This document shows, one piece after another, positions 1-64,000 of a stretch of 64,000 bases of DNA. Made by a program: the position numbers and the translations under genes. Numbering within the stretch: the stretch's first letter is position 1; every line of letters begins with the position of its first letter. The stretch covers positions 248,001 to 312,000 of the forward strand of contig JAUWGH010000001.1 in NCBI GenBank assembly GCA_030606485.1, given 5' to 3'. The stretch is from Promethearchaeota archaeon. Lineage in GTDB: Archaea; Asgardarchaeota; Lokiarchaeia; Sigyniarchaeales; SOKP01. The notes beneath the pieces were generated by a model. That model saw only the letters and a list, made by a program, of their open reading frames with translations. It did not search any database and was not told where the DNA came from.

Positions 1-201
1 ATCTTCAAGTGATAACGATGGAACTAGATAATAAATTAAACTTATCAGTGAAAACATGATTATTCCAATTGATATGAAGGACAAAAAAGCGAAAAATTCA
101 GTACTAAGAAACGCTTTGTAATTTTCTTTAAATAGATGCCAACTATTCTTAAAATCCTTTTTTGTTTCCGTGAATAATTTAGATGAGTTTCTGGATCTCA
201 T
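1..201 (-). CDS. partial membrane protein (N-terminal end only)
   Basis: The first 67 codons of a minus-strand gene that runs off the left edge. The ATG is at 199-201. The N-terminus is hydrophilic (MRSRNSSKLF, then FKNSWHLFKENYKAF) and leads into one long hydrophobic segment from about residue 36 to 58 (FAFLSFISIGIIMFSLISLI), so the product is a membrane protein with a short cytoplasmic N-tail. Nothing in this piece identifies the family; a permease is possible but unproven. Upstream (291-373) lie the TTTGCA/TGCAAA palindromes that also occur upstream of the nitroreductase, so the two loci may share a regulator. Confidence 0.6.
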   Translation of the reverse strand, partial: MRSRNSSKLFTETKKDFKNSWHLFKENYKAFLSTEFFAFLSFISIGIIMFSLISLIYYLVPSLSLED

Positions 202-290
202 GTTAATATCAAATATTGAATTAATCTATTTATTTCTTTGGTGATATTTTGATTTACTTACTGTGTTAAGTAAAAAAACTTCAAAGATAT

Positions 291-373
291 AGATGCGAAA
301 AATTCAAACTATTTTAATATGAAAAATTACTTATTTATAAATGTTTGCAAAAATGCAAAATATTTAAATATGT
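291..373. promoter_or_regulatory. palindromic operator-like repeat pair, locus 1
   Basis: A perfect inverted repeat TTTGCA-aaaa-TGCAAA sits at 344-359, directly followed by the palindrome TATTTAAATA. About 50 bp before it, at 291-322, is a decayed copy (gcgaaaaattcaaact, then attttaatatg). The same two-unit arrangement with about 50-bp spacing is present at 5574-5655. A bound dimeric repressor is inferred; the sequence shows only the repeat. The TATTTAAATA part could serve as a TATA box for a minus- or plus-strand promoter. Confidence 0.5.
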
Positions 374-410
374 AAAATTTACTTTAATAAATTGAAAAAA
401 TTACAAAATT

Positions 411-580
411 GGACATGATATCGAGTTTTCCGAATTTTTCAACCGCGAGTTCAATTAATGTTTTAATATGGTCTTCACTTCGAACATTCGCATGTGATAT
501 ATCGCATTAGGTCCTAACTCATCGGCTAGAGCTTTTCCTAAGTCATCTTGTATATCTCCAAGAACCACACGAGCACCTTC
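411..580 (-). pseudogene. decayed short-chain dehydrogenase fragment
   Basis: Read on the minus strand, this stretch gives a typical SDR segment: EGARVVLGDIQDDLGKALAD then ELGPNA, and after a frameshift near 497-505, DISHANVRSEDHIKTLIE and LAVEKFGKLDIM. This matches the SDR region from strand beta-2 through alpha-D up to just before the NNAG motif. The glycine-rich cofactor loop before it and the YxxxK catalytic region after it are absent on both sides, so it is a gene remnant. The rest of 202-818 holds only the palindromic repeats (291-373) and AT-rich sequence; I see no gene in 581-818. Confidence 0.7.
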
Positions 581-818
581 TTTTATATAAAAAATTACGA
601 GAAAACGATTTATAAAATCATAGAGGGAAACAATTTTCTAACTATCAATAATAACTTCCGTTTCCAAGCTATATCTCGTAAAAGAAAAGAGGTGACATCG
701 TTTACATTTTCTTTTCCCTGTGATTCATCCTCTATCTAAAGAAGGGGGACATCTCACGGTTTTAGATATTATAAAAAAAAATAAAAAAAGTTAATTATAA
801 ATTTAACGATTAAGTTAA

Positions 819-2444
819 TTACCGAGAGATTTTTCGCTTTCTAATTAATATAAATGAAACTAACACAACTAGACCAATCGCCATTATTGTTAAAATCACA
901 TAGAAAACCAAAATTGTGTTGCCTGAACTAGTAACTTCGAAAATAGTAATGCCATCTTCGTTCTTAACGACAAATGAAGTTTGCGTTCCTAGAGATCCGT
1001 AAGTCACTTCGACAGAGTACTTAGTTTCGCCAAGACGGTCCATTATGAGCGTATTTTCATTAACAGTTGCATTTTCACAACCGAGCTCGTTAACAAGAGT
1101 TGTTAAGTAAGTGTCAAAAGGATTAGCTGTGCCAAGTCCACTTATTACAAGTTGCCATATAAATTCGTCTGCCGTGAAGTTCGTAAACTCGTCCCTAATT
1201 ATTTCTGGTATGTCTGTATCGTTTTTAAGCACACCTATTAAATCGTTATAATCATCTAGGATTTTTTTGTAATCTTCTGGATTCTGAAATATAAAAATTC
1301 GAGACCATGTATCACTTGGTTCTTCTTCAATCTCTCCAATTGTGAAATTCCAAAACACCCGCAATCCATACCATAACTGAAAAGTATCTGTATAATTATT
1401 ATTGATTTCAGTTTCGTTGTACCCTAACTCTTCTATCGCCATTAACAAGAGAAAATCATCTTGAAGAAAAATACTTTTAATTACATCATACATCGTCCAT
1501 GAAATATCAACCCAACCTCGTGTCATGTATTTAGCTTGAGCGCCGACATTTAACGATTCTCCTTCAAACCAATCACTTGGCAAAGTTGAGACAATTTCCC
1601 AATTATTTATATTATCTCCGACAGTATATTCATCATCCCAAGAAAATCCGAGAGCATCAATATAATAAGAGTAATTTGTATCAGATCGGTTTGTAGCTAT
1701 ATAAAAACTGTTTAAATATTCTGCAGTGCCGTTAAAATTCAACACTCCTGAACTATTATTGTCCAAAATAATTTCCCATTGATTTGCTTCTAAACCTTGG
1801 TAGCTGTTATTTCCACATTCAAAATGAATTGTCATGTGATGCCAATCACCGTCGTATAGGAGTGTTATATTCGGTATACTGTAGTAAGTCCCATTCATAT
1901 AATATTGCCATCTCTTGACTCCAGTTACGTTTGCTTCGTAAACAATTGAGAATCTTTTATTTATAGTTGTGAAATTCACTTCATTTCCTTCAATATAGAA
2001 TTTATCAGAGCCACCACTATTGTTATATTTTATATAGAATTCAACTGATCCATGAGTTTGATTTTTTAAAAAGTAATAATTCATGTCAACACTATATTCG
2101 TCCACATCGCTGAATCTTAGTACTTGGGCGTGTCCATCTTCCTCTTCTTCAATTCTAGCAGTACAATTTCCATCTTCTCTTATCCATAAACCCATAGGGT
2201 TTTTGCCAATTTTGTCGTTTTCAAAATTATAGGTTGCATCATATAACTTCCATGTTCTTTGAACAGTTTTTATCCACTCACTGTTATCATATTGAGTTAC
2301 TGCAAAATATTCAGTTTCTTTTAATAAAGCAACTTGGTAACCTCCGTTAGCGGCAATAACAACTGAACTCATATCTACTAAGAGAATTCCCAGTAGTATA
2401 ATACAACTTATATTTACAATTGTTCTTTTTCTGATTCTTAGCAT
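819..2444 (-). CDS. membrane-anchored surface protein with a lectin-like beta domain
   Basis: A 541-residue protein with an N-terminal hydrophobic segment (residues 12-32, signal anchor or signal peptide) and a C-terminal helix (about 508-533) followed by the basic tail RKRKISR, so it is exposed outside and anchored at the C-terminus. Residues about 95-270 are rich in beta-type motifs (SVEFYIKYNNSGG, DGDWHHMTIHFECG, WEIILDNNSSG) that look like a concanavalin-A/LamG-like jelly roll. The many NxS/T sequons fit archaeal N-glycosylation. It follows the ABC permease by 31 bp and is probably its last operon member, so a role as an extracellular partner or substrate receptor of the exporter is inferred. 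The ligand is unknown. Confidence 0.75.
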   Translation of the reverse strand: MLRIRKRTIVNISCIILLGILLVDMSSVVIAANGGYQVALLKETEYFAVTQYDNSEWIKTVQRTWKLYDATYNFENDKIGKNPMGLWIREDGNCTARIEEEEDGHAQVLRFSDVDEYSVDMNYYFLKNQTHGSVEFYIKYNNSGGSDKFYIEGNEVNFTTINKRFSIVYEANVTGVKRWQYYMNGTYYSIPNITLLYDGDWHHMTIHFECGNNSYQGLEANQWEIILDNNSSGVLNFNGTAEYLNSFYIATNRSDTNYSYYIDALGFSWDDEYTVGDNINNWEIVSTLPSDWFEGESLNVGAQAKYMTRGWVDISWTMYDVIKSIFLQDDFLLLMAIEELGYNETEINNNYTDTFQLWYGLRVFWNFTIGEIEEEPSDTWSRIFIFQNPEDYKKILDDYNDLIGVLKNDTDIPEIIRDEFTNFTADEFIWQLVISGLGTANPFDTYLTTLVNELGCENATVNENTLIMDRLGETKYSVEVTYGSLGTQTSFVVKNEDGITIFEVTSSGNTILVFYVILTIMAIGLVVLVSFILIRKRKISR

Positions 2445-2475
2445 TTAATAATCACCATTTTTTTTAAACATATTT

Positions 2476-3327
2476 CTATAATTGCCTCCGCTTGAATAGG
2501 TATGCTGCGAGAATAAAACCGATTGTTATGTACAGGAATAATACTAGGAGCCCCACTTCAATAGTTGGAGTCAACCATGTTCTAATAGTAAAGTTTTGAA
2601 TTGAAATCTCTGAATAATTAGGATCTGGAAACTCTATTAATAGAATCGATGTTATAAGGGTACTAATGTAGGACAAGGAGTATATCGGCTCAATCTCGGG
2701 TGCCAGCATCATTAAAAACATTTGTGATATGTTAAAACCTATAAAAAGAATCATAATAGTTGATACGATAGTTACACTTACGCTTCTCATGAAAGAACTG
2801 AAAAATGTTACAAAGCTACTCATAGCAATCATATATAAAAAGGCGAACACAAATGATATAAAATAACGAATTAATAAAGTGCCACTGAATTGGTCGTAAA
2901 AAAAGATACTCAGAAATCCTACAAGGAAGTAAAAAATTGCAATAACTCCAGTTTCGAGGAATAAGTTTCCCAAATACTTCCCTATAATTAATTTGTATTT
3001 GTTAATTTTCGGAAATACGATGTAACCCGTTTTATCGCTGAATTCAGCACATATGATCCCGGCAAAAAAAAAACACGACGCAAATAAGATAATAAAAGAT
3101 GTTAGGAAAATAAGTCCGCCACTTAAGTAATCAGAATGAGTGGTAGGTAAAAGACTATCCGAAAATAATGTGTACAAGATAAAGCTTTGGAGTACTACAA
3201 TAAATACTGAGATCACTAAGAAGCCGACAAATTTTTTCCATTGCTTTTTTAGCTCAAAAACGAATGTGTGAATAACCGGCTTTACTTCTAAATACGCAAA
3301 TTTTAATGCATCTTCAAGTTTTTCCAC
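2476..3327 (-). CDS. ABC-2 type transporter permease
   Basis: A 283-residue protein with about six hydrophobic segments (near residues 35-55, 72-95, 120-142, 158-180, 185-210 and 255-278), the layout of ABC-2 permeases. The start codon is GTG at 3325-3327, placed two bases after the stop of the ATPase gene; a GGGGGAG ribosome-binding site lies inside the end of that gene, so the two are translationally coupled. The protein should form the membrane pore of an exporter energised by the product of 3330-4619. The substrate cannot be read from sequence. Confidence 0.85.
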   Translation of the reverse strand: MEKLEDALKFAYLEVKPVIHTFVFELKKQWKKFVGFLVISVFIVVLQSFILYTLFSDSLLPTTHSDYLSGGLIFLTSFIILFASCFFFAGIICAEFSDKTGYIVFPKINKYKLIIGKYLGNLFLETGVIAIFYFLVGFLSIFFYDQFSGTLLIRYFISFVFAFLYMIAMSSFVTFFSSFMRSVSVTIVSTIMILFIGFNISQMFLMMLAPEIEPIYSLSYISTLITSILLIEFPDPNYSEISIQNFTIRTWLTPTIEVGLLVLFLYITIGFILAAYLFKRRQL

Positions 3328-3329
3328 TT

Positions 3330-4619
3330 TTAATTTACTCCCCCTTTTGTTAATTCTATTTCTACTTTATCTTCTGCGATCAATTTTGAATATATCTGTT
3401 CAAGTTGAGAACCCTTTTTTGGCTTTGAAAACGAAACAACCGTGAAGTCAGATTCGAATTCTTTAACTAAAATTTTTAATATTTCAGCTCTGGTTTGTTT
3501 GCTATCCGTAGTATCGTAAAATATTTTAAAACTTCGCTCCTGTGGGATGTATTTTATAGGGATTTTTGAGACAAATAGATCTAAATCTTTGTCTAAATAA
3601 GGTTCAAGTCTTTCAGTCAATTTTTTAATAATCGATCCGAGTTGGTCAGGAGAAATAGGATCCAATAATTTACAATTCAATCCTGATGTTCTTAAACCTC
3701 TTTCTAAGTTATCAATAGTATCGAACGCGATAATTACACCGAAGTTAATGAGTGCGATTTTATCGCACACTTCAGAGATTTCGGCCAACATGTGAGAAGC
3801 TACAAAAATTGTTTTCCCGTTTCTTTGAAATTCTTTAATCATTCTTCTTATATCGATACGCGCTAACGGATCCAAACCCGTCTGAGGTTCGTCTAGAATA
3901 ATAATTTCTGGATCGTGAATTATCGATTGAATCATTCCCAGCTTTTGAGTCATTCCTTTAGAAAAAGTTTTAACTTTTTCGTGTTTCCAATCAATTAAAT
4001 CGAATATTTTTAATAATTCGTCTATTCTATCGTTAATTTTTTCCCTCGGATATCTTTGAAGCAAAGCGCTATATTTTAATATTTGGTATGCAGTCATGTC
4101 TTTGTAAAATGCCGGAATATCAATGAGAAATCCTAATTTGACAAGATTTCGGGATTTTTTGTTAAGATCCTTTAGTTCACCTTGATTATCTCTTACCCAA
4201 ATTCTTCCAGATGAAGGTCTAAGTAATTTAGCAATCATTTTAATTATCGTGGTTTTTCCCGCTCCGTTTGGACCGACAAGTCCAATAACTTCGCCGCTGT
4301 GGACCTCGAAACTTACATTGTCAACTGCTAAATATTTACCAAAGTATTTAGTTAGATTTTCTAACTTTATCATAGTGTCATTTTCTTCATTTTCTGAAGT
4401 GCTAGTTCCTGTAGGTGTGTAAATAGATTTAATATCTTCCCTCGATTTTATTCCTTTATATGCGTGTTCTCTTAGTTTTTCTCGACCTTTCTTTTTCTTT
4501 CTTTTCTTGATTACAAAATAGACAATGATGATAACAATGATTATAATTACAATAATAAGGAATATTAAGAGAAAATTTTCTCCCCGAAATCCACCACCAG
4601 GTTTAACATGTCCCATCAT
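3330..4619 (-). CDS. ABC transporter ATPase with an N-terminal membrane anchor
   Basis: Residues from about 82 on form a complete ABC ATPase: Walker A GPNGAGKTT, a degenerate signature (FSKGMTQK in place of LSGGQ), Walker B IIILDEPQTGLDP and switch His (VASHM). The first 81 residues are unusual: a Gly-rich start, an almost pure Ile/Val helix at 16-38 (LLIFLIIVIIIIVIIIVYFV), then KKRKKKKGREK and an acidic linker. ABC-2 ATPases are normally soluble subunits, so this copy appears tethered to the membrane. An internal start at MIKLENLTKYFGKY would give a normal-length enzyme, but the upstream part stays open and has a positive-inside topology. It heads the operon with permease 2476-3327 and surface protein 819-2444. 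Confidence 0.88.
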   Translation of the reverse strand: MMGHVKPGGGFRGENFLLIFLIIVIIIIVIIIVYFVIKKRKKKKGREKLREHAYKGIKSREDIKSIYTPTGTSTSENEENDTMIKLENLTKYFGKYLAVDNVSFEVHSGEVIGLVGPNGAGKTTIIKMIAKLLRPSSGRIWVRDNQGELKDLNKKSRNLVKLGFLIDIPAFYKDMTAYQILKYSALLQRYPREKINDRIDELLKIFDLIDWKHEKVKTFSKGMTQKLGMIQSIIHDPEIIILDEPQTGLDPLARIDIRRMIKEFQRNGKTIFVASHMLAEISEVCDKIALINFGVIIAFDTIDNLERGLRTSGLNCKLLDPISPDQLGSIIKKLTERLEPYLDKDLDLFVSKIPIKYIPQERSFKIFYDTTDSKQTRAEILKILVKEFESDFTVVSFSKPKKGSQLEQIYSKLIAEDKVEIELTKGGVN

Positions 4620-4769
4620 CTTTATCCATCCCCTTTTTAAGAACTTTTGTGATTACTTTCATTTCTTGTTCCTCGATTCTTGGTTTAATATCAGAATTTC
4701 ATTCACTCTGTATTTTCGTATTAAATGTTTCATTTCGTTTTTTAATTTTTTATTTTTTGATTATAAATT

Positions 4770-4934
4770 TCAGTCTAAATTGCTGGTTGAAATTGATAAA
4801 AATATTGGTTTATTTTCTTTTCGTGGCCTTTCAAATGCGTCATCTCCCCATGGATACCATTTAACGGGATCTTTAGCGTGCTGAAGTAAATAAGGACTTT
4901 TCTCATTAATTAAATTATTAGCATAATTTTCCAT
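4770..4934 (-). pseudogene. N-terminal remnant of a DUF255 (YyaL/SPATA20-type) thioredoxin-like gene
   Basis: The ATG at 4932-4934 is preceded by gaggataata and opens 54 codons reading [35 protein letters not shown] and NKPIFLSIS before a TGA at 4770-4772. This is the conserved N-terminus of the DUF255 thioredoxin-like family. The reading breaks exactly where the CHWCHVM active-site motif should follow, so the enzyme is destroyed. The remaining roughly 900 bp of the usual gene are not found; the ABC operon (819-4619) occupies the place. Deletion or replacement by the operon is inferred. Confidence 0.8.
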
Positions 4935-4965
4935 TTATTATCCTCTTATGAAATTGCATCCTCTT

Positions 4966-5523
4966 TTAAGATTTATACTCATTAATATAACTAAATTTCT
5001 CTAATGGAATTCTTGGAGATCTACTTTTTTCACCCAATTTCATAAGTTCTGAAAGTAAAGGATTAATTTCCTTAGAATGTTTGCCAATAATTACTAAAGT
5101 GATTAATCTCATTTCTTCTGGGAGATCTAGAATTTTCTTAGCCTTCTTTTCATTATAGCCAGCAACTGGATGCGCAACTAACCCAAGTTCGGTAGCTCTT
5201 AAAATTATAAAAGCTGTAGCCAAGCCAGTATCAAAAAGATAATAAAATCTTTCTCTGATTATACAATCATTGTTAGGGTTGCTAAATACAGCAATTATCA
5301 GAGAAGCCTTTTCTACCCACTTATTTCCTGAAGTTAATGTAGTAAATAATTTATCTAACATATTCTTATCACGAATAAAAATAAATCTCCACGGTTGTTT
5401 GTTCATACAAAATGGAGCCATTTGTGCAGATTCTGCAAGATCTTGTATTATTTCATCAGAAATTTTAATAGGATCAAAAGATCTATAGTCTCTTCTTTTA
5501 TTTATTGCCTCTTTTACATCCAT
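4966..5523 (-). CDS. nitroreductase-family FMN enzyme
   Basis: A 185-residue protein of usual nitroreductase length. The N-terminus EAINKRRDYRSFDP is the FMN-phosphate-binding arginine motif of the family; AAQMAPFCMNKQPWRFIF-type spacing (here ESAQMAPFCMNKQPWRF) and GLVAHPVAGYNEKKAKKIL are the two further flavin-contact regions. The usual GIGSCWM-type segment appears as ATELGLVAHP. It likely reduces a small organic substrate with NAD(P)H; the substrate is unknown. The gene is divergent from 5674-6309, and two TTTGCA-N4-TGCAAA palindromes lie upstream of its start, so it may be regulated by a dimeric repressor. Confidence 0.88.
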   Translation of the reverse strand: MDVKEAINKRRDYRSFDPIKISDEIIQDLAESAQMAPFCMNKQPWRFIFIRDKNMLDKLFTTLTSGNKWVEKASLIIAVFSNPNNDCIIRERFYYLFDTGLATAFIILRATELGLVAHPVAGYNEKKAKKILDLPEEMRLITLVIIGKHSKEINPLLSELMKLGEKSRSPRIPLEKFSYINEYKS

Positions 5524-5564
5524 TTTAGGAACCTCTAAACTTATTTAATATAAAAATTACTAAT

Positions 5565-5655
5565 TTATAAATGTTTGCAGAAATGCAAAATATTTAAATA
5601 TGAAGAAGTTCTTATTTATGAATGTTTGCAAAAATGCAAACTATTTAAATATGAA
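5565..5655. promoter_or_regulatory. palindromic operator-like repeat pair, locus 2
   Basis: Two copies of TTTGCA-N4-TGCAAA at 5574-5589 and 5625-5640, exactly 51 bp apart, each followed by TATTTAAATATGAA. They sit between the divergent nitroreductase and the gene at 5674. The 51-bp unit is a tandem direct repeat carrying an inner palindrome, and the same unit pair is at 291-373. One TATTTAAATA probably acts as the TATA box for the rightward gene. A redox- or xenobiotic-responsive repressor would fit the nitroreductase neighbour, but that is inference. Confidence 0.55.
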
Positions 5656-5673
5656 AAATCAATTATAAAGCGA

Positions 5674-6309
5674 ATGGGAGCAATTTTTCTCAATTTTTTT
5701 GAGAAAATTGGATATGATATGAATAAATTTCAAAATAAAAAAATCCTATTCGATATACCAAAAATTTTTCAAAGTAATTTTCAAAGTAGATTAATTAATT
5801 CAATATTTGCTCCATTGGATACTGAAGTTGTTATATACATCCAACCAAAAAAAATGGAGGAAAAAAATCTCTTTAGAATATTTAAGAGAACTAAAGTCGA
5901 TTTGAAAATAATTGACGAAAATTTAAGTATTAAACCAAATTCTATGGATATTATTTTTATGTTTGGAGGGATTTTAAAAGAAGAGCTTCATTCTCGGCTT
6001 CTAAACTCAAGAGAATTTCTTAAGCAGGATGGAGTTATTTTTTTAATTATGAGAAGCAAAAATAAAGTAGAAAGACCGAGAGAATTTGGCGGATTCATGG
6101 AGGAGATCGTTCGAGATTTCCCAAAAAAACACCTTAACGCTTTTAGGGAGATTTTACCGCCTATGTTTTTGGAAAAGCCTTCAACTAAACCATTAAACCA
6201 CGAGCAAGTTCAAAAATTAATTTTAGAACTTTTTGAGGAGGTTCAGTTGTTTAAAGAACATATATTTTTGGATGTTTATGTTATTCAGAAGCTAAAGATA
6301 TCGTATTGA
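5674..6309 (+). CDS. uncharacterised protein with a methyltransferase-like fold
   Basis: Longer starts would lie inside the palindromic repeats, so I use ATG 5674; ATG 5719 (MNKFQNKKILFDIPKIF) is equally plausible. The protein of about 200 residues has alternating strands and helices ending in a segment, MDIIFMFGGILKEELHSRLL then FLKQDGVIFLIM, that resembles the strand beta-4/beta-5 part of class I methyltransferases. The SAM-binding GxGxG motif is missing, however. It may be a catalytically inactive relative or another Rossmann-like fold. It stands alone between a divergent nitroreductase and an ABC transporter operon with its own TATA-like box. Confidence 0.6.
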   Translation: MGAIFLNFFEKIGYDMNKFQNKKILFDIPKIFQSNFQSRLINSIFAPLDTEVVIYIQPKKMEEKNLFRIFKRTKVDLKIIDENLSIKPNSMDIIFMFGGILKEELHSRLLNSREFLKQDGVIFLIMRSKNKVERPREFGGFMEEIVRDFPKKHLNAFREILPPMFLEKPSTKPLNHEQVQKLILELFEEVQLFKEHIFLDVYVIQKLKISY

Positions 6310-6410
6310 GAGGTTTTAAAATATTACCAAAAAGAATAAATCATCCGTTCTATTAAAAAAAATATTTAAAGATAGTGTTAAAAGGAAGATAATAGATAAT
6401 TGATTAAGAC

Positions 6411-7760
6411 ATGACTGAAATTAAAAGCAATTCTGAAAATATTGTAGAAGTTAAAGACTTAGTTAAAATTTATAAAGATGGTAATGTAAAGGCTATAGAT
6501 AAAATTTCATTTACTGTTAAAAAGGGAGAGATTTTTGCGCTTCTAGGCCCTAATGGAGCTGGTAAAACAACAACGTTATCGGTCTTGGCGACTCTGCTAA
6601 ATGCAACAAAAGGTGCTACATTTGTAAATGGGTACAATGTTGCGAAGGATCCCGATAAAGTAAGGAAGAGTATAGGATTTGTCTTTCAAGAACCTTCAGT
6701 AGACGGTGAAATGAAAGGTTGGGAAAACCTTGAATTACACGCGGTTCTTTATGGAATGCCGAAGAAAGAAAGGCAAGTTAAAATACAAGAAGTATTGAAA
6801 ATTGTGGATCTTGAGGATAGAGCCAATACTTACGTAAAAAATTATTCTGGTGGGATGAAACGTCGCTTAGAAATTGCTCGAGGATTGATACACGAACCAA
6901 AGGTTTTATTTCTTGACGAACCTACTTTAGGTTTAGATCCTCAAACACGGCGTAAAATCTGGGAGAAAATAAAAGAATTAAATAAAGGAGATTTAAATAT
7001 GACTATCTTAATTACCACACACTATATGGATGAAGCAGATGAGCTTGCTGATAGAATATGCATAATGGATCACGGTAAAATAATTGTTATGGATACTTCG
7101 GAAAATCTAAAAAAACAATTATCCGGAGATGTAATAGATATACAATTTGAGAATGTTGACGATCAGTTTAAGTTTCCCATGATTATCAAGCAAATAAAAG
7201 AAATATCTGGAGTTAAAAATATTTCATTTGGAACCGCAGGAAGTGAGCAAGAAATAATACCTAAAATACAACTACCTCCAGGTATGCCTGCTACTGTTAC
7301 TCCTGAAATAATCCAAGCAAGAATGAGAGAAATTTTGTCTGATCCTAAAAAATTGTTAATGGCTTGGAAAAAGATGCCAATGGCAGCAAATATGTTTTTT
7401 AGTGCTCCATTAATCGCTAAGAAAAGGATTGCAGATATGTTTAACGACAAGCTTTTAGAAGAAGTTCCAGAAAATATAAAACAAGAGTTAATTAAAATAA
7501 AGAAAGGAGAATATCCAGAAGAAGAAGTGGATATCGAGCCATCCTTGTCGATCTCTTGCAAAAACGGTGGAAAGCAGTTACCTCTAATCATTCAAAAAAT
7601 AAATGAAAATAATTTAATCATAAAATCTGTAAATATGCATCAACCTACATTGGAAGATGTGTTCCTCCATTACGTTGGGAGCGCAATAAGGGAGGAATCT
7701 TCAAATCATACAAAAGATACTAAAAAGATGATTCAAATGAGGCAATTAAGGAAGCGATAA
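6411..7760 (+). CDS. ABC-2 type exporter ATPase (DrrA-like) with extended C-terminal domain
   Basis: Residues 10-235 hold a full ATPase: Walker A GPNGAGKTT, Q-loop VFQEPS, signature NYSGGMKRRLE, Walker B VLFLDEPTLGLDP and H-loop ITTHYMDEAD. This arrangement is typical of drug/lipid exporters of the DrrA/NatA type. The C-terminal domain is longer than usual (about 215 residues instead of about 90): the DUF4162-like ends are separated by an insertion around residues 285-370 rich in Met and Lys (MPATVTPEIIQARMREIL, KMPMAANMFF). It is followed after 3 bp by its permease. The job of the insertion is unknown. Confidence 0.9.
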   Translation: MTEIKSNSENIVEVKDLVKIYKDGNVKAIDKISFTVKKGEIFALLGPNGAGKTTTLSVLATLLNATKGATFVNGYNVAKDPDKVRKSIGFVFQEPSVDGEMKGWENLELHAVLYGMPKKERQVKIQEVLKIVDLEDRANTYVKNYSGGMKRRLEIARGLIHEPKVLFLDEPTLGLDPQTRRKIWEKIKELNKGDLNMTILITTHYMDEADELADRICIMDHGKIIVMDTSENLKKQLSGDVIDIQFENVDDQFKFPMIIKQIKEISGVKNISFGTAGSEQEIIPKIQLPPGMPATVTPEIIQARMREILSDPKKLLMAWKKMPMAANMFFSAPLIAKKRIADMFNDKLLEEVPENIKQELIKIKKGEYPEEEVDIEPSLSISCKNGGKQLPLIIQKINENNLIIKSVNMHQPTLEDVFLHYVGSAIREESSNHTKDTKKMIQMRQLRKR

Positions 7761-7763
7761 TAA

Positions 7764-8564
7764 ATGTCAGAATTAAGTATTACGCAAACCAAAATAAATT
7801 ATAACGCGGTATGGGCACTGGCGAAAAGGGAGTTATTGGGATTCTGGAGAACTAAATCAAGGGTTATCTCATCAATAGCTCAGGGAATACTCTTCCTATT
7901 TGTTTTTGCGGGAGGATTTTCATCCCTTTCAATAACTATAGATGGAGTACCTGTTGATTCAAAAGCTTTTACTGCTTCGGGTATCGCAGCAATAGTTATT
8001 TTATTTACTGGTATATTTGGAGGCATGTCAATTTTTCGAGATAAGATGTTCGGGTTCATGAAAGAATTATTAGTAGCACCAGTTAGTCGAAGGACATTGA
8101 TGTTTGGTAGAACATTAGGAATATCTCTACAGACATTAATTCAAGTTTTAATAATGATTGGACTAAGTATAACATTCGGATATTATGGATACGACATAAA
8201 TTTAATTTGGCGTGTAATGTTAGTCTTACCCGTTGCTCTTTTAGCAAGTATGGGGATCGTTGGTGTAGGGCTAACGATCAGTACTCGTCTGAACGATATG
8301 CAGTCTTTCGGACTAATCCAAACATTTATCGTGATGCCTATGTTCTGGTTATCGGGGGCTTTATTCGCTTTCAATTCAGTACCACTTCCTATGCAGGTAA
8401 TAATGATGTGTAACCCTTTTACTTATAGCGTGGATCTATTTAGATTAATGTTGCTTGGAGTATCGTACTTTCCATTTTGGCTTGATCTAATAGTGATGGT
8501 AGTATTTGGAGCGATTCTAATATTAATTGGGGCAAGATCATTTAATAAGATGGAAGTAAGTTAA
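7764..8564 (+). CDS. ABC-2 type exporter permease
   Basis: A 266-residue permease with six hydrophobic segments and the ABC-2 signature region GFMKELLVAPVSRRTLMFGR after the second segment, as in DrrB/NodJ-type proteins. It starts three bases after the ATPase stop (6411-7760), so they form one operon and one exporter: two permeases and two ATPases are expected. Substrate unknown. The gene is followed by an untranslated stretch with two minus-strand mini-ORFs. Confidence 0.9.
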   Translation: MSELSITQTKINYNAVWALAKRELLGFWRTKSRVISSIAQGILFLFVFAGGFSSLSITIDGVPVDSKAFTASGIAAIVILFTGIFGGMSIFRDKMFGFMKELLVAPVSRRTLMFGRTLGISLQTLIQVLIMIGLSITFGYYGYDINLIWRVMLVLPVALLASMGIVGVGLTISTRLNDMQSFGLIQTFIVMPMFWLSGALFAFNSVPLPMQVIMMCNPFTYSVDLFRLMLLGVSYFPFWLDLIVMVVFGAILILIGARSFNKMEVS

Positions 8565-8599
8565 GTAAACTAGCAATATAATAGAGAATTAGTAATAGT

Positions 8600-8746
8600 T
8601 TACAAAAATTTTTGCTTTAAGAGGGCGAGTAATTTATCTTTATCATCCCCCTCTGCATCTTTCGTGTTTTTCCTATTTGAGAAATATCTAGGGCAGAGTT
8701 CTTTTATCTCTTCTTCGTCTAGTTGCTTTACTTCTCGGTAGGTCAT
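8600..8746 (-). CDS. 48-residue mini-protein, paralogue of 8911-9108
   Basis: The ATG at 8744-8746 opens 48 codons (MTYREVKQLDEEEIKELC ... EGDDKDKLLALLKQKFL). The C-terminal third matches that of the next mini-ORF (EGDEKKRLLAILKEEFL), and the DNA is alike over about 100 bp including the block catccccctct. Either a small charged helical protein conserved in two copies or the decayed 3' ends of a longer gene. No function can be proposed. Confidence 0.4.
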   Translation of the reverse strand: MTYREVKQLDEEEIKELCPRYFSNRKNTKDAEGDDKDKLLALLKQKFL

Positions 8747-8804
8747 TCTTCACCTTTACCCCAAATATTATTACCCCTTATATGGAAGCGGTGCGCTTTT
8801 TACT

Positions 8805-8868
8805 AACCACAATCTAAAATACTCCCATATACTTTAGTTTTTTAGTAATATCGGTATTTAGTGTGGTT
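8805..8868. repeat. imperfect inverted repeat between the two mini-ORFs
   Basis: The sequence aaccacaatctaaaatac (8805-8822) is mirrored by gtatttagtgtggtt (8854-8868) with small gaps, able to form a stem of about 15 pairs with a 31-base loop. It is upstream of the mini-ORF at 8600-8746 and downstream of that at 8911-9108. It could be a terminator-like hairpin or an operator. The rest of 8565-9237 outside the mini-ORFs shows no gene. Confidence 0.35.
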
Positions 8869-8910
8869 TTAATTTATTTCGGAGGAAGGAGTTTTACAAA
8901 AATAAAGGCA

Positions 8911-9108
8911 TCATAATTCTTTTAAAAATTCTTCTTTAAGGATGGCAAGTAATCTCTTTTTTTCATCCCCCTCTATACATTTTATATCTTTCCCTATCTG
9001 TAATATGTCGTAGGGATTCTTTTCTAAGACCTGTTGTCCTTTTTGTTCTTTTTCATCCTTTTTTGAACTACTCTCATAAGAAAAGTTCATCAACCAAATA
9101 TACCTCAA
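8911..9108 (-). CDS. 65-residue mini-protein, paralogue of 8600-8746
   Basis: A small highly charged protein (KKDEKEQKGQQVLEKNPYDI then EGDEKKRLLAILKEEFLKEL). The start may be the first ATG or the in-frame MNFSYESSSKK seven codons later. Its last 25 residues resemble those of the mini-ORF 165 bp further left, and the DNA similarity extends through both 3' ends, so the pair arose by duplication. No known family recognised. Synthesis is not certain. Confidence 0.42.
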   Translation of the reverse strand: MRYIWLMNFSYESSSKKDEKEQKGQQVLEKNPYDILQIGKDIKCIEGDEKKRLLAILKEEFLKEL

Positions 9109-9237
9109 ATCTCATTTATCGACAAAATTTATAAATGTATGCGAAAGATTGTTTTTCCGTGTTAGTGTTTCTTCCCTTTTTTTCCCGAGAGAAAAAGGAA
9201 TAATATAAATCTATTGATCAATTATTTTTTCATACTT

Positions 9238-10017
9238 ATGCCATATCTCAATTTTAAAGGAAAAAAAATTTATTATCAGCTTAAAGAAAATAACGTAGCA
9301 AGTTCGCAAAATAAAGGATTAATTTTTATTCATGGGTCAGGGAGTACTTCGCTCATTTGGCAAAATCAGATTGATGGTCTAAATCTTGATTATAAATTAA
9401 TAGCGGTTGACCTCCCTTCACATGGAAATTCTGACAAATTTTTAATATCAGAAATTACCCTCGACCTTTACGTTAATGTTATTGAAAAATTGAAAGAATC
9501 TTTAAAATTAGAAAAAATAATTTCATGTGGGCATTCATTAGGTGGTGCTATTATATTATCCTATTATTTAAAAAATCCTAATGATATTGAATCTTTAATT
9601 TTATGCGCTACAGGCGCTCGATTACGGACTAGCCCCGTTATATTCCAACAACTCACAGATGATTATAAACAATATCTGAATTATATACGTCAAACAGCAT
9701 TTCATAGAAAAACTCCTAAATCAATTACTGATACCTATAGAGAACAACTCTCTAAAGTCGACCCCCAAGTCATTTATAACGACTTTAAAATATGTGATGG
9801 TTTTGATATTATGCAGGAGTTGAAATTAATTCAAGTTCCGTGCCTAATTTTATGTGGAGATAGTGATGTCTTAACCCCTACGAAGTATAGTCAATACTTC
9901 CACACTAATATTAAAGACAGTCAATTACATATTTTACAACAAGCGGGGCATATGGTAATGTTAGAAAAACCCCAACTAGTAAATCAATACATCCAAGAAT
10001 TTACAGAGACTTTATAA
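9238..10017 (+). CDS. alpha/beta hydrolase
   Basis: About 259 residues from ATG 9238 (MPYLNFKGKKIYYQL); an earlier in-frame ATG at 9214 would add a short hydrophobic stub and is less likely. The oxyanion-hole motif FIHGSGSTSLIW, the nucleophile elbow CGHSLGG (Ser), the acid in LILCGDSDVLTP and the His in QQAGHMVMLEKP complete the Ser-Asp-His triad of the fold. The cap region (residues about 125-190) is helical. Closest in style to carboxylesterase or 2-hydroxy-6-oxo-dienoate hydrolase relatives; the natural substrate is unknown. Confidence 0.9.
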   Translation: MPYLNFKGKKIYYQLKENNVASSQNKGLIFIHGSGSTSLIWQNQIDGLNLDYKLIAVDLPSHGNSDKFLISEITLDLYVNVIEKLKESLKLEKIISCGHSLGGAIILSYYLKNPNDIESLILCATGARLRTSPVIFQQLTDDYKQYLNYIRQTAFHRKTPKSITDTYREQLSKVDPQVIYNDFKICDGFDIMQELKLIQVPCLILCGDSDVLTPTKYSQYFHTNIKDSQLHILQQAGHMVMLEKPQLVNQYIQEFTETL

Positions 10018-10094
10018 TCAAAGCATTTAAAATAAAGAAATTAACTATTATTTTATTAAAACCATTAAAAAATTTTAAATAACGAGGTAATAAT

Positions 10095-10880
10095 ATGAAA
10101 ATCGGTTATGTTCAAACATCTCCAATTTTTGGTGAAAAAGAGCAAAATCTTAACCAAGTTGAAGGATTGTTAGTTAATGTAAAAGCAGATCTTATTGTAT
10201 TTCCTGAACTATTCGCTACAGGTTATACATTTGTTTCTAAAGAAGAAGCAGAAGCTCTGGCAGAAAATTTAAATGGAATAACAGCTCAGTTTTTGCAAAA
10301 AATGGCTAAAATTACAGGGGCGGTAATTGTTGGGGGTTTTATTGAAAAAGAGAATAAGGAAATTTTTAATTCTGCGATGTTGGTTTCTGAAACCGGCGTA
10401 ATTGGTACATATAGGAAAATCCATCTCTATTATAAAGAAAAATTATGGTTTTCACCTGGAAATCACCCCTTAAAAGTCTATAAGATAAAATCTTTTATAG
10501 TAGGTATGATGATTTGTTTTGACTGGATTTTCCCTGAAACTGCTCGAACACTTGCAATTTTAGGTGCTGATATTATTACACATCCTTCAAATCTAGTACT
10601 TCCTTATTGTCAAAAAGCAATGACAACGCGCTGTTTAGAAAATCGGGTTTTTGCCATCACATCTAATCGAATTGGTCAAGAGAAACGTGGTTTAGATAAT
10701 TTTTCCTTTACAGGAGCTAGTCAGATTACATCTTTTAACGGTGATGTCCTCTCTTCCGCCCCAATTGATAAAATTCATGCTGATTTTGTTGAAATTGAAG
10801 TTAAAAAGGCTAGAGATAAAAAAATCAATGAATTTAATGATATTATTGCAGATAGACGAATAAAGTATTACCATAAGTAA
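10095..10880 (+). CDS. carbon-nitrogen hydrolase (nitrilase superfamily)
   Basis: A 261-residue single-domain nitrilase-superfamily enzyme with the complete catalytic triad: Glu38 in VFPELFATGY, Lys108 in YRKIHLY and Cys141 in GMMICFDW. The segment RCLENRVFAITSNR is also diagnostic. These enzymes hydrolyse amides, carbamoyl groups or nitriles; the length and motifs suit an omega-amidase or N-carbamoyl amidohydrolase type. An aggtaata-type leader precedes the ATG. It is followed 22 bp later by a radical SAM gene on the same strand. Confidence 0.9.
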   Translation: MKIGYVQTSPIFGEKEQNLNQVEGLLVNVKADLIVFPELFATGYTFVSKEEAEALAENLNGITAQFLQKMAKITGAVIVGGFIEKENKEIFNSAMLVSETGVIGTYRKIHLYYKEKLWFSPGNHPLKVYKIKSFIVGMMICFDWIFPETARTLAILGADIITHPSNLVLPYCQKAMTTRCLENRVFAITSNRIGQEKRGLDNFSFTGASQITSFNGDVLSSAPIDKIHADFVEIEVKKARDKKINEFNDIIADRRIKYYHK

Positions 10881-10902
10881 TGGAATTTAACGGTTTTAGA
10901 TT

Positions 10903-11709
10903 ATGAATAAACTGAAAAGATATTGCTACGGACCTTTTCCATCAAGACGATTGGGTCTTTCTCTTGGAATTGATATACTACCTAAATCTAAACTTTGTAC
11001 CTATAACTGTGTTTATTGTGAAATTGGTCAAACTCAACCAATAAATTTAGTCTCTCCTGAACATCGAATTCACGCCCCACCATCTCAAAATCTTCGAAAA
11101 GAATTAACTTCTTATATAAAATATATCTCTAAATTAGACTCAATTACTTTTGGATATAATGGTGAACCAACATTAAACGAAAATATGCTGGATTTTTTAA
11201 ATATTGCAACAGAAATAAGAGATGAAAAAAGTTGGCTTAATAATAAACCAAGATTTACATTATTTACAAATTCTAGCACGCTTTATTCTCAAGAAATTCG
11301 AGATAGGGTTAAGAAGTTTGAACTGATTTTAGCAAAATTAGATGTTGCTAATGATGATGACTTCAAAAGAACAAATCGTCCTCATAAAACTGCTCCGAAT
11401 ATTGAGACAATAATTGAAAATCTCGCTAAATTAAAAAAAGAAATGTCTACGGAACACAAATTAGCAATTCAGTGCTTAATCTTTAATTCTAATAAGAAAG
11501 AGTTCATATCTAACAATACTCCAAAAAACATTAATGATTTGGCTTATGCTCTTAAAAAAATTAAACCAGATATAGTGCAAGTCTATTCTATAGCAAGAAT
11601 GCCTGCAAATTATTTCGTTTTTTCGATTGATGATAAAAGAAAGCAAGAAATTGTCAATATATTCAGAGATGTTATTAAAGATAATGATGTATATGTGAGA
11701 TATTACTAG
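10903..11709 (+). CDS. radical SAM protein
   Basis: A 268-residue protein whose 4Fe-4S motif CTYNCVYCE (CxxxCxxC, residues about 33-40) follows YGPFPSRRLGLSLGIDILP. This N-terminal block is characteristic of the COG0731-like group of radical SAM proteins related to wyosine-type enzymes but lacking their flavodoxin parts. SITFGYNGEPTLN carries the SAM-binding GE motif. The C-terminus is short with no second Fe-S cluster visible. The substrate is not evident. Probably co-transcribed with the nitrilase gene just upstream. Confidence 0.88.
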   Translation: MNKLKRYCYGPFPSRRLGLSLGIDILPKSKLCTYNCVYCEIGQTQPINLVSPEHRIHAPPSQNLRKELTSYIKYISKLDSITFGYNGEPTLNENMLDFLNIATEIRDEKSWLNNKPRFTLFTNSSTLYSQEIRDRVKKFELILAKLDVANDDDFKRTNRPHKTAPNIETIIENLAKLKKEMSTEHKLAIQCLIFNSNKKEFISNNTPKNINDLAYALKKIKPDIVQVYSIARMPANYFVFSIDDKRKQEIVNIFRDVIKDNDVYVRYY

Positions 11710-11741
11710 ATTTATTTTTAAATAGCTTTTTAGCGTAAAGT

Positions 11742-12350
11742 CTATTCAGATTTATGCCAAAATTTGGGAAATAAAGCACCCGTCTGTTTTTGATATTCAC
11801 GATATTTATCTCCAAAACGTTTAATGAGATCTTTTTCCTCGTAGTGAATCATAATTGGAACATATGTTAATATAAAAATAAACATGATTAGTACGAGAAA
11901 CCATGAATTAATAGCGAATGCAATGGCAACAAATATTGGAAACTCACCAAGCGATTGTGGATGTCGAACATAATTATATATCCCCCCATACATTTCTGTT
12001 TCTTTTGACGGACGTAGAGACTCGGAGCCAGCATCTTTCACACCTTTAAACATAATTATTAAACCAGGAACAACAATCGCAATGCATATACCTATACCCA
12101 CCACAATATTCGGATGTATTATCCAATTTAATGAAGGAATAGGAAACCATATCCAGAGCAAATTATTAATGATAATAATAAATTCAAAAAAACCAGCTAA
12201 GGATCGCAATATCATGCAATCCTTCCACGCTCGTTCTCCCCTTTTTTCCTTTCTTTTCATTGGCTGGATGCTTAGCGTATAAAAATAGCAAAAAATGAAT
12301 ATACTGAGAACCAATGAAATGAAATTTAGCCATTCTATCATAACAGACAA
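11742..12350 (-). CDS. isoprenylcysteine carboxyl methyltransferase-like membrane enzyme
   Basis: A 202-residue protein with about five membrane helices. Its C-terminal half carries the ICMT/phospholipid methyltransferase signature YNYVRHPQSLGEF, followed by the paired acidic residues HYEEKDLIKRFGDKYREYQ that bind SAM. Members methylate prenylated cysteines or membrane lipids at the cytoplasmic face. The GTPases in this window lack CaaX ends, so a lipid or small amphipathic substrate is as likely as a protein. The gene is convergent with the radical SAM gene. Confidence 0.85.
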   Translation of the reverse strand: MSVMIEWLNFISLVLSIFIFCYFYTLSIQPMKRKEKRGERAWKDCMILRSLAGFFEFIIIINNLLWIWFPIPSLNWIIHPNIVVGIGICIAIVVPGLIIMFKGVKDAGSESLRPSKETEMYGGIYNYVRHPQSLGEFPIFVAIAFAINSWFLVLIMFIFILTYVPIMIHYEEKDLIKRFGDKYREYQKQTGALFPKFWHKSE

Positions 12351-12414
12351 TTTATAATTAAATCATTCTCTCAGCAAGGAAAATATTATATAATATAATA
12401 ATGAATACATAAAT

Positions 12415-13296
12415 ATGGGTTTTATAAATTCTGAGGGAAAATTCAACGATAATTCGTATCTCATAGATGGGCAATTATTCAAGATGAGTGGTCTCATGGC
12501 CGTCTACATAATTGAGAACAAGGGTATACGTATGATGATCGATACTTCATCAGAAATAGCAGTAAGAAAAATTGTAAAAAAATTAAAAGAATTTGGATTA
12601 TTCCCAATTCATAAATTACTCTTAACTCACAGTCATTTTGATCATATACAAGGTGTAGATAAATTAAAGAAATTAGTGGGAGACTTTGAAGTTTTAGCTT
12701 CAGAAAACGCCATAGATGACTTAAAGAACCCAGAAAGGATTAGTGAACCCTTTAAAGTTACTGTGAAGCCAATAGAAAATGTTACACCATTAAAAGAAGG
12801 AGCTATAATTGACTTAAATGGTTTAGAATTGGAAATTATCAATGTTTTTGGACATACAATGGATAGTATTGCAATTTTTGATAAAAAAAATAAAAATATT
12901 TTTCTGGGAGAACCCTTTCATCATAAAGCGGATTATGAAACTATTATTCCAAATTTTTATCCTCCCGATTTTAATGAAGTAGAGCTCCTTAAAACGTTTC
13001 AAAAATTAAGAAATATGAAAGATGACTTTAATTCAATATCTTTAGCCCATTTTGGAGTTTGGAAAGATGAAGACGTAGATAAAATCTTAGACGAGATGGA
13101 AGAAATTCATTTTAAAACAAAAGATGCGATTATAAAATGGTATAATGAAAATCCAACACCTGAATATATAACAGCAAAATATCACGAAACATTTATACCA
13201 AATTCGAAAATACATACTAAAGAGAAAATATTTGCGCTACAAAAAATGATTGAATGGCAAATAATCGGTCTAAAGACAAGCGGATTTATCAAATAA
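12415..13296 (+). CDS. metallo-beta-lactamase fold hydrolase
   Basis: A 293-residue MBL-fold protein. Metal ligands visible are THSHFDH (His72, His74, Asp76, His77), the third His in FGHTMDSI and a late His in LAHFGV. The usual bridging GD is replaced by GEPFHHKA, so the two-metal site may be altered. The C-terminal 70 residues form helices (KILDEMEEIHFKTKD), as in lactonase/glyoxalase-II-like members. Substrate unknown. Own promoter region upstream (tatataatataataatg). Confidence 0.88.
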   Translation: MGFINSEGKFNDNSYLIDGQLFKMSGLMAVYIIENKGIRMMIDTSSEIAVRKIVKKLKEFGLFPIHKLLLTHSHFDHIQGVDKLKKLVGDFEVLASENAIDDLKNPERISEPFKVTVKPIENVTPLKEGAIIDLNGLELEIINVFGHTMDSIAIFDKKNKNIFLGEPFHHKADYETIIPNFYPPDFNEVELLKTFQKLRNMKDDFNSISLAHFGVWKDEDVDKILDEMEEIHFKTKDAIIKWYNENPTPEYITAKYHETFIPNSKIHTKEKIFALQKMIEWQIIGLKTSGFIK

Positions 13297-13355
13297 AATT
13301 TTTTTAAACAAAAACGCACTTTATCATTTAATTAACACCTTTAGCTCATGAGATT

Positions 13356-14360
13356 ATGGAAGAAAGGTATATTGTTGGAGTAGATATTGGGGGCACATGG
13401 ATACGGGTTGGAATTTGTACGGCTGACCTTAAAGAGGAGAATATAAAGCGTAAACTTACTAAAACTGGAAAGGAAAATCAATACTCTATTAGTACCTCTG
13501 TCAATAAGCTTCTGAATGAATTATTAGTAGAGAATCGCATTAAAAAGGAACAATTAATCGGTATTGGTTTAGCTTCTGCTGGTCCTTTAGATATCGAGAA
13601 GGGTAAGATATTCAATAACGCTAATTTGGGATTTAAAATAATTCCTTTAAAAAAACCCATCGAAAAAAAATTTCCAGGGATTCCTATATATTTTATTAAT
13701 GATTGTAATGGTGCTGTTTTAGGGGTTCATTATTTTGAAGCGGAAGATCGTGAAAAAGATAATTTAGTCTATATTACAATCTCAACTGGAATTGGCGGTG
13801 GTGTAATTTGCAACGGGCATTTACTACTTGGAAAAGAAGGGAATGCAGTAGAAGTTGGTCATGGATTAGTTGCCCCAAAAAGTAAGATTCAATGTAATTG
13901 CGGAGCCTATGGATGTTGGGAAGTGTTTAGTTCAGGAACTGGAGTAAAAAATAGAGCTTTAGAAGCGATAAGTGAAGGGAAATTAAATACAGATATTCTA
14001 CTAAAAATTGTAAATAATGATATTACAAAAATTACGGCAAAAGAAATATTTCAAGCAGCTCGGAAAGGTGATAAGCTTTCAAAAAAAGTTGTAGATGACT
14101 GTGTTTTTTATACAACGGTTGGTTTTGGGTTAGTTAATAATTTTTATGATTGTCAGACTATTTACGTGGGGGGAGCAATGATGAAAGATCACAAGCAGAT
14201 TCTTCCTCCAATAATAAAGAAATTTAAAGAAAATCCCATTATTTTCACGATTAATAATCCACCAGAAATAAAACTTACTAAATTAGGTGATGATGTCGGT
14301 TTAAGAGGGGCTTTAGCCCTAGTTAAATACAAGACTGAAAATCATAAAGTAATTTCTTAA
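13356..14360 (+). CDS. ROK-family sugar kinase (glucokinase-like)
   Basis: A 334-residue ROK protein: ATP-binding GVDIGGTWIRVGI at the N-terminus, sugar-binding/catalytic FINDCNGAVLG (Asp), ISTGIGGGVICNG, EVGHG and the ROK zinc site CNCGAYGCWE. This set fits a glucose or N-acetylhexosamine kinase without a DNA-binding domain. The phosphohexomutase gene follows after 47 bp, so the two may channel a hexose phosphate toward polysaccharide or glycan precursors. Confidence 0.92.
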   Translation: MEERYIVGVDIGGTWIRVGICTADLKEENIKRKLTKTGKENQYSISTSVNKLLNELLVENRIKKEQLIGIGLASAGPLDIEKGKIFNNANLGFKIIPLKKPIEKKFPGIPIYFINDCNGAVLGVHYFEAEDREKDNLVYITISTGIGGGVICNGHLLLGKEGNAVEVGHGLVAPKSKIQCNCGAYGCWEVFSSGTGVKNRALEAISEGKLNTDILLKIVNNDITKITAKEIFQAARKGDKLSKKVVDDCVFYTTVGFGLVNNFYDCQTIYVGGAMMKDHKQILPPIIKKFKENPIIFTINNPPEIKLTKLGDDVGLRGALALVKYKTENHKVIS

Positions 14361-14407
14361 ATTTAAATAAAAGTTATATTATCATTCATCTTTTAATTCA
14401 TATTGCT

Positions 14408-15844
14408 ATGAAAAACGATAATTTAATAATAACACCCAGTGGAATCCGGGGAATAGTCGGAGAAGGATTAACTGTTCCGACTGTTATTAACATAGTTTCT
14501 GCTTTTGGGCAGTGGATTCAAAAATTTGGGATTGAAGTAATAATTGGAAGAGATACTCGCATTTCCGGTGAGATGCTTGAATCTGCAGTTATCTCAGCTC
14601 TGGTTTCAGTCGGGTGTAAGGTAATTAATTTAGGTATATGTCCAGCTCCAGTTCTTATTTACACAAAAAATAAATTAAAAGTACCTGGTGGTATTATTAT
14701 TTCGGGAAGCCATAACCCTCCTGAATGGAATGCTTTAAAATTTTTATCCCAACAAACCTTTCTTAGTAAAGCAGAGTTAGAAGAAATTACAGAAATATCT
14801 GACTCTGATAAAATTAATTATGCAACTTGGGATACACTCTCACAAATAAAAGTTATTGATCCTATTGATGATTATCTAAGCGATTTACTTAAGCATTTAG
14901 AATCAGATTCAATAAAAAAGAAAAATAAATTAAAAGTAGTAGTAGATACAGGAGCAGGCACGGCAAAAGATATAGTTCCCAAAATGCTGGAATCACTTGG
15001 TTGTGTAGTAAAAGTAATTAATAATGAACTATTAGAAGGAAATGATTTTCCACGAAATCCAGAACCAGTTGAATCAAATCTTGAAAGCTTAATAGAAATA
15101 ATAAAAAATGGGCAATTTGATGTTGGTTTCGCCTATGATTGCGATGCGGATCGATTAAGTCTCGTTGGAAATGATGGTCAATGGTATCAAGAAGATATTG
15201 GTCTTGCTTTAATTGCTGAACATACTTTTAATGAATTATCAGAAGAAAAGAAAAAAGGAATATTTGTCACGAATGTTGCTTCATCTTTAATGTTTGATTC
15301 AATTGTGAATAAATATAATGGCTCAATAATAAGAACTCCAATTGGTGAAAGATACCTCGCAGAGAAGATGTTTTTAATAGAAGAGAAGAAAGCAGAATTG
15401 AATATTAGTAAAAGCTCTTTTATTTTTGGTGGGGAGGGCTCTTGTGGGGGTGTTATGTTTCCATCATTTAACAATGCTAGGGATGCTATTTTTGCTACGG
15501 CAAAAATTATCGAAATTTTGGTAAAATCAGGTGAAGTAATTTCAGATTTAATTAGTAAGTTACCAATGTTTTATTCAAAACGTGTGAATGTATCCATTCA
15601 TGGAAAAGATTTAGAAATAATAAAACACGAATTAAAAAATCACAAAATAACACAAGGTAAAGTTTTTTCTGAAATAGGTCAAGACATAAAAGTATTATAT
15701 CCTGACCAGTGGTTCGTTTTAATACACCCATCAAATACAGAACCAGTAATTAGAATAATTAGTGAGGCGAAATCTGAAGATCTAGCTGAAAAACTTGTTC
15801 AATTTATTACTCAAATTGTTCAAAAAACCTCAACTATTTCATAA
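14408..15844 (+). CDS. phosphohexomutase (phosphoglucosamine/phosphoglucomutase family)
   Basis: A 478-residue alpha-D-phosphohexomutase. Motifs in order: substrate loop GIRGIVGEG, active-site phosphoserine IISGSHNPPEWN, magnesium loop DCDADRLSLVG, sugar-recognition GGEGSCGG and phosphate-binding SNTEPVIRI. Archaeal members of this length interconvert glucosamine-1-/6-phosphate or glucose/mannose-phosphates. The neighbouring ROK kinase supports a hexose activation route for surface glycans. Confidence 0.92.
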   Translation: MKNDNLIITPSGIRGIVGEGLTVPTVINIVSAFGQWIQKFGIEVIIGRDTRISGEMLESAVISALVSVGCKVINLGICPAPVLIYTKNKLKVPGGIIISGSHNPPEWNALKFLSQQTFLSKAELEEITEISDSDKINYATWDTLSQIKVIDPIDDYLSDLLKHLESDSIKKKNKLKVVVDTGAGTAKDIVPKMLESLGCVVKVINNELLEGNDFPRNPEPVESNLESLIEIIKNGQFDVGFAYDCDADRLSLVGNDGQWYQEDIGLALIAEHTFNELSEEKKKGIFVTNVASSLMFDSIVNKYNGSIIRTPIGERYLAEKMFLIEEKKAELNISKSSFIFGGEGSCGGVMFPSFNNARDAIFATAKIIEILVKSGEVISDLISKLPMFYSKRVNVSIHGKDLEIIKHELKNHKITQGKVFSEIGQDIKVLYPDQWFVLIHPSNTEPVIRIISEAKSEDLAEKLVQFITQIVQKTSTIS

Positions 15845-16054
15845 CTATTATTTTTTGCAATAAATAAAATAAAGAAAATTTCCAACTGCTGTTGTTGGTA
15901 CCTTGAAAAAAAAAGATTGTTTTATTTTTTATTAATACAATTATGTAAGAGATAAAGATACCCATAGATAGATTTATTAATACAGATATTATACTATTAA
16001 ATGCTAATTTTTTAAAACAATATTTTAGTAAAATAAAAAAAGGGAAAAGACTTT

Positions 16055-16798
16055 ATGAAAAAAAAAAGCATAAATTTAATCTTAATTCTAAACTTTCTAC
16101 TAATCCTTGCAATGTTTATAAGCGTAAATATTGTCGTAGCAACTAACACTCCAAATCCATCTACATCAGATAACATAGATGATCCGGCTAATGATGTAAT
16201 AACATATAATAATCAAACGAGTACTTGCGAATCAACTTCTCTTCACCCTATACTTGATATTGATTCAATGGTTCGTTCTGGCCAAGAATTTACTGTTACA
16301 TTATATGAACTATTCCCACAAAGTGGTAGTTACCAATTTACATTAATTTTAAAGGATGGAACAGATATATATTATATAATTTATGTTCCGGGAGGAGTAA
16401 CTTATGATTTACATCTTATGTCAAGTGAGGGTTTCTGGAATGGTTCAGAATTTACTTTATATATGTTTAGTATGCCTGTAAGTGTAGGTTCCGTATCTGG
16501 TAAAATATTTAGTGCAACTATTCCAACTGCAGCTCTTTTAATTACTAGTTCGATAGAATGGACTTTTATGGCTTCTTATTATGATTCTGCGACTCCCGAT
16601 ATTTTAATTCTAGATGTGTGCCCCGATTCATATATTTTTCAAATGTGTCCTGATGGAGATGGTGATGGAAATGGTGATGGAGATGGTGATGGAAATGGTG
16701 ATGGATTTACAATTCCTGCATATGAAATACCAATTTTATTAGGAATTACTACCATCTTTACAATGGGGCTCATTTATATCCAAAAGAAGCGAATCTAA
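16055..16798 (+). CDS. secreted protein with Gly-Asp linker and C-terminal sorting-like helix
   Basis: Residues 5-29 form a signal peptide (LILILNFLLILAMFISVN), followed by a Thr/Asn/Ser-rich stretch and a beta-rich domain of about 150 residues. A GDGDGN repeat linker precedes a C-terminal block: IPAYEIPILLG, a hydrophobic helix and KKR. This tripartite end (short motif, helix, basic tail) resembles the CTERM sorting tails described for Asgard and halophile surface proteins; processing by an archaeosortase-like enzyme is inference. Ligand and role are unknown. Confidence 0.75.
   Translation: MKKKSINLILILNFLLILAMFISVNIVVATNTPNPSTSDNIDDPANDVITYNNQTSTCESTSLHPILDIDSMVRSGQEFTVTLYELFPQSGSYQFTLILKDGTDIYYIIYVPGGVTYDLHLMSSEGFWNGSEFTLYMFSMPVSVGSVSGKIFSATIPTAALLITSSIEWTFMASYYDSATPDILILDVCPDSYIFQMCPDGDGDGNGDGDGDGNGDGFTIPAYEIPILLGITTIFTMGLIYIQKKRI
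16652..16704 (+). repeat. 12-bp tandem repeat coding for the Gly-Asp linker
   Basis: Tandem units ggtgatggaaat/ggtgatggagat repeat about four times and encode DGDGNGDGDGDGNGDG in the surface protein at 16055-16798. The near-identity of units at DNA level suggests slippage-driven length variation. The Asp-rich linker could bind calcium. Confidence 0.8.
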
Positions 16799-16920
16799 AT
16801 TAAATATAAATTTTTTTTTTATTATATAAAAATTTCAGTTTTTTTTTTCTTTTTAATAGATTGTTAATTTTAATTAAATTTGTTGATTTATAAATAAATA
16901 AACATTTTTAAAAAATCATT

Positions 16921-17613
16921 TTACTTAATTGCGTAATCAACCGCAAATTCTGCATGAATTTTTGTTGTATCAAATAATGGAACTTCAACATCTTCTTGCT
17001 TAATTAGTAAGGGAATTTCTGTACAACCTAATATTACTCCTTCTGCGCCCTTCTCAGCAAGATTTAATATTATTTTCTTATATTGCTCTTTAGATGTTTC
17101 CTTTATTATTCCCAAGCAAAGCTCGTCAAAAATTATATCATTGACAATTTGCATCTCTTCAGAATTCGGTACAATTACTTCAATATCATGCTTTTCAATG
17201 AGTCTGCCCTTATAGAAATCTTCTTCCATAGTAAATTTGGTTCCCAAAAGCCCAACTTTCTTGAAGCTCTTTTCTTTAATTTTTTCAGCCGTCGCATCAG
17301 CAATATGTAGCAAGGGTATATTAATGCTACTTTCAACTTCTCCTGCCATCTTATGCATTGTATTGGTACAAATAATAATCACATTTGCACCTGCTTTCTC
17401 TAATCTTTGAGCGCAATCTATCATTATTTTTGTGAGGTCTTCCCACTTTCCTTGGTGTTGCAATTTTTCGATCTCATCGAAATCAACTGAATACATAATA
17501 CATTCAGCAGAATGAAGCCCTCCTAATTTTTGCTTTACGGTTTCATTAATTATTCTATAATATTCAAGAGAAGATTCCCAACTCATACCTCCAATAAGTC
17601 CTATTTTCTTCAT
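16921..17613 (-). CDS. aspartate/glutamate racemase family protein
   Basis: A 230-residue racemase of the Asp/Glu superfamily. N-terminal GLIGGMSWESSLEYYR is the family signature; the two catalytic cysteines are in IICTNTMHKM and LGCTEIPLLI. The spacing fits aspartate racemase-type enzymes that act without cofactors. It stands alone, flanked by T-rich intergenic DNA (16799-16920) that may terminate this gene and the convergent surface-protein gene. Confidence 0.9.
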   Translation of the reverse strand: MKKIGLIGGMSWESSLEYYRIINETVKQKLGGLHSAECIMYSVDFDEIEKLQHQGKWEDLTKIMIDCAQRLEKAGANVIIICTNTMHKMAGEVESSINIPLLHIADATAEKIKEKSFKKVGLLGTKFTMEEDFYKGRLIEKHDIEVIVPNSEEMQIVNDIIFDELCLGIIKETSKEQYKKIILNLAEKGAEGVILGCTEIPLLIKQEDVEVPLFDTTKIHAEFAVDYAIK

Positions 17614-17804
17614 AGTTTTAATGAATTAAATTTAATTTTTAATTTTTTATTCAATAATTATTTATTTACAAATGTTGATTTCACTTTTAAAAAATTTTAT
17701 TCTATTTTCTTATAAGATATATATTTAGAAATCTCTATTATCACTGATTTTATTAAAATAAAAAACGATATCCAGCTAATAAAAATGATAATAAATAAAT
17801 ATTT

Positions 17805-17840
17805 ATGTTTAAATACATTTAAATCTATGTTTAAATACAT
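17805..17840. promoter_or_regulatory. twin near-palindromic operator of the vapBC operon
   Basis: The 14-mer ATGTTTAAATACAT occurs twice, at 17805-17818 and 17827-17840, 22 bp apart (two helical turns), just before the antitoxin ATG at 17848. Each copy is nearly palindromic (ATGT...ACAT around TTTAAA). VapB-like antitoxins usually repress their own promoter at such paired sites. The TTTAAATA inside the copies may also be the TATA box. Confidence 0.6.
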
Positions 17841-17847
17841 ATACATT

Positions 17848-18087
17848 ATGGCACATAAAACAATAACTGTTTCATTAAAAGCTTATACATTATTGAAAAA
17901 ACGTAAAAGATCTGAAAAAGAATCATTTTCAGAAGTTATTATAAGGCTCTTAGCTCCAAAATATAAAAGCAAAGGAATAACGGCGTTATATGGTTGTCTA
18001 AAAGGACAAACAGATGAATGGGAAAATATTTTACAAGATATTTATAAAAATAGAGAAAAAGAACACCTAAAAAGTGTGAAAGTATAA
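17848..18087 (+). CDS. vapB: VapB-type antitoxin
   Basis: A 79-residue protein from ATG 17848 (MAHKTITVSLKAYTLLKKRK); longer starts fall within the operator repeats. The N-terminal 45 residues give a strand followed by two helices (KESFSEVIIRLL), the plan of the archaeal DUF217/RHH-like VapB antitoxins. The C-terminus (GCLKGQTDEWENILQDIYKN) would wrap the toxin. Its TAA overlaps the toxin ATG (taatg), so the two are coupled. Confidence 0.85.
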   Translation: MAHKTITVSLKAYTLLKKRKRSEKESFSEVIIRLLAPKYKSKGITALYGCLKGQTDEWENILQDIYKNREKEHLKSVKV

Positions 18088-18482
18088 TGGTTGTTTTAGA
18101 TACTGATATTATAATTCAATCTTGGAAAGAAAATGAAGAGGCTATAAATACAATAGATTATTTTATCGATAATAAAATATATTTGGAAATCACTATTATA
18201 AATTTGTTAGAACTCTACAGGGGGATATATTTATCTACACAATGTGAAAAGAATTTGAAAATTATTAAAGAATTCTTAGAATATGTTGATATCTTATCAT
18301 TAACGGAGGAATCCTGTAAAATCTATGGTAAGATTTATAAGGATCTTAAAGAAACAGGCAAATTAATCAATGATTTTGATTTAATAATAGCCGCAATTGT
18401 TATTCAAAATAATACTTCATTAATTACGAGAAATATCAAACATTTTGAAAATATTAAGGAATTAAAAGTAGAATCTTGGTAA
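18087..18482 (+). CDS. vapC: VapC PIN-domain toxin ribonuclease
   Basis: A 131-residue PIN protein. The acidic residues of the metal site are visible: Asp5 and Asp7 in VVLDTDIII, Glu in INLLELYRGI and Asp in INDFDLIIAAI; TRNIKHFENI closes the fold. VapC toxins cut tRNA or rRNA when released from VapB. The start overlaps the antitoxin stop by one base. A short decayed match to the end of the next minus-strand gene lies left of the pair (see findings). Confidence 0.9.
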   Translation: MVVLDTDIIIQSWKENEEAINTIDYFIDNKIYLEITIINLLELYRGIYLSTQCEKNLKIIKEFLEYVDILSLTEESCKIYGKIYKDLKETGKLINDFDLIIAAIVIQNNTSLITRNIKHFENIKELKVESW

Positions 18483-18519
18483 GGACCCTTTTAGATTAAA
18501 TTAAAAAAAAAGAGTAAAT

Positions 18520-18837
18520 TTAGATATCTTTACTCCATAGGTCTCTTATTACTTTATCTTTCATAAGAGGTTCAACAGTAATATCCTCTTCCACAACTGT
18601 TAAACAAGCAAAACAAGATTTCTCGTTTACACGAATTAAACATCTTTTACAGAACCCCAATCTACAGTTAATAAAAAAAGCTAAACTTGGATCTTCATTC
18701 TCTCTTATATAAACCAGACAGTCTTGAATACTCATTTTTCCACTTATTGGGACTTTAAAAGTATCATAATAAGGTTTTTCATCTTTCTGTGGATCAAATC
18801 TAAAACATTTTACTTTTATTATTTTTTTCTCTTCCAT
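18520..18837 (-). CDS. minimal 2Fe-2S subunit of a fumarate reductase/succinate dehydrogenase-like enzyme
   Basis: A 105-residue protein matching only the N-terminal plant-ferredoxin-type domain of SdhB/FrdB. The cluster cysteines are in NCRLGFCKRCLIRVN and CFACL. The C-terminal domain with the 4Fe-4S and 3Fe-4S clusters of normal SdhB is absent and the gene ends cleanly. It starts 13 bp after the flavoprotein gene stop, so the two probably form one enzyme in which electrons pass from a 2Fe-2S centre to or from FAD. The outside electron partner is not encoded nearby. Confidence 0.82.
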   Translation of the reverse strand: MEEKKIIKVKCFRFDPQKDEKPYYDTFKVPISGKMSIQDCLVYIRENEDPSLAFFINCRLGFCKRCLIRVNEKSCFACLTVVEEDITVEPLMKDKVIRDLWSKDI

Positions 18838-18850
18838 ATGATCCCCTCAT

Positions 18851-20674
18851 TTATTCTCTCTTTAAAGAGGCAGTTGCCACACCTATAGCCTCTTGATACG
18901 TCAATTTTCCTTTTGGCAAAGAAATTTTAGTTACAACAGGGTTTTCAAATTTAATATCCAATTCACCGTTTTTTTGTTTCATAACAATTGTTTTGAGCCA
19001 ATTATCGTGATCAGTATGTGTATAATCTCTACGATAAAATTCGCCACGGCTTTCTTCACGAATTAGTGAAGATTTAGCTGATAAATATAAACATGTTAAT
19101 ATATTTTCTAACTCAATAGCCTTAATCCACTCATCATTCAATTCTTTGCTTTTAGTAGAAGTAATGCAGAGATTCTCAAGATCATCATTTATTATTTCCA
19201 ACAGTTCTTCTGTTGCTTCCTTTAATAGGCTTCCTTCCTTGATTAAACCGACCTTTTTCCCAGAAATTTCATGCATTTTTTTAGTAAGTTCATTTGGTGT
19301 AATTCCCTCATCTCTCATCAATGGTTTATTTATTCGATCCAAAATCTCTCTGACTTGATTCTCATTTATCTCAGCCTGTTCTACTTTTTTAACGTATTTT
19401 GGGGCAACTTCACCTGCAATTATTCCTTGAACACCAACTTCAGTACAAGCAGAGGCAACTCTTACTGCCCCCCACAGACCACCAGAGCATTCTCCTGCTG
19501 CAAATAATCCGGGTATAGTTGTTTCTGTATTTTCATTGACCTTGATTCCTCCACCCATATAATGGGCACCATTCCCTACCTCAATATTTTCAGTTTTACA
19601 CTTTTTTATCAATTCTGGTATGAGAGTTGTAAATTCATAGCGTGTATCTTTAAGTTCATTTTTAATACGGTTATTGGCGATTCTAATAATTGCATCAATA
19701 AATTTTGGCCGTAAATGTTTTAAGGAAAAAAAGATACCGCCATGTAGCCCCCCACGACCATTTTCAACCTCTAATTCCGAAGCAATTGATACTATTTCTT
19801 TAGTACTTTTTTCCAAATTTATTGGATCATATTTTTCCATAAATCGTTCACCCTTATTATTTACAAGTTGGATGTATTTATCAAAAGGGTCAATACAGCT
19901 AAGGACATATAGTGCTATACTCCCTCGGTCTTTCGGGGGCCAGACCATTGTTATGGGACAGAATTGTACCATCTCCATCGAAATTAATTCTGCTCCGGCT
20001 CGGTAAGCCATTCCTATACCATCACCTGTGAGATCATATGAGCCCGTGTTAAATGAATATGCTCTATGCCACCCTCCGGTAGCTAATATGATTGCCTTGC
20101 ACTTAATCAGGATGGTTTCTCCAGATTTAATGTTTAGAGCTACAGCTCCAGCAATTCGTCCTTCTCTTATTAACAAATCTATAAGCATTGTATCTTCCAG
20201 CATTGGGATTTTTAATTCTTTAACCTTTTTTCGAATAGCAGCGACCCAATATGTACCAGCACTTGTAATACCACGAGCCATTTCTTCCGCGTGAACTGAA
20301 TCATATCCATAGATTCGCATACCCCAATCCATAAGATCTTTCATAGCTTTAGGAGCATATTCAACGTATTTTTCAACCATTTTTTGATTATTTAAATATA
20401 ATCCTTCTCTAACAAGATCTTCAAAGAATCTCTCAGGACTGTCGCGATCATCGCCAGTAAAACCTAATGTTTTGGCAGTTTTCCCATCTACGTTGAAATC
20501 TACTCCTGCCATCTGAGAAGCCCCACATTGCCCAATTTTCCCCTTTGTTACTATTAGTACATCAGCTCCTTGACTATGTGCTTTTATTGCTGCGTGACCT
20601 CCTGCTCCTTCGCTTCCAACAATCAATAAATCCGTGCTTATAACTTTATCACATAATTTTTCTACTTCTCCCAT
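18851..20674 (-). CDS. FAD-dependent fumarate reductase/succinate dehydrogenase-like flavoprotein
   Basis: A 607-residue flavoprotein of the SdhA/FrdA/aspartate-oxidase superfamily. FAD binding: LLIVGSEGAGGHAAIKA with TKGKIGQCGASQMAG; a second nucleotide region is IILATGGWHRAY; the substrate/FAD end is HYMGGGIKVNENT and GLFAAGECSGGLWGAVR. The C-terminal helical domain (from about 440) ends as in adenylylsulfate reductase/SdhA types. Arg and His residues of the dicarboxylate site cannot be assigned surely, so an APS-reductase-like or other dehydrogenase role is possible. It is in one operon with the 2Fe-2S mini-subunit and probably 20719-21213. Confidence 0.88.
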   Translation of the reverse strand: MGEVEKLCDKVISTDLLIVGSEGAGGHAAIKAHSQGADVLIVTKGKIGQCGASQMAGVDFNVDGKTAKTLGFTGDDRDSPERFFEDLVREGLYLNNQKMVEKYVEYAPKAMKDLMDWGMRIYGYDSVHAEEMARGITSAGTYWVAAIRKKVKELKIPMLEDTMLIDLLIREGRIAGAVALNIKSGETILIKCKAIILATGGWHRAYSFNTGSYDLTGDGIGMAYRAGAELISMEMVQFCPITMVWPPKDRGSIALYVLSCIDPFDKYIQLVNNKGERFMEKYDPINLEKSTKEIVSIASELEVENGRGGLHGGIFFSLKHLRPKFIDAIIRIANNRIKNELKDTRYEFTTLIPELIKKCKTENIEVGNGAHYMGGGIKVNENTETTIPGLFAAGECSGGLWGAVRVASACTEVGVQGIIAGEVAPKYVKKVEQAEINENQVREILDRINKPLMRDEGITPNELTKKMHEISGKKVGLIKEGSLLKEATEELLEIINDDLENLCITSTKSKELNDEWIKAIELENILTCLYLSAKSSLIREESRGEFYRRDYTHTDHDNWLKTIVMKQKNGELDIKFENPVVTKISLPKGKLTYQEAIGVATASLKRE

Positions 20675-20718
20675 ATTATGCCATCTCTTTAATTTCTTAC
20701 ATAAATTAGATTAATCAA

Positions 20719-21213
20719 CTACTTTTTTTTAACAATATATCTTAGAATACATTTTTTATCTCCCTTTGTTAAAGTAGCGGGTACTTCAATGCGAAGGTTT
20801 GGATTATATCCTTTTAAAGTAGCTTTATCAATATGTTCGCAATAAATTTTTCCATATTCCAATTTATCCCAATCCTTGCAACCATTACAAAAGACACAAT
20901 CCCTAAGTTCAATTATAACATCTCCATCAATGATTTTTGGTCTATATTTTGCTGTGTTTTTTATATCTAAATCACTGTAAATGAAAAAGTTTTTTAAATT
21001 CTTCTCTTTTCCCACAGATTTAACGAGTTTTCCTACTCTTCTACCCCTTTCTTCTCCATACTTTTTTACCGCCTCTCCTATCGCATCTCTACCTTTATCT
21101 CCAAATTGATTGATTATTTCCTCTGCAATAGTGCAGAATAATTGGGAAAACATAGCAAAGAAGTGAGTCTTATATTTATTCCCTACTTCTTGTTGTCCCT
21201 TAAGAACTTCCAT
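20719..21213 (-). CDS. L-2-amino-thiazoline-4-carboxylate hydrolase-family protein
   Basis: A 164-residue protein with the layout of the ATC-hydrolase family: helical half with GDKGRDAIGEAVKKYGEERG, then a Cys-rich beta half (LRDCVFCNGCKDWDKL, YCEHID). The coding pattern continues upstream of ATG 21213 for 13 more codons (ILDESEGFTNEDI) to an ATA at 21250-21252 that lies 5 nt behind a GTGAT ribosome-binding motif. The true start may therefore be that AUA. Possible sulfur or metal-related role; it precedes the flavoprotein gene by 44 bp. Confidence 0.75.
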   Translation of the reverse strand: MEVLKGQQEVGNKYKTHFFAMFSQLFCTIAEEIINQFGDKGRDAIGEAVKKYGEERGRRVGKLVKSVGKEKNLKNFFIYSDLDIKNTAKYRPKIIDGDVIIELRDCVFCNGCKDWDKLEYGKIYCEHIDKATLKGYNPNLRIEVPATLTKGDKKCILRYIVKKK

Positions 21214-21421
21214 AATATCTTCATTAGTAAATCCTTCTGATTCGTCTAATATCGTTAATCACTTCCTAAATTTTGATTTTTTTTTATTTTAAATTTTTTT
21301 GATTACTATTATTTTTGGGATTATCAATAATAAATATTAAAGATCCTTTTCTTATTGTAAATAAAAATATTTACACTTCTTTATTAATAAAGTAGGTATA
21401 ATTATATTCACTTGAGTCTTT

Positions 21422-23263
21422 ATGGTAGATTTAGAAGTTCAGAGAAAGAGTCTTCCTCATAATCCAGGAGTGTATTTATTTAAAGATAAAAATGGAAAAA
21501 TACTTTATGTAGGGAAGGCTATCGATTTAAATAAAAGAGTTTCTCAATATTTTCAAAAATCGACTTATAAAGACCCCTATTTTGGAGAAAAAATTAAAGA
21601 ATTAGTCAGTCACATTGCGGATATTGACTATATAATAACTGAGAATGAAAAGGAAGCATTTATCTTAGAGAATATTCAAATTAAGAAACATCTTCCAAAA
21701 TATAATGTTAGATTTCGTGATGATACAACTTATCCTTTTTTAATGATAACCTATTCAGAAAAATATCCTAGAATTAGAGTTATTAGAGGTCCACACAAAT
21801 ATAATCAAAAAAATTTGTTTATCGGGCCATATACAGATAAAAAAGAATTAAGACGTATTTTGAGATTTATACGTAAAACAATCCCATTTTGTACTTGTAA
21901 AAGAAAAGTTAAAGAAAATCAAAAAAAGGCTTGTATGTATTATCAAATAAAATTATGTCCCGGTCCATGTATTGGTAAAATTACACCTGAAGATTATTTA
22001 CAAAACATAAAACAAATAGAATTGTTTCTTAAAGGAGAAACCGATAAATTAACAAAAATTCTTAAGAATAAAATGGAAAAAGCAGTAGAAGAGCAAAATT
22101 TTGAATCTGCTGCAATATGGCGTGATAGATTAGGTGATTTAACTCGTGTGACGATTAAGCATACAATAATTTCTGGAAATAAAAAAAATCAAGATATTAT
22201 TAGTTATTATAAGGATGAAGAATATTCGGCTGTTTTGATTTTATTAATAAGAGAAGGAAAGCTATCGGGAAAAATTCCATTTATATACGATTTGAAAGGT
22301 AAGCTTATAGAAAAGAATGGAATTATACCCGCTTTTATGAAACAGTATTATCTTCATCCAGCAACAAAAGTTCCTAATGAAATAATTGTAAATGAAATAC
22401 ACAAGGATGTTGAGGTATTAAAAGATTTATTAAGCAAAAAAATAAAGAAAAAAATTAAAGTTAAAACTCCAAGTGATCATTTCGAGGAAGGGTTTTTAAA
22501 AATTGCTAATAAAAATGCAAAAGTAATTGTTGAGCAAGAAAAAATAAAACAAGAACTAGAATTGGAGAGCTCTAATCAAATAAATCAAGCTCTTAATGAG
22601 CTGAAAGAGGTTTTAAATCTCCCTAATATCCCTCATATTATTGAAGGATTTGATATTTCCAATATTCAAGGTACTGATCCAACAGGATCTTTAGTGTCTT
22701 TTCTTGATGGAAAACCCAATAAAAAATGGTATCGACATTACAAAATAAGGTCTAAGTCTACACCTGACGATGTAGGCATGATGAAAGAAGTAGTGTACCG
22801 TCGCTATAACTCTTTAATTGAAAAAAATCTAGAACTCCCAGATTTAATCCTAATAGATGGGGGTAAAGGTCAATTAAATGCATCTCTATCCGTTTTAAAT
22901 GATTTAGGAATAGGAAATACACCGATATTAGGGTTAGCAAAGAAATTTGAAGAAATATATCTCCCTAATAAAAAAGAACCAATCAGATTATCGGATGATT
23001 CGGCAGCTCTCAAACTTTTGCAACGAGTTAGGGATGAAGCCCACCGATTTGGAGTGAAATTACATAGAAAATTAAGAGAAAAAAGAGTTTCAAAATCAAT
23101 TTTGGATGATATTCCTGGAATTGGCCCTTCTAAAAGAACAAAATTATTAGAAACTTTTGGAAGTGTAGTTGGAATAAAAAGAGCAAAACTTGAAGATATC
23201 TCAGAAGTTGTGGGAGAAAAATTAGCCACTATAATCCAAGATTTTTTATCTAATAATAATTAA
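21422..23263 (+). CDS. uvrC: UvrABC excinuclease subunit C
   Basis: A 613-residue UvrC of normal length. N-terminal GIY-YIG nuclease (NPGVYLFKDKNGKILYVGKA), cysteine segment CTCKRKV...CPGPCIG, UVR motif (EQNFESAAIWRDRL), RNase H-like 5'-incising domain (GFDISNIQGTDPTGSLV, LILIDGGKGQL) and a C-terminal helix-hairpin-helix (DDIPGIGPSKRTKLLETFG). It makes both incisions in nucleotide excision repair with UvrA and UvrB, which are not in the window. In archaea this system is generally regarded as bacterial in origin. Confidence 0.97.
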   Translation: MVDLEVQRKSLPHNPGVYLFKDKNGKILYVGKAIDLNKRVSQYFQKSTYKDPYFGEKIKELVSHIADIDYIITENEKEAFILENIQIKKHLPKYNVRFRDDTTYPFLMITYSEKYPRIRVIRGPHKYNQKNLFIGPYTDKKELRRILRFIRKTIPFCTCKRKVKENQKKACMYYQIKLCPGPCIGKITPEDYLQNIKQIELFLKGETDKLTKILKNKMEKAVEEQNFESAAIWRDRLGDLTRVTIKHTIISGNKKNQDIISYYKDEEYSAVLILLIREGKLSGKIPFIYDLKGKLIEKNGIIPAFMKQYYLHPATKVPNEIIVNEIHKDVEVLKDLLSKKIKKKIKVKTPSDHFEEGFLKIANKNAKVIVEQEKIKQELELESSNQINQALNELKEVLNLPNIPHIIEGFDISNIQGTDPTGSLVSFLDGKPNKKWYRHYKIRSKSTPDDVGMMKEVVYRRYNSLIEKNLELPDLILIDGGKGQLNASLSVLNDLGIGNTPILGLAKKFEEIYLPNKKEPIRLSDDSAALKLLQRVRDEAHRFGVKLHRKLREKRVSKSILDDIPGIGPSKRTKLLETFGSVVGIKRAKLEDISEVVGEKLATIIQDFLSNNN

Positions 23264-23281
23264 TTTAAATTAAGTGATCAA

Positions 23282-23467
23282 ATGCCTAAGACTGTAAGAT
23301 TATGTCCTAAATGCCGTTCGGCCAAGTTACATCTTTTAACTAATGTATCTGGTTGGTTAGCCCCCCAGAAATTTGAATGTAAGGAATGTGGATATCATGG
23401 CTCCTTTTTTGTTGAAGTAGATATTGATGAATTAAAAAAAATGAAAGAAGAAAAAGAAAAGAAATAA
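23282..23467 (+). CDS. small zinc-ribbon protein
   Basis: A 61-residue protein with two CxxC knuckles (LCPKCRSAKL and FECKECGYHG) and a Lys/Glu tail. It starts 18 bp after uvrC with the ribosome-binding motif aagtgatca before the ATG, so it is probably co-transcribed. Such small ribbons in archaea are often nucleic-acid binding; no specific role can be read. Confidence 0.8.
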   Translation: MPKTVRLCPKCRSAKLHLLTNVSGWLAPQKFECKECGYHGSFFVEVDIDELKKMKEEKEKK

Positions 23468-23558
23468 CCTGTTTGTAATCGGAATTAATAGCGAATCTAT
23501 AATTAAATATATTAATCTTTAATTTATTGAATATCTAAAAGTTTAATGTGTTTTGGAT

Positions 23559-24497
23559 ATGGAACAATTAAAAAAGGATGCAGAAAGAATTAGGTCTTTA
23601 GAAATTCAAGGTGCGACTAATGTATGTTTGAGTGCCTGTGATTTTTTAAATAGTTTTGCTCAAAGAATACAAGCAACGAATAAAAAAGAGATATTAGAAC
23701 AATTATATAAGGCAAAAGATGTATTAATTAATACTCGCCCTACAGAACCAGCAATGAAAAATGGATTGAAATATATTCTTAAAAAGCTTGAACTTGAAGC
23801 AGATTCTATTTCATTATCTGATATTCCTTTAAAAGTTCAACAATATAAAGAAAAATATCATAAGAGATTATTAAATTCAAAAGAGAAAATCGCAAAGATT
23901 GGTGCCAATCGTATTCCATATAAAGATCCAGAAGGTTTTACTGTAATGACACATTGTCACAGTACTATTGTTTCTGCGATTCTAATTGAGGCCAAAAAAC
24001 AGGGAAAAGAATTCAAAGTTATAAATACAGAAACTCAACCTAAATTGCAAGGAAGGAAAACGACGAAAGAGTTGTTAGAAGAAAATATAGAAGTAATTCA
24101 TATAGTCGATTCCGCGATGCGCTGGGCTGTTAATCACTTTGAAGTAGATTTAATTTTAATTGGGGCTGATTCAATTACTTCAGAAGGTACTGTTTTAAAC
24201 AAAATCGGCTCAAGATTATTAGCTTTGGTTGCACATGAAGAACATGTACCCTTTTATGTTGCTTCACCGCTGCTGAAATATAATCCTGAAACCTCTTTTG
24301 GATTATTAGAAAAGATTGAAATGAGAGATACTAAGGAAATATGGGAGAATCCCCCAGAAGGCGTACAAGTAATTAATCCTGCCTTTGAAACTGTTAGTCG
24401 GAGGTATATTGATGGGATTATTACTGAAGCAGGTATTTTTGCTCCTAGTTATATTCATATATATTTCGAAAGACTTTATCCGGAATTAGTGGGATAG
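23559..24497 (+). CDS. ribose-1,5-bisphosphate isomerase (eIF2B-alpha-like)
   Basis: About 312 residues from ATG 23559; an in-frame TTG at 23553 is possible. The protein belongs to the eIF2B/MtnA superfamily; GANRIPYKDPEGFTVMTHCH, NTETQPKLQGRKT and LIGADSITSEGTVLNKIGS are its conserved blocks. In archaea with form III RuBisCO this enzyme turns ribose-1,5-bisphosphate into ribulose-1,5-bisphosphate in AMP degradation. A RuBisCO gene lies 2.6 kb further on, and a decayed RuBisCO 3' end begins just 3 bp after this stop, showing that the two genes were once direct convergent neighbours. AMP phosphorylase is not in the window. Confidence 0.9.
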   Translation: MEQLKKDAERIRSLEIQGATNVCLSACDFLNSFAQRIQATNKKEILEQLYKAKDVLINTRPTEPAMKNGLKYILKKLELEADSISLSDIPLKVQQYKEKYHKRLLNSKEKIAKIGANRIPYKDPEGFTVMTHCHSTIVSAILIEAKKQGKEFKVINTETQPKLQGRKTTKELLEENIEVIHIVDSAMRWAVNHFEVDLILIGADSITSEGTVLNKIGSRLLALVAHEEHVPFYVASPLLKYNPETSFGLLEKIEMRDTKEIWENPPEGVQVINPAFETVSRRYIDGIITEAGIFAPSYIHIYFERLYPELVG

Positions 24498-24500
24498 ATA

Positions 24501-24600
24501 TCAATCTCTAATACATCTCCATTTTTCTGGTGCTTTTTTCAATTTACATGAGTTTTTTGTATTCTCGATTAGATAAATATTCTCCAATAAGAATAGAGTA
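24501..24600 (-). pseudogene. displaced, decayed 3' end of the RuBisCO gene
   Basis: Minus-strand translation gives LLENIYLIENTKNSCKLKKA then PEKWRCIRD and a TGA at 24501-24503. It aligns without gaps to the C-terminus of the RuBisCO at 27113 (YLDNINLSEYAKTHNELKKA, LEKWKYLK), and the DNA shares blocks such as tccatttttc and gtgctttttt. It is an orphan tail: nothing of the upstream gene follows it. See the findings on duplicated 3' ends. Confidence 0.75.
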
Positions 24601-25202
24601 TGTAAATAAAAAAAGAGAACATTACTAAATAAAAGAAAAATTTAAAAATCTATATTCTGAAAAAATTTTAAATAATTGCACTCATCCAACATTTTGAGAA
24701 TTGTTTCACTGAATGAAAAATTCTTAACATAAATAAACAAACCATAATAACTATATAGAGCAAAATGTTAAGATATTGAATCAAAATAATAAAAACAATT
24801 ATATGGATAGCAAAAATTAAAATAGGCTAAAATATTACTCCTGAAAATAATAAAATATCAATTTTTAAAAAGAAGATTCTGTAAAAATTAATCAATTATG
24901 AAGAATAATTGCCTTTTCTCTTTTAATAGTCTAAATATTTATTAAATTTTATTCATTTAAGGTATAACCCATTTAGATTTTATAGAATAAATAAACACAC
25001 AGATCATTTTTTGTATTATATTTATAAATAATAATTCATTATTAATTACATCACAAAAGGGAAATTCATAAAAAATGGTTAATATAAACCTTTATTTTGT
25101 TAATATTTTAAATTGAATTTGCTCTAATAAACAAAATTTTAATAGATAATTTTCCACTTAACATTATTTCTTGAAAGACACATAAAAATAGAATGGATAA
25201 TC

Positions 25203-26015
25203 TTGAATATTATATTAAATAAACAAATTAGTAGTTATTGGGATAATCACTCAAAAAGATATAGAAAAGCACAATGGACAGGAACATTAACTTCCCAGTT
25301 TGATTATGAACAAACAAAAAGAAAATTATTAAGAAATTTAAGACCAAAAAGAAAGGAAAAAATTTTAGAAATTGGTTGTGGTCCCGGTATTTGGACGCAA
25401 TTAATAGCAAAAAACTGCTTTGAGTTAGTTGCAATAGATATTTCTAAAGAAATGATTGATAAAGTAAAAAATTATGTTAAAGATAATAATGTAAAATTTA
25501 TTAACTGCAATTTTCTGGATTTTGAAGTTAATGAAAAATTTGATAAAATATTTTCAGTCCGAGTAATTGAATATATTCCTAATAAAATTAAATTATTCAA
25601 GAAGATCAGTAAACTTTTAGTTCCCAATGGGGAATTAGTGATAATAACAAAAACAAAAAAGTCTATTTGGGATTATTATAAGAAATTAAAAGTATTCCTA
25701 CGATTTTATAATCGGAATAAGTTTAATGAAGTTAGACAATATTCATGGTTTGAAAATCTTTCATTAAAGTTTTTAAAATCCTTAATAAAACAAAATAATT
25801 TATCCATTCTTAATATTTCACCAGTAATAATAAGGTTACCAATTTTTAAACGGGGAAATGATGAAATTCCTTTGATAACAAAAAAATTAGAGAAAAAAGT
25901 TCTAAAAATGTTTAATTATCTTTCTGGAAAGCTCTCTAAGATGCCTATTCATTTTCAATTATTTATTGCTGAATCATATTTAATTCATGCAAAAAAAAAG
26001 GTGTTATATAGATGA
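25203..26015 (+). CDS. class I SAM-dependent methyltransferase
   Basis: A 270-residue protein beginning with TTG at 25203. Motif I ILEIGCGPGIWTQL, motif II acidic AIDISKEM, and motif IV FDKIFSVRVIEYIPN are all present, so the fold binds SAM. The C-terminal 90 residues are basic. The gene overlaps the following glycosyltransferase by four bases (atga), which points to work on a common glycan or lipid-linked sugar. Both are cargo of putative cassette A. Confidence 0.88.
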   Translation: MNIILNKQISSYWDNHSKRYRKAQWTGTLTSQFDYEQTKRKLLRNLRPKRKEKILEIGCGPGIWTQLIAKNCFELVAIDISKEMIDKVKNYVKDNNVKFINCNFLDFEVNEKFDKIFSVRVIEYIPNKIKLFKKISKLLVPNGELVIITKTKKSIWDYYKKLKVFLRFYNRNKFNEVRQYSWFENLSLKFLKSLIKQNNLSILNISPVIIRLPIFKRGNDEIPLITKKLEKKVLKMFNYLSGKLSKMPIHFQLFIAESYLIHAKKKVLYR

Positions 26016-27043
26016 GTATTTCTATTATAATTCCAACTCATAATCGTGCTGAAATACTTGAATACTTACTTATTGAACTAAATAATCAAAAAGGTAAATT
26101 TGAAATTATTATTGTTGATGATGCATCAACTGATGGAACTAGAAAAATGATTAAGAATACTGCTCCACATCTGAAATATAAATTAATATATATTCAATTA
26201 AAACATCAAGTAGGACTGCCCACTTCTAGGAATATAGGAGTTAGACATAGTAATCATGAAATCGTTGGATTTATAGATGATGATTGTTTTCCAATAAGGA
26301 ATGATTTGTTCAAACAAGCAAAAAAATGGCTCAAATCAAAAAAAAGTAAAATAGTGGGAGTTGGAGGACCAGTTTTTTTAAGATCCACAAAACAAAATCC
26401 TTCTCTCTCTAAGATAGAAATTTCAAGTAGAATGATTGGAAAGATCAATAAAATTATTCCAGAAATAATTGGAAATTTTTATATAAAACCAAAAAAGCCA
26501 ATCTTAGTTGATACTCTTCCTGGTGGAAATATGTACTTTAAAAAAGGTATTATTTACCGATGTATGGGATTTAATCCACAATTTGATGGAAATCATTATC
26601 GAGAAGAAACAGATTTTTGTCTTAAAGCAAAAGAATATGGTAAAATAATTTTTGATCCGAAAATGCTAGTAAATCATTTAAGAGTTAATTTTGGTGGCTG
26701 CAGGTGTAAAGCAGAAAAATGGTATTTAAATATTATATCTAATACAACTTTATTGATAATGAAGCATTGGAAAAGTCCTATTGAAATTATTATTGGTATT
26801 TCTTTATATTTTTTCAAATGGATTTATAATTTAATATATTGTAAGGAAGATCAGCGTTATTATAATGTTGACAGAAATACTTTATTTCGTTCAATTTTAA
26901 AAGGTTTCTGGCAAGGTTTTAAAAAATATTTTTTACGTTCGAAAAAGTTAAATTCAATAATTATTGAAGAGAAATTGAAGTATACCCCAAATATTATTTC
27001 CGATCTTTATAAACACGATTTAGTAAAAGCTGAAATATCCTGA
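26012..27043 (+). CDS. family 2 glycosyltransferase
   Basis: A 343-residue GT-A fold enzyme: SIIIPTHNRAEILEYLL, nucleotide-sugar Asp in IIIVDDASTDGT, metal-binding GFIDDDCFP and the acceptor region DTLPGGNMYFKKG with FDGNHYREETDFCLKA. The C-terminal 90 residues contain one hydrophobic patch (IIIGISLYFFKWIYNLIY) that may attach it to the membrane. The sugar cannot be named. It is translationally coupled to the methyltransferase. Confidence 0.92.
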   Translation: MSISIIIPTHNRAEILEYLLIELNNQKGKFEIIIVDDASTDGTRKMIKNTAPHLKYKLIYIQLKHQVGLPTSRNIGVRHSNHEIVGFIDDDCFPIRNDLFKQAKKWLKSKKSKIVGVGGPVFLRSTKQNPSLSKIEISSRMIGKINKIIPEIIGNFYIKPKKPILVDTLPGGNMYFKKGIIYRCMGFNPQFDGNHYREETDFCLKAKEYGKIIFDPKMLVNHLRVNFGGCRCKAEKWYLNIISNTTLLIMKHWKSPIEIIIGISLYFFKWIYNLIYCKEDQRYYNVDRNTLFRSILKGFWQGFKKYFLRSKKLNSIIIEEKLKYTPNIISDLYKHDLVKAEIS

Positions 27044-27112
27044 ATTTTGGATCTTTTCTGTTTTATCCTTATTTTAATTATAATAGTCTAATCTTTGTGT
27101 TTTCAACTTAAA

Positions 27113-28396
27113 TTATTTTAAATATTTCCATTTTTCAAGTGCTTTTTTTAATTCATTATGGGTTTTTGCATATTCACTTAAATTAATGTTATCCAAATAA
27201 GCTTGAACTGCTTGCCTCATAGCTTTTGCTCCAGCTTCGGTACCTTCTGGATGGCCATGGACACCTCCACCCGCTTGAATTACGATATCTTTTCCTAAAA
27301 TATCAATTAATTTATGGACAACATTAGGATATAGACCTCCTGAGGCGACTGGTAAAGTTGTTCTAATATTTCCCCAATTTTGATGCAGATTTGAATAATC
27401 TATTTCTTCAATTGTCTTATTGGTTATAATATTATTTATGTTTACTACTTCTTCTTTACCTCCTTCCATTTTTCCAACTACTGTACCAGTATGTAATTGA
27501 TCCATACCGATCAACCTTGAAATTTTTGCAATAGCGAGCATTGACATCCCATGTCTTTGATTCCTCGTGAGAGCGGCATGCATAGCACGATGTGCGTGTA
27601 TCACAACATTTTTATCATCAAGATAATCTCGAATTTCTTGAAGTGCAGAAAATCCTAAAGTAATTATATCGACCATTATATATTCTCCTCCTTGCTCAAT
27701 GACAAAATCTGCTCTTTTTTTCATTTCACTAACCGGAGCAGTGATATTAGGCATATAAATTTTCTTTTCTCCAGTTTCTATTTCGATTTTATCCCGAATC
27801 TTTATAGTTTCTTTAACTCTTGTCTCGAATTTATTAAATCTCATGCTTGTTAAGTTTTCATCATCTTTTACTATGTCTAGACCTCCTAACCACGATTCTC
27901 CGCAAACTTTTGCGTGCTGTTTTGGATTTAAGCCCACTTTTGGTTTGACGATTGTACCCAGAAGAGGTCTATCAAAAACTTTTAATAATTTTCGAATTCC
28001 CTTTATTCCGAATTTAGGTCCTTTATATACATTTACAATACTTTTTGGGAACTCTATGTCAATTAATCTTAAATTGTCAATTGCTTTCATGCCATAAATA
28101 TTACCAGCAATAGCACTTAGAATTTGAGGAATATTATCTGCTTCGAAGAGTTCCTCGTTATAGGCGATCTTAATAATATTCTCTTTTTCATCTATATGAT
28201 ATACGCTTGGTTTTAATCTTTGAGCAATATCTTCAGAAAGTGTGGCAATTTCTGTCCAGGTTCCAATAGAACTTTCTTTTGCGATTTCTTCAGCCGCTTT
28301 TTCTAAAGATGAAGTATCTGCCGCTTTTTCAACATAGTACATAACTACAAGATCTTTTCCAGAGGGACTATAATTCAGATTTAAATAATTTAACAT
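27113..28396 (-). CDS. rbcL: ribulose-1,5-bisphosphate carboxylase/oxygenase, archaeal (form III-like)
   Basis: A 427-residue large-chain protein. Catalytic residues are intact: Lys151 and Lys153 (GTIVKPKVGL), carbamylated Lys177 with Asp179 and Glu180 (GLDIVKDDEN), HAHRAMH (about 267-273), loop-6 Lys309 (GTVVGKMEGG) and the phosphate-binding SGG and GGGVHGHPEG. A complete set argues against a RuBisCO-like (form IV) protein. Length and company of the R15P isomerase suggest the nucleotide-salvage form III: RuBP plus CO2 to two 3-phosphoglycerates. No small subunit is present. Confidence 0.93.
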   Translation of the reverse strand: MLNYLNLNYSPSGKDLVVMYYVEKAADTSSLEKAAEEIAKESSIGTWTEIATLSEDIAQRLKPSVYHIDEKENIIKIAYNEELFEADNIPQILSAIAGNIYGMKAIDNLRLIDIEFPKSIVNVYKGPKFGIKGIRKLLKVFDRPLLGTIVKPKVGLNPKQHAKVCGESWLGGLDIVKDDENLTSMRFNKFETRVKETIKIRDKIEIETGEKKIYMPNITAPVSEMKKRADFVIEQGGEYIMVDIITLGFSALQEIRDYLDDKNVVIHAHRAMHAALTRNQRHGMSMLAIAKISRLIGMDQLHTGTVVGKMEGGKEEVVNINNIITNKTIEEIDYSNLHQNWGNIRTTLPVASGGLYPNVVHKLIDILGKDIVIQAGGGVHGHPEGTEAGAKAMRQAVQAYLDNINLSEYAKTHNELKKALEKWKYLK

Positions 28397-28561
28397 TTTG
28401 GATTCTCTTTTTGATATTTTATTATAGAATAATTAAATGAATCATTTCTATTCCTACAATTTATTATTTAAAGAACAGTAAAATAAAAATTTAGAGATGT
28501 TAAAAATATATAAATAGTAAAAAATTTAATTGATTCTTTTTTCTCTAATTTGTGAATTGAG

Positions 28562-28900
28562 ATGTCAACAAAAAAAGAAAGTTCTGAGCCCGAAGAAATA
28601 GAGTTAAGGAAAATTTATTTGAAAGTAAATGACTTGAGTTATAAAGATGATTCCTTAGTTGTAGATTTGGTCCGTTTTTTACAAGAAAAATTAGCAAGTA
28701 TCCAAATTGAGAGGAATGGAAATGAACTTGAGATTTCAGCTCCGTTATCAATGCCAAAAAAAACAATAAAGCTCAGAATTCGGAAATTTTTATATAAAAA
28801 CAACTTAAAAGAGAATTTCCGCCCGATATCTTACAAAAAAGATGAGAAGGATGGGTACGAAATTCATGAAAAGAAACAAGTAGAATTCACTTATTATTAG
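28562..28900 (+). CDS. ribosomal protein eL22-like
   Basis: A 112-residue protein with an acidic start and a core resembling eukaryotic eL22: LVVDLVRFLQEKLASIQIER, NELEISAPLSMPKKTIKLRI, RKFLYKNNLKENFRPIS. The typical KYLTKKYLKKNNLRDWLRV block of eL22 corresponds to the last part. eL22 is absent from most archaea but has been reported in Asgard genomes, so this is one of the eukaryote-like signatures of the window. It is transcribed divergently from rbcL. Confidence 0.78.
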   Translation: MSTKKESSEPEEIELRKIYLKVNDLSYKDDSLVVDLVRFLQEKLASIQIERNGNELEISAPLSMPKKTIKLRIRKFLYKNNLKENFRPISYKKDEKDGYEIHEKKQVEFTYY

Positions 28901-28924
28901 ATTAATTCTTTATATCATACTATA

Positions 28925-29905
28925 ATGGCTAAACCTGAAAAAGTGAAAGGTCTAATCCTTTCAATTAATTCTGTTGACGATGTTTTAACATGCGTTAATT
29001 TAGCTAGCCTCTTAGAAGTTGCAGCATGGCCTAAACCGGGTAATGTTCATCGTACAATAAATTTTGAGAAAACACGGTTTGAACATTTTCTTGCTGGAAT
29101 TTGTGCAATTCAAACATCTTTTAAAGATTTATGTTATAGAGTGTCTGAAGAATATAAAACTAATCTACATGATTTTTCATTTGTAAAACTAGGTAATTTT
29201 TTCCTTGATGCTGTTAAAAGGATGATAGATTGGCAAAGGGGTGGAAATGTTTTATTAGGGCATATTTTAATTCTTGGGATATTATCTGCAACCGCAACAA
29301 TTTGCATTAAACAAGAAGCATTATCTTTTAATGACTTTAAACAAAATTTAGTTAAAATAATAAAAGAATCTACACCAACAGATTCAATTAATCTTTATAA
29401 AGCAATAAGGTATTGTAACCCGGGTGGAATGGGACAGGTTCAAAGATATGATTTATATAATGATAATTCACTTCAAGATCTCAAATCAGATAACCTTAAT
29501 TTGGAAAAAATCTTTCAACTTTCACAAGATTATGATTTAATTAGCTATGAATATGCAAATGGTTTTCCCATAATTTTATCTGAAGGATTTACTTATTATA
29601 TGGATATATTTGATAAAACTAAAGATATAAATGTTGCTTCAGTACATACATTTTTAAACATTTTAGCAAATCACCCAGATACATTAATTTGTAGAAAAAG
29701 CGGGCTCTCTGCAGCAAAGATGGTTTCTCTAACCGCAAAAGAAATTTTAGATGAAAAGGGTCTATTAACTCCTAAAGGAAGAGAAATGATTAATAAATTT
29801 GATATATTCTTACAGTCAAAAAAAGGTAAATTTAACCCAGGAACATCTGCAGACCTATTGACTGGTGTAATTTTTATCTCTTTAATTTTTGGTATAAAAT
29901 TTTAA
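28925..29905 (+). CDS. triphosphoribosyl-dephospho-CoA synthase (CitG/MdcB) family protein
   Basis: A 326-residue protein whose start ASLLEVAAWPKPGNVHR matches the conserved substrate motif of CitG/MdcB proteins, and which ends with the family block KFNPGTSADLLTGVIFISLI. In bacteria these enzymes make the prosthetic group of citrate or malonate decarboxylases from ATP and dephospho-CoA; no decarboxylase genes are nearby, so the archaeal function is open. It sits 24 bp after the eL22-like gene. Confidence 0.85.
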   Translation: MAKPEKVKGLILSINSVDDVLTCVNLASLLEVAAWPKPGNVHRTINFEKTRFEHFLAGICAIQTSFKDLCYRVSEEYKTNLHDFSFVKLGNFFLDAVKRMIDWQRGGNVLLGHILILGILSATATICIKQEALSFNDFKQNLVKIIKESTPTDSINLYKAIRYCNPGGMGQVQRYDLYNDNSLQDLKSDNLNLEKIFQLSQDYDLISYEYANGFPIILSEGFTYYMDIFDKTKDINVASVHTFLNILANHPDTLICRKSGLSAAKMVSLTAKEILDEKGLLTPKGREMINKFDIFLQSKKGKFNPGTSADLLTGVIFISLIFGIKF

Positions 29906-29940
29906 TTATAAAATACAATAATATCGAGGTCTTGAAAAAA

Positions 29941-30300
29941 ATGGTTGATTTTTGCGATGAATGTGGTGGGTTAATGATTCCAACAAAAGATGATACTGGA
30001 AAAATAATATTTAGATGTAAATCTTGTCGTAAAACAAAATCACTTGACGGTGTAGAAGAAGATCATTACTCAATAAAGAAAAAAATCGAACACTCTATTC
30101 GAAGAGAAATAACAAGCGCTTCTGCAATATTAAAATGGAAGGATGAAAACCTAAAAAGCGCAATAAAAAATTTTAAATGCCCTAAATGCGGTTATGATAA
30201 GGCTGCATTAGAAACACGTCAAACAAGAAGTGCCGATGAAGGTATGACTCATTTTATAATCTGTTTAAAATGTGGTAAGATGATAAAAATTGGAAGTTAA
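29941..30300 (+). CDS. transcription elongation factor TFS (TFIIS/RPB9-like)
   Basis: About 119 residues from ATG 29941 (gaggt lies 10 nt before it; TTG 29932 is an alternative). N-terminal ribbon FCDECGGLMIP with CKSCRK, linker helix, and C-terminal ribbon CPKCGYDKA ... ICLKCGKM. The catalytic DE pair needed for stimulating RNA cleavage by the polymerase is in TRSADEGMTHF. It rescues back-tracked RNA polymerase. Confidence 0.93.
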   Translation: MVDFCDECGGLMIPTKDDTGKIIFRCKSCRKTKSLDGVEEDHYSIKKKIEHSIRREITSASAILKWKDENLKSAIKNFKCPKCGYDKAALETRQTRSADEGMTHFIICLKCGKMIKIGS

Positions 30301-30363
30301 ATATTCATTTATTTTGTAAAGTATTAAATATTTAAGATAACCCAATTCTTTATTTTAATATAA

Positions 30364-31821
30364 ATGACTTACACTCCCAATCTAAAATCTATAAAAAAAC
30401 ATAAAGTTCCTAACTGGTACCATGATGCTAAATTTGGAATTTTTATTCATTGGAGTTTATCTTCTGTTCCTGCATTTGCAGAGGTCGGGCAAGGAGATCT
30501 AGTTGAGATTCAGAAAAAAGAGGGAATTGGTGCACAATTTGCAAAAAATCCATATGCTGAATGGTATTTAAACTCCCTTAGAATTGCTGGTACTGAGACT
30601 CAAAAATATCATCGTGAGACTTATGGAGAAAATTTCTCCTATGATGATTTTATTCCTATGTTCAATGAAGCCATTAAAAAATGGAATCCAGATGAATGGG
30701 TGGATTTATTTAAAAAAGCAGGAGCTAAATATGTTGTTCTTGTTACCAAACATCATGATGGCTTTCTACTGTGGCATAGTAATTATCCTAACCCTCGAAA
30801 GAAAAATTATTCAGCAAGTCGAGATATTGTAGGAGAGCTGACAAAGACAGTTAAGAATGCGGGTATGAGGATGGGTTTCTATTATTCTGGTGCATTAGAC
30901 TGGTCTTTTACCGAGACTCCAATTATTGACATTATTTCTATGTTAGATAATGGATCTACTGAGCCAGAATATGTTGAGTATGTGAATAATCATTGGTATG
31001 AATTGATAGATAAATATGAACCAATGATTCTCTGGAATGATATTGGATATCCTCCTAAAACAAATATGAATGAACTATTTGCTTATTTTTATAATAAGTT
31101 TCCAGATGGTGTTGTTAATGATAGATGGATTCAAATTCCGAAAATTGTTCGAAAAAAATTGAAATCCATACCAATCTCAGCATTTATAAATAAGATGGCC
31201 AAATATATGGATTCTGGAGAGGGTGATTCTTTACTAAAACCACCTCATAATGATTTTCAAACACCAGAATATACCCGCTTTAAAGAAATTAGAGAAACTA
31301 AATGGGAAAGTACAAGAGGCATCGGTCATTCATTTGGATATAATAAATTTGAACCAGAAAATCAATATTTAACGCTGGAAGAATTAGTCCATATGTTTGT
31401 GGATATTGTGAGTAAAAATGGGAATCTCTTGTTGAATGTTGGTCCAATGGCTGATGGTACGATTCCAGAAATTCAAAAAAATCTTCTATTAAAATTTGGT
31501 AAATGGCTTGAAGTGAATGGAGATGCAATTTATGGAACCCGCCCGTGGATAAGAGCAGAAGGTAAAACTTTAGGAAATAATGAAATTCGCTATACTCAGA
31601 AAGAAGATTCATTATACGCTATTCTGTTGGGAAAACTCAAAAATAATGAAGTTGTGATTAAGTCCTTAATTATAGATCCTATTGCTAAAATAAATCTCTT
31701 AGGCAATTCAATTAATTTAAAGTGGAAACAAAAAAATAATAATCTTGTAATTATTCTATCTAAAAATTTACATGATGCTCCAGCATACGCATTTAAAATA
31801 AAACCTAAACCACAAAGATAA
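30364..31821 (+). CDS. alpha-L-fucosidase (GH29)
   Basis: A 485-residue cytoplasmic GH29 enzyme without signal peptide. Conserved blocks are WYHDAKFGIFIHWSLSSVP, YVVLVTKHHDGFLLW, MGFYYSGALDW and the nucleophile Asp226 in LWNDIGYP. NGNLLLNVGPMADG is typical of the family, followed by a beta-sandwich C-terminus. It would remove terminal fucose from glycans; intracellular location suggests imported oligosaccharides. The decayed tail of another gene begins 43 bp behind it. Confidence 0.92.
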   Translation: MTYTPNLKSIKKHKVPNWYHDAKFGIFIHWSLSSVPAFAEVGQGDLVEIQKKEGIGAQFAKNPYAEWYLNSLRIAGTETQKYHRETYGENFSYDDFIPMFNEAIKKWNPDEWVDLFKKAGAKYVVLVTKHHDGFLLWHSNYPNPRKKNYSASRDIVGELTKTVKNAGMRMGFYYSGALDWSFTETPIIDIISMLDNGSTEPEYVEYVNNHWYELIDKYEPMILWNDIGYPPKTNMNELFAYFYNKFPDGVVNDRWIQIPKIVRKKLKSIPISAFINKMAKYMDSGEGDSLLKPPHNDFQTPEYTRFKEIRETKWESTRGIGHSFGYNKFEPENQYLTLEELVHMFVDIVSKNGNLLLNVGPMADGTIPEIQKNLLLKFGKWLEVNGDAIYGTRPWIRAEGKTLGNNEIRYTQKEDSLYAILLGKLKNNEVVIKSLIIDPIAKINLLGNSINLKWKQKNNNLVIILSKNLHDAPAYAFKIKPKPQR

Positions 31822-31864
31822 AATTGTAATAATTTAACGATTCTTCTACTTAGTAAAATACTAA

Positions 31865-31912
31865 TTTTTCTGTCTTTTCACTCAATAATCTTTTTTCTCG
31901 GTCTTTCTCTTT
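31865..31912 (-). pseudogene. displaced, decayed 3' end of the membrane protein gene 33310-33783
   Basis: On the minus strand this reads KEKDREKRLLSEKTEK, matching the C-terminus KDRERRLMRERTE of the gene at 33310. At DNA level about 32 of 40 bases agree, including tttctcggtc and taatctt. It stands alone, separated from the intact gene end by the GC-rich gene at 31992. Confidence 0.65.
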
Positions 31913-31991
31913 AAGTTGCGTTGTTAATACTTAATAATTATGAAATCTTTTAAAAAATTGATTACGCTCATTTAAAAACTAAGTGTTAAAC

Positions 31992-33050
31992 ATGTCTATT
32001 CTCCATCACAAGTTCGGCCAGACAACCATAGCGAAAGTGAGCGACTCCGATGAATTGAAGCAGATGCTGGTTGACCCTTGGTTCGAATCCGAGACTATCA
32101 TCATTAAACCAAACTGGGTATCAAACGAGCCGGCGAACTTCACCGACTCCGAGACCTTGAGGATGATGTTAGAGGCACTTGACTCCCACATTGTAGTCAC
32201 GGAGTCCCACATGATAGCCCGTTCACTGAACCTCCTCAAGGAGGGGATGAGATTCACAGTCGGGGATAAGGAGGTCAACTGGAAGTGGCTCCTGATGGGT
32301 GACGGTTGGAACTGGCTCATCGAGAACCCGAACTGGGACTGGTTCAAGAAAGGCGGGCACTGGGACCAGATCAAGAAGGAGGACAAAGCCTTCCTCGACA
32401 AATACGGTTTCACAGATCTCTTCAAGGAGTTCGACGTCAATTACATTAATGTGACCGATGAGGTATGGAGTGGAAGGATAGCAGATCCAACCGAAGTAAA
32501 AAGGTCAGTGGAGACCCGTTTCAAACCAGTCCAAAAAGACAAGCTCTACAGTATGGTACCGAAGAAGCTTTATGACCTGCGTGGATCTACTTTCATCAGC
32601 TTTGCCAAGCTGAAAATGTATGCCAGCTTCACTATGAAGAATCTGTTCGGAATGATACCCGATCCAGCAAGACCTTGGTGGCATGGGTCAGAGGAGTCGA
32701 GAATCGCCATGAGCATCGTCGACATCAACAAGGTCTACCACTCTCTCTTCAACGTTTACGGGATCTGTGAGGCGTTGAAGATCACGGCTGTCCCCCACCC
32801 CGAAGGTAAGTTCCCGTTGTTCCTCCCACGCATGAAATACAACATTATAGAGGCCTTGGAGGTCGTGGCCTTTGGCAGAGATCTAGTATCCCTTGACGCT
32901 ATTCTCCTTAACCTCACTGATCAATCGATATTGCAAGTTGCAGAGCTTAATCGCGCGCCGATCGACATGGCCGAGGAGGAGTTCGGCGCCTATGACAGAG
33001 AGGCCCTCAAAGAATCAAAAATGAAGGTGGGAAACTGGCTATCACCCTAG
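31992..33050 (+). CDS. DUF362-like protein, GC-rich and probably foreign
   Basis: About 352 residues from ATG 31992 (an in-frame GTG at 31983 is possible). IIIKPNWVSNEPANFTDSET and DSHIVVTESHM, then STFISFAKLKMYASFTMKN and FGMIPDPARPWWHG, are typical DUF362 blocks (a family of unknown function sometimes linked to Fe-S proteins), with an unusual Trp-rich insertion WNWLIENPNWDWFKKGGHW. No cysteine cluster is present. Codons use C and G at third positions (ctc, gag, aag, ttc) in sharp contrast to all neighbours, so the gene was acquired recently from a higher-GC genome. Confidence 0.75.
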   Translation: MSILHHKFGQTTIAKVSDSDELKQMLVDPWFESETIIIKPNWVSNEPANFTDSETLRMMLEALDSHIVVTESHMIARSLNLLKEGMRFTVGDKEVNWKWLLMGDGWNWLIENPNWDWFKKGGHWDQIKKEDKAFLDKYGFTDLFKEFDVNYINVTDEVWSGRIADPTEVKRSVETRFKPVQKDKLYSMVPKKLYDLRGSTFISFAKLKMYASFTMKNLFGMIPDPARPWWHGSEESRIAMSIVDINKVYHSLFNVYGICEALKITAVPHPEGKFPLFLPRMKYNIIEALEVVAFGRDLVSLDAILLNLTDQSILQVAELNRAPIDMAEEEFGAYDREALKESKMKVGNWLSP

Positions 33051-33309
33051 TCATACTGATCAAGACCTGTTGTACTTTTAATTTTATATAAAGATTTAAA
33101 TGCTTTTGTATAATCTTTTCTTGTATTAAATTTTGAATAAGTATAGGCATATAATAATTTTTAAAATATATAAAAATTGGAAGTTAGATACTCCCTTTTT
33201 TCATTTTATTGCTATCATTAAATGAAACTTTCTTCTGCATGGAATTATATTCCTTTTTTTTTCATGATTTTTTATAATTTGTAATTTAACTATCTATCTA
33301 AGTTATTTT

Positions 33310-33783
33310 TCATTCCGTCCTTTCTCTCATTAATCTTCTTTCTCGGTCCTTTATATATTTTTTAACAGGTCTAATGATCATGTAATGCCCTTGCTGATAT
33401 GTTCGATAACCGTGGAAGATTTTTCCAAGTTTAGATCCAAAATAATACCAGAAAAGGTATGATATGAGTAAAAAGAATGCAATTATTTCCATACCGGGTT
33501 GATGAGTTATTCCAAAATCAAGACCTAAAACTATAAATGAGTTCCACATAAAGTATTTCCCTTTATCAACCATAGGAATATCTACCCACGGAAGGAAGTT
33601 CAGCCAAGTCATATCAATTATTTCAAAATAAATTAAGGAGTCAATAATCCAAAAACCTAAAATAGAAATTACCGCTAAGAAAACAATCCAATCCTTATTT
33701 CTTTTCCGTAAAAATTTTCGATATAAATATGAGTTAACCCACCCAACCCAAAACATTAAAATAAGCGATGTCAGAAATCCCAT
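33310..33783 (-). CDS. small membrane protein
   Basis: A 157-residue protein with three or four hydrophobic segments (residues 3-21, 32-52, 80-92, 97-118) and a basic, hydrophilic C-tail (KKYIKDRERRLMRERTE). Family not recognised. It follows the epimerase gene by two bases and is surely co-transcribed with it, so it may take part in the same lipid or sugar modification. Its 3' end exists a second time, decayed, at 31865-31912. Confidence 0.7.
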   Translation of the reverse strand: MGFLTSLILMFWVGWVNSYLYRKFLRKRNKDWIVFLAVISILGFWIIDSLIYFEIIDMTWLNFLPWVDIPMVDKGKYFMWNSFIVLGLDFGITHQPGMEIIAFFLLISYLFWYYFGSKLGKIFHGYRTYQQGHYMIIRPVKKYIKDRERRLMRERTE

Positions 33784-33785
33784 AT

Positions 33786-34916
33786 CTATGTTTCACTCTC
33801 CAACCATCCATTTCTAATATACCAATCGATTGTATCCTTTGTAGTGCTTTTATAATCTGGAAATTTAAATTGGAAACCTAATTTTTTAATTTTTTCATTA
33901 GAAAATAGATATTGATGTTTCATATAGCCAGCCATAGATAAATCAACAGGAGGTCTCGAATTTAATTTTCGAGCTTTTTTTTCCTTTCGCTTAGCAAGCC
34001 AAAAAAGAGTACTCGACATAAATTTATAAAATGGCCACCAAATTGGAAAATTAATATAATCAACATTTAAAAGATCAGCAACATACTCAAAAAAATCTTC
34101 TTGAAAGCAAGGATCAATAATCATGTTATAAACTTCACCAATTGCTTTATCATTTTCCGCTAGAAAAGTTGCTGCACGGACTAAATCTACCACATGAATT
34201 AATGGCATAGCTAACCGCTTCTTTTTTGGATATATATGGATACCCGGACCAACACCTGATTTATTTACAATTTGGAAAATATGGAAAGTACCATAATGTT
34301 GATAGGGACCAATAATAGGCGCGGGTCGGATTATGATTGTTTTTAATTTATATTTTTCACAATATTCTTTTAAAACCTTTTCTTGTTCCATTTTGCTAAT
34401 ACTATAATTATTTGGAGGGTTATAAGGAGTTGTCTCATTGGCAGGAATTGGATAACCTATATTATCTTTTTTATATTTAGGTTCTCCATAAACCCCGCAT
34501 GTACTCCAATGTATAAATCGTAAGGTTTCTAAATCCTGTGATTTGCATATTACCTCAAGTAAATTCCTTATACCCTCAACATTAATTTTTCTTAAAATAT
34601 CTAAACTAGCAAAATAATCATATAAACTGGCCGTATGAAAAATCAAATCATATTTTTTATCTTTAAATAGAGGTTCAAGACTCTCTGGTTCGGTCAAATC
34701 TGCTGGAATGAATTCTACTCTCTCGTGTTGCAAGACTTCTTTCATATATTTTAATTTGCTGCTAAAAATCGTTTCCTTACTCATTATTTCTTTTCTCCTA
34801 GCTGATGGGAGGTCAGTTGCAATAATTTTCCAATTATTTTTTGTTTTTAATATCTCTCTTACAAGAAATGTACCTGTGTGCCCTTTTGCACCATCAATTA
34901 AAACTAATTTGCTCAT
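33786..34916 (-). CDS. extended SDR: NAD-dependent epimerase/dehydratase or 3-beta-HSD-like
   Basis: A 376-residue extended SDR. Cofactor loop LIDGAKGHTGTFLVREIL, acidic AspL in ADLTEPESLEPLF, HTASLYDY, the active-site Ser-Thr in HWSTCGVYGEP and YSISKMEQEKVL with the YxxxK pair. The substrate half (IIRPAPIIGPYQHYG, PLIHVVDLVRAATFLA) is like NDP-sugar epimerases and sterol dehydrogenases. The next gene, 33310-33783, is a membrane protein, so a lipid substrate is conceivable. Confidence 0.88.
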   Translation of the reverse strand: MSKLVLIDGAKGHTGTFLVREILKTKNNWKIIATDLPSARRKEIMSKETIFSSKLKYMKEVLQHERVEFIPADLTEPESLEPLFKDKKYDLIFHTASLYDYFASLDILRKINVEGIRNLLEVICKSQDLETLRFIHWSTCGVYGEPKYKKDNIGYPIPANETTPYNPPNNYSISKMEQEKVLKEYCEKYKLKTIIIRPAPIIGPYQHYGTFHIFQIVNKSGVGPGIHIYPKKKRLAMPLIHVVDLVRAATFLAENDKAIGEVYNMIIDPCFQEDFFEYVADLLNVDYINFPIWWPFYKFMSSTLFWLAKRKEKKARKLNSRPPVDLSMAGYMKHQYLFSNEKIKKLGFQFKFPDYKSTTKDTIDWYIRNGWLESET

Positions 34917-34961
34917 ATTAAAAAATAGAATAAGGTTATTACGATTATATATCTCAAATTA

Positions 34962-35261
34962 TTATTTAATTAATTTTTCTAAAATAAATTTTTCATTTAT
35001 TATCTCATTATTAAATGTAATTTGAATCATTTTATTTCTATTCTGCAATCCCGATAATAAACAAACATCCATGTGCGGTATATGTAATTTTTTTTTGATT
35101 AATTTAAGCAATTCTTTATTTGCTTTACCTTTAATAGGCGGAGATTTAAGCAAAATTATTAAAGTATCATTTTCTTGGATTATTTTTTGTTCTTTAGAAT
35201 TAGGTTTTACATGTATTGAAAGATTAAATGTATTTCCACTAATTTTTTTTAAAAATGACAT
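34962..35261 (-). CDS. DUF167 (YggU-family) protein
   Basis: A 99-residue protein with the YggU/DUF167 pattern LSIHVKPNSKEQKI ... LIILLKSPPIKGKANKELLKLIKKKL and LLSGLQNRNKMIQI. A small alpha/beta protein found in all domains, function unknown. It starts 9 bp behind the DHH phosphoesterase gene and is likely co-transcribed. Confidence 0.9.
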   Translation of the reverse strand: MSFLKKISGNTFNLSIHVKPNSKEQKIIQENDTLIILLKSPPIKGKANKELLKLIKKKLHIPHMDVCLLSGLQNRNKMIQITFNNEIINEKFILEKLIK

Positions 35262-35270
35262 ATAAGACGT

Positions 35271-36656
35271 TTACTCCAGAAATTTATCAATATTCTCTCT
35301 TAAAATGTGAAACGAATTTGGGGAAATTTTTATTCCTCCAGCAAGTTTATGACCTCCTCCAATCCCTCCTAAATCTTTTTTAATATTTTCAATAACATAA
35401 TTTGCTCCCTTTCCCGGATATTTTTCAAGATATTTATTACTACATCGGACACTCAATTTTATCATATGATAACGTTGTTCTTCGCCTCCTAAAAGCAACA
35501 TTTTATTGGGGTCTAAAATTTCATTGACAGTTGCGAAACTGCTGGTATCTGACCAATTACTTGGGGGAATTTTTCCTTCCGCATTAATGATTATGGCTTT
35601 TTCTGACACTTCTTTTTGAATTCTTGATATGGTGCTTAAATTCCTTATTAGGTTTTTTATGTAATCATAATACATTTTCTTTGAATATAGAGTTATATTA
35701 GGGCGTTGTAGTAAATTAAATGCGGCATTTATATTATTAAAACCTAAAATATTTAATAATAATGAATGCTCAAAAACAAACTTTAGTAATCCACTTTTCT
35801 TAGGAAAAATTGCCGACTTTCCAATAATATCTGCATCAAGTGAGCCCTGTAATTTTTCAATTTCATCTGAATTAAGTTTAATTACCGGTCTATTTTCGTC
35901 AATTTTCAATTTACGTAAGATTTTTTTTGATTTCTGGAGATCTCCCTCAACTTCTTTTATAAATGGTAATATACTATATCTCAATCCTTCCTTGATTGTT
36001 TCATGCATACCTCCAAATAAAGTTAAGCCATCCAGTTCTAATAGAATACCCTCCTCAATAATCTCCTCATATACTTCTTTATTAAAAGAAGCCAATTTAT
36101 CCATAGATTTTAATGAATCTCCGGAGATTCCAAGGATTGCTAACCATCCTAATTTAATTATCGATGGTTTTATTCTTTTTGCAAACATATATGCCAATGT
36201 AGCTCCTGCTATATCACTTAATCCATCAAATCCATAAATTGTTGGATTTAAAAGAAATAGATTATCTGGGATTTCTAAATCTTCGATATTTTTATCAATT
36301 TCATGATGATCTAAAATAAAAAAATCCTCTTTTCGATCTTTAATTATTTGAATTATCTCAGAGACATTAGAACCAATATCGGTAAAAATAAAAGCCTTTT
36401 TTTTATTTCCTAGCTTAGGAAAAAACTCTTTTAAATAATTCTTCCAAGATTGCGCTAAATTAAAGATATGATATTCGAATGGAATCTGTAATTTAAATAA
36501 CAAATTCTGTATTAGAGCAGAACTACTAAATCCATCAGCATCATTATGAGATATAGAAATTACATGCTCATATTTATTATCTAAAAAATTCTCTACTAGA
36601 TATTCTAATTGAGATAAAAATTTTTTCTTATCTTTTTTAACATTCACATCAATCAT
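35271..36656 (-). CDS. DHH-family phosphoesterase (archaeal RecJ-like)
   Basis: A 461-residue protein: motif I ISHNDADGFSSSAL, motif II FIFTDIGSN, the eponymous DHH in FILDHHEIDKN, and C-terminal DHHA1 with GGIGGGHKLAGGIKI. This matches archaeal single-strand nucleases of the RecJ/GAN type, which work at the replication fork or in repair; oligoribonuclease activity is an alternative. Manganese would be bound by the DAD and DHH residues. Confidence 0.9.
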   Translation of the reverse strand: MIDVNVKKDKKKFLSQLEYLVENFLDNKYEHVISISHNDADGFSSSALIQNLLFKLQIPFEYHIFNLAQSWKNYLKEFFPKLGNKKKAFIFTDIGSNVSEIIQIIKDRKEDFFILDHHEIDKNIEDLEIPDNLFLLNPTIYGFDGLSDIAGATLAYMFAKRIKPSIIKLGWLAILGISGDSLKSMDKLASFNKEVYEEIIEEGILLELDGLTLFGGMHETIKEGLRYSILPFIKEVEGDLQKSKKILRKLKIDENRPVIKLNSDEIEKLQGSLDADIIGKSAIFPKKSGLLKFVFEHSLLLNILGFNNINAAFNLLQRPNITLYSKKMYYDYIKNLIRNLSTISRIQKEVSEKAIIINAEGKIPPSNWSDTSSFATVNEILDPNKMLLLGGEEQRYHMIKLSVRCSNKYLEKYPGKGANYVIENIKKDLGGIGGGHKLAGGIKISPNSFHILRENIDKFLE

Positions 36657-36773
36657 TCGTTAATTATCAAATACAAAAAAAAATAATAAATATTTACATA
36701 ATTTTAAAACTAATAAAATTAAAAAAATATCACACTTTATTAAGTTTATAAATTTTCAAGTTAGAGTTCAATA

Positions 36774-38426
36774 ATGTTAAATAAGTTTAATTTAAAGAAA
36801 TCTACTTTTGTCTTAGCAATATTATTCATTCTTTCTTTTTCTCTAATATTGTTTTGCGTTAATGATACTAAGGAATTTAATCATAAAGATTCAAGCAATT
36901 TTGATTATACTATTAATCCTCCAAAATTACAATTATTTGATTATAAACCAGTTTTATCAGAAAAACTGCATGATTTGGGGAATATCTCCATAATAAATAT
37001 GGATCCACACGATCAAGGATTTCTGTACCGAAATGGTGATTATGAAAGTATTAAAAATGATCTTGCCTCCGGAAATTTAATTGCAGATTTTTCTCATTTT
37101 AGTTTTAGTAACACACTAAGACCCGCTAGATTTAATAATTCAGATATAAGAGACAGATTTGAATATATCACTGTAAAATTCAATATTTATATAACTTTTT
37201 ATTATAATTCCAGTGCATCAGGACTTTTAATGTATCAAACAAATCTATATCCCACAAATTTACTGGATGTCAATCTTAATGGAACCTTACTACCTGAAGG
37301 AAATTATACCATTGATTCTGAAAACGCTTTTATTTACAATTATCGAGAACAACATATAGATAAAAATGGCACTCTGCGCTTTATTTTTACTTACGATTAT
37401 AGGTTAAACATTGAATACTGGAATATCAACCAGGATCCTAATCAAAATTTTAATATGATTAATAAAACTCAAACACAATCAGTTAATTTTACTTATGGCT
37501 TCACTATTAAAGGATTAATTAAGACTTCTCAAGGATCTATTGGACTTGCTGATAATTTAGATTTAGATTTTTTATTTTGCATTGAAGATAGTAATAAATT
37601 GTACAATTTCGAATACTTAATTGGTAACGAATCCAAAGATATAAATGCTCATAAAAACCCACAAAATTGGTTTAATGGTTCTTGTCTGGCGAATCAGACT
37701 TTAGTATTATTAAAATTTACTACAAATTTCATAATTGGGTTTAACAATGTATGTTATGATTTTTGGGCAATAGATAGGCTTATTATGTCGGATAATATTC
37801 GAGAACGTATATATTTCTTAGAAATTTTCGATGGACCTTCGGGTATTTATCTTGAAGGTATCCAATTCATTGAATCCAATGTATATTATTCTCAATTTAG
37901 GAAAATTACAACTAATTTCGAGCGTGGAGCAAGTGTTATAGACTTAAACACAACTGAAGGAGGAGGTTTATCACCAAAACCAGGTTTAAATATTACTAGC
38001 TCTTATTTCATTAAGAATGAAGTTCTTGCAGTAATTGTTGAATATCAAACTACTGAATTTTTATCTGTGGTGGTTACAGATCACATAAAAGTACCCCTAA
38101 CAGGAGTAATTTTAAGATTTTATTATTTCAATCAAACTTATGGTACATATATTTCATCTGAAAAATCTCAACCTATTCCTTATAGGATAACAGATGATGC
38201 AGGACAAGTCGTATTGTACAATGTGCCAATAGGTATTTATACTGTTGAAATTTACAATCCTCTTGGGCACTTTGAAATGAATGGAACAGCAGATACTTCG
38301 ATAGCACCCAATTATATAAATACTACAGTTATTCACTTTCCAACATGGATTATAATTTTCTCAATTATTTATTCCATTATTTTGCTCGCAGGTGTATGGA
38401 TTTATATAAAAAATAAAAATCTATAA
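36774..38426 (+). CDS. large surface protein anchored by a C-terminal helix
   Basis: A 550-residue protein with an N-terminal signal segment (TFVLAILFILSFSLILFC, residues 11-28), an extracellular region rich in Asn/Ser/Thr with many N-glycosylation sequons, and a C-terminal helix (WIIIFSIIYSIILLAGVWIY) with a short basic tail. Residues from about 425 to 505 look like an Ig- or carboxypeptidase-regulatory-like beta fold (VVVTDHIKVPLTGVILRFYY, DAGQVVLYNVPIGIYTVEIY). Role unknown; probably part of the cell envelope. Confidence 0.75.
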   Translation: MLNKFNLKKSTFVLAILFILSFSLILFCVNDTKEFNHKDSSNFDYTINPPKLQLFDYKPVLSEKLHDLGNISIINMDPHDQGFLYRNGDYESIKNDLASGNLIADFSHFSFSNTLRPARFNNSDIRDRFEYITVKFNIYITFYYNSSASGLLMYQTNLYPTNLLDVNLNGTLLPEGNYTIDSENAFIYNYREQHIDKNGTLRFIFTYDYRLNIEYWNINQDPNQNFNMINKTQTQSVNFTYGFTIKGLIKTSQGSIGLADNLDLDFLFCIEDSNKLYNFEYLIGNESKDINAHKNPQNWFNGSCLANQTLVLLKFTTNFIIGFNNVCYDFWAIDRLIMSDNIRERIYFLEIFDGPSGIYLEGIQFIESNVYYSQFRKITTNFERGASVIDLNTTEGGGLSPKPGLNITSSYFIKNEVLAVIVEYQTTEFLSVVVTDHIKVPLTGVILRFYYFNQTYGTYISSEKSQPIPYRITDDAGQVVLYNVPIGIYTVEIYNPLGHFEMNGTADTSIAPNYINTTVIHFPTWIIIFSIIYSIILLAGVWIYIKNKNL

Positions 38427-38504
38427 TAATTATTAATGAAATGGTTATATTAAAATAAGTGATGAGATATAATAGTAATTTACATAGATGAACTTAAAGA
38501 CTTT

Positions 38505-38798
38505 GTGGCTTTTCTCGAAGAAAGAATTACAGATAATATTTTTTTTGAAATAAAAAAAGAAAGCCAGCAAGATGATCTTAATCGTTTAAAAAATATTGAA
38601 ATTATACTTCATTTCTTAGGTAAAATTCCTGAAAATTCCTTGGTACTGTATGAAACAAAAATTAAATTTTCTGCACAAGATATAGGAAAATCCGAGAGCC
38701 GTATAATCGAAGAGTTGCAAAAACTCCTTGATACAGCCAATTTAAATTTAAAACTAATAAAAGGAAAAATCAGAGAAATTTATATCTCTTATTCTTAG
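38505..38798 (+). CDS. small protein of unknown function
   Basis: The first usual start is GTG 38505, giving 97 residues (MAFLEERITDNIFFEIKKES ... KGKIREIYISYS). The reading frame stays protein-like twelve codons further up (IVIYIDELKDF) to ATA 38469-38471, which lies 5 nt behind the ribosome-binding motif gtgat, so AUA initiation is possible. The C-terminal half is a helix pair with conserved look (IGKSESRIIEELQKLLDTA). No family recognised. It is convergent with aIF2-gamma. Confidence 0.55.
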   Translation: MAFLEERITDNIFFEIKKESQQDDLNRLKNIEIILHFLGKIPENSLVLYETKIKFSAQDIGKSESRIIEELQKLLDTANLNLKLIKGKIREIYISYS

Positions 38799-38812
38799 TT
38801 AGAAATTAAAAA

Positions 38813-40264
38813 TCATTTAATATATCCATAGCCAATAAGTCTAAACCGCTTTTTAATAACCCTACTGATGGATATTAATGAATCTTTTTCTGCACACAAT
38901 GGAATGGATAATTTCATAAGAATGAAATCCTTCGTAATCTTCGACACAACCCCTGCAGTTCTCATAGTACCGCATACTAATAATAAACGCTCATTATGTT
39001 TAATCTTCTCCACTTTTATTGGTTCTTCTGCCCCAATTACTTGATCCAATAAATGTACATCTAATTTAACTTCTGTTAAAATTTCCGGCAATGTACCTGG
39101 AGCTCCGCCTAAGTTTCCGATTAAAGAATCGCTCTTTGTTAGAAAAGGATCCAATTCAGTTCCAATTCCAATTAATCCACCTGGTTTTGCCTCTTCCAGT
39201 CTAATATTTCCTTGACTAAGACTTACTGCTTTAGCAAAAATAGGTTCATATCCACTTTTTCCGCGTAACCCTGGTCTCATTTCTATATCATCATCAGTTT
39301 TTACTATCCCCTGAGTAATTGAACCTCCAATTACACCACCTAATAATTTATCAAGATCTGTTCCAGGTTTATTAATATCAAAAGATCTAGCAATTAAAAA
39401 CCTAAAATCATCATTTTTATTTAATTGAGGTGTAGGTATATTTTTTTCAAAATATTCTATTATAAGTTCAATATTTGCATTAAAAACTGCAGAAACAGGA
39501 ATTATAGGAGCATTTTCTGCAATAGACCCCTTAATGAAGCTTTTAATCTCATTAAAATTCTCTATTGCTCTTTCTTCAGAGACTGAGTCTATCTTATTTT
39601 GAACTATAACAATATTTTTAATATTAGCAATTTCTAAAGCAGCTAAGTGTTCTCGAGTTTGGGGTTGAGGACAAACCTCATCTGCTGCTATTAATAATAA
39701 TGCCCCATCCATGAGTGAAGATCCGCTAAGCATTGTAGACATTAACACACTATGCCCGGGTGCATCAACAAAACTGATCTTTCTAACAAATTCGAGTTCT
39801 CCTTTACAAAAAATACATTTATATCTTTTTTCTCCCTTTTTGCGAGCCTGTTCAGTCATCCAATAAGTCATATATTTATTACAAGCAGAACATTTCAAAA
39901 TCGTTGAATTAGCATACCCTAACTTGATTGATATTCCTCTTTCTTGCTCATCTGAGAATCTATCTGTCCATTCTCCGCAGATAGCCTTAACCAACGTTGT
40001 CTTCCCGTGATCTACGTGCCCTACAAGCCCAATATTCGTCTCTGCCTGAGTGTTTCCTAATAAATCCTTAAGATTTTGAGAAATTTTCGGTTTTGCTGGT
40101 TTCTTGGGAGAAATCTTTTCCTTAGGTTTTGATTTTGCAATCGTCTTTTCTTTTATTTTTTCCTCTTGTACTTTCTCTTTTTTATCCTCTGAAGGCGCCA
40201 TTGGACATTTATGTGCGCTTAATCTTTTAAATTCTTTTCCACAATACGGACATTTTTGACTCAA
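38813..40264 (-). CDS. translation initiation factor aIF2-gamma with an extra N-terminal zinc finger
   Basis: A 483-residue protein. From about residue 75 it is a standard aIF2-gamma GTPase: G1 GHVDHGKTT, zinc knuckle CSACNKYM ... YKCIFC, G3 DAPGH, G4 NKID, then the two beta-barrels. It brings initiator Met-tRNA to the small ribosomal subunit. The N-terminal 74 residues are not found in typical aIF2-gamma: a finger with Cys5, Cys8, His18 and Cys20 (CPYCGKEFKRLSAHKC) and a Lys/Pro/Glu-rich linker. The extension could contact RNA or another initiation factor. Confidence 0.92.
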   Translation of the reverse strand: MSQKCPYCGKEFKRLSAHKCPMAPSEDKKEKVQEEKIKEKTIAKSKPKEKISPKKPAKPKISQNLKDLLGNTQAETNIGLVGHVDHGKTTLVKAICGEWTDRFSDEQERGISIKLGYANSTILKCSACNKYMTYWMTEQARKKGEKRYKCIFCKGELEFVRKISFVDAPGHSVLMSTMLSGSSLMDGALLLIAADEVCPQPQTREHLAALEIANIKNIVIVQNKIDSVSEERAIENFNEIKSFIKGSIAENAPIIPVSAVFNANIELIIEYFEKNIPTPQLNKNDDFRFLIARSFDINKPGTDLDKLLGGVIGGSITQGIVKTDDDIEMRPGLRGKSGYEPIFAKAVSLSQGNIRLEEAKPGGLIGIGTELDPFLTKSDSLIGNLGGAPGTLPEILTEVKLDVHLLDQVIGAEEPIKVEKIKHNERLLLVCGTMRTAGVVSKITKDFILMKLSIPLCAEKDSLISISRVIKKRFRLIGYGYIK

Positions 40265-40370
40265 TTGTTAAATATAACTCCTATTTTTTAACATTTAGTA
40301 TTATAAATTGGCTCTATTTTTAATGAAGATAAAATGATACAATAAATAAGTTTTTAGAATTTTTAAAAAA

Positions 40371-40604
40371 TCATGGTTTATCTATTGTATTAAGTATTTT
40401 TAATGCACCCGCCTTCTTTTCTTTTGTTGAATAAGAAATCCGTAATTTACTATCTACATAAAAAGTTGAGGTTTTATCACATATTCCGTTTTTATGCTCA
40501 ATATATACTGGTGCAGGAAATCTTTCATTATTTATATCAGAAAGTTCAATTCGAAAAAAAATCTTAGAATTACAATGCGGACAACTACTAACTTTCAAAA
40601 CCAT
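40371..40604 (-). CDS. small protein with one CxxC motif
   Basis: A 77-residue protein with CPHCNSKIFF at the N-terminus, a further single Cys (GICDKTSTFY) and a beta-rich middle (APVYIEHKNG). Half of a zinc-ribbon or a dimeric zinc site is conceivable. No family recognised. Own promoter: TATA-like tttatata upstream at about 40632-40640. Confidence 0.6.
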   Translation of the reverse strand: MVLKVSSCPHCNSKIFFRIELSDINNERFPAPVYIEHKNGICDKTSTFYVDSKLRISYSTKEKKAGALKILNTIDKP

Positions 40605-40771
40605 CTTTTTAACCTCTCTTAAGTATTTCTCTTTATATACATATCATTTTCATAATTTATCTAATTATTTGATAGAATAATCTAAATTTCATTCAAAATT
40701 ATTTAATATAAATATTAAATTTATTAGAATAAATTAATTTAACATTCTAAGAGAAAAATTACTTCCTTAAA

Positions 40772-42910
40772 ATGCAATTAGCCAACAAATTAAAATATTC
40801 AAGGTATTTGATTTTATTTTTGCTTAATTATTGTATAATTTTTTCTCTCTTCTTAACTTCAAGTTCAATTTCTCAACAAAGATTTTCATTGACTGCAAAT
40901 AATGAGCTAAATATTGACCTTTCATTATTACCAAGAGCAAATCTTACTCAAAATTTAGAAGAATGGTTCGATCGAAAAATCGAAATGTTAATTATCGCTC
41001 CTCCAGATAAACCTAATTTCACTACTATTTTAATTCCCTTAGCTGAATGGAAAAATCAAAAAGGCGTAAAAACACAGATCTTAACGAATTATTCAAGTTA
41101 TCCCGGTGTTGATACACAAGAAAAGATCAGAAATATGATAAAGAGCTATTATAGTTCGGAAAAAGTTCAATGGGTATTGTTAGCAGGAGATACAGACTTA
41201 ATTCCCATAAGATATGTATATAATAATGATGTAGATCCGTTAGGTGAGAGAGAAACGGTTGGAGATAAATATCTTAAACCAACCGATTTTTATTATGCCG
41301 ATATAAACGGCACTTGGGATGATGATGGAGATGGGAGATGGGGTGAATCATCGGTATATAATGATAATGGAGTTGATGAAATCGATTGGACACCTAAAAT
41401 TTATGTTGGACGATTACCTGCTTCCAATGATGAGGAGTTAGAAATTATGGTGAATAAAACTCTTAAATACGAAACAAATCCTCAAATTGGAGGTTGGATG
41501 AATTCATTTTTACTCACAGGCGTAATATCGAATTATCCAGAAAATACTGAATCAGAGGTAGGTGAAGATGAGGCAAGACTCACAAGTTATATTCTATCTA
41601 ATTATGTTCTTGATTCAATGAATTATTCTCATTTAATTAAAACAACAAGTGATTTTGAGCCAAAACCTAGCTTTTCAAATATAACAAGAGATATATTCAG
41701 AACTAATTTTGATAACGGACATTCTTTGGGTATGTTTGCTGGACATGGAGCTCCTACAAGATTTGTTGATGAAACCGGTTATCAATTTTACACGGCTTCT
41801 GATGCAAAAATTTCCAATAATACAAATATGCCCACATTATTTTATAGTGATGCATGCACAACTTCTAGTTATGATTCTGAAATTAATAGCATCGGTGAAA
41901 TTTTAATTAAAAGACAAAATGCTGGAGCGATAGGATATATTGGAGCATTAAGAACAACATGGTATTTTGAACAAGATCTGGATTTAGAAATGTTGAATCG
42001 CGGTAATTGCAAATTGTTTTGGAAAGTATTCTTTATTAATAGAAGTTATCAACCCGGAAAGGCGCTTTACGATTCAAAAGTTGAATATTTGAAGAGTGAT
42101 TGGTTTAAATATTCAAATATAAATATGTCGCTCGAATGGGAAAGGAAGAACGTTTTAACCTATTGCCTATTGGGCGATCCCGAAGTAGATATTTATACAA
42201 ATATCCCAAAAACCCCCAAAGATCCATTCTCTGGAGATATTTATGAAGGGCAGCATTTCTCGATGTATTTAACAGATGTCAATGATAACGCTCTCTCAAA
42301 TATTAGAATTAATTTTGTAAGTAAAATGGGGAAATATCGAACTTTCTATTCAGATAAAAATGGATACGTAAATATACTCTTCCCTCTGGGTATCGATTCA
42401 TATAATTATGCAATTACTGGGCACAATATCAAACCTATTAATGGTTCTTTTACAACCCTACCAGATAATAATCCTCCTATTTTAGAGAATCTCCATATAA
42501 ATCCCGATATACCATCTGTCTCTGATAATATCTGCTTTTCAATTAACGCAGCCGATAATGAATCCGGAATAGAAAATATTTTCTTTCTGATTTCAAATGA
42601 TAATTTTTCTTCATATGATTATTTTCCTTTAGAAAAAGAAAGCAGCACAGATGATTCGCATTCATGTACATTAAATAAAATGGATTTTATGGATTATAAA
42701 TATGCAATCGTTGGATTTGATTATGCAAATAACTCAATCATTCAATACAATATAAATGATTTTCAATTTGAGATCATGCCGCCCATTTTATATTATCTTT
42801 TAATATTGATTAATTTTGGATTATTTGGATTACTTGCCTTAGGAATAATAATCCTTGTTAATAATTGGCAAAATTACAAGAAGAAATATATAAGACATGA
42901 AATAAATTAA
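40772..42910 (+). CDS. C25-family (gingipain-like) extracellular cysteine protease
   Basis: A 712-residue protein with signal peptide (residues 11-32), a C25-like caspase-fold domain (about 65-475), a beta-sandwich region and a C-terminal membrane helix (LYYLLILINFGLFGLLALGI) with basic tail. The WVLLAGDTDLIPIRY block, catalytic His in GMFAGHGAPTRF and catalytic Cys in LFYSDACTTSSYD define the family. It would digest proteins at the cell surface. The last four bases overlap the convergent gene 42907-43464. Confidence 0.88.
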   Translation: MQLANKLKYSRYLILFLLNYCIIFSLFLTSSSISQQRFSLTANNELNIDLSLLPRANLTQNLEEWFDRKIEMLIIAPPDKPNFTTILIPLAEWKNQKGVKTQILTNYSSYPGVDTQEKIRNMIKSYYSSEKVQWVLLAGDTDLIPIRYVYNNDVDPLGERETVGDKYLKPTDFYYADINGTWDDDGDGRWGESSVYNDNGVDEIDWTPKIYVGRLPASNDEELEIMVNKTLKYETNPQIGGWMNSFLLTGVISNYPENTESEVGEDEARLTSYILSNYVLDSMNYSHLIKTTSDFEPKPSFSNITRDIFRTNFDNGHSLGMFAGHGAPTRFVDETGYQFYTASDAKISNNTNMPTLFYSDACTTSSYDSEINSIGEILIKRQNAGAIGYIGALRTTWYFEQDLDLEMLNRGNCKLFWKVFFINRSYQPGKALYDSKVEYLKSDWFKYSNINMSLEWERKNVLTYCLLGDPEVDIYTNIPKTPKDPFSGDIYEGQHFSMYLTDVNDNALSNIRINFVSKMGKYRTFYSDKNGYVNILFPLGIDSYNYAITGHNIKPINGSFTTLPDNNPPILENLHINPDIPSVSDNICFSINAADNESGIENIFFLISNDNFSSYDYFPLEKESSTDDSHSCTLNKMDFMDYKYAIVGFDYANNSIIQYNINDFQFEIMPPILYYLLILINFGLFGLLALGIIILVNNWQNYKKKYIRHEIN

Positions 42911-43464
42911 ACTGTTTCATTGGTTTTAGCAGTTAATGCTTCCTTTCTTAATGATAAGAGATATCTGAGAGAACGATAAGAACCTAATAACCCATGACAA
43001 ATCATTGCGAGACCAATAAAAAAAGCTGCAATATAATCTTCAAAAATAAAGACAAGAATCAACATTATAACTCCTGAAACACTGAAAGAAAAAATTAATG
43101 ATATTTCACCAATTATGATTTTTCTAATCGAGGTTCGCCTCAAAATATCTTTTAACTCATTATAATACTGATCTTCGCCCTTATCTCTGATATACCAAGA
43201 ACTTTCCAAGTTATTGGCAAATAGATATAGACTCCATAAAAAAATGAAAAGAGCAAGGTAAAAATCTAAAGATCCAAGTATTAAAATCGGAATCTGAACT
43301 AAAATCATCCCTTTCCAACCAATTTTTCTAGCTAATTTATTCGTCTCGAGTTTTAATTTTGCCGTAACATAATATGTGCTTAAAATATCTAAAGCTCTAC
43401 CTACACAGACGATTAATAAATTTATTAATATATTTGAATTTTGGTTAATTAACTGTAAAAACAT
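42907..43464 (-). CDS. multi-pass membrane protein
   Basis: A 185-residue protein with four to five hydrophobic segments. The N-terminal part GRALDILSTYYVTAKLKLET then NKLARKIGWKGM resembles small DUF5658-like membrane proteins where a conserved Asp lies in the first helix (uncertain). Loop 2 is charged (NNLESSWYIRDKGEDQYYNE). No function is evident. Confidence 0.7.
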   Translation of the reverse strand: MFLQLINQNSNILINLLIVCVGRALDILSTYYVTAKLKLETNKLARKIGWKGMILVQIPILILGSLDFYLALFIFLWSLYLFANNLESSWYIRDKGEDQYYNELKDILRRTSIRKIIIGEISLIFSFSVSGVIMLILVFIFEDYIAAFFIGLAMICHGLLGSYRSLRYLLSLRKEALTAKTNETV

Positions 43465-43559
43465 GGGAATAAATTACCATAATCAAAAATAATAAATAAA
43501 ATTTGATTATTATAAATAAATACTTAATTAAAAATAATTATCCAAAAAAGTGATTTAAG

Positions 43560-44810
43560 TTGGAAGTAAATCCATTTGAAAACGCAAAAAAACAACTTGC
43601 TCTCGTTGCTGAAAAAATGGGCTTAAATCCCGATATTCATAAGTTTTTACAAAGTGTAGAACGTTCTTTGATTGTTAAAATACCTATTGTTATGGATGAT
43701 GGTCATCTTGAAATTTTCGAAGGATATCGTGTTCAACATAGCTTGGTTCGTGGTCCTGGTAAGGGTGGTGTTCGATTTAATCCTCAAGTAACTCTCGATG
43801 AGGTAAAAGCTTTAGCCATGTGGATGACTTGGAAGTGTTCATTACATAATCTCCCACTTGGGGGAGCTAAGGGTGGAGTTTGTTGTGATCCGAAGAAATT
43901 ATCGAAAAGAGAAATTGAGAGGATAACCAGACGATATACAGCTGAAATTATTAGTATCATTGGTCCAGATAAAGATATACCAGCACCAGATGTCGGCACA
44001 GGTGGAGAACATATGGCTTGGATGATGGATGTATATTCGATGCAGCATGGAAAAACAGTTCCTGGCGTTGTAACGGGAAAACCAATCGAGATTGGAGGCT
44101 CCCCGGGAAGAAGTGGAGCGACAGGTACGGGATTGTTTTTTGTAATTGAAAGAGCTTGTGAAAAGATGAATATAGACCTAAATGGTTTAACTGTAACCAT
44201 CCAGGGATATGGAAAAGTTGGTAAGAAGATTGTTAAACTGTTATCTAAACGAGGTTGTAAAATTTTAGCCGTTACTGATTCACGTGGTGGGGTTTATTCT
44301 GAGAATGGCTTAGATGTTGATAAATTATTGGAATGGAAGGAACAGGGAAATTCTGTTAGAGATTTTAAAGGTGACTCTTTAAAGCAAATTACAAATGAAG
44401 AAATATACACAATTAAATGTGATTTAATAATTCCTGCAGCTATGGAAAACCAGGTAACAGAGAAGAACGCTGACCAAATAGATTGCAAAATAATTGCAGA
44501 AGGGGCAAATGGTCCGATCACTCTAGAAGCAGACAAAATCTTAGAAAAGAAAGGTATAGTTGTCCTTCCAGATATTCTTGCTAACGGAGGAGGTGTGATC
44601 GTTAGTTATTTTGAATACGTTCAAGACATAAATGCTTATTATTGGGATTTGGAGAGAGTGAATAAGGAACTAAAGAAAATTATTCTTGATGCATTTGAAA
44701 ATGTATATAGTATTGTTAAAGAAAAAAATATCTCTTACAGACTAGCAGCATATATGATTGCCGTCTCAAGAGTTGCGAGGGCAATTGAATTACGGGGAAT
44801 TTTTCCTTAA
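43560..44810 (+). CDS. glutamate dehydrogenase
   Basis: A 416-residue Glu/Leu/Phe/Val dehydrogenase starting at TTG 43560, with the ribosome-binding motif aagtgat 6 nt before. Substrate region VRGPGKGGVRFNPQVTLDEV, catalytic Lys in LPLGGAKGGVCCDPK, PAPDVGTGG, and the Rossmann motif IQGYGKVGKKIV. It interconverts glutamate and 2-oxoglutarate plus ammonia. The residue after the second beta strand of the nucleotide fold is Asp (AVTDSRGG), which favours NAD over NADP. Confidence 0.94.
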   Translation: MEVNPFENAKKQLALVAEKMGLNPDIHKFLQSVERSLIVKIPIVMDDGHLEIFEGYRVQHSLVRGPGKGGVRFNPQVTLDEVKALAMWMTWKCSLHNLPLGGAKGGVCCDPKKLSKREIERITRRYTAEIISIIGPDKDIPAPDVGTGGEHMAWMMDVYSMQHGKTVPGVVTGKPIEIGGSPGRSGATGTGLFFVIERACEKMNIDLNGLTVTIQGYGKVGKKIVKLLSKRGCKILAVTDSRGGVYSENGLDVDKLLEWKEQGNSVRDFKGDSLKQITNEEIYTIKCDLIIPAAMENQVTEKNADQIDCKIIAEGANGPITLEADKILEKKGIVVLPDILANGGGVIVSYFEYVQDINAYYWDLERVNKELKKIILDAFENVYSIVKEKNISYRLAAYMIAVSRVARAIELRGIFP

Positions 44811-44918
44811 TAAAAATTTTAATACTAAATATTTTTTTTTAATTTTTTTTTAATAACTCAAATATTTAAGATTCTTTGAATTCCTTGATAATTACATTAA
44901 TTTAATAAAAAATAGAAT

Positions 44919-45074
44919 GCAAATCGCACTAAATTTCTGAGTTCGGAAAGGGATCAGGTTTTTCCAACATCCTATGACCGTTAACGAATTAACAGTTTAC
45001 AGTTTCCCAATAATCGCAATATCAGTACTATCTGTAACGATATGTTGTTTAACTTCCAGTCTAGTGCGAAGTGC
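44919..45074 (-). rRNA. circularly permuted 5S rRNA
   Basis: Minus-strand order: terminal stem CGCACTAGA (45068-45060); 3' half of 5S with AAGTTAAACAAC, helix V TTACAG (45037-45032), loop E AGTACTG, helix IV and GGGAA, helix V' CTGTAA (45002-44997), helix I' CTGTTAA (44995-44989); tetraloop TTCG (44988-44985); then the 5' half: helix I TTAACGG (44984-44978), TCATA, helix II GGATGTTG (44972-44965, pairing CAACATATC 45047-45039 with one bulge), helix III CTGA/TCAG and loop C TCCCTTTCCGAAC; finally TTTAGTGCG (44933-44925) closing the terminal stem. Native 5' and 3' ends are fused and the new ends lie in loop B. The native content is about 116 nt, normal for 5S. T-rich DNA (44906-44917) follows. 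Confidence 0.85.
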
Positions 45075-45242
45075 TATAAATTAATAATAAACCCTTTTAT
45101 TTTAATTTTACTTTTTACATACTATTTTCAATCTAATTGTAATATTCCAGCGTTTATTATGAAAATTTTCCTTAAAACTCTTATTTTAGTTGATTTACTT
45201 TTAGAAAATTTAAATAGTTTTGAAAATAATCTTAAAATATCG

Positions 45243-45782
45243 ATGCCTAGTAAAATAATTGTATTTTTCAAACGTGTTGGGCGCAACTGGTTTCTAATTT
45301 TTATAATAGCCGTGATTTTCGTTTTTTTTATCGAACAGATATTAGCAATTTGGTTAGTGGGTATTGCACTAGTTCTATATTTGTTATCGTTTCTTCCTAA
45401 TATCTTCTTCAAGAGATCCTTAAAAGGAAAAATGATGGAATATTATATGATTGAAGAAGATACAATTGCTCATAAAATGAAAAAACCATTGAGAAAAATT
45501 AGAGAAACGTTATTTAAATTATCTCAAAAACAACGCAAAAAAACCTATCTAATTGTATATTTAGATAATAGATATATTTATTTTCACGAAGAAACTGTTA
45601 ATAAGTTTAATGAACTTTATAAAAAAGGATTTGGTGAGAAGGAAATTCTCGAGGGTATGAAAAAATACGATTTACAAACCAAATCGGAGGTCAAATATAT
45701 CTTGAATACTCTTAAGAAACATAATCGGCTACCAGAAAGAGAGATCTCTGTAAAAGAGTATAGAGATAAGGATAGATATTAA
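45243..45782 (+). CDS. two-helix membrane protein with a long cytoplasmic tail
   Basis: I choose ATG 45243 (MPSKIIVFFKRVGRNWF), about 30 bp behind the TATA-like tttaaata; upstream in-frame starts would overlap the 5S gene. About 179 residues: two membrane helices (residues about 17-60), then a basic cytoplasmic part (KGKMMEYYMIEEDTIAHKMK) and a C-terminal helical domain with GFGEKEILEGMKKYDLQTK resembling a small winged or helical repeat unit. No family recognised. Confidence 0.65.
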   Translation: MPSKIIVFFKRVGRNWFLIFIIAVIFVFFIEQILAIWLVGIALVLYLLSFLPNIFFKRSLKGKMMEYYMIEEDTIAHKMKKPLRKIRETLFKLSQKQRKKTYLIVYLDNRYIYFHEETVNKFNELYKKGFGEKEILEGMKKYDLQTKSEVKYILNTLKKHNRLPEREISVKEYRDKDRY

Positions 45783-46022
45783 TATCTTCGAATTACTTAA
45801 TTCAATCCTATTTTTTGATTAATAAATGAATCTTAAAAAAAAAGAATTGATAGTATAAGTTCTTCAAATCCCAATTTTAAAAATAAAAAGTTTTATTTTT
45901 CTTAAATTAATTTATTTTATTAATAAGAATTACTAAATACAATTAATAATCATATTTTATCTAATAAATCACATAAATAACTCATAATTTTCGGTGGAAA
46001 AAAAATACCTAAAAAGTTCATT

Positions 46023-46532
46023 ATGAAAATCTTGACTGCCGGAGAGGGCGGAGTAGGAAAAACAACACTTTTACGCCGTTTTGTTGAAGGACAATTCTTC
46101 TCAGAGACTAAAATGACTATTGGGGTTGAATTTTTCCTGAAATCTATTGTTTTAGGAGACAATGAGATTACACTTCAACTCTGGGATTTTGGTGGGCAAG
46201 AACGTTTTAGGTTTTTACTTGGAAGTTATGTTTTAGGGGCTAAAGGAGCATTTCTAATGTTTGATCTTACAAGAATAGCAACATTAGAAAAACTTGAACA
46301 ATGGGTTCAAATTGTGCGCCAAAACGACCCTAATTTACCTGTTTTATTTCTTGGGACTAAAATTGATTTAATAGAAGATATAAATGTGAATGATGACTTT
46401 GCTTTATCATATCTCGAACCCTTAAATTTATTTGATTATCTCAAGATATCATCAAAAACTGGTGAAAATGTTGAGGAATCCTTTAAACGCTTAACTCAAG
46501 AAATATTAGAACGTCAAGGTATTCAAATATAA
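46023..46532 (+). CDS. Ras-superfamily small GTPase (Rab/Arf-like)
   Basis: A 169-residue GTPase: G1 GEGGVGKTT (residues 7-15), G2 Thr in KMTIGVEF, G3 LWDFGGQERF, G4 GTKIDL (Thr in place of the usual Asn) and G5 ISSKTGENVEE. The end lacks a prenylation or palmitoylation motif, so membrane association would need a partner. Expanded sets of such GTPases are a hallmark of Asgard archaea. The next gene starts directly at the stop codon, an operon with a PIN-domain protein. Confidence 0.93.
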   Translation: MKILTAGEGGVGKTTLLRRFVEGQFFSETKMTIGVEFFLKSIVLGDNEITLQLWDFGGQERFRFLLGSYVLGAKGAFLMFDLTRIATLEKLEQWVQIVRQNDPNLPVLFLGTKIDLIEDINVNDDFALSYLEPLNLFDYLKISSKTGENVEESFKRLTQEILERQGIQI

Positions 46533-46985
46533 ATGTTTTCTTATTTTAATGATTTAAAAGATCATCAGCTTATCATTTTGGATGCGAATTTTATATTAAT
46601 CCCATCTCAGTTTGGGATCGATTATTTTGAAGAAATTAGAGAGATCATCCCGGGGAAATTGGCTTATATAGTTTTTAAATCCACTTTAGATGAATTAAAT
46701 TGGAAAAAAATAAGGGAAAATAAAAAAATCAAATATCGGAAACAGTTAGAATTAGGCTTACAAATTTTAACATCTCATAAATTCTATGAGATCCCAATAG
46801 AGAGGGAAAATAATGAAACCGTGGATGATTTTTTGATTAAAGCATGTCAAAAATTATTAAATAATAATTTCAAAGTTCATTTGGCAACAAATGATTCCAG
46901 ACTTCGGTCAAGGGCAATGAAATTGGGAATAAGTGTTATATATCTAAGACAAAAAAAGAAAATTGTTTCTGATCGATTCGATTAG
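46533..46985 (+). CDS. PIN-domain protein, Fcf1/Utp24-like
   Basis: A 150-residue PIN protein with acidic residues in IILDANFILIP, FKSTLDELNW, ETVDDFLIKACQK and LATNDSRLRSRAM. The order DANF...LDEL...DD...TND and the size match the archaeal relatives of the rRNA-processing nucleases Fcf1/Utp24, which in many archaea lie beside aIF2-gamma. Here the partner gene is a small GTPase, whose stop abuts this ATG. A role in 18S/16S-type rRNA maturation is inferred. Confidence 0.78.
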   Translation: MFSYFNDLKDHQLIILDANFILIPSQFGIDYFEEIREIIPGKLAYIVFKSTLDELNWKKIRENKKIKYRKQLELGLQILTSHKFYEIPIERENNETVDDFLIKACQKLLNNNFKVHLATNDSRLRSRAMKLGISVIYLRQKKKIVSDRFD

Positions 46986-47051
46986 AAAACTTTATTAAAT
47001 TTTGATTAGCTATAATTTAAATATCTTTTATTTAAATTTTAGTTGATTACG

Positions 47052-48275
47052 ATGGAAAATCTAAATTTTTTTAACTTTCTCTTTAGATCACCTCGTATTA
47101 TCTTTGGAAGAGGAAAAATTTCAATATTGGGTGAGCAAGCGCGTATTCTTTACGGAAAGGATAAAAATAAAAAATTAAATGCATTTTTAGTTACTGGAAA
47201 AAGTTCTCTTAAGAAATCCGGTAATTTAAATAGAATATTAAATAATTTAGACATGGCCAATGTTCCGGTTTTTATTTATGATGAGATTGAAGGAGAACCA
47301 ACTACATTAGTAATAAATCGAGGGAAAGAACTTGCAATTGAAAATAAAACAGATGTTGTTATTGGCATAGGTGGAGGGAGTGTTATAGATTCTGCTAAAG
47401 GTATCTCTGGTTTAGTTACTAATGGTGGAATAGTACAAGATTATCACGCTGGTAAAAGAAGTTTTGATAAACCAGGTCTTCCTTTCATTGTTGCTCCAAC
47501 CACATCCGGTACTGGTTCTGAAGTATCTAATAATGCAGTGATCATTGACCCTGCTCGAGGAATTAAACAAAGCATTCGTGGAGATAAAATGATGGCGCAT
47601 ATTGTAATATTAGATCCTGAATTAGTTCTTTCATGTCCAAAAAAATATACGGCATTTTCTGGTGCTGATGCGTTAGTTCAATCAATAGAGGCGTTTGTAT
47701 CAAAATCATCTAATTATCTCTCAGATATTTTTGCAATTGAATCAATAAAATTATTACTTCCAGCTCTTCCTAAAGTAGTAAATGACCTCTTAAATATTGA
47801 ACTGAGAGAAAAGATGATGTTAGGAAGTTTCCTTGATGGATTAGCATTTGCAACCTCAAAACTTGGGGCAGTCCATGGGTTCGCTCATCCAATTGGAGTG
47901 AAACATAAAATCAATCATGGCCTTATATGCGGTTTATTATTACCCTATGTAATGAAATACAACGCAGAATTAGTATATGTCCAAAAAAAATATGCTTATA
48001 TTGCGGATATTGCAGTTCAGAGCAATATTGTTACTGAGATTAATCTGAAAATAAGAGATTGCCCAGATAGTATAAACGATAAAGCTGTGTGGATAATCGA
48101 ACTCATTAAAAAGATTTTTGAACATTGTGAAATCCCTCTGCATTTAAAAGATATTGGAATTACCGAAGAGGATATTGATGATATCGTTAAGGATACGAAA
48201 GGTTCATCTTTAAATAATAATCCTCGAGACACTGATAAACAAAGTCTAAAGCAAATTCTTTTGAATGCATTATAA
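47052..48275 (+). CDS. iron-containing alcohol dehydrogenase
   Basis: About 407 residues from ATG 47052 (TTG 47043 is possible). NAD-binding VVIGIGGGSVIDSAKG, the block PFIVAPTTSGTGSEVSNNAV and iron-ligand region AVHGFAHPIGVKHKINHGL (His residues) are diagnostic of group III alcohol dehydrogenases. Short-chain alcohols or butanol/1,3-propanediol-type substrates are usual; the physiological one here is unknown. Confidence 0.93.
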   Translation: MENLNFFNFLFRSPRIIFGRGKISILGEQARILYGKDKNKKLNAFLVTGKSSLKKSGNLNRILNNLDMANVPVFIYDEIEGEPTTLVINRGKELAIENKTDVVIGIGGGSVIDSAKGISGLVTNGGIVQDYHAGKRSFDKPGLPFIVAPTTSGTGSEVSNNAVIIDPARGIKQSIRGDKMMAHIVILDPELVLSCPKKYTAFSGADALVQSIEAFVSKSSNYLSDIFAIESIKLLLPALPKVVNDLLNIELREKMMLGSFLDGLAFATSKLGAVHGFAHPIGVKHKINHGLICGLLLPYVMKYNAELVYVQKKYAYIADIAVQSNIVTEINLKIRDCPDSINDKAVWIIELIKKIFEHCEIPLHLKDIGITEEDIDDIVKDTKGSSLNNNPRDTDKQSLKQILLNAL

Positions 48276-48347
48276 TGTTAAATAAAATAAATACGTAAAT
48301 TATTATAAACAAAATTAAGATAAATAAAATAATTGGAGGCAAAATAA

Positions 48348-48683
48348 ATGAAAGTAGTAAAAGAGTCTGATTTCGAATATCGTGGTGGAGATTCTGGTGT
48401 GAAGTATCTTTTTAGGGGCCCTAGTATTGATTGGGGGGTGATTCTTCTTAAACCTGGAGAATATATGGGAGATAAACCCCACGGGCACAACTTTTTAGAT
48501 GAAACCTTCTTTTTTATTCAAGGAGATGGTGTAATGATCGTTGACGATAAGGAAATCGCTGCACCAGAAGGCTCAGCTTTCTTGATTGAACCAAAGGAAA
48601 TGCATAATATACGAAATGATTCTGACAAACCGATAAAAATAATCTTTATCAAAGGAGAATATAAACCGGATGATAAAATATAG
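48348..48683 (+). CDS. cupin-fold protein
   Basis: A 111-residue single cupin. Motif 1 is GDKPHGHNFLDETFFFIQGDG (two His, Glu in the first part) and motif 2 is PKEMHNIRNDS, giving a usual mononuclear metal site. An aattggaggca ribosome-binding site stands before the ATG. The function (isomerase, dioxygenase or sensor) is open. Confidence 0.9.
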   Translation: MKVVKESDFEYRGGDSGVKYLFRGPSIDWGVILLKPGEYMGDKPHGHNFLDETFFFIQGDGVMIVDDKEIAAPEGSAFLIEPKEMHNIRNDSDKPIKIIFIKGEYKPDDKI

Positions 48684-48786
48684 TTTTTATTTAATTTTAT
48701 TTAAGAAATTTCTAAAAATCTTAACAGAAAAAAATTTAAACTTAATTATAATTAAAGAAATATAATATTAGATTTGGTTAAAAGAT

Positions 48787-49146
48787 TTGACAAAGAAAAA
48801 GCACAAAGAAGCCCAACAAGCCCAGACCTTTAGAATTAAATTTCCTCGCCGTAAAGATGGAGAAATGTTTGCCAGAATTGTTGAGATCCTCGGAAATGAA
48901 CGTATGCGCGTATTTTGTGAAGATAAAGTTTATCGACTTGGTCGTGTTCGTGGTAAAATTAAAAAAAGAGTGTGGATGCGTCAAGGGGATTTAGTATTAA
49001 TTTCAAGTTGGGACTGGGAAACTCAAACAGCTGGAAAATTGGGAAAATGTGAAATATTTTGGCGGTATAGAGCTAATGAGATTGCTTGGCTTGAACGCAA
49101 TAGAAAAGTACCTGAGATACTTGATATTAATAACATTCCATTATAG
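48787..49146 (+). CDS. translation initiation factor aIF1A
   Basis: A 119-residue OB-fold protein starting at TTG 48787. Basic N-tail TKKKHKEAQ, then RRKDGEMFARIVEILGNERM, VYRLGRVRGKIKKRVWMRQG and DLVLISSWDWE are the eIF1A core. It binds the A-site of the small subunit during initiation, together with aIF2 (38813-40264). A C-terminal extension IAWLERNRKVPEILD replaces the eukaryotic acidic tail. Confidence 0.94.
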   Translation: MTKKKHKEAQQAQTFRIKFPRRKDGEMFARIVEILGNERMRVFCEDKVYRLGRVRGKIKKRVWMRQGDLVLISSWDWETQTAGKLGKCEIFWRYRANEIAWLERNRKVPEILDINNIPL

Positions 49147-49368
49147 AATTAGTTAGAATAATATATCTTTAACGTACAAATCTCAAACAATTTTTACAAA
49201 AATTTTATATTTCATAATAGATTAATAATATTTGTCTTTTTCTAGAAATTTAATCTAACATTTTAATAACTCCTAAAATCAATTAGATCTTTTAGAAAAG
49301 TGTGATTATGAAAGAATGCTTAAATAATAAAATTTATATTATTAATAAAAAGAGAGTAAAAAAAAAAT

Positions 49369-50100
49369 ATGGCAGATAAGGAAAGAGTGGAAGAAGATGA
49401 AGCAGAGACTATCGATTTAGATATGACTATAAAGGAAACTGATATAGATACAACCATTTTCGCTGTTCGCACAACACTCAATCAAGAAAGTAATATTTTG
49501 AAGCAAATTTTTTATCGATTTAAAATACTATCTCCATTACCTGACATAAAAGGAATGCTTGTGACTCCACTTTTACCTGGGTTTATATTCATTGAAGCTA
49601 CTCAAAAAACAGAGGTTCAAAGAGCCATTCAAGGTATTCAACATATAAAAGGAAGAATCGTGGGACAGATCAAATTAAAGGAAATAAATCATGTGCTAGT
49701 ACCTCGTTCTGTCACTGAATATCTCGAGGAAGGTGATAAAGTAGAAATTATCAGTGGTGTTTTTACAGGTCGTCGTGCTGTTATTATGCGAATGCCTCAT
49801 GACACTTCAGCAAGTGAAGAAGTTGTTGTTAGACTGCTTCAAGAAGAATCTGATATAACGATAAAAATACATGGTGATTATTTAAAATTAGTTGAGAAAG
49901 CTAAGAGAGTGAAAGAACCAATTCCACAAATTAAAGCAGAATTGGAACCTACAACTGATTTAGAAAAAACTATCTCTTTTGAGGATGAATATGAACTGGA
50001 GGAAATTGGTATAACCAAAGTAGCTGAAGTGACTGAAAAAAGTGAAGACTGGGAAGAAGAAGAGGAAGAAGAAGATGAATGGTCAAAATTCGAATTTTAA
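49369..50100 (+). CDS. spt5: transcription elongation factor Spt5 with acidic tails
   Basis: A 243-residue protein, longer than the roughly 150 residues of most archaeal Spt5. The NGN domain (residues about 27-115: IFAVRTTLNQESNIL, GFIFIEATQKTEVQ) and a KOW domain (EGDKVEIISGVFTGRRAVIM) are complete. Extra parts are an acidic N-tail (KERVEEDEAETIDLD) and a C-terminal extension with EDWEEEEEEEDEW. The NGN domain closes the RNA polymerase clamp with Spt4. The acidic tails recall eukaryotic Spt5, whose N-terminus is acidic. Confidence 0.92.
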   Translation: MADKERVEEDEAETIDLDMTIKETDIDTTIFAVRTTLNQESNILKQIFYRFKILSPLPDIKGMLVTPLLPGFIFIEATQKTEVQRAIQGIQHIKGRIVGQIKLKEINHVLVPRSVTEYLEEGDKVEIISGVFTGRRAVIMRMPHDTSASEEVVVRLLQEESDITIKIHGDYLKLVEKAKRVKEPIPQIKAELEPTTDLEKTISFEDEYELEEIGITKVAEVTEKSEDWEEEEEEEDEWSKFEF

Positions 50101-50195
50101 CATAGGAGTAAAATTTAAAATAATCAAAATCATGATAATATTCTTGGTGAAATAATATAATAAAAACTATTTTCATTTTAAGATCTAGTGGAGAA

Positions 50196-50897
50196 TTGAT
50201 ATATTACAAGATATATGAAGATATTTTTAACCTTAAACTCACTAGTAGCTTTCTTTCAGCAATCTACGCCTTTTTGAAGCATAGTCTAAAAACTATAGAT
50301 CTTAACCAAATAGAAATGGGAAATTATCGATTTATTTTTGAAATTGAAAAAACTGAGAATATGGAACTCTTATTTGTGATTTTAGCTGAGAGGAGTGATA
50401 ATTTATTACAACTCAGGGCAAATTTACTCTCGATTAAAAAAAAATTTATTCAGCAATTTTATGATCAATTAATTGATTTTAATGGCGATATAACAGATTT
50501 TTTTGCTTTTGAATCCATAGTAAAGGAAATAATGGAAAATAGCAAAAAGATTCTTGATGATTTAGCTTTTCATAAAATTGAACAAATTTTTAAAGATCTA
50601 CAAAAATTCTCGTCATTTGTAATCGATTGTGCCCTTTTAACTCAGAACGGTGGAATTATAAAATCTTCGCTTGAAAAAAAGATATTCTCTGAGATAATAA
50701 GAATGCTTGAAGCAAGGCACATTACGGGAAAAGATGAACTTAATGAACTAATTACTCTGGAGGATTTTGGAATTTTATCTATAAATGCTGTAAATAGGCA
50801 AATGATTAGTGTAATTCAATTCAAGAGAGAGTGTCCATTTGAAACAGCACTTATAATCTCGAAAAAATTTTCGAAAAGAATCCAAATGTCCCTTTAA
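50196..50897 (+). CDS. unknown protein, possibly longin/roadblock-like
   Basis: A 233-residue soluble protein starting at TTG 50196 behind agtgga. The first 110 residues alternate strands and amphipathic helices like a longin-type fold (YYKIYEDIFNLKLTSSFLSA, MELLFVILAERSDNLLQLRA). The second half (SSFVIDCALLTQNGGIIKSS, EARHITGKDELNELITLEDF) has the look of a roadblock/LC7 unit. Neither is certain by eye. In Asgard genomes such domains accompany small GTPases. The following gene seems functionally linked. Confidence 0.6.
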   Translation: MIYYKIYEDIFNLKLTSSFLSAIYAFLKHSLKTIDLNQIEMGNYRFIFEIEKTENMELLFVILAERSDNLLQLRANLLSIKKKFIQQFYDQLIDFNGDITDFFAFESIVKEIMENSKKILDDLAFHKIEQIFKDLQKFSSFVIDCALLTQNGGIIKSSLEKKIFSEIIRMLEARHITGKDELNELITLEDFGILSINAVNRQMISVIQFKRECPFETALIISKKFSKRIQMSL

Positions 50898-50946
50898 AAA
50901 TACTTTTTTTAAAATTATTAAATTTAAAACCGTAAGGTGAAATAAT

Positions 50947-52200
50947 ATGGTTGAATTAAATTTTCTTGGTGTCTTTAAAAAAACCACCTTTAATAATGAG
51001 GAACCTCCGCTATTTGAATTGCGGGATTTAACCATCTTTAAATATCCTCAAAAAATTAATTATCATAAAATCATAAAAGAATTTGACATATCTCCTTATT
51101 TCATAGAAGAAAAAACTCCCAAAGATATAACAGATAAAAAAAAAGAAGAAAAAACAACAGATGCTGCAATTAATAAAATTGAAAAATTTTTGAAATTTGA
51201 TTTTAATCAGGATAAAACCACTGATGAAAAGATTAATGAAATAGAAGCGGAAAAAAGTATAATTGATTTTCAATATCAAAATCAATTAGAATATCCTGGC
51301 TTAAAGCTTATTTTCACATACATCTTTGGAACTTCCTTCTTTATTGTTTTAATTTCTAATTTTATAGATGATAACATTAAAGATAGACTGAAAAAATGTC
51401 TTACAGAAATCGAATCAAAATATTCGCCAAAATCTACGGAAAGCCTCGAAAGGAATGACATTTTTGATCATTTTCTAAACATATTTCTTGAATATTTTGC
51501 TGAACGAGTTATTTTAAATTTCTTAGTTCCCGATCTTACTTCAGAATTAGCATTTTATGAAAATAAAAATAAAGAAATTAGTGAATTAATAGAATCTGCA
51601 ACAAGTGAAGAAGAGATTAATCTTATTTCCAATATAACGGGATTAGAAAGTGTAGAAAGTATTGTAACAAAACATTCCTTAGAGTTATCAGTATTTAAAA
51701 AACAAATATTCAAATTATGGATTGCAAATAAAATCTATCTAAGATTTAATCCTCTTAAATCAGATGATTTCCTCATTACTAGTAGAGGGAAAGAGTATCT
51801 CGTAGCCGGCAGAAAAAATGAACAAGCGTTAACTGAAGAGTTTAAGGATAAAAAGATAATTGGTTTATTAACTAGGTTTGATAAACCAAATTCATTACAA
51901 AAAATTTTGGCAAAATCGAATTTAAACGAGTACTCAGCTCGTCTATATATGAGATTTCTTATAAATAAAAACCTGGTGGATTGGGTGGAATATTGCCCAA
52001 AAATTGAGCCAGTTACCGAAGAAGAAATTCCATTACTATTAATGAAAGGATTTGAAGAAGAAGACTTGGACTTTTTGCACCATCTAGAAAAACATTTTGA
52101 TGGGAACTGCTCTCTGCATTACTTATCTTCTCTAACTGAACAAAGTCCCCAGAAAATAAAGCAACTACTCAATCTATTAGAAAAAAAGATTAAACATTAA
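50947..52200 (+). CDS. unknown multidomain protein with longin-like middle and winged-helix-like end
   Basis: A 417-residue protein. Residues 60-105 are a Lys/Glu-rich linker. The region about 110-205 (PGLKLIFTYIFGTSFFIVLI then DNIKDRLKKCLTEIE) resembles the middle of the neighbouring protein 50196-50897. From about 275 on there are helix-turn-helix style repeats (NSLQKILAKSNLNEYSARLY, NCSLHYLSSLTEQSPQKIKQ) typical of winged-helix units. No known family recognised. Spacing of 49 bp and an aaggtga ribosome-binding site point to one operon with the preceding gene. Confidence 0.6.
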   Translation: MVELNFLGVFKKTTFNNEEPPLFELRDLTIFKYPQKINYHKIIKEFDISPYFIEEKTPKDITDKKKEEKTTDAAINKIEKFLKFDFNQDKTTDEKINEIEAEKSIIDFQYQNQLEYPGLKLIFTYIFGTSFFIVLISNFIDDNIKDRLKKCLTEIESKYSPKSTESLERNDIFDHFLNIFLEYFAERVILNFLVPDLTSELAFYENKNKEISELIESATSEEEINLISNITGLESVESIVTKHSLELSVFKKQIFKLWIANKIYLRFNPLKSDDFLITSRGKEYLVAGRKNEQALTEEFKDKKIIGLLTRFDKPNSLQKILAKSNLNEYSARLYMRFLINKNLVDWVEYCPKIEPVTEEEIPLLLMKGFEEEDLDFLHHLEKHFDGNCSLHYLSSLTEQSPQKIKQLLNLLEKKIKH

Positions 52201-52366
52201 TTACTATTACAAAAATCAATAATCATTTCTATTAATTGACGATTAATTTCTTTTTTTAACAAAAAATGGTTTTAATGAAAAAAAATTTAGAAAAATTATA
52301 AATTTTAAAAGATAAATTTGATGTTAATTGCTATTTGAAATGTTTTTTTTCCATAATTGAAAATAA

Positions 52367-52405
52367 TTCTCAGAGACTAAAGTAATTCCTCTATATTTCT
52401 GAGAA
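52367..52405. promoter_or_regulatory. inverted repeat in the upstream region of acyl-CoA dehydrogenase 1
   Basis: TTCTCAGA (52367-52374) and TCTGAGAA (52398-52405) form a perfect 8-bp inverted repeat directly before the TATA-like attatatatt. The same element, slightly weakened, stands in the copied upstream region of the second gene (54085-54123). Location before the TATA box suits an operator rather than an RNA leader. The rest of 52201-52500 shows no gene. Confidence 0.5.
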
Positions 52406-52512
52406 AAACATTATATATTAATTACAATTACAAAAAATGAATATAAATTTTATAAAATTCAATTCTAACAATATAAAAAATTAAAGAGATAATTAAAAGA
52501 GTGATAATAAAA

Positions 52513-53796
52513 ATGGTAAGATATCAAGACAAGGCAATAAACGATGAAATACTAGAAAAATTATCATTAAAAAATCGATATGCTTTTTTAAATAACAATC
52601 TAACGGCAATTTTAAAACCAGAACAATTTAATTGGTTAAGAACCGTTCAAAAATTTTGCATGAGATTTGAAAAAAAAAATAACATCCAACATTCCCTAGA
52701 TGAGGATTTTTATGAATGGATACCTGAATTCGGTAAAGCAGGATTTGTAACTCGCGCTTATAAATTTGAAGAAATTGATCTTAATTATGAGTATTATGGA
52801 TTAACTGCTGATATGTTAAGAGCAATAGCCATCGATATGTTTGATACTCAATTCGATATGGCTTTAGGAGCTACAATATTAGCAATAAATCCAATCAAAG
52901 CTCATCACGAAGGAAGGCCAGAATGTTTGAAAGCGCTCAAAGAACTAGTCACAGGTGAATCTCCAGGCGCAATATTGATAACAGAACCCGAAAGAGGTTC
53001 TGATGCTGTGCATATGTTAACTGAATGCACGCAGAATGAAGATGGCAGTTTTACTCTTAATGGTGAAAAAATCTACAATAGTAACGCTCCAAAATCAAAG
53101 TGGGTCGTTGGCTACGCATGCGCAGAAAAAGATAATGGAAGGACAATGGCACAGTTCTTAATCAACACAAATTGGGAAGGATTTAATGTCAAACGAGTTT
53201 TTATTCCTTGGGTTCCTAAAATATGGCTTGGCCATGAGCACTTCGTAAATTTAAGAGTTCCTCCGGAATATGTCCTTGGAGGGATAGGTCAGGGTAGAGA
53301 TCATCTTTTTGATGGATTAACTCCTGAAAGGATAATGATTGCAATGGGTAATATCGGCCAAGCATGGGGCGCACTCTCAATTGCATTTCTCTTCATTAAC
53401 ATGAGAAAGCAATTTAAACAAGAAGTCTTAAAGTTTCAAGGAGTTGGTTTCACATTTGCCGATTATTGGGCAAGGTGCTCGAACTTGACCCTCGGGCTAT
53501 TGAAATTTTGTGAAGAATATGATGCAAAAATGGTGAAATTTGGCGGCGAAATACCAAGAAACATTTCACAAGCTATTGTTGCTTCTGCCAGTCACCTTAA
53601 ACTGGAAGCATCAAGGCTATCCGAACGCTGTTGTTATGAAATGGCGAATCTTATGGGTGGTGCAGGAGTGAACGATAATACAATGATGCAGGATCTCTTG
53701 GGACTTTCAAGAATACAGGAGATTGTCGGAGGAACCCGTCAGATACAACAATACATCATTTCTATGGCTACTCGTCAATTATATAAAATGATATAA
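52513..53796 (+). CDS. acyl-CoA dehydrogenase-family protein, copy 1
   Basis: From ATG 52513 (the motif gtgat at 52501 is the ribosome-binding site, as in copy 2), 427 residues. GAILITEPERGSDAVHM is the flavin/substrate block, GEKIYNSNAPKSKWVVG follows, and RIQEIVGGTRQIQQYIISMA is the C-terminal ACAD helix with the family Gly-Gly-Thr. It likely oxidises an acyl-CoA with FAD. The catalytic base cannot be placed surely. About two thirds identical to copy 2, with which it forms a tandem duplication including upstream DNA. Confidence 0.9.
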   Translation: MVRYQDKAINDEILEKLSLKNRYAFLNNNLTAILKPEQFNWLRTVQKFCMRFEKKNNIQHSLDEDFYEWIPEFGKAGFVTRAYKFEEIDLNYEYYGLTADMLRAIAIDMFDTQFDMALGATILAINPIKAHHEGRPECLKALKELVTGESPGAILITEPERGSDAVHMLTECTQNEDGSFTLNGEKIYNSNAPKSKWVVGYACAEKDNGRTMAQFLINTNWEGFNVKRVFIPWVPKIWLGHEHFVNLRVPPEYVLGGIGQGRDHLFDGLTPERIMIAMGNIGQAWGALSIAFLFINMRKQFKQEVLKFQGVGFTFADYWARCSNLTLGLLKFCEEYDAKMVKFGGEIPRNISQAIVASASHLKLEASRLSERCCYEMANLMGGAGVNDNTMMQDLLGLSRIQEIVGGTRQIQQYIISMATRQLYKMI

Positions 53797-53883
53797 AGGC
53801 CTGGAGACTCTCCTCTATATAAAGAATCTTTTAAATATTTTTAATATTTTTTAATATTTTTATTTTTTTTTAATATGTCTTGT

Positions 53884-53917
53884 CTATGGCAACACGTCAA
53901 TTATGGAAGAGGATATA
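53884..53917 (+). pseudogene. tail remnant of a third acyl-CoA dehydrogenase copy
   Basis: Reads SMATRQLWKRI and a stop, matching the last residues of copy 1 (SMATRQLYKMI) and copy 2 (SMANRQLWKML). It lies 88 bp behind copy 1 with AT-rich DNA between. A third gene has been lost, or the end of copy 1 was displaced. The rest of 53797-54228 holds the copied promoter region of copy 2. Confidence 0.7.
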
Positions 53918-54084
53918 AAAATTACGTATCTCGTCAGTTATTAAACGATCAACTGACAATTAAAACCTTTTTCTAACAATAAATGGTCTTAATTAAAAAA
54001 AATTTAGAAAAACCATAAATTTTAAAAGATAAATTTGATCTTAATTGCCTTTTGTAATGCTTTTATTTCAATAATTGAAAATAA

Positions 54085-54123
54085 TTCTCAGAGAATAAAG
54101 TAATTACTTATTGTATTTGAGAA
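54085..54123. promoter_or_regulatory. inverted repeat in the upstream region of acyl-CoA dehydrogenase 2
   Basis: TTCTCA (54085-54090) and TGAGAA (54118-54123) with the same 27-38 bp arrangement and flanks as at 52367-52405 (ataattgaaaataattctcagaga before it). The loops differ, the arms are kept, which speaks for a binding site used by both genes. Confidence 0.45.
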
Positions 54124-54228
54124 AAAAATTATATATTAATCACTATTACAAAAAATATCAAAAAATTTGATTTTTTATTTCTACTAATACATAATTTAAA
54201 AACTAAATTAAAAGAGTGATATAAGAAT

Positions 54229-55512
54229 ATGCCAATGTATCAAGACCAAGCAATAAATGATGAAATAATAGAAAAAATGAGCCTAAAAAATCGGTACACC
54301 TTTTTTAACAATAATTTAATGGCAATCTTAAGCCCCGAACAATTTAATTTCTTAAGAAAAGTACAAAGATTCTGTATGAGATACGAGAAAAAAAATAACA
54401 TCCAACACAGTATGGATGAGGATATTTACCAATGGATTCCCGATTTTGGTGCAGAAGGATATGTAACACGTTCATATAAAATGGATGAACTTGATATTAA
54501 TTATGAAGAACATGGTGCTGCTGCTGAAACGATGAGAATTCTTGCAGTTGATCAGTTTGATACCCAGTTTTGTATGGCTATGGGCGCCACAATATTAGCA
54601 ATAAATGCAATCAAAGCTCATCATGAAGGTATCCAAGAACGTTTAGATGCCCTAAGAGATCTAATGACCGGTAAAGAATGCGGAGCAATTTTAATAACAG
54701 AACCCGAAAGAGGTTCGGATGCTGTACATCAATTGACAGTCACCGAACCCCAAGAAGATGGCAGCTTAATTATTAATGGTGAGAAAATTTATAACACCAA
54801 CTCCCCCAAAGCTAAATGGGTTGTTGGATATGGTACTGCAGTAGCAAATGAAGGCAATCAAATGACCCAATACTTAATTAATACAAGTTGGGACGGATGG
54901 AGGAGCGAAAGAGTATTCATTCCGTGGACTCCAAAAATTTGGATTGGCCATAATCACCTAACTAATATAAGAGTCCCCCCAGAATATGTTTTAGGGGGCG
55001 TTGGAAAAGGGAGGGATCACCTATTTGAAGGATTAATACTAGAAAGAATTGGGATCGCAGTAGGAAATGTTGCTCAAGCATGGACCGCCCTTTCACACGC
55101 ATTTATTTATATCAACATGAGAAAGCAATTTGGCCAAGAAGTCTTAAAATTCCAAGGAGTTGGTTTCACCTTTGCCGATTATTGGGCAAGAACAACAAAT
55201 TTAACTATAGGATTATTAAAATTCTGCGAAGAATATGATAAAAAAATGGAAAAATTTGGGGGTGAGATTCCAAGAAATATCTCCCAAGCAATGGTTGCTT
55301 CCTCTAGCCATTTTAAATTGGAAGCATCTCGATTATCCGAACGTTGTTGTTATGAAATGGCGAATCTTATGGGAGGTGCTGGTGTCTGTGATAATACATT
55401 AATGTGGGATCTCGTAGGAATCTCAAGAATACAGGAGATAGTTGGCGGGACAAGACAGATACAACAATACATCATTTCTATGGCGAATCGTCAATTATGG
55501 AAAATGTTATAG
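54229..55512 (+). CDS. acyl-CoA dehydrogenase-family protein, copy 2
   Basis: A 427-residue paralogue of 52513-53796, starting MPMYQDQAINDEIIEKM. The block GAILITEPERGSDAVHQ and the end RIQEIVGGTRQIQQYI are conserved, while the substrate-side segments differ (CGAILIT versus PGAILIT, ILERIGIAVG versus TPERIMIAMG), suggesting a slightly different acyl chain. An electron-transfer flavoprotein is expected as acceptor but is not in the window. Confidence 0.9.
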   Translation: MPMYQDQAINDEIIEKMSLKNRYTFFNNNLMAILSPEQFNFLRKVQRFCMRYEKKNNIQHSMDEDIYQWIPDFGAEGYVTRSYKMDELDINYEEHGAAAETMRILAVDQFDTQFCMAMGATILAINAIKAHHEGIQERLDALRDLMTGKECGAILITEPERGSDAVHQLTVTEPQEDGSLIINGEKIYNTNSPKAKWVVGYGTAVANEGNQMTQYLINTSWDGWRSERVFIPWTPKIWIGHNHLTNIRVPPEYVLGGVGKGRDHLFEGLILERIGIAVGNVAQAWTALSHAFIYINMRKQFGQEVLKFQGVGFTFADYWARTTNLTIGLLKFCEEYDKKMEKFGGEIPRNISQAMVASSSHFKLEASRLSERCCYEMANLMGGAGVCDNTLMWDLVGISRIQEIVGGTRQIQQYIISMANRQLWKML

Positions 55513-55572
55513 ATAATAAAATTATATCCTTATTATAAAATTATTTTCATTTTCTTTTTTTTCCTTATTCTT

Positions 55573-56361
55573 TTAATTCAGTGAATTAAAAATTAAAATT
55601 ATCGCCAATACTATACAAATTAATATGATAATTAGCCCTAAAAAGTTGTATTTACGTTTAAATCCCCGGTTTTGAGATAATTCACTTGGGTTATTGGTAT
55701 TATCATATTGAGTCATTACTGTTTCTGTTTGTGTGGTCTCTATCATTTGAGTGGTTGCCTGTTTTTTAATTATCTTATCTAATGAATTCCATGCTTTATC
55801 AATTGATTCTTTTACTTCTTGAGAAATTTCCTCATCAGGTATTTCAAATATTTGGGTTGTAGTATCTAATCCTACAGTCAGTTTGTATTGTTCGGTAAAT
55901 TCTTTATCAACTAATGCACTTAGAATGGTAGTTTTGCCAACGGCTGCTGGTCCTGCAAGAACGACTTTAAAATTATAATTTTCTTTATCAATAATTTGCC
56001 CCAATTTAGGGGGAGAGCGTATATCCATTAAGGCTAATAAAGCCATCTTGTCAAATAACTTTTTAATATTTAAACCTGATAACGCTGAAGTTTCTATATA
56101 TTCCAGTAAGCTATACCTATGAACAACATCAAGGATTTTTTTTTTCCCCATTAAGATGCCAAGATCTTTCTCGAGATCCTTTTTATTTCCCACGAGAATA
56201 ATTGGGATATTTCCAGCTTTTACTCGTATCTCATTATAATATTTTTCAAGTCTATCGAAAGTATCCGGGCGGGCTAAATCAAATATTAGAGCGATTATCG
56301 AAGCGCCTTTAAAGAAATCACTCTTAAAAAATTCGAATCTTTCCTGTCCACCGATCTCCAA
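55573..56361 (-). CDS. circularly permuted Ras-like GTPase with C-terminal membrane anchor
   Basis: Motif order over 262 residues: G3 IGGQERF (residues 3-9), G4 VGNKKDL (57-63), G5 ETSALSG (90-96), then G1 AGPAAVGKTT (136-145) and G2 Thr in KLTVGLD (160-166), strand beta-2, a linker and a helix at 238-258 with the short tail FNSLN. This is a single GTPase cut between beta-2 and beta-3 and joined at its natural ends. No P-loop lies upstream. TTG 56361 is the first usual start, but strand beta-3 (RITLSVLEIGG) needs eight more codons; ATC 56383-56385 lies 5 nt behind gtgag. A tail-anchored cytosolic switch is inferred. Confidence 0.75.
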   Translation of the reverse strand: MEIGGQERFEFFKSDFFKGASIIALIFDLARPDTFDRLEKYYNEIRVKAGNIPIILVGNKKDLEKDLGILMGKKKILDVVHRYSLLEYIETSALSGLNIKKLFDKMALLALMDIRSPPKLGQIIDKENYNFKVVLAGPAAVGKTTILSALVDKEFTEQYKLTVGLDTTTQIFEIPDEEISQEVKESIDKAWNSLDKIIKKQATTQMIETTQTETVMTQYDNTNNPSELSQNRGFKRKYNFLGLIIILICIVLAIILIFNSLN

Positions 56362-56544
56362 AACGGAAAGAGTTATTCTTACGATAATCCCTCACTTATT
56401 ATTAATGATTGAAGTGTTCAATATATTAATAAGTTGGAGAAAAATAATTAATTTATCTTATTTACCAGAAAATAATTTCAATTTCCCCAATAAACTACTT
56501 GTTCTGTATAAGTTAATCGTAAAATGAAAATAAAAAAAGTAGGT

Positions 56545-59301
56545 TTAAATTTTTAAGACTTTCTTTTCCAAGGTTAATTCTAATGCTTCTTGCATAGCTT
56601 TTTCGTATATATCAATCTTAAATTTATTATGAAACGGGGATATTTTTGTCCCAAGTTTTGCCATTTTGTATAAAGCTTTTGGAAAGACTCCGATAGCTCC
56701 TTCCACAAGATTTGCTGCTCTCTCCAATTCATTAATTGTATTATCATCATAACCTCCGAAAAGTCCATCAAGGAAAGCATAGAAAAATATAAATCCAAAA
56801 ATTCCGATTATGAACAAGATAGCTGTGTTTATTATCAAATCACCTAGAGGAATCATCCAGATTAAATCTCCGACGATTGATAATACCAAAAAGTTTACAA
56901 TAGCTGCAAGGGCAGGAACTAAGAATGTTTTAAATGGATATACTTTATATGTTGTTATCTTGTAGCGAACAATAATCCACAGTAGGATCCCCTTCAAAAT
57001 TACTGCCGGTATATAAGCGAATAATACTGCCTCCATATTTTTCAGCCAAATGACTAAAATTATTATTAGTATAGCCCTCGACGTTTGTTCCATTATCCAA
57101 ACAAAAGCAGCTAAGCCTGTTTTTCCGGTTCCTTCAAGGATTGCATCACCTAGCCAACAAAATACTCCAAATGTATGAAAAATCAGTAAAGGATACAGAA
57201 ATTTTACTGCTGGCCCCCCATATTCAATTCCTGCTGCACCCACAATAAATTTTGCACCAATTGCAAAAAGAACCGAGACTATAAAAAACGCGAAATAATT
57301 GGCCCACCTAAAGCCCTGATAGATATATAGTCTTGTTAAGGTTGGCTTTCCATGTTCATATGATTCACTATATGCTCCTAATAATGATTGGGCATATAAT
57401 GCAACAATTTGTACAATCATGCCAATCCCCCAACATAAATTAAAATATCCTAGCTCGTTTGAATAATTCGCAATAAACATACTCGTGACTATTATCTGTA
57501 TAAACCAGCCAATTTGTACAAAAGATTCTCCAAATGCTAATTTTGATCCATATTTTATAGATTCGTTAAATTCATCTTTTGTAAAATCAATTCGAAAAAC
57601 AGTTTTAACAGAAAATCCCTGTTTTTTGAATAATATCATGGAGAATAAAAATGTAACCCAATAATCGAAATATCTTGCAATAGCATATCCAATTCCTGCT
57701 CCCAATGCTTCTCCAATAATCGGATTTGCAGCGCCCCACATTCGACCCAAATAACAAAAGATCATTTGTCCTACCAAAAGCCAAATCACTTCCCATGCAA
57801 CATAGGTTATAAGATGTAAGTCTGCTTTTTGCATTCCTTGGAAGGTGTACATAAATACTAAGAAGAAACCGGGATATTGAACCAAAGAAAAAGTTACAAA
57901 AATCCAACTCATGTGTGCTATATTTGTCATTGGAAATATTATTGACCCAATAAACGCGAATATACATACCTGAATTAAACCAGTTAGTAGTTGCCACCAA
58001 ACAAAGATTTGTATGTAATGTACTGCCTTCTCAGGATTTTTTACTCTATATTGAGCAAAGTATTTGGCTAATGCGAATGACGTACCAAGGTCAAACACCA
58101 GCCAAGCAATTTGGAATATATTATAAGCGTAATAATACCAACCAGCAGCTTGAGGATAAGGTTGGATAATTTGGGGCATTACAAAACTGGAAATTAATAA
58201 TTGAGGGATAACCAAGATTAAGCTGATAAAAAGAGTAAAAAGAAAGCCACCCAATTGCCTATGAATTCCAATTACTTCCCAATCATCTTTTAAGTCAATT
58301 TTTGCCTCGATTTTCCCTTTAAGTTCTTCTTCTTCTTCTCTCCTTTTTCTCTCCTCTTCTTCTGCTTGTAATCTCAATGTTTCAATAGTTGCTTGATCCA
58401 TTTTGGATTCGGATTTTTTCCTCATCATTACGAATAATGAAACTGCCAAGATTGCCAAGCATATAACAACTATCAGTATAATTATCTGATCTCTGAGATG
58501 TGGAACTGGGGAAAATGCCCATTGACTGTATTTTTGATATTGTTCACCTATACTTTCAAACGCCATTGTGTATAGTAAATAATTAAAATAGGGCCATAGA
58601 ACAAAATGAATATTAGCACCTTCTTCCACCCATCCTGTAAATAAAAGTATATTTCCGTTTCCTTTTGCCATTTCTACTAATATAGGCTGGCGATACAGAT
58701 CAATTTCTAAATTTTTTGAAGCCGGATAAACATCAATCACTCTATCAATGGAATTGTTAAAATCTTGAGTTGGAATAACTGTCATATTCCCTATAATCAT
58801 ATCAGGAGCAGAATTCCAATCAATATTTTGGCTGATTGGATGTGAAATATCTCCTACGACGAATAAATTTGATTCACTATTTTTTTGAAAATTTGCATCG
58901 GTAATTATTATTTGAAAATCTTCTAAGAGTGTAGCATCATTATGTAAATTTTGCCCCATAAAGATTATACACGAACCGCCACTATCCACGAAATTTCCTA
59001 TAAGGGATATCTCTGAGGTGTCCAAAGAAGCATCAAATAGAACGATGATATCAACCGAAGGATCGATCGAGGTAATTGGAGTTAAATCTGAAACGATTGT
59101 AATATCAAAATTATCCTGGTCGACTTGTATGCTCTGTCGAAAATGAGAATCGGTTCCTTTACTAATTACCAAGAGATTTTTTTTATCTGCTCCTTGACCG
59201 CCTGAAGGAATAATTAAAAGAATAAAACTCATACCACTTATAAACAGCGCAATTAGGCCTATTACTAATAACTTTGATATTTTTTGATTAGATTTTACCA
59301 T
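56545..59301 (-). CDS. flippase-like membrane protein fused to an extracellular domain
   Basis: 918 residues in three parts. Residues 10-31 anchor an outside domain (about 38-265) with a Rossmann/GATase-like pattern (LLVISKGTDSHFRQ, VDIIVLFDASLDTSEISLI, GGSCIIFMGQNLH). A helix (about 272-292) is followed by a charged coil (EEEERKRREEEEELKGKIEA). From about 350 on there are 12-14 helices arranged like Wzx/MATE polysaccharide or lipid flippases. Fusion of such an extracellular sensor-like domain with a flippase is unusual. The short C-tail is amphipathic. Confidence 0.72.
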   Translation of the reverse strand: MVKSNQKISKLLVIGLIALFISGMSFILLIIPSGGQGADKKNLLVISKGTDSHFRQSIQVDQDNFDITIVSDLTPITSIDPSVDIIVLFDASLDTSEISLIGNFVDSGGSCIIFMGQNLHNDATLLEDFQIIITDANFQKNSESNLFVVGDISHPISQNIDWNSAPDMIIGNMTVIPTQDFNNSIDRVIDVYPASKNLEIDLYRQPILVEMAKGNGNILLFTGWVEEGANIHFVLWPYFNYLLYTMAFESIGEQYQKYSQWAFSPVPHLRDQIIILIVVICLAILAVSLFVMMRKKSESKMDQATIETLRLQAEEEERKRREEEEELKGKIEAKIDLKDDWEVIGIHRQLGGFLFTLFISLILVIPQLLISSFVMPQIIQPYPQAAGWYYYAYNIFQIAWLVFDLGTSFALAKYFAQYRVKNPEKAVHYIQIFVWWQLLTGLIQVCIFAFIGSIIFPMTNIAHMSWIFVTFSLVQYPGFFLVFMYTFQGMQKADLHLITYVAWEVIWLLVGQMIFCYLGRMWGAANPIIGEALGAGIGYAIARYFDYWVTFLFSMILFKKQGFSVKTVFRIDFTKDEFNESIKYGSKLAFGESFVQIGWFIQIIVTSMFIANYSNELGYFNLCWGIGMIVQIVALYAQSLLGAYSESYEHGKPTLTRLYIYQGFRWANYFAFFIVSVLFAIGAKFIVGAAGIEYGGPAVKFLYPLLIFHTFGVFCWLGDAILEGTGKTGLAAFVWIMEQTSRAILIIILVIWLKNMEAVLFAYIPAVILKGILLWIIVRYKITTYKVYPFKTFLVPALAAIVNFLVLSIVGDLIWMIPLGDLIINTAILFIIGIFGFIFFYAFLDGLFGGYDDNTINELERAANLVEGAIGVFPKALYKMAKLGTKISPFHNKFKIDIYEKAMQEALELTLEKKVLKI

Positions 59302-59431
59302 ATGAAATCAATTTAATAAAATTTTTATTGCTTTTAGATAGAATTAGGAAATATATAAATAGTATCTTTTTTAACAATTTATTAATTGTCCATAGTTCTC
59401 GTTTAAAGGTCTTAAATCCAAATTCGACCAT

Positions 59432-60298
59432 TTAGAATTTCAATTTAATCCAGAGCTCTTCTCCTGGTTGTTTAAAGAAGGGATAATAAGGTTTAAGACC
59501 TGTTATTAAACCCCAGATTATTGAACAAGTAATGAAAATAAGTGCTTCAATTAGTACCACCCAAACAAATGGATGATCGCGAATACAATTTTTTTTTTTT
59601 AATTTTGTAGCAACAATAAATAAGACTAGACCAATATTAATTAACAATAGGACAAAAGTTGCTTGACCTTCAGTGAATCCATAAAACCATACGATCCCAT
59701 ATCCAATTCCCACAAGTGTGATAAATAACCATTCAAACCATTTCAAATCTCTCGAAGGTGGACTGAATAATAATCCCCCCATAAACATACTCATTAATAT
59801 CATTAGTGGGACGGCTAAAGCCATATGCCCAAAAATTTCATCCCAAAAATAAATTGCATAATAGAGATCTGCGTAAAAAGGGTCTGAAAGAATTTTTGTA
59901 ATATCAAAGGCTCGTCTATTTAAATCATTGACGACTTTATGAATAGCATTTCCTAAGCACATCGTGCAAACTGTAACAAAAAATATAACTTCTAAGGCAG
60001 CTATCCATTTCGTGGACAATTTTTCTTTTAATAAGATTTGTTCATCAAGGAAAATGCTCTTAAAAACTTTCCATGTGATAACAGAAAAAACAGGCCCCAT
60101 CAAGAATATTTCTATTAAATCTTGCGCTGGAATGACAAATGATACTTCCTGATCAAGTTCTGAAATCCAATAACTAATTGTAATTGAAAAATAATCTCCG
60201 AGTAATGTAATCAAATAACACATTGCATATCCTATGAAAAACCATAAAAAAAGCTGAAACTCTTTTTTAGAATTTGCATTAATGTGATTAATTGACAT
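59432..60298 (-). CDS. multi-pass membrane protein
   Basis: A 288-residue protein with about eight hydrophobic helices (near residues 13-33, 62-82, 95-118, 160-185, 195-212, 215-232 and 245-268). A charged segment with Asp/Glu (ISELDQEVSFVIPAQDLIE) follows helix 1. No motif known to me. It may be co-expressed with the flippase-like gene 131 bp downstream. Confidence 0.65.
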   Translation of the reverse strand: MSINHINANSKKEFQLFLWFFIGYAMCYLITLLGDYFSITISYWISELDQEVSFVIPAQDLIEIFLMGPVFSVITWKVFKSIFLDEQILLKEKLSTKWIAALEVIFFVTVCTMCLGNAIHKVVNDLNRRAFDITKILSDPFYADLYYAIYFWDEIFGHMALAVPLMILMSMFMGGLLFSPPSRDLKWFEWLFITLVGIGYGIVWFYGFTEGQATFVLLLINIGLVLFIVATKLKKKNCIRDHPFVWVVLIEALIFITCSIIWGLITGLKPYYPFFKQPGEELWIKLKF

Positions 60299-60455
60299 TA
60301 TTTATTTCTCTTATTAATCTATTTTGAAATTATGTTCATTACAAATAGTTTTGAAATTTTGTTATTAGATTTTGATATATGAATCGATTTATTTTAATTA
60401 CATATCAACTGCTAAAATATAAAATTTAGATCATTTTTTTTAAATAATCGTTGAT

Positions 60456-61307
60456 TTAGATGTGGATTAATTTTTCACTAATCTCCCATACTTTTTTTTG
60501 AATAGTTTCATCGTATGTCATCTTATGCGATTTTACAGGTATACATTTTTTAAAGTATTTTCCCGAAATCTTTTCAACTTCAGGCGACGACGCGAGATAT
60601 ACAGATGTTTCGGCTGCTTCTTCCGGACTTTTAGAAAACAAATTCATAATTTTTTTAATAATCCAAGAGACATTTGTCTGTGTCATTTTCGTTCTGGCAT
60701 GACCAGGGTGGAGGGCATTAACAGTTACTCCTGTTCCATCTAACCTGCGTGCTAGTTCGTATGTAAATAGAATAATTGCGAATTTTGCTGAACCATAAGC
60801 TTTTTGGGAAGAATATTTTTTTTCAAACATTAAATCATCCAAATTTATTTTAAAATAACGGTGGATATCCGATGATACATTGATTATTCGTGATGGGGCA
60901 CTTTTTTTTATAATATCAAGTAAGAGTTTTGTTAATAGAAAGTGAGAAAGATAATCAGCCGCAAATGTGCTCTCATATCCATCTTCGGTTAATACTTTTT
61001 TACTATTAAATACACCGGCGTTGTTTATCAAAATATGCAACTTGTCATATTTTTTCTTAAATTCATCAGCTAAATTTTTAACTGATTCTAAAGATGCGAG
61101 GTCTGCAATTATGAGGTCAACATTACTATTTCCAGATTCTTCTTTTATTTGTTTTTGTGCATTTTCCCCTCGTTCTTTATTTCGACAGACCATGACAATA
61201 TGGATTCCCATTTTTGCTAATTGAATAGCAGTTGCTTTACCGATCCCAGAATTAGCACCCGTAATCATGCAAGTTTTTCCTTTCAATTGATAATTATTCT
61301 CGCTCAT
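60456..61307 (-). CDS. short-chain dehydrogenase/reductase (retinol dehydrogenase-like)
   Basis: A 283-residue classical SDR: cofactor loop MITGANSGIGKATA with Arg in MVCRNKERG (NADPH preference), IADLASLESV, LINNAGVF, the Ser in INVSSDIHRY and the Tyr-Lys pair in KAYGSAKFA. The extended NVSS..Y.K order and size resemble the RDH11-14/WW-domain oxidoreductase group acting on lipophilic aldehydes or ketones. Confidence 0.92.
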   Translation of the reverse strand: MSENNYQLKGKTCMITGANSGIGKATAIQLAKMGIHIVMVCRNKERGENAQKQIKEESGNSNVDLIIADLASLESVKNLADEFKKKYDKLHILINNAGVFNSKKVLTEDGYESTFAADYLSHFLLTKLLLDIIKKSAPSRIINVSSDIHRYFKINLDDLMFEKKYSSQKAYGSAKFAIILFTYELARRLDGTGVTVNALHPGHARTKMTQTNVSWIIKKIMNLFSKSPEEAAETSVYLASSPEVEKISGKYFKKCIPVKSHKMTYDETIQKKVWEISEKLIHI

Positions 61308-61379
61308 CCTTTTCAGCTTAGAATTTTAACTAAATCTTTCAATAACTAAATGAGATTCAAATAGCATATTTTAGTGAAG

Positions 61380-61505
61380 GTATACTCCTTATTAAAAATC
61401 TTCATCTAAAAGTAATATTTAATCATGAGATTTACATATATTTTAGACTATCTTTTTTTGAATATTCTGTTGTAAATATTATAAAAATTCTGCGCCCCTC
61501 TCTTA
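61380..61505 (-). pseudogene. displaced, decayed 3' end of the DUF1998 helicase gene
   Basis: Bases 61380-61434 match 63742-63796 in 52 of 55 positions. On the minus strand it reads ILLLDEDF and the stop (61393-61395), preceded by an in-frame TAA created by one base change. Further up to about 61505 the match continues with insertions (gaatattc, ctgcgccc). It is the orphaned old end of the helicase gene whose intact copy lies at 63755. Confidence 0.75.
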
Positions 61506-61613
61506 CTTAAATACCCAAATTCGTTAGATTTTTTAATAAAAATAGAATTATCAATAAATTTCTCATGAAATCCTAATTAAATCTTATCTTAAAATAAAAA
61601 TAATGATTAAAAA

Positions 61614-63758
61614 GTGACTAAAAATTTTTCTCAAGTAGAATTAAACTTCTTAAAAAGTAAAGGGATTAATATAAAAAATCTTAAGACAAGATGGGCATGG
61701 GTTAATGAAAATCTTGCTGTTGAATTTTACCGCGATTTCTTAATACCTTATTTTAAAAAAGTACCAACCAATAACGAGTTGGACGCTCATGGATTTAGAG
61801 GATTTAGATATGCAGTTGGTCGTATTAGGAAAAAAATGACCGAAATCACAAAAGCGGCGGGATATAAACCACATTTCGAAGTAAAATATAGGGATTTGTC
61901 ATTTGAAGATTTGGTTGAGCTCTATATATATAAAATTTACCCGGAATTAAAGGAGAAACTCAAACTTTCCAAAGAACAACCTCCAACTCAATTGCAAATG
62001 GAAACAAATGGATATCGCGGATTCATAGATGCAATTTATAAGAGAGGTAGAAATATTCCAGATTTACAAAAAGCTGCGGGTTTTAAACCACTTAAAGAAT
62101 TTAATTATGCAGGCAAATCGTTCGTAGAACTAGTGGAGATGTTTTTAAATGAAATTTACCCAGATTTAAGGAAGAAGTTAAAACTACCAGAGGGGGAACA
62201 CCCCAAAAAGGAAGATATTGATAAATACTATAATGGTTTACTTAAAGCACTTGGACGAATAGGTAAAACTTATAATAACCTTGCGAAAGCAGCTGGCTTC
62301 ATGCCGAGGATGGAGCATAAATATATTGAAAAATCTTTTGAAGAACTCGTTGAAATGTTTAAAAATGAAATATATCCAGCTCTCGTGAAAAAATTATCAT
62401 TACAGAAGAGTGTGGCTCCAACTAGAGACCAAGTAGAAAAAAATTTTCGTGGTTTTACAAATGCTTTAACCAATATGAAAAAATATTATCCTGAATTATT
62501 AAGAATAGCAGGATTTGAACCGAAATATGAGCAAAAATATAGAGATATGAATTTAAAAGATTTAGTGGAATTTTTTTTAGAAGAAATATATCCATTTGTA
62601 AAAACAAAACTCACAGAAAAGGGATTGAATCTTGGAGATAAAGAAGCTCCCACCGTAAAGCAAATTCGAAAATATGGATATGGCGGTTTTATTCAGAAAT
62701 TATATAAAATTACATCATATAATGATTTAATAGAAGCTGTTGGGTTAGAACCTAATGTTGAATATCGATATGTAGATATGGATTTTAAAGATTTAGTCGA
62801 TTTTTTCAAAACACAAATTTATCCTGATGTGAAATCCCAAATAATAATTGGAGAAAATGAAGCTCCTAGCAAATTAGAATTATGCGATTTGGGCTATACT
62901 GGATTTTTTGATGCAATTTATCGAACTGGAAAAACTTATTTTCAATTAGTGAAAGAAATGGGTTTTATACCAAGACAATCAATTGGATCTGAATTAGGAA
63001 CATTAAATCATAAGGCTATTAATTTTTTAATCTCAGATTGGGTTAACCAAGATAAATCTCCTAATATAATATATTATATCGAGGTAAAATTATTCGATCC
63101 AGTGAATGAATTTAGAATTGATGGATTTTTAATTAACAACAAGATAATCCAAAACCATATAACTTACAATTTTAAAAATTGGATATATAAACAAATTGAT
63201 AATCTCTCTCAGAAAAAGCTTTTGGTTGGATTAATTGATAAAATAATCGATAAAAAATTCTATTTATTTGATTATTCCAATGCATACTTTAACCGTTTTA
63301 ATAAAGTAAATTTAAAAATGGTGGCATCAAAAATTATTAAGTATCGGAAAAATAATTTAGCGAATTTATTTCTTGTGGGGACAAAATGGCCATATCATGG
63401 ACTGTATATTATTAAACTTCCAGAATACATAAATTATGGTATTAAAAAAGTACATACCGCAAATACAATTCTTATCAGTCATGTTCTTTTTGCCAAATTG
63501 ATAGGATTGGATGGTTCATTTCTCCAAAAATTTAAAGAAATTATTTCTTGTAATCAGAAAGATGATTTAAATAATTTATTTAAAATCATTGAAGCTTATG
63601 AAAAGAAAGAAATAAGAACACATCAAACTAAGGATTTAACGAAATTCCTTAAGAAATCATCTAATGTTCAAATAAAAATAAATAGCTATTTGTCTGAATT
63701 ATTTAATTTCTATATTGATTTTACAACTTTAGATAAATGGAGGTATAGTCCTTATTAA
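61614..63758 (+). CDS. repeat-containing putative DNA-binding nuclease
   Basis: 714 residues from GTG 61614. Six repeats of about 70 residues (roughly 26-92, 93-165, 166-237, 238-309, 310-386, 387-463) share: SFEDLVELFxxEIYPxL, APTxxQxxxxGYxGFxxAI and LxKAAGFxPxxExKY. The pattern recalls homing-endonuclease-associated helical repeats. The C-terminal 250 residues (NIIYYIEVKLFDPVNEFRID, DKKFYLFDYSNAYF) contain Asp/Glu/Lys spacing that may be a PD-(D/E)xK-type core; this is a guess by eye. The stop overlaps the convergent helicase stop. Target-specific DNA cleavage is inferred. Confidence 0.7.
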   Translation: MTKNFSQVELNFLKSKGINIKNLKTRWAWVNENLAVEFYRDFLIPYFKKVPTNNELDAHGFRGFRYAVGRIRKKMTEITKAAGYKPHFEVKYRDLSFEDLVELYIYKIYPELKEKLKLSKEQPPTQLQMETNGYRGFIDAIYKRGRNIPDLQKAAGFKPLKEFNYAGKSFVELVEMFLNEIYPDLRKKLKLPEGEHPKKEDIDKYYNGLLKALGRIGKTYNNLAKAAGFMPRMEHKYIEKSFEELVEMFKNEIYPALVKKLSLQKSVAPTRDQVEKNFRGFTNALTNMKKYYPELLRIAGFEPKYEQKYRDMNLKDLVEFFLEEIYPFVKTKLTEKGLNLGDKEAPTVKQIRKYGYGGFIQKLYKITSYNDLIEAVGLEPNVEYRYVDMDFKDLVDFFKTQIYPDVKSQIIIGENEAPSKLELCDLGYTGFFDAIYRTGKTYFQLVKEMGFIPRQSIGSELGTLNHKAINFLISDWVNQDKSPNIIYYIEVKLFDPVNEFRIDGFLINNKIIQNHITYNFKNWIYKQIDNLSQKKLLVGLIDKIIDKKFYLFDYSNAYFNRFNKVNLKMVASKIIKYRKNNLANLFLVGTKWPYHGLYIIKLPEYINYGIKKVHTANTILISHVLFAKLIGLDGSFLQKFKEIISCNQKDDLNNLFKIIEAYEKKEIRTHQTKDLTKFLKKSSNVQIKINSYLSELFNFYIDFTTLDKWRYSPY

Positions 63759-64000
63759 AAATCTTCATCGAAAAGTAATATTTTATCATGAGATTTTTCC
63801 AAAAGATATTCTAATATATAAATTGCGCCAGGACGAGATAATGGCCGATTATTGTTGCCACATTTTGGCGAGTATGTACAACCAGGACAGCCCGTATAAG
63901 AAGTGCATTTACATTTTTTAAGTAAATCAAATGTAGCCTCGAGTAATTTTCGAATAATTGGGTATAAACTTTCAGTGATTCCAATTCCACCTTTATACCC
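63755..64000 (-). CDS. DUF1998-type DEAD/DEAH helicase, C-terminal part only
   Basis: The last 81 codons of a gene that continues beyond the right edge. The sequence KGGIGITESLYPIIRKLLEA, then CKCTSYTGCPGCTYSPKCG with four conserved cysteines, NRPLSRPGAIYILEYLL and the end KILLFDEDF is the typical DUF1998 tail of Hrq1/YprA-like helicases, which unwind DNA in repair or defence. The stop TAA is at 63755-63757. Its own decayed tail is found again at 61380. Confidence 0.82.
   Translation of the reverse strand, partial: GYKGGIGITESLYPIIRKLLEATFDLLKKCKCTSYTGCPGCTYSPKCGNNNRPLSRPGAIYILEYLLEKSHDKILLFDEDF

Follow-up and report, generated by a model that had tools for sequence, protein, structure and literature searches.

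In the 64,000-nucleotide stretch of Promethearchaeota DNA analysed here (the window), the minus strand from 45074 to 44919 carries a 5S rRNA with exchanged halves, in which the 3' half comes first and is followed by a UUCG-capped helix I and then by the 5' half. The whole unit, a circularly permuted 5S rRNA gene running from terminal stem to terminal stem (44919..45074, minus strand), was delimited from its sequence, its predicted fold and covariance models. Reading along the minus strand, the 5' strand of a new terminal stem (45060..45074, with GCA at 45074-45072 and CGCACTAGA at 45068-45060; partner 44933-44919) precedes the native 3' half (44989..45057), which was recognised from an alignment of 26 permuted sequences (A1), from pair counts and from a rotated alignment with canonical 5S. 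This half begins with the 3' side of loop B, GGAAGTTAAAC, from 45057, and continues through the 3' strand of helix II (45047-45042) and helices IV (45037-45032/45002-44997) and V (45025-45020/45012-45007), which carry the loop-E-type motif AGTAC/GGGAA, to the 3' strand of helix I (44996-44989), each helix being placed by A1 and pair counts. A UUCG tetraloop (44985..44988), of the UNCG type common in permuted loci, links the native 5' and 3' ends, giving the capped helix I ACTGTTAA-TTCG-TTAACGGT at 44996-44977; helix I is therefore not open with paired ends, being closed by its cap at the DNA level. The native 5' half (44937..44984), supported by a match to the Rfam 5S model RF00001 and by A1 pair counts, comprises the 5' strand of helix I (44984-44977), loop A (CATA), the 5' strand of helix II (44970-44965), loop B, and helix III with loop C (44957-44954/44940-44937, the 3' strand being TCAG at 44940-44937). 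The unit ends with the 3' strand of the terminal stem (44919..44933, with TTTAGTGCG at 44933-44925 and TGC at 44921-44919).

The conserved motifs CATA, CCGAAC, GUUAAG and AGUAC/GGGAA are all present, as judged from A1 and the rotated alignment. The two strands of the terminal stem form a duplex of -19.3 kcal/mol, compared with -8.3 kcal/mol for shuffled sequence (z -4.4), and the minimum-free-energy fold (-36.8 kcal/mol, z -2.1) contains both the terminal stem and the capped helix I. A preliminary description of this DNA had claimed halves in reversed order on the minus strand, pairing of helices I-V, a UUCG cap joining the native ends and a new 9-bp stem at loop B extended by GCA/TGC. All of the elements that it named are present at the positions given above, and the five helices are both formed and supported by covariation in A1 and in a larger set of 71 sequences.

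A TATA-like element, TTAAAATA, at 45098..45105 (minus strand) precedes the predicted 5' end by 24-31 nt and is a candidate promoter, albeit a weak one in AT-rich sequence, and a run of six T residues just downstream of the gene (44907..44912, minus strand) is inferred from the sequence to be a candidate T-rich terminator. In many GC-richer lineages TTTATA-type boxes can be seen by eye 26-41 nt ahead of the stem, which is not proof of a promoter. Enrichment of TATA at a fixed distance from the core is weak outside the Loki family (14 of 33 loci, compared with 4-11 in other windows) and gives no signal inside it, as the start of the stem moves between loci. On the opposite strand, the listed start of an open reading frame at 45042-45782 (+) overlaps the 5S gene; its conserved start is probably the Met at ~45243 (MPSKIIVFFKRVGRNWF...), and its product is a small membrane protein that also adjoins permuted 5S genes in relatives. 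A Rab/Ras-type small GTPase, of a kind usual for Lokiarchaeia, is encoded nearby at 46023-46532 (+). Neighbouring tRNA genes occur at only a few permuted loci.

The source genome (3.75 Mb, 13 contigs, 100% complete) yields no Rfam match at the window locus at gathering thresholds. When RF00001 was searched against the whole genome at E<=10, a single match was returned, which is the window locus itself. With relaxed thresholds the model matches this locus only on the side of the 5' half (44985-44883), at 28.9 bits (E 0.0011), short of the gathering score of 38. With the same model, 64 of 228 Asgard genomes, and the control archaea as well, show canonical 5S above its cut-off, so the sensitivity of the search is adequate. 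The locus is thus the only 5S gene found in this organism, and the preliminary description had named the absence of an ordinary copy as support. It is situated on contig C2, far from the genes for the 5S-binding proteins uL18 and uL5 on C10; both proteins are encoded in genomes with permuted 5S.

When RF00001 was run on 97 relatives in a first survey, almost every member of the window's family gave only weak half-matches, which prove to be the same permutation when read by sequence. We then constructed a covariance model (R1) from the 26 permuted cores of A1. R1 matches the window at 44925-45057 with 129.1 bits (E 1.3e-33), a score that must be read with the knowledge that the training alignment already includes this locus. 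Run on the 228 Asgard genomes, R1 recovers full-length matches in permuted order at E<1e-10 from about 140, distributed over 22 families (f1, f3-f7, f9-f12, f17, f18 and f20-f29). The arrangement is found in other Lokiarchaeia, and the finding is wider than the original claim, extending to these 22 families and to at least three break sites. Four of the carriers are closed, single-contig assemblies (G037, G080, G101 and G144), and even in closed genomes the permuted form is the sole 5S. Canonical 5S scores above the cut-off in five other families (f2, f8, f13, f15 and f19), and clear carriers of both forms number only four (G023, G042, G106 and G134). The second copies in G023, G042 and G134 (L088, L089 and L201) look bacterial by sequence, and G106 has a canonical 5S of a different kind; co-occurrence is probably due to binning contamination in at least three of the four genomes, which is not proven. 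Other overlaps (G123, G125, G147 and G214) involve partial or tandem copies. Near mutual exclusion of the permuted and canonical forms among Asgard genomes is established. Neither form was found in ~30 of the 228 genomes, mostly fragmented MAGs. One assembly without either kind of 5S, G087 (f16), is listed as 92% complete, yet no ribosomal protein L2 was found in it, and it is a doubtful bin.

Outside the Asgards, where the covariance model was not run, other phyla were covered by one exact pattern only. A scan of 84,980 prokaryote species with this pattern returned 42 matches, all of which are from Asgards according to their record titles, 41 being Lokiarchaeota/Lokiarchaeia and one Odinarchaeia. 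The permuted genes themselves are variable in form. Many contain extra hairpins of 25-40 nt (expansion segments), located for example in loop C (L067, L056, L068 and L063), in helix I (L042 and L216) or in the helix V arm (L046 and L078). Tandem copies also occur: one locus (L205, G147:C510) has two permuted 5S genes with a 157-nt period, and the closed genome G066, which belongs to f2, the sister family of the window's family, has three near-identical canonical 5S genes ~374 nt apart (L072, 2700-4000).

Covariation provides very strong evidence for selection on the permuted structure, including the capped helix I. In A1, 87.4% of pair cells are standard pairs, compared with 64.8% after shuffling, the covariation score is 0.611 (0.191 when shuffled, and <=0.20 in slid controls), and double changes occupy 180 cells rather than 62. 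The capped helix I is paired in 98.4% of cases and shows double changes at five of its seven pairs. The set of 71 sequences gives a covariation score of 0.808 versus 0.198, but as it was fitted to the structure it is biased towards it, and it includes a few canonical matches. The sequence of the terminal stem is unrelated between families and yet remains complementary, significantly so (p<0.05) at 47 of 58 loci, 37 of which reach the p floor of 0.005; pairing of each strand with its own partner gives a mean of -23.7 kcal/mol, compared with -13.5 kcal/mol with partners from other families. G080, for example, has GGUAGUAUCG/CGAUACUACC, and G097 has a stem of 15 bp; many loci have perfect, uninterrupted stems (10 bp in G080, 15 bp in G081). 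At the remaining 11 loci (p>=0.05) the stems are weak or unmeasured, although at least two of these (G144 and G180) had a mis-set 3' boundary and possess 9-10 bp stems by eye. Close relatives retain both stems, that of the capped helix I as well as the terminal one, with compensatory changes, which the preliminary description had named as support. Once rotated, the permuted sequences can be aligned to canonical 5S column for column. A chance origin is ruled out by the retention of the arrangement across about 140 genomes, accompanied by compensatory changes. The arrangement, its conservation and its covariation are established.

We consider it likely that these loci encode a functional 5S rRNA that is permuted at the DNA level, has its ends at the terminal stem, is ribosomal, and replaces canonical 5S in the 22 families. 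It is possible instead that the gene is permuted and the mature RNA is not, the transcript being circularised at the terminal stem by a splicing endonuclease and ligase and then cut at the helix I cap. Archaea, Asgards among them, do circularise 16S and 23S rRNA (PMC12918454), and a loose search for bulge-helix-bulge motifs at the new ends found them at 20 of 58 loci, with 10 expected. However, helix I retains its cap as part of a hairpin that covaries and has a loop of the UNCG type in roughly two thirds of permuted loci, and removal by cutting would make this hairpin pointless; many terminal stems, moreover, are perfect helices without a splicing motif (G080, G081). We therefore regard this route as unlikely. 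About equally improbable is a transcript whose ends are joined across the terminal stem and which remains a circle once inside the ribosome. Circular 23S rRNA occurs in some archaeal ribosomes, circles of Asgard 16S and 23S have been reported (PMC12918454), and with the ends paired the same fold would be expected of a circle and of a linear molecule; against this, the bulge-helix-bulge motif is not consistent across loci, and the archaea studied do not process their 5S by way of circles (PMC12918454, introduction). Neither processing back to the native order nor a circular product can be excluded.

There is very little to recommend a degraded duplicate, or a regulatory RNA mimicking 5S (such as a ribosomal protein leader), with the true canonical 5S having been missed. 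The window locus does fail to reach the Rfam gathering score, but RF00001 is sensitive enough to score canonical 5S at 45-85 bits in ~60 other Asgard genomes, the compensatory evolution is strong, the locus is distant from uL18/uL5, and it is the sole 5S even where genomes are closed. That tandem canonical copies or misassembly merely mimic a permutation is scarcely credible: Asgards do have tandem 5S arrays (G066 with three canonical copies, G147 with two permuted), but each reference locus has only one 3' half and one 5' half and is set in flanks of its own, a 4-nt hairpin loop rather than a spacer forms the native junction, closed genomes lack outer halves, and the arrangement occurs independently in about 140 assemblies.

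In the absence of RNA data, three features of the functional permuted 5S that we favour are inferred: that it is expressed, that its ends are linear and lie at the terminal stem, and that it enters the ribosome. An autonomous transcript would be made from the gene's own promoter, with its start immediately ahead of the terminal stem and its end at the T-run. With its native ends fused through a UUCG-type tetraloop capping helix I, and the chain interrupted within the 3' strand of loop B, where two added strands would form the terminal stem that holds the new ends, this RNA is predicted to fold into an ordinary three-armed 5S. The folded molecule may then bind uL18 and uL5 and join the large subunit, from which the capped helix I and terminal stem would project as outward appendages. 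Escherichia coli grows with an engineered 5S that is embedded in 23S and has its native ends joined at helix I (PMC7283268), indicating that such a topology is compatible with function.

The standard break falls within the 3' strand of loop B, with the 3' strand of helix III (CGGAA) on one side and GUUAAG on the other, and GGAA/AGAA sequence is retained on both sides of it. In some Lokiarchaeia (G017, G027, G031, G033, G037 and G045) the break is in loop C, the 3' strand of helix III and loop C having been relocated to the 5' end, and in G062 it falls within the 5' side of loop B; the break has moved at least twice since the permutation arose. The permutation probably arose by tandem duplication followed by loss of the outer halves, a mechanism that is inferred and is consistent with the repeats shared between the ends and with the tandem 5S copies in G066 (canonical) and G147 (permuted). 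A canonical-order 5S in G106 (L192, G106:C117:8277-8414, minus strand) has a small hairpin insert in loop B, CAGTCT-ATCG-AGACTG, exactly where permuted 5S opens and with the same flanks, CACGGAA...CGTGAAAGTTAA. It is plausible that L192 represents a structural precursor of the permuted form; the contig is of unclear origin.

Phylogenetic analysis was based on RpoB together with L2/L3/L4/L23, RpoB being added because only these four genes of the ribosomal protein operon were syntenic. In this tree the canonical family f2, the Lokiarchaeial sister of the window's family, adjoins the permuted family f1 with full support, and deep nodes are poorly supported. A 5S tree built from rotated sequences likewise groups the f2 5S (G066/G073) with that of f1; several canonical entries in this tree were in the wrong strand, and only this grouping was used. 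The adjacency of f2 and f1 in both trees implies that the change occurred within a vertically inherited gene. With weak nodes collapsed, parsimony requires five changes from a permuted root and seven from a canonical root, which is not decisive, and the trees are compatible both with a single origin followed by reversions and with several independent permutations. It is conceivable, though rather doubtful, that the Asgard common ancestor was already permuted, the canonical 5S of f2 and of the large, possibly Heimdall-like family f8 being later reversions. If so, the order of a universal rRNA was flipped and then flipped back by duplication and deletion, and, should eukaryotes branch inside the Asgards, their canonical 5S could also be a reversion.

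Few RNAs are as conserved as the universal 5S rRNA, and the Asgard archaea are the phylum closest to eukaryotes. We know of no natural permutation of 5S outside organelles. A search of the literature on permuted 5S in archaea, Asgards and Lokiarchaea found no report; preprints and subscription papers were not covered, and a recent report is possible. The permuted 5S of Asgards has apparently gone unnoticed so far, and the claim in the preliminary description that none was known from a prokaryotic genome stands to this extent, being impossible to prove. Its statement that organelles have permuted 5S is upheld by a 2023 NAR paper, in which natural circular permutations are few and 5S is listed among them, with organelle work cited (PMC10085705). 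In a study of closed Asgard genomes, existing HMMs could not predict 5S (PMC8813620); the permutation status of those genomes is undetermined. Permutation offers an explanation for the unannotated 5S of many Asgard genomes, and annotation tools need a permuted model, for which the 26-sequence model works. As the standard form in most Asgard families, permuted 5S represents a rewired part of the universal ribosome, and indicates that the ends of 5S can shift in evolution without loss of the gene. Its interleaving with canonical 5S, together with at least three break sites, allows the re-ending of an essential RNA to be studied, and any Asgard ribosome structure is predicted to show helix I closed by a cap and an additional stem at loop B.

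In comparison with canonical 5S (RF00001), the Asgard form retains the five helices, loop A CATA, the loop-E-type motif, loop C CCGAAC and GUUAAG, and is found in genomes with uL5 and uL18 genes, but its halves are swapped, its native ends are fused by a tetraloop and its new ends lie near loop B. Permuted mitochondrial 5S (mtPerm-5S, Rfam RF02547) was reportedly described in brown algae by Valach et al. (NAR, 2014). That RNA is likewise a natural circular permutation of 5S, but is organellar, whereas the Asgard form belongs to cellular genomes, is phylum-wide and has several break sites. The RF02547 model had no match at E<=10 in six Asgard genomes. Other RNA permutations in Archaea include permuted tRNA genes and circular SRP RNA. 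Pyrococcus 23S rRNA is permuted post-transcriptionally (PMC7758197). These share archaeal RNA permutation with the Asgard 5S but require circularisation of the transcript, whereas in Asgards the permutation is already in the gene and no splicing motif recurs consistently. 5S expansion segments (PMC7812874) differ in leaving the core order unchanged. The engineered cp5S of Huang et al. (2020), made in E. coli as 23S-cp5S hybrids, also has its native ends joined at helix I, with new ends near loop C or D, and cells live without free normal 5S (PMC7283268). That construct is artificial and resides inside 23S, whereas the Asgard form is natural, autonomous and mostly opened at loop B, and provides a natural parallel to ribosomes engineered with cp5S.
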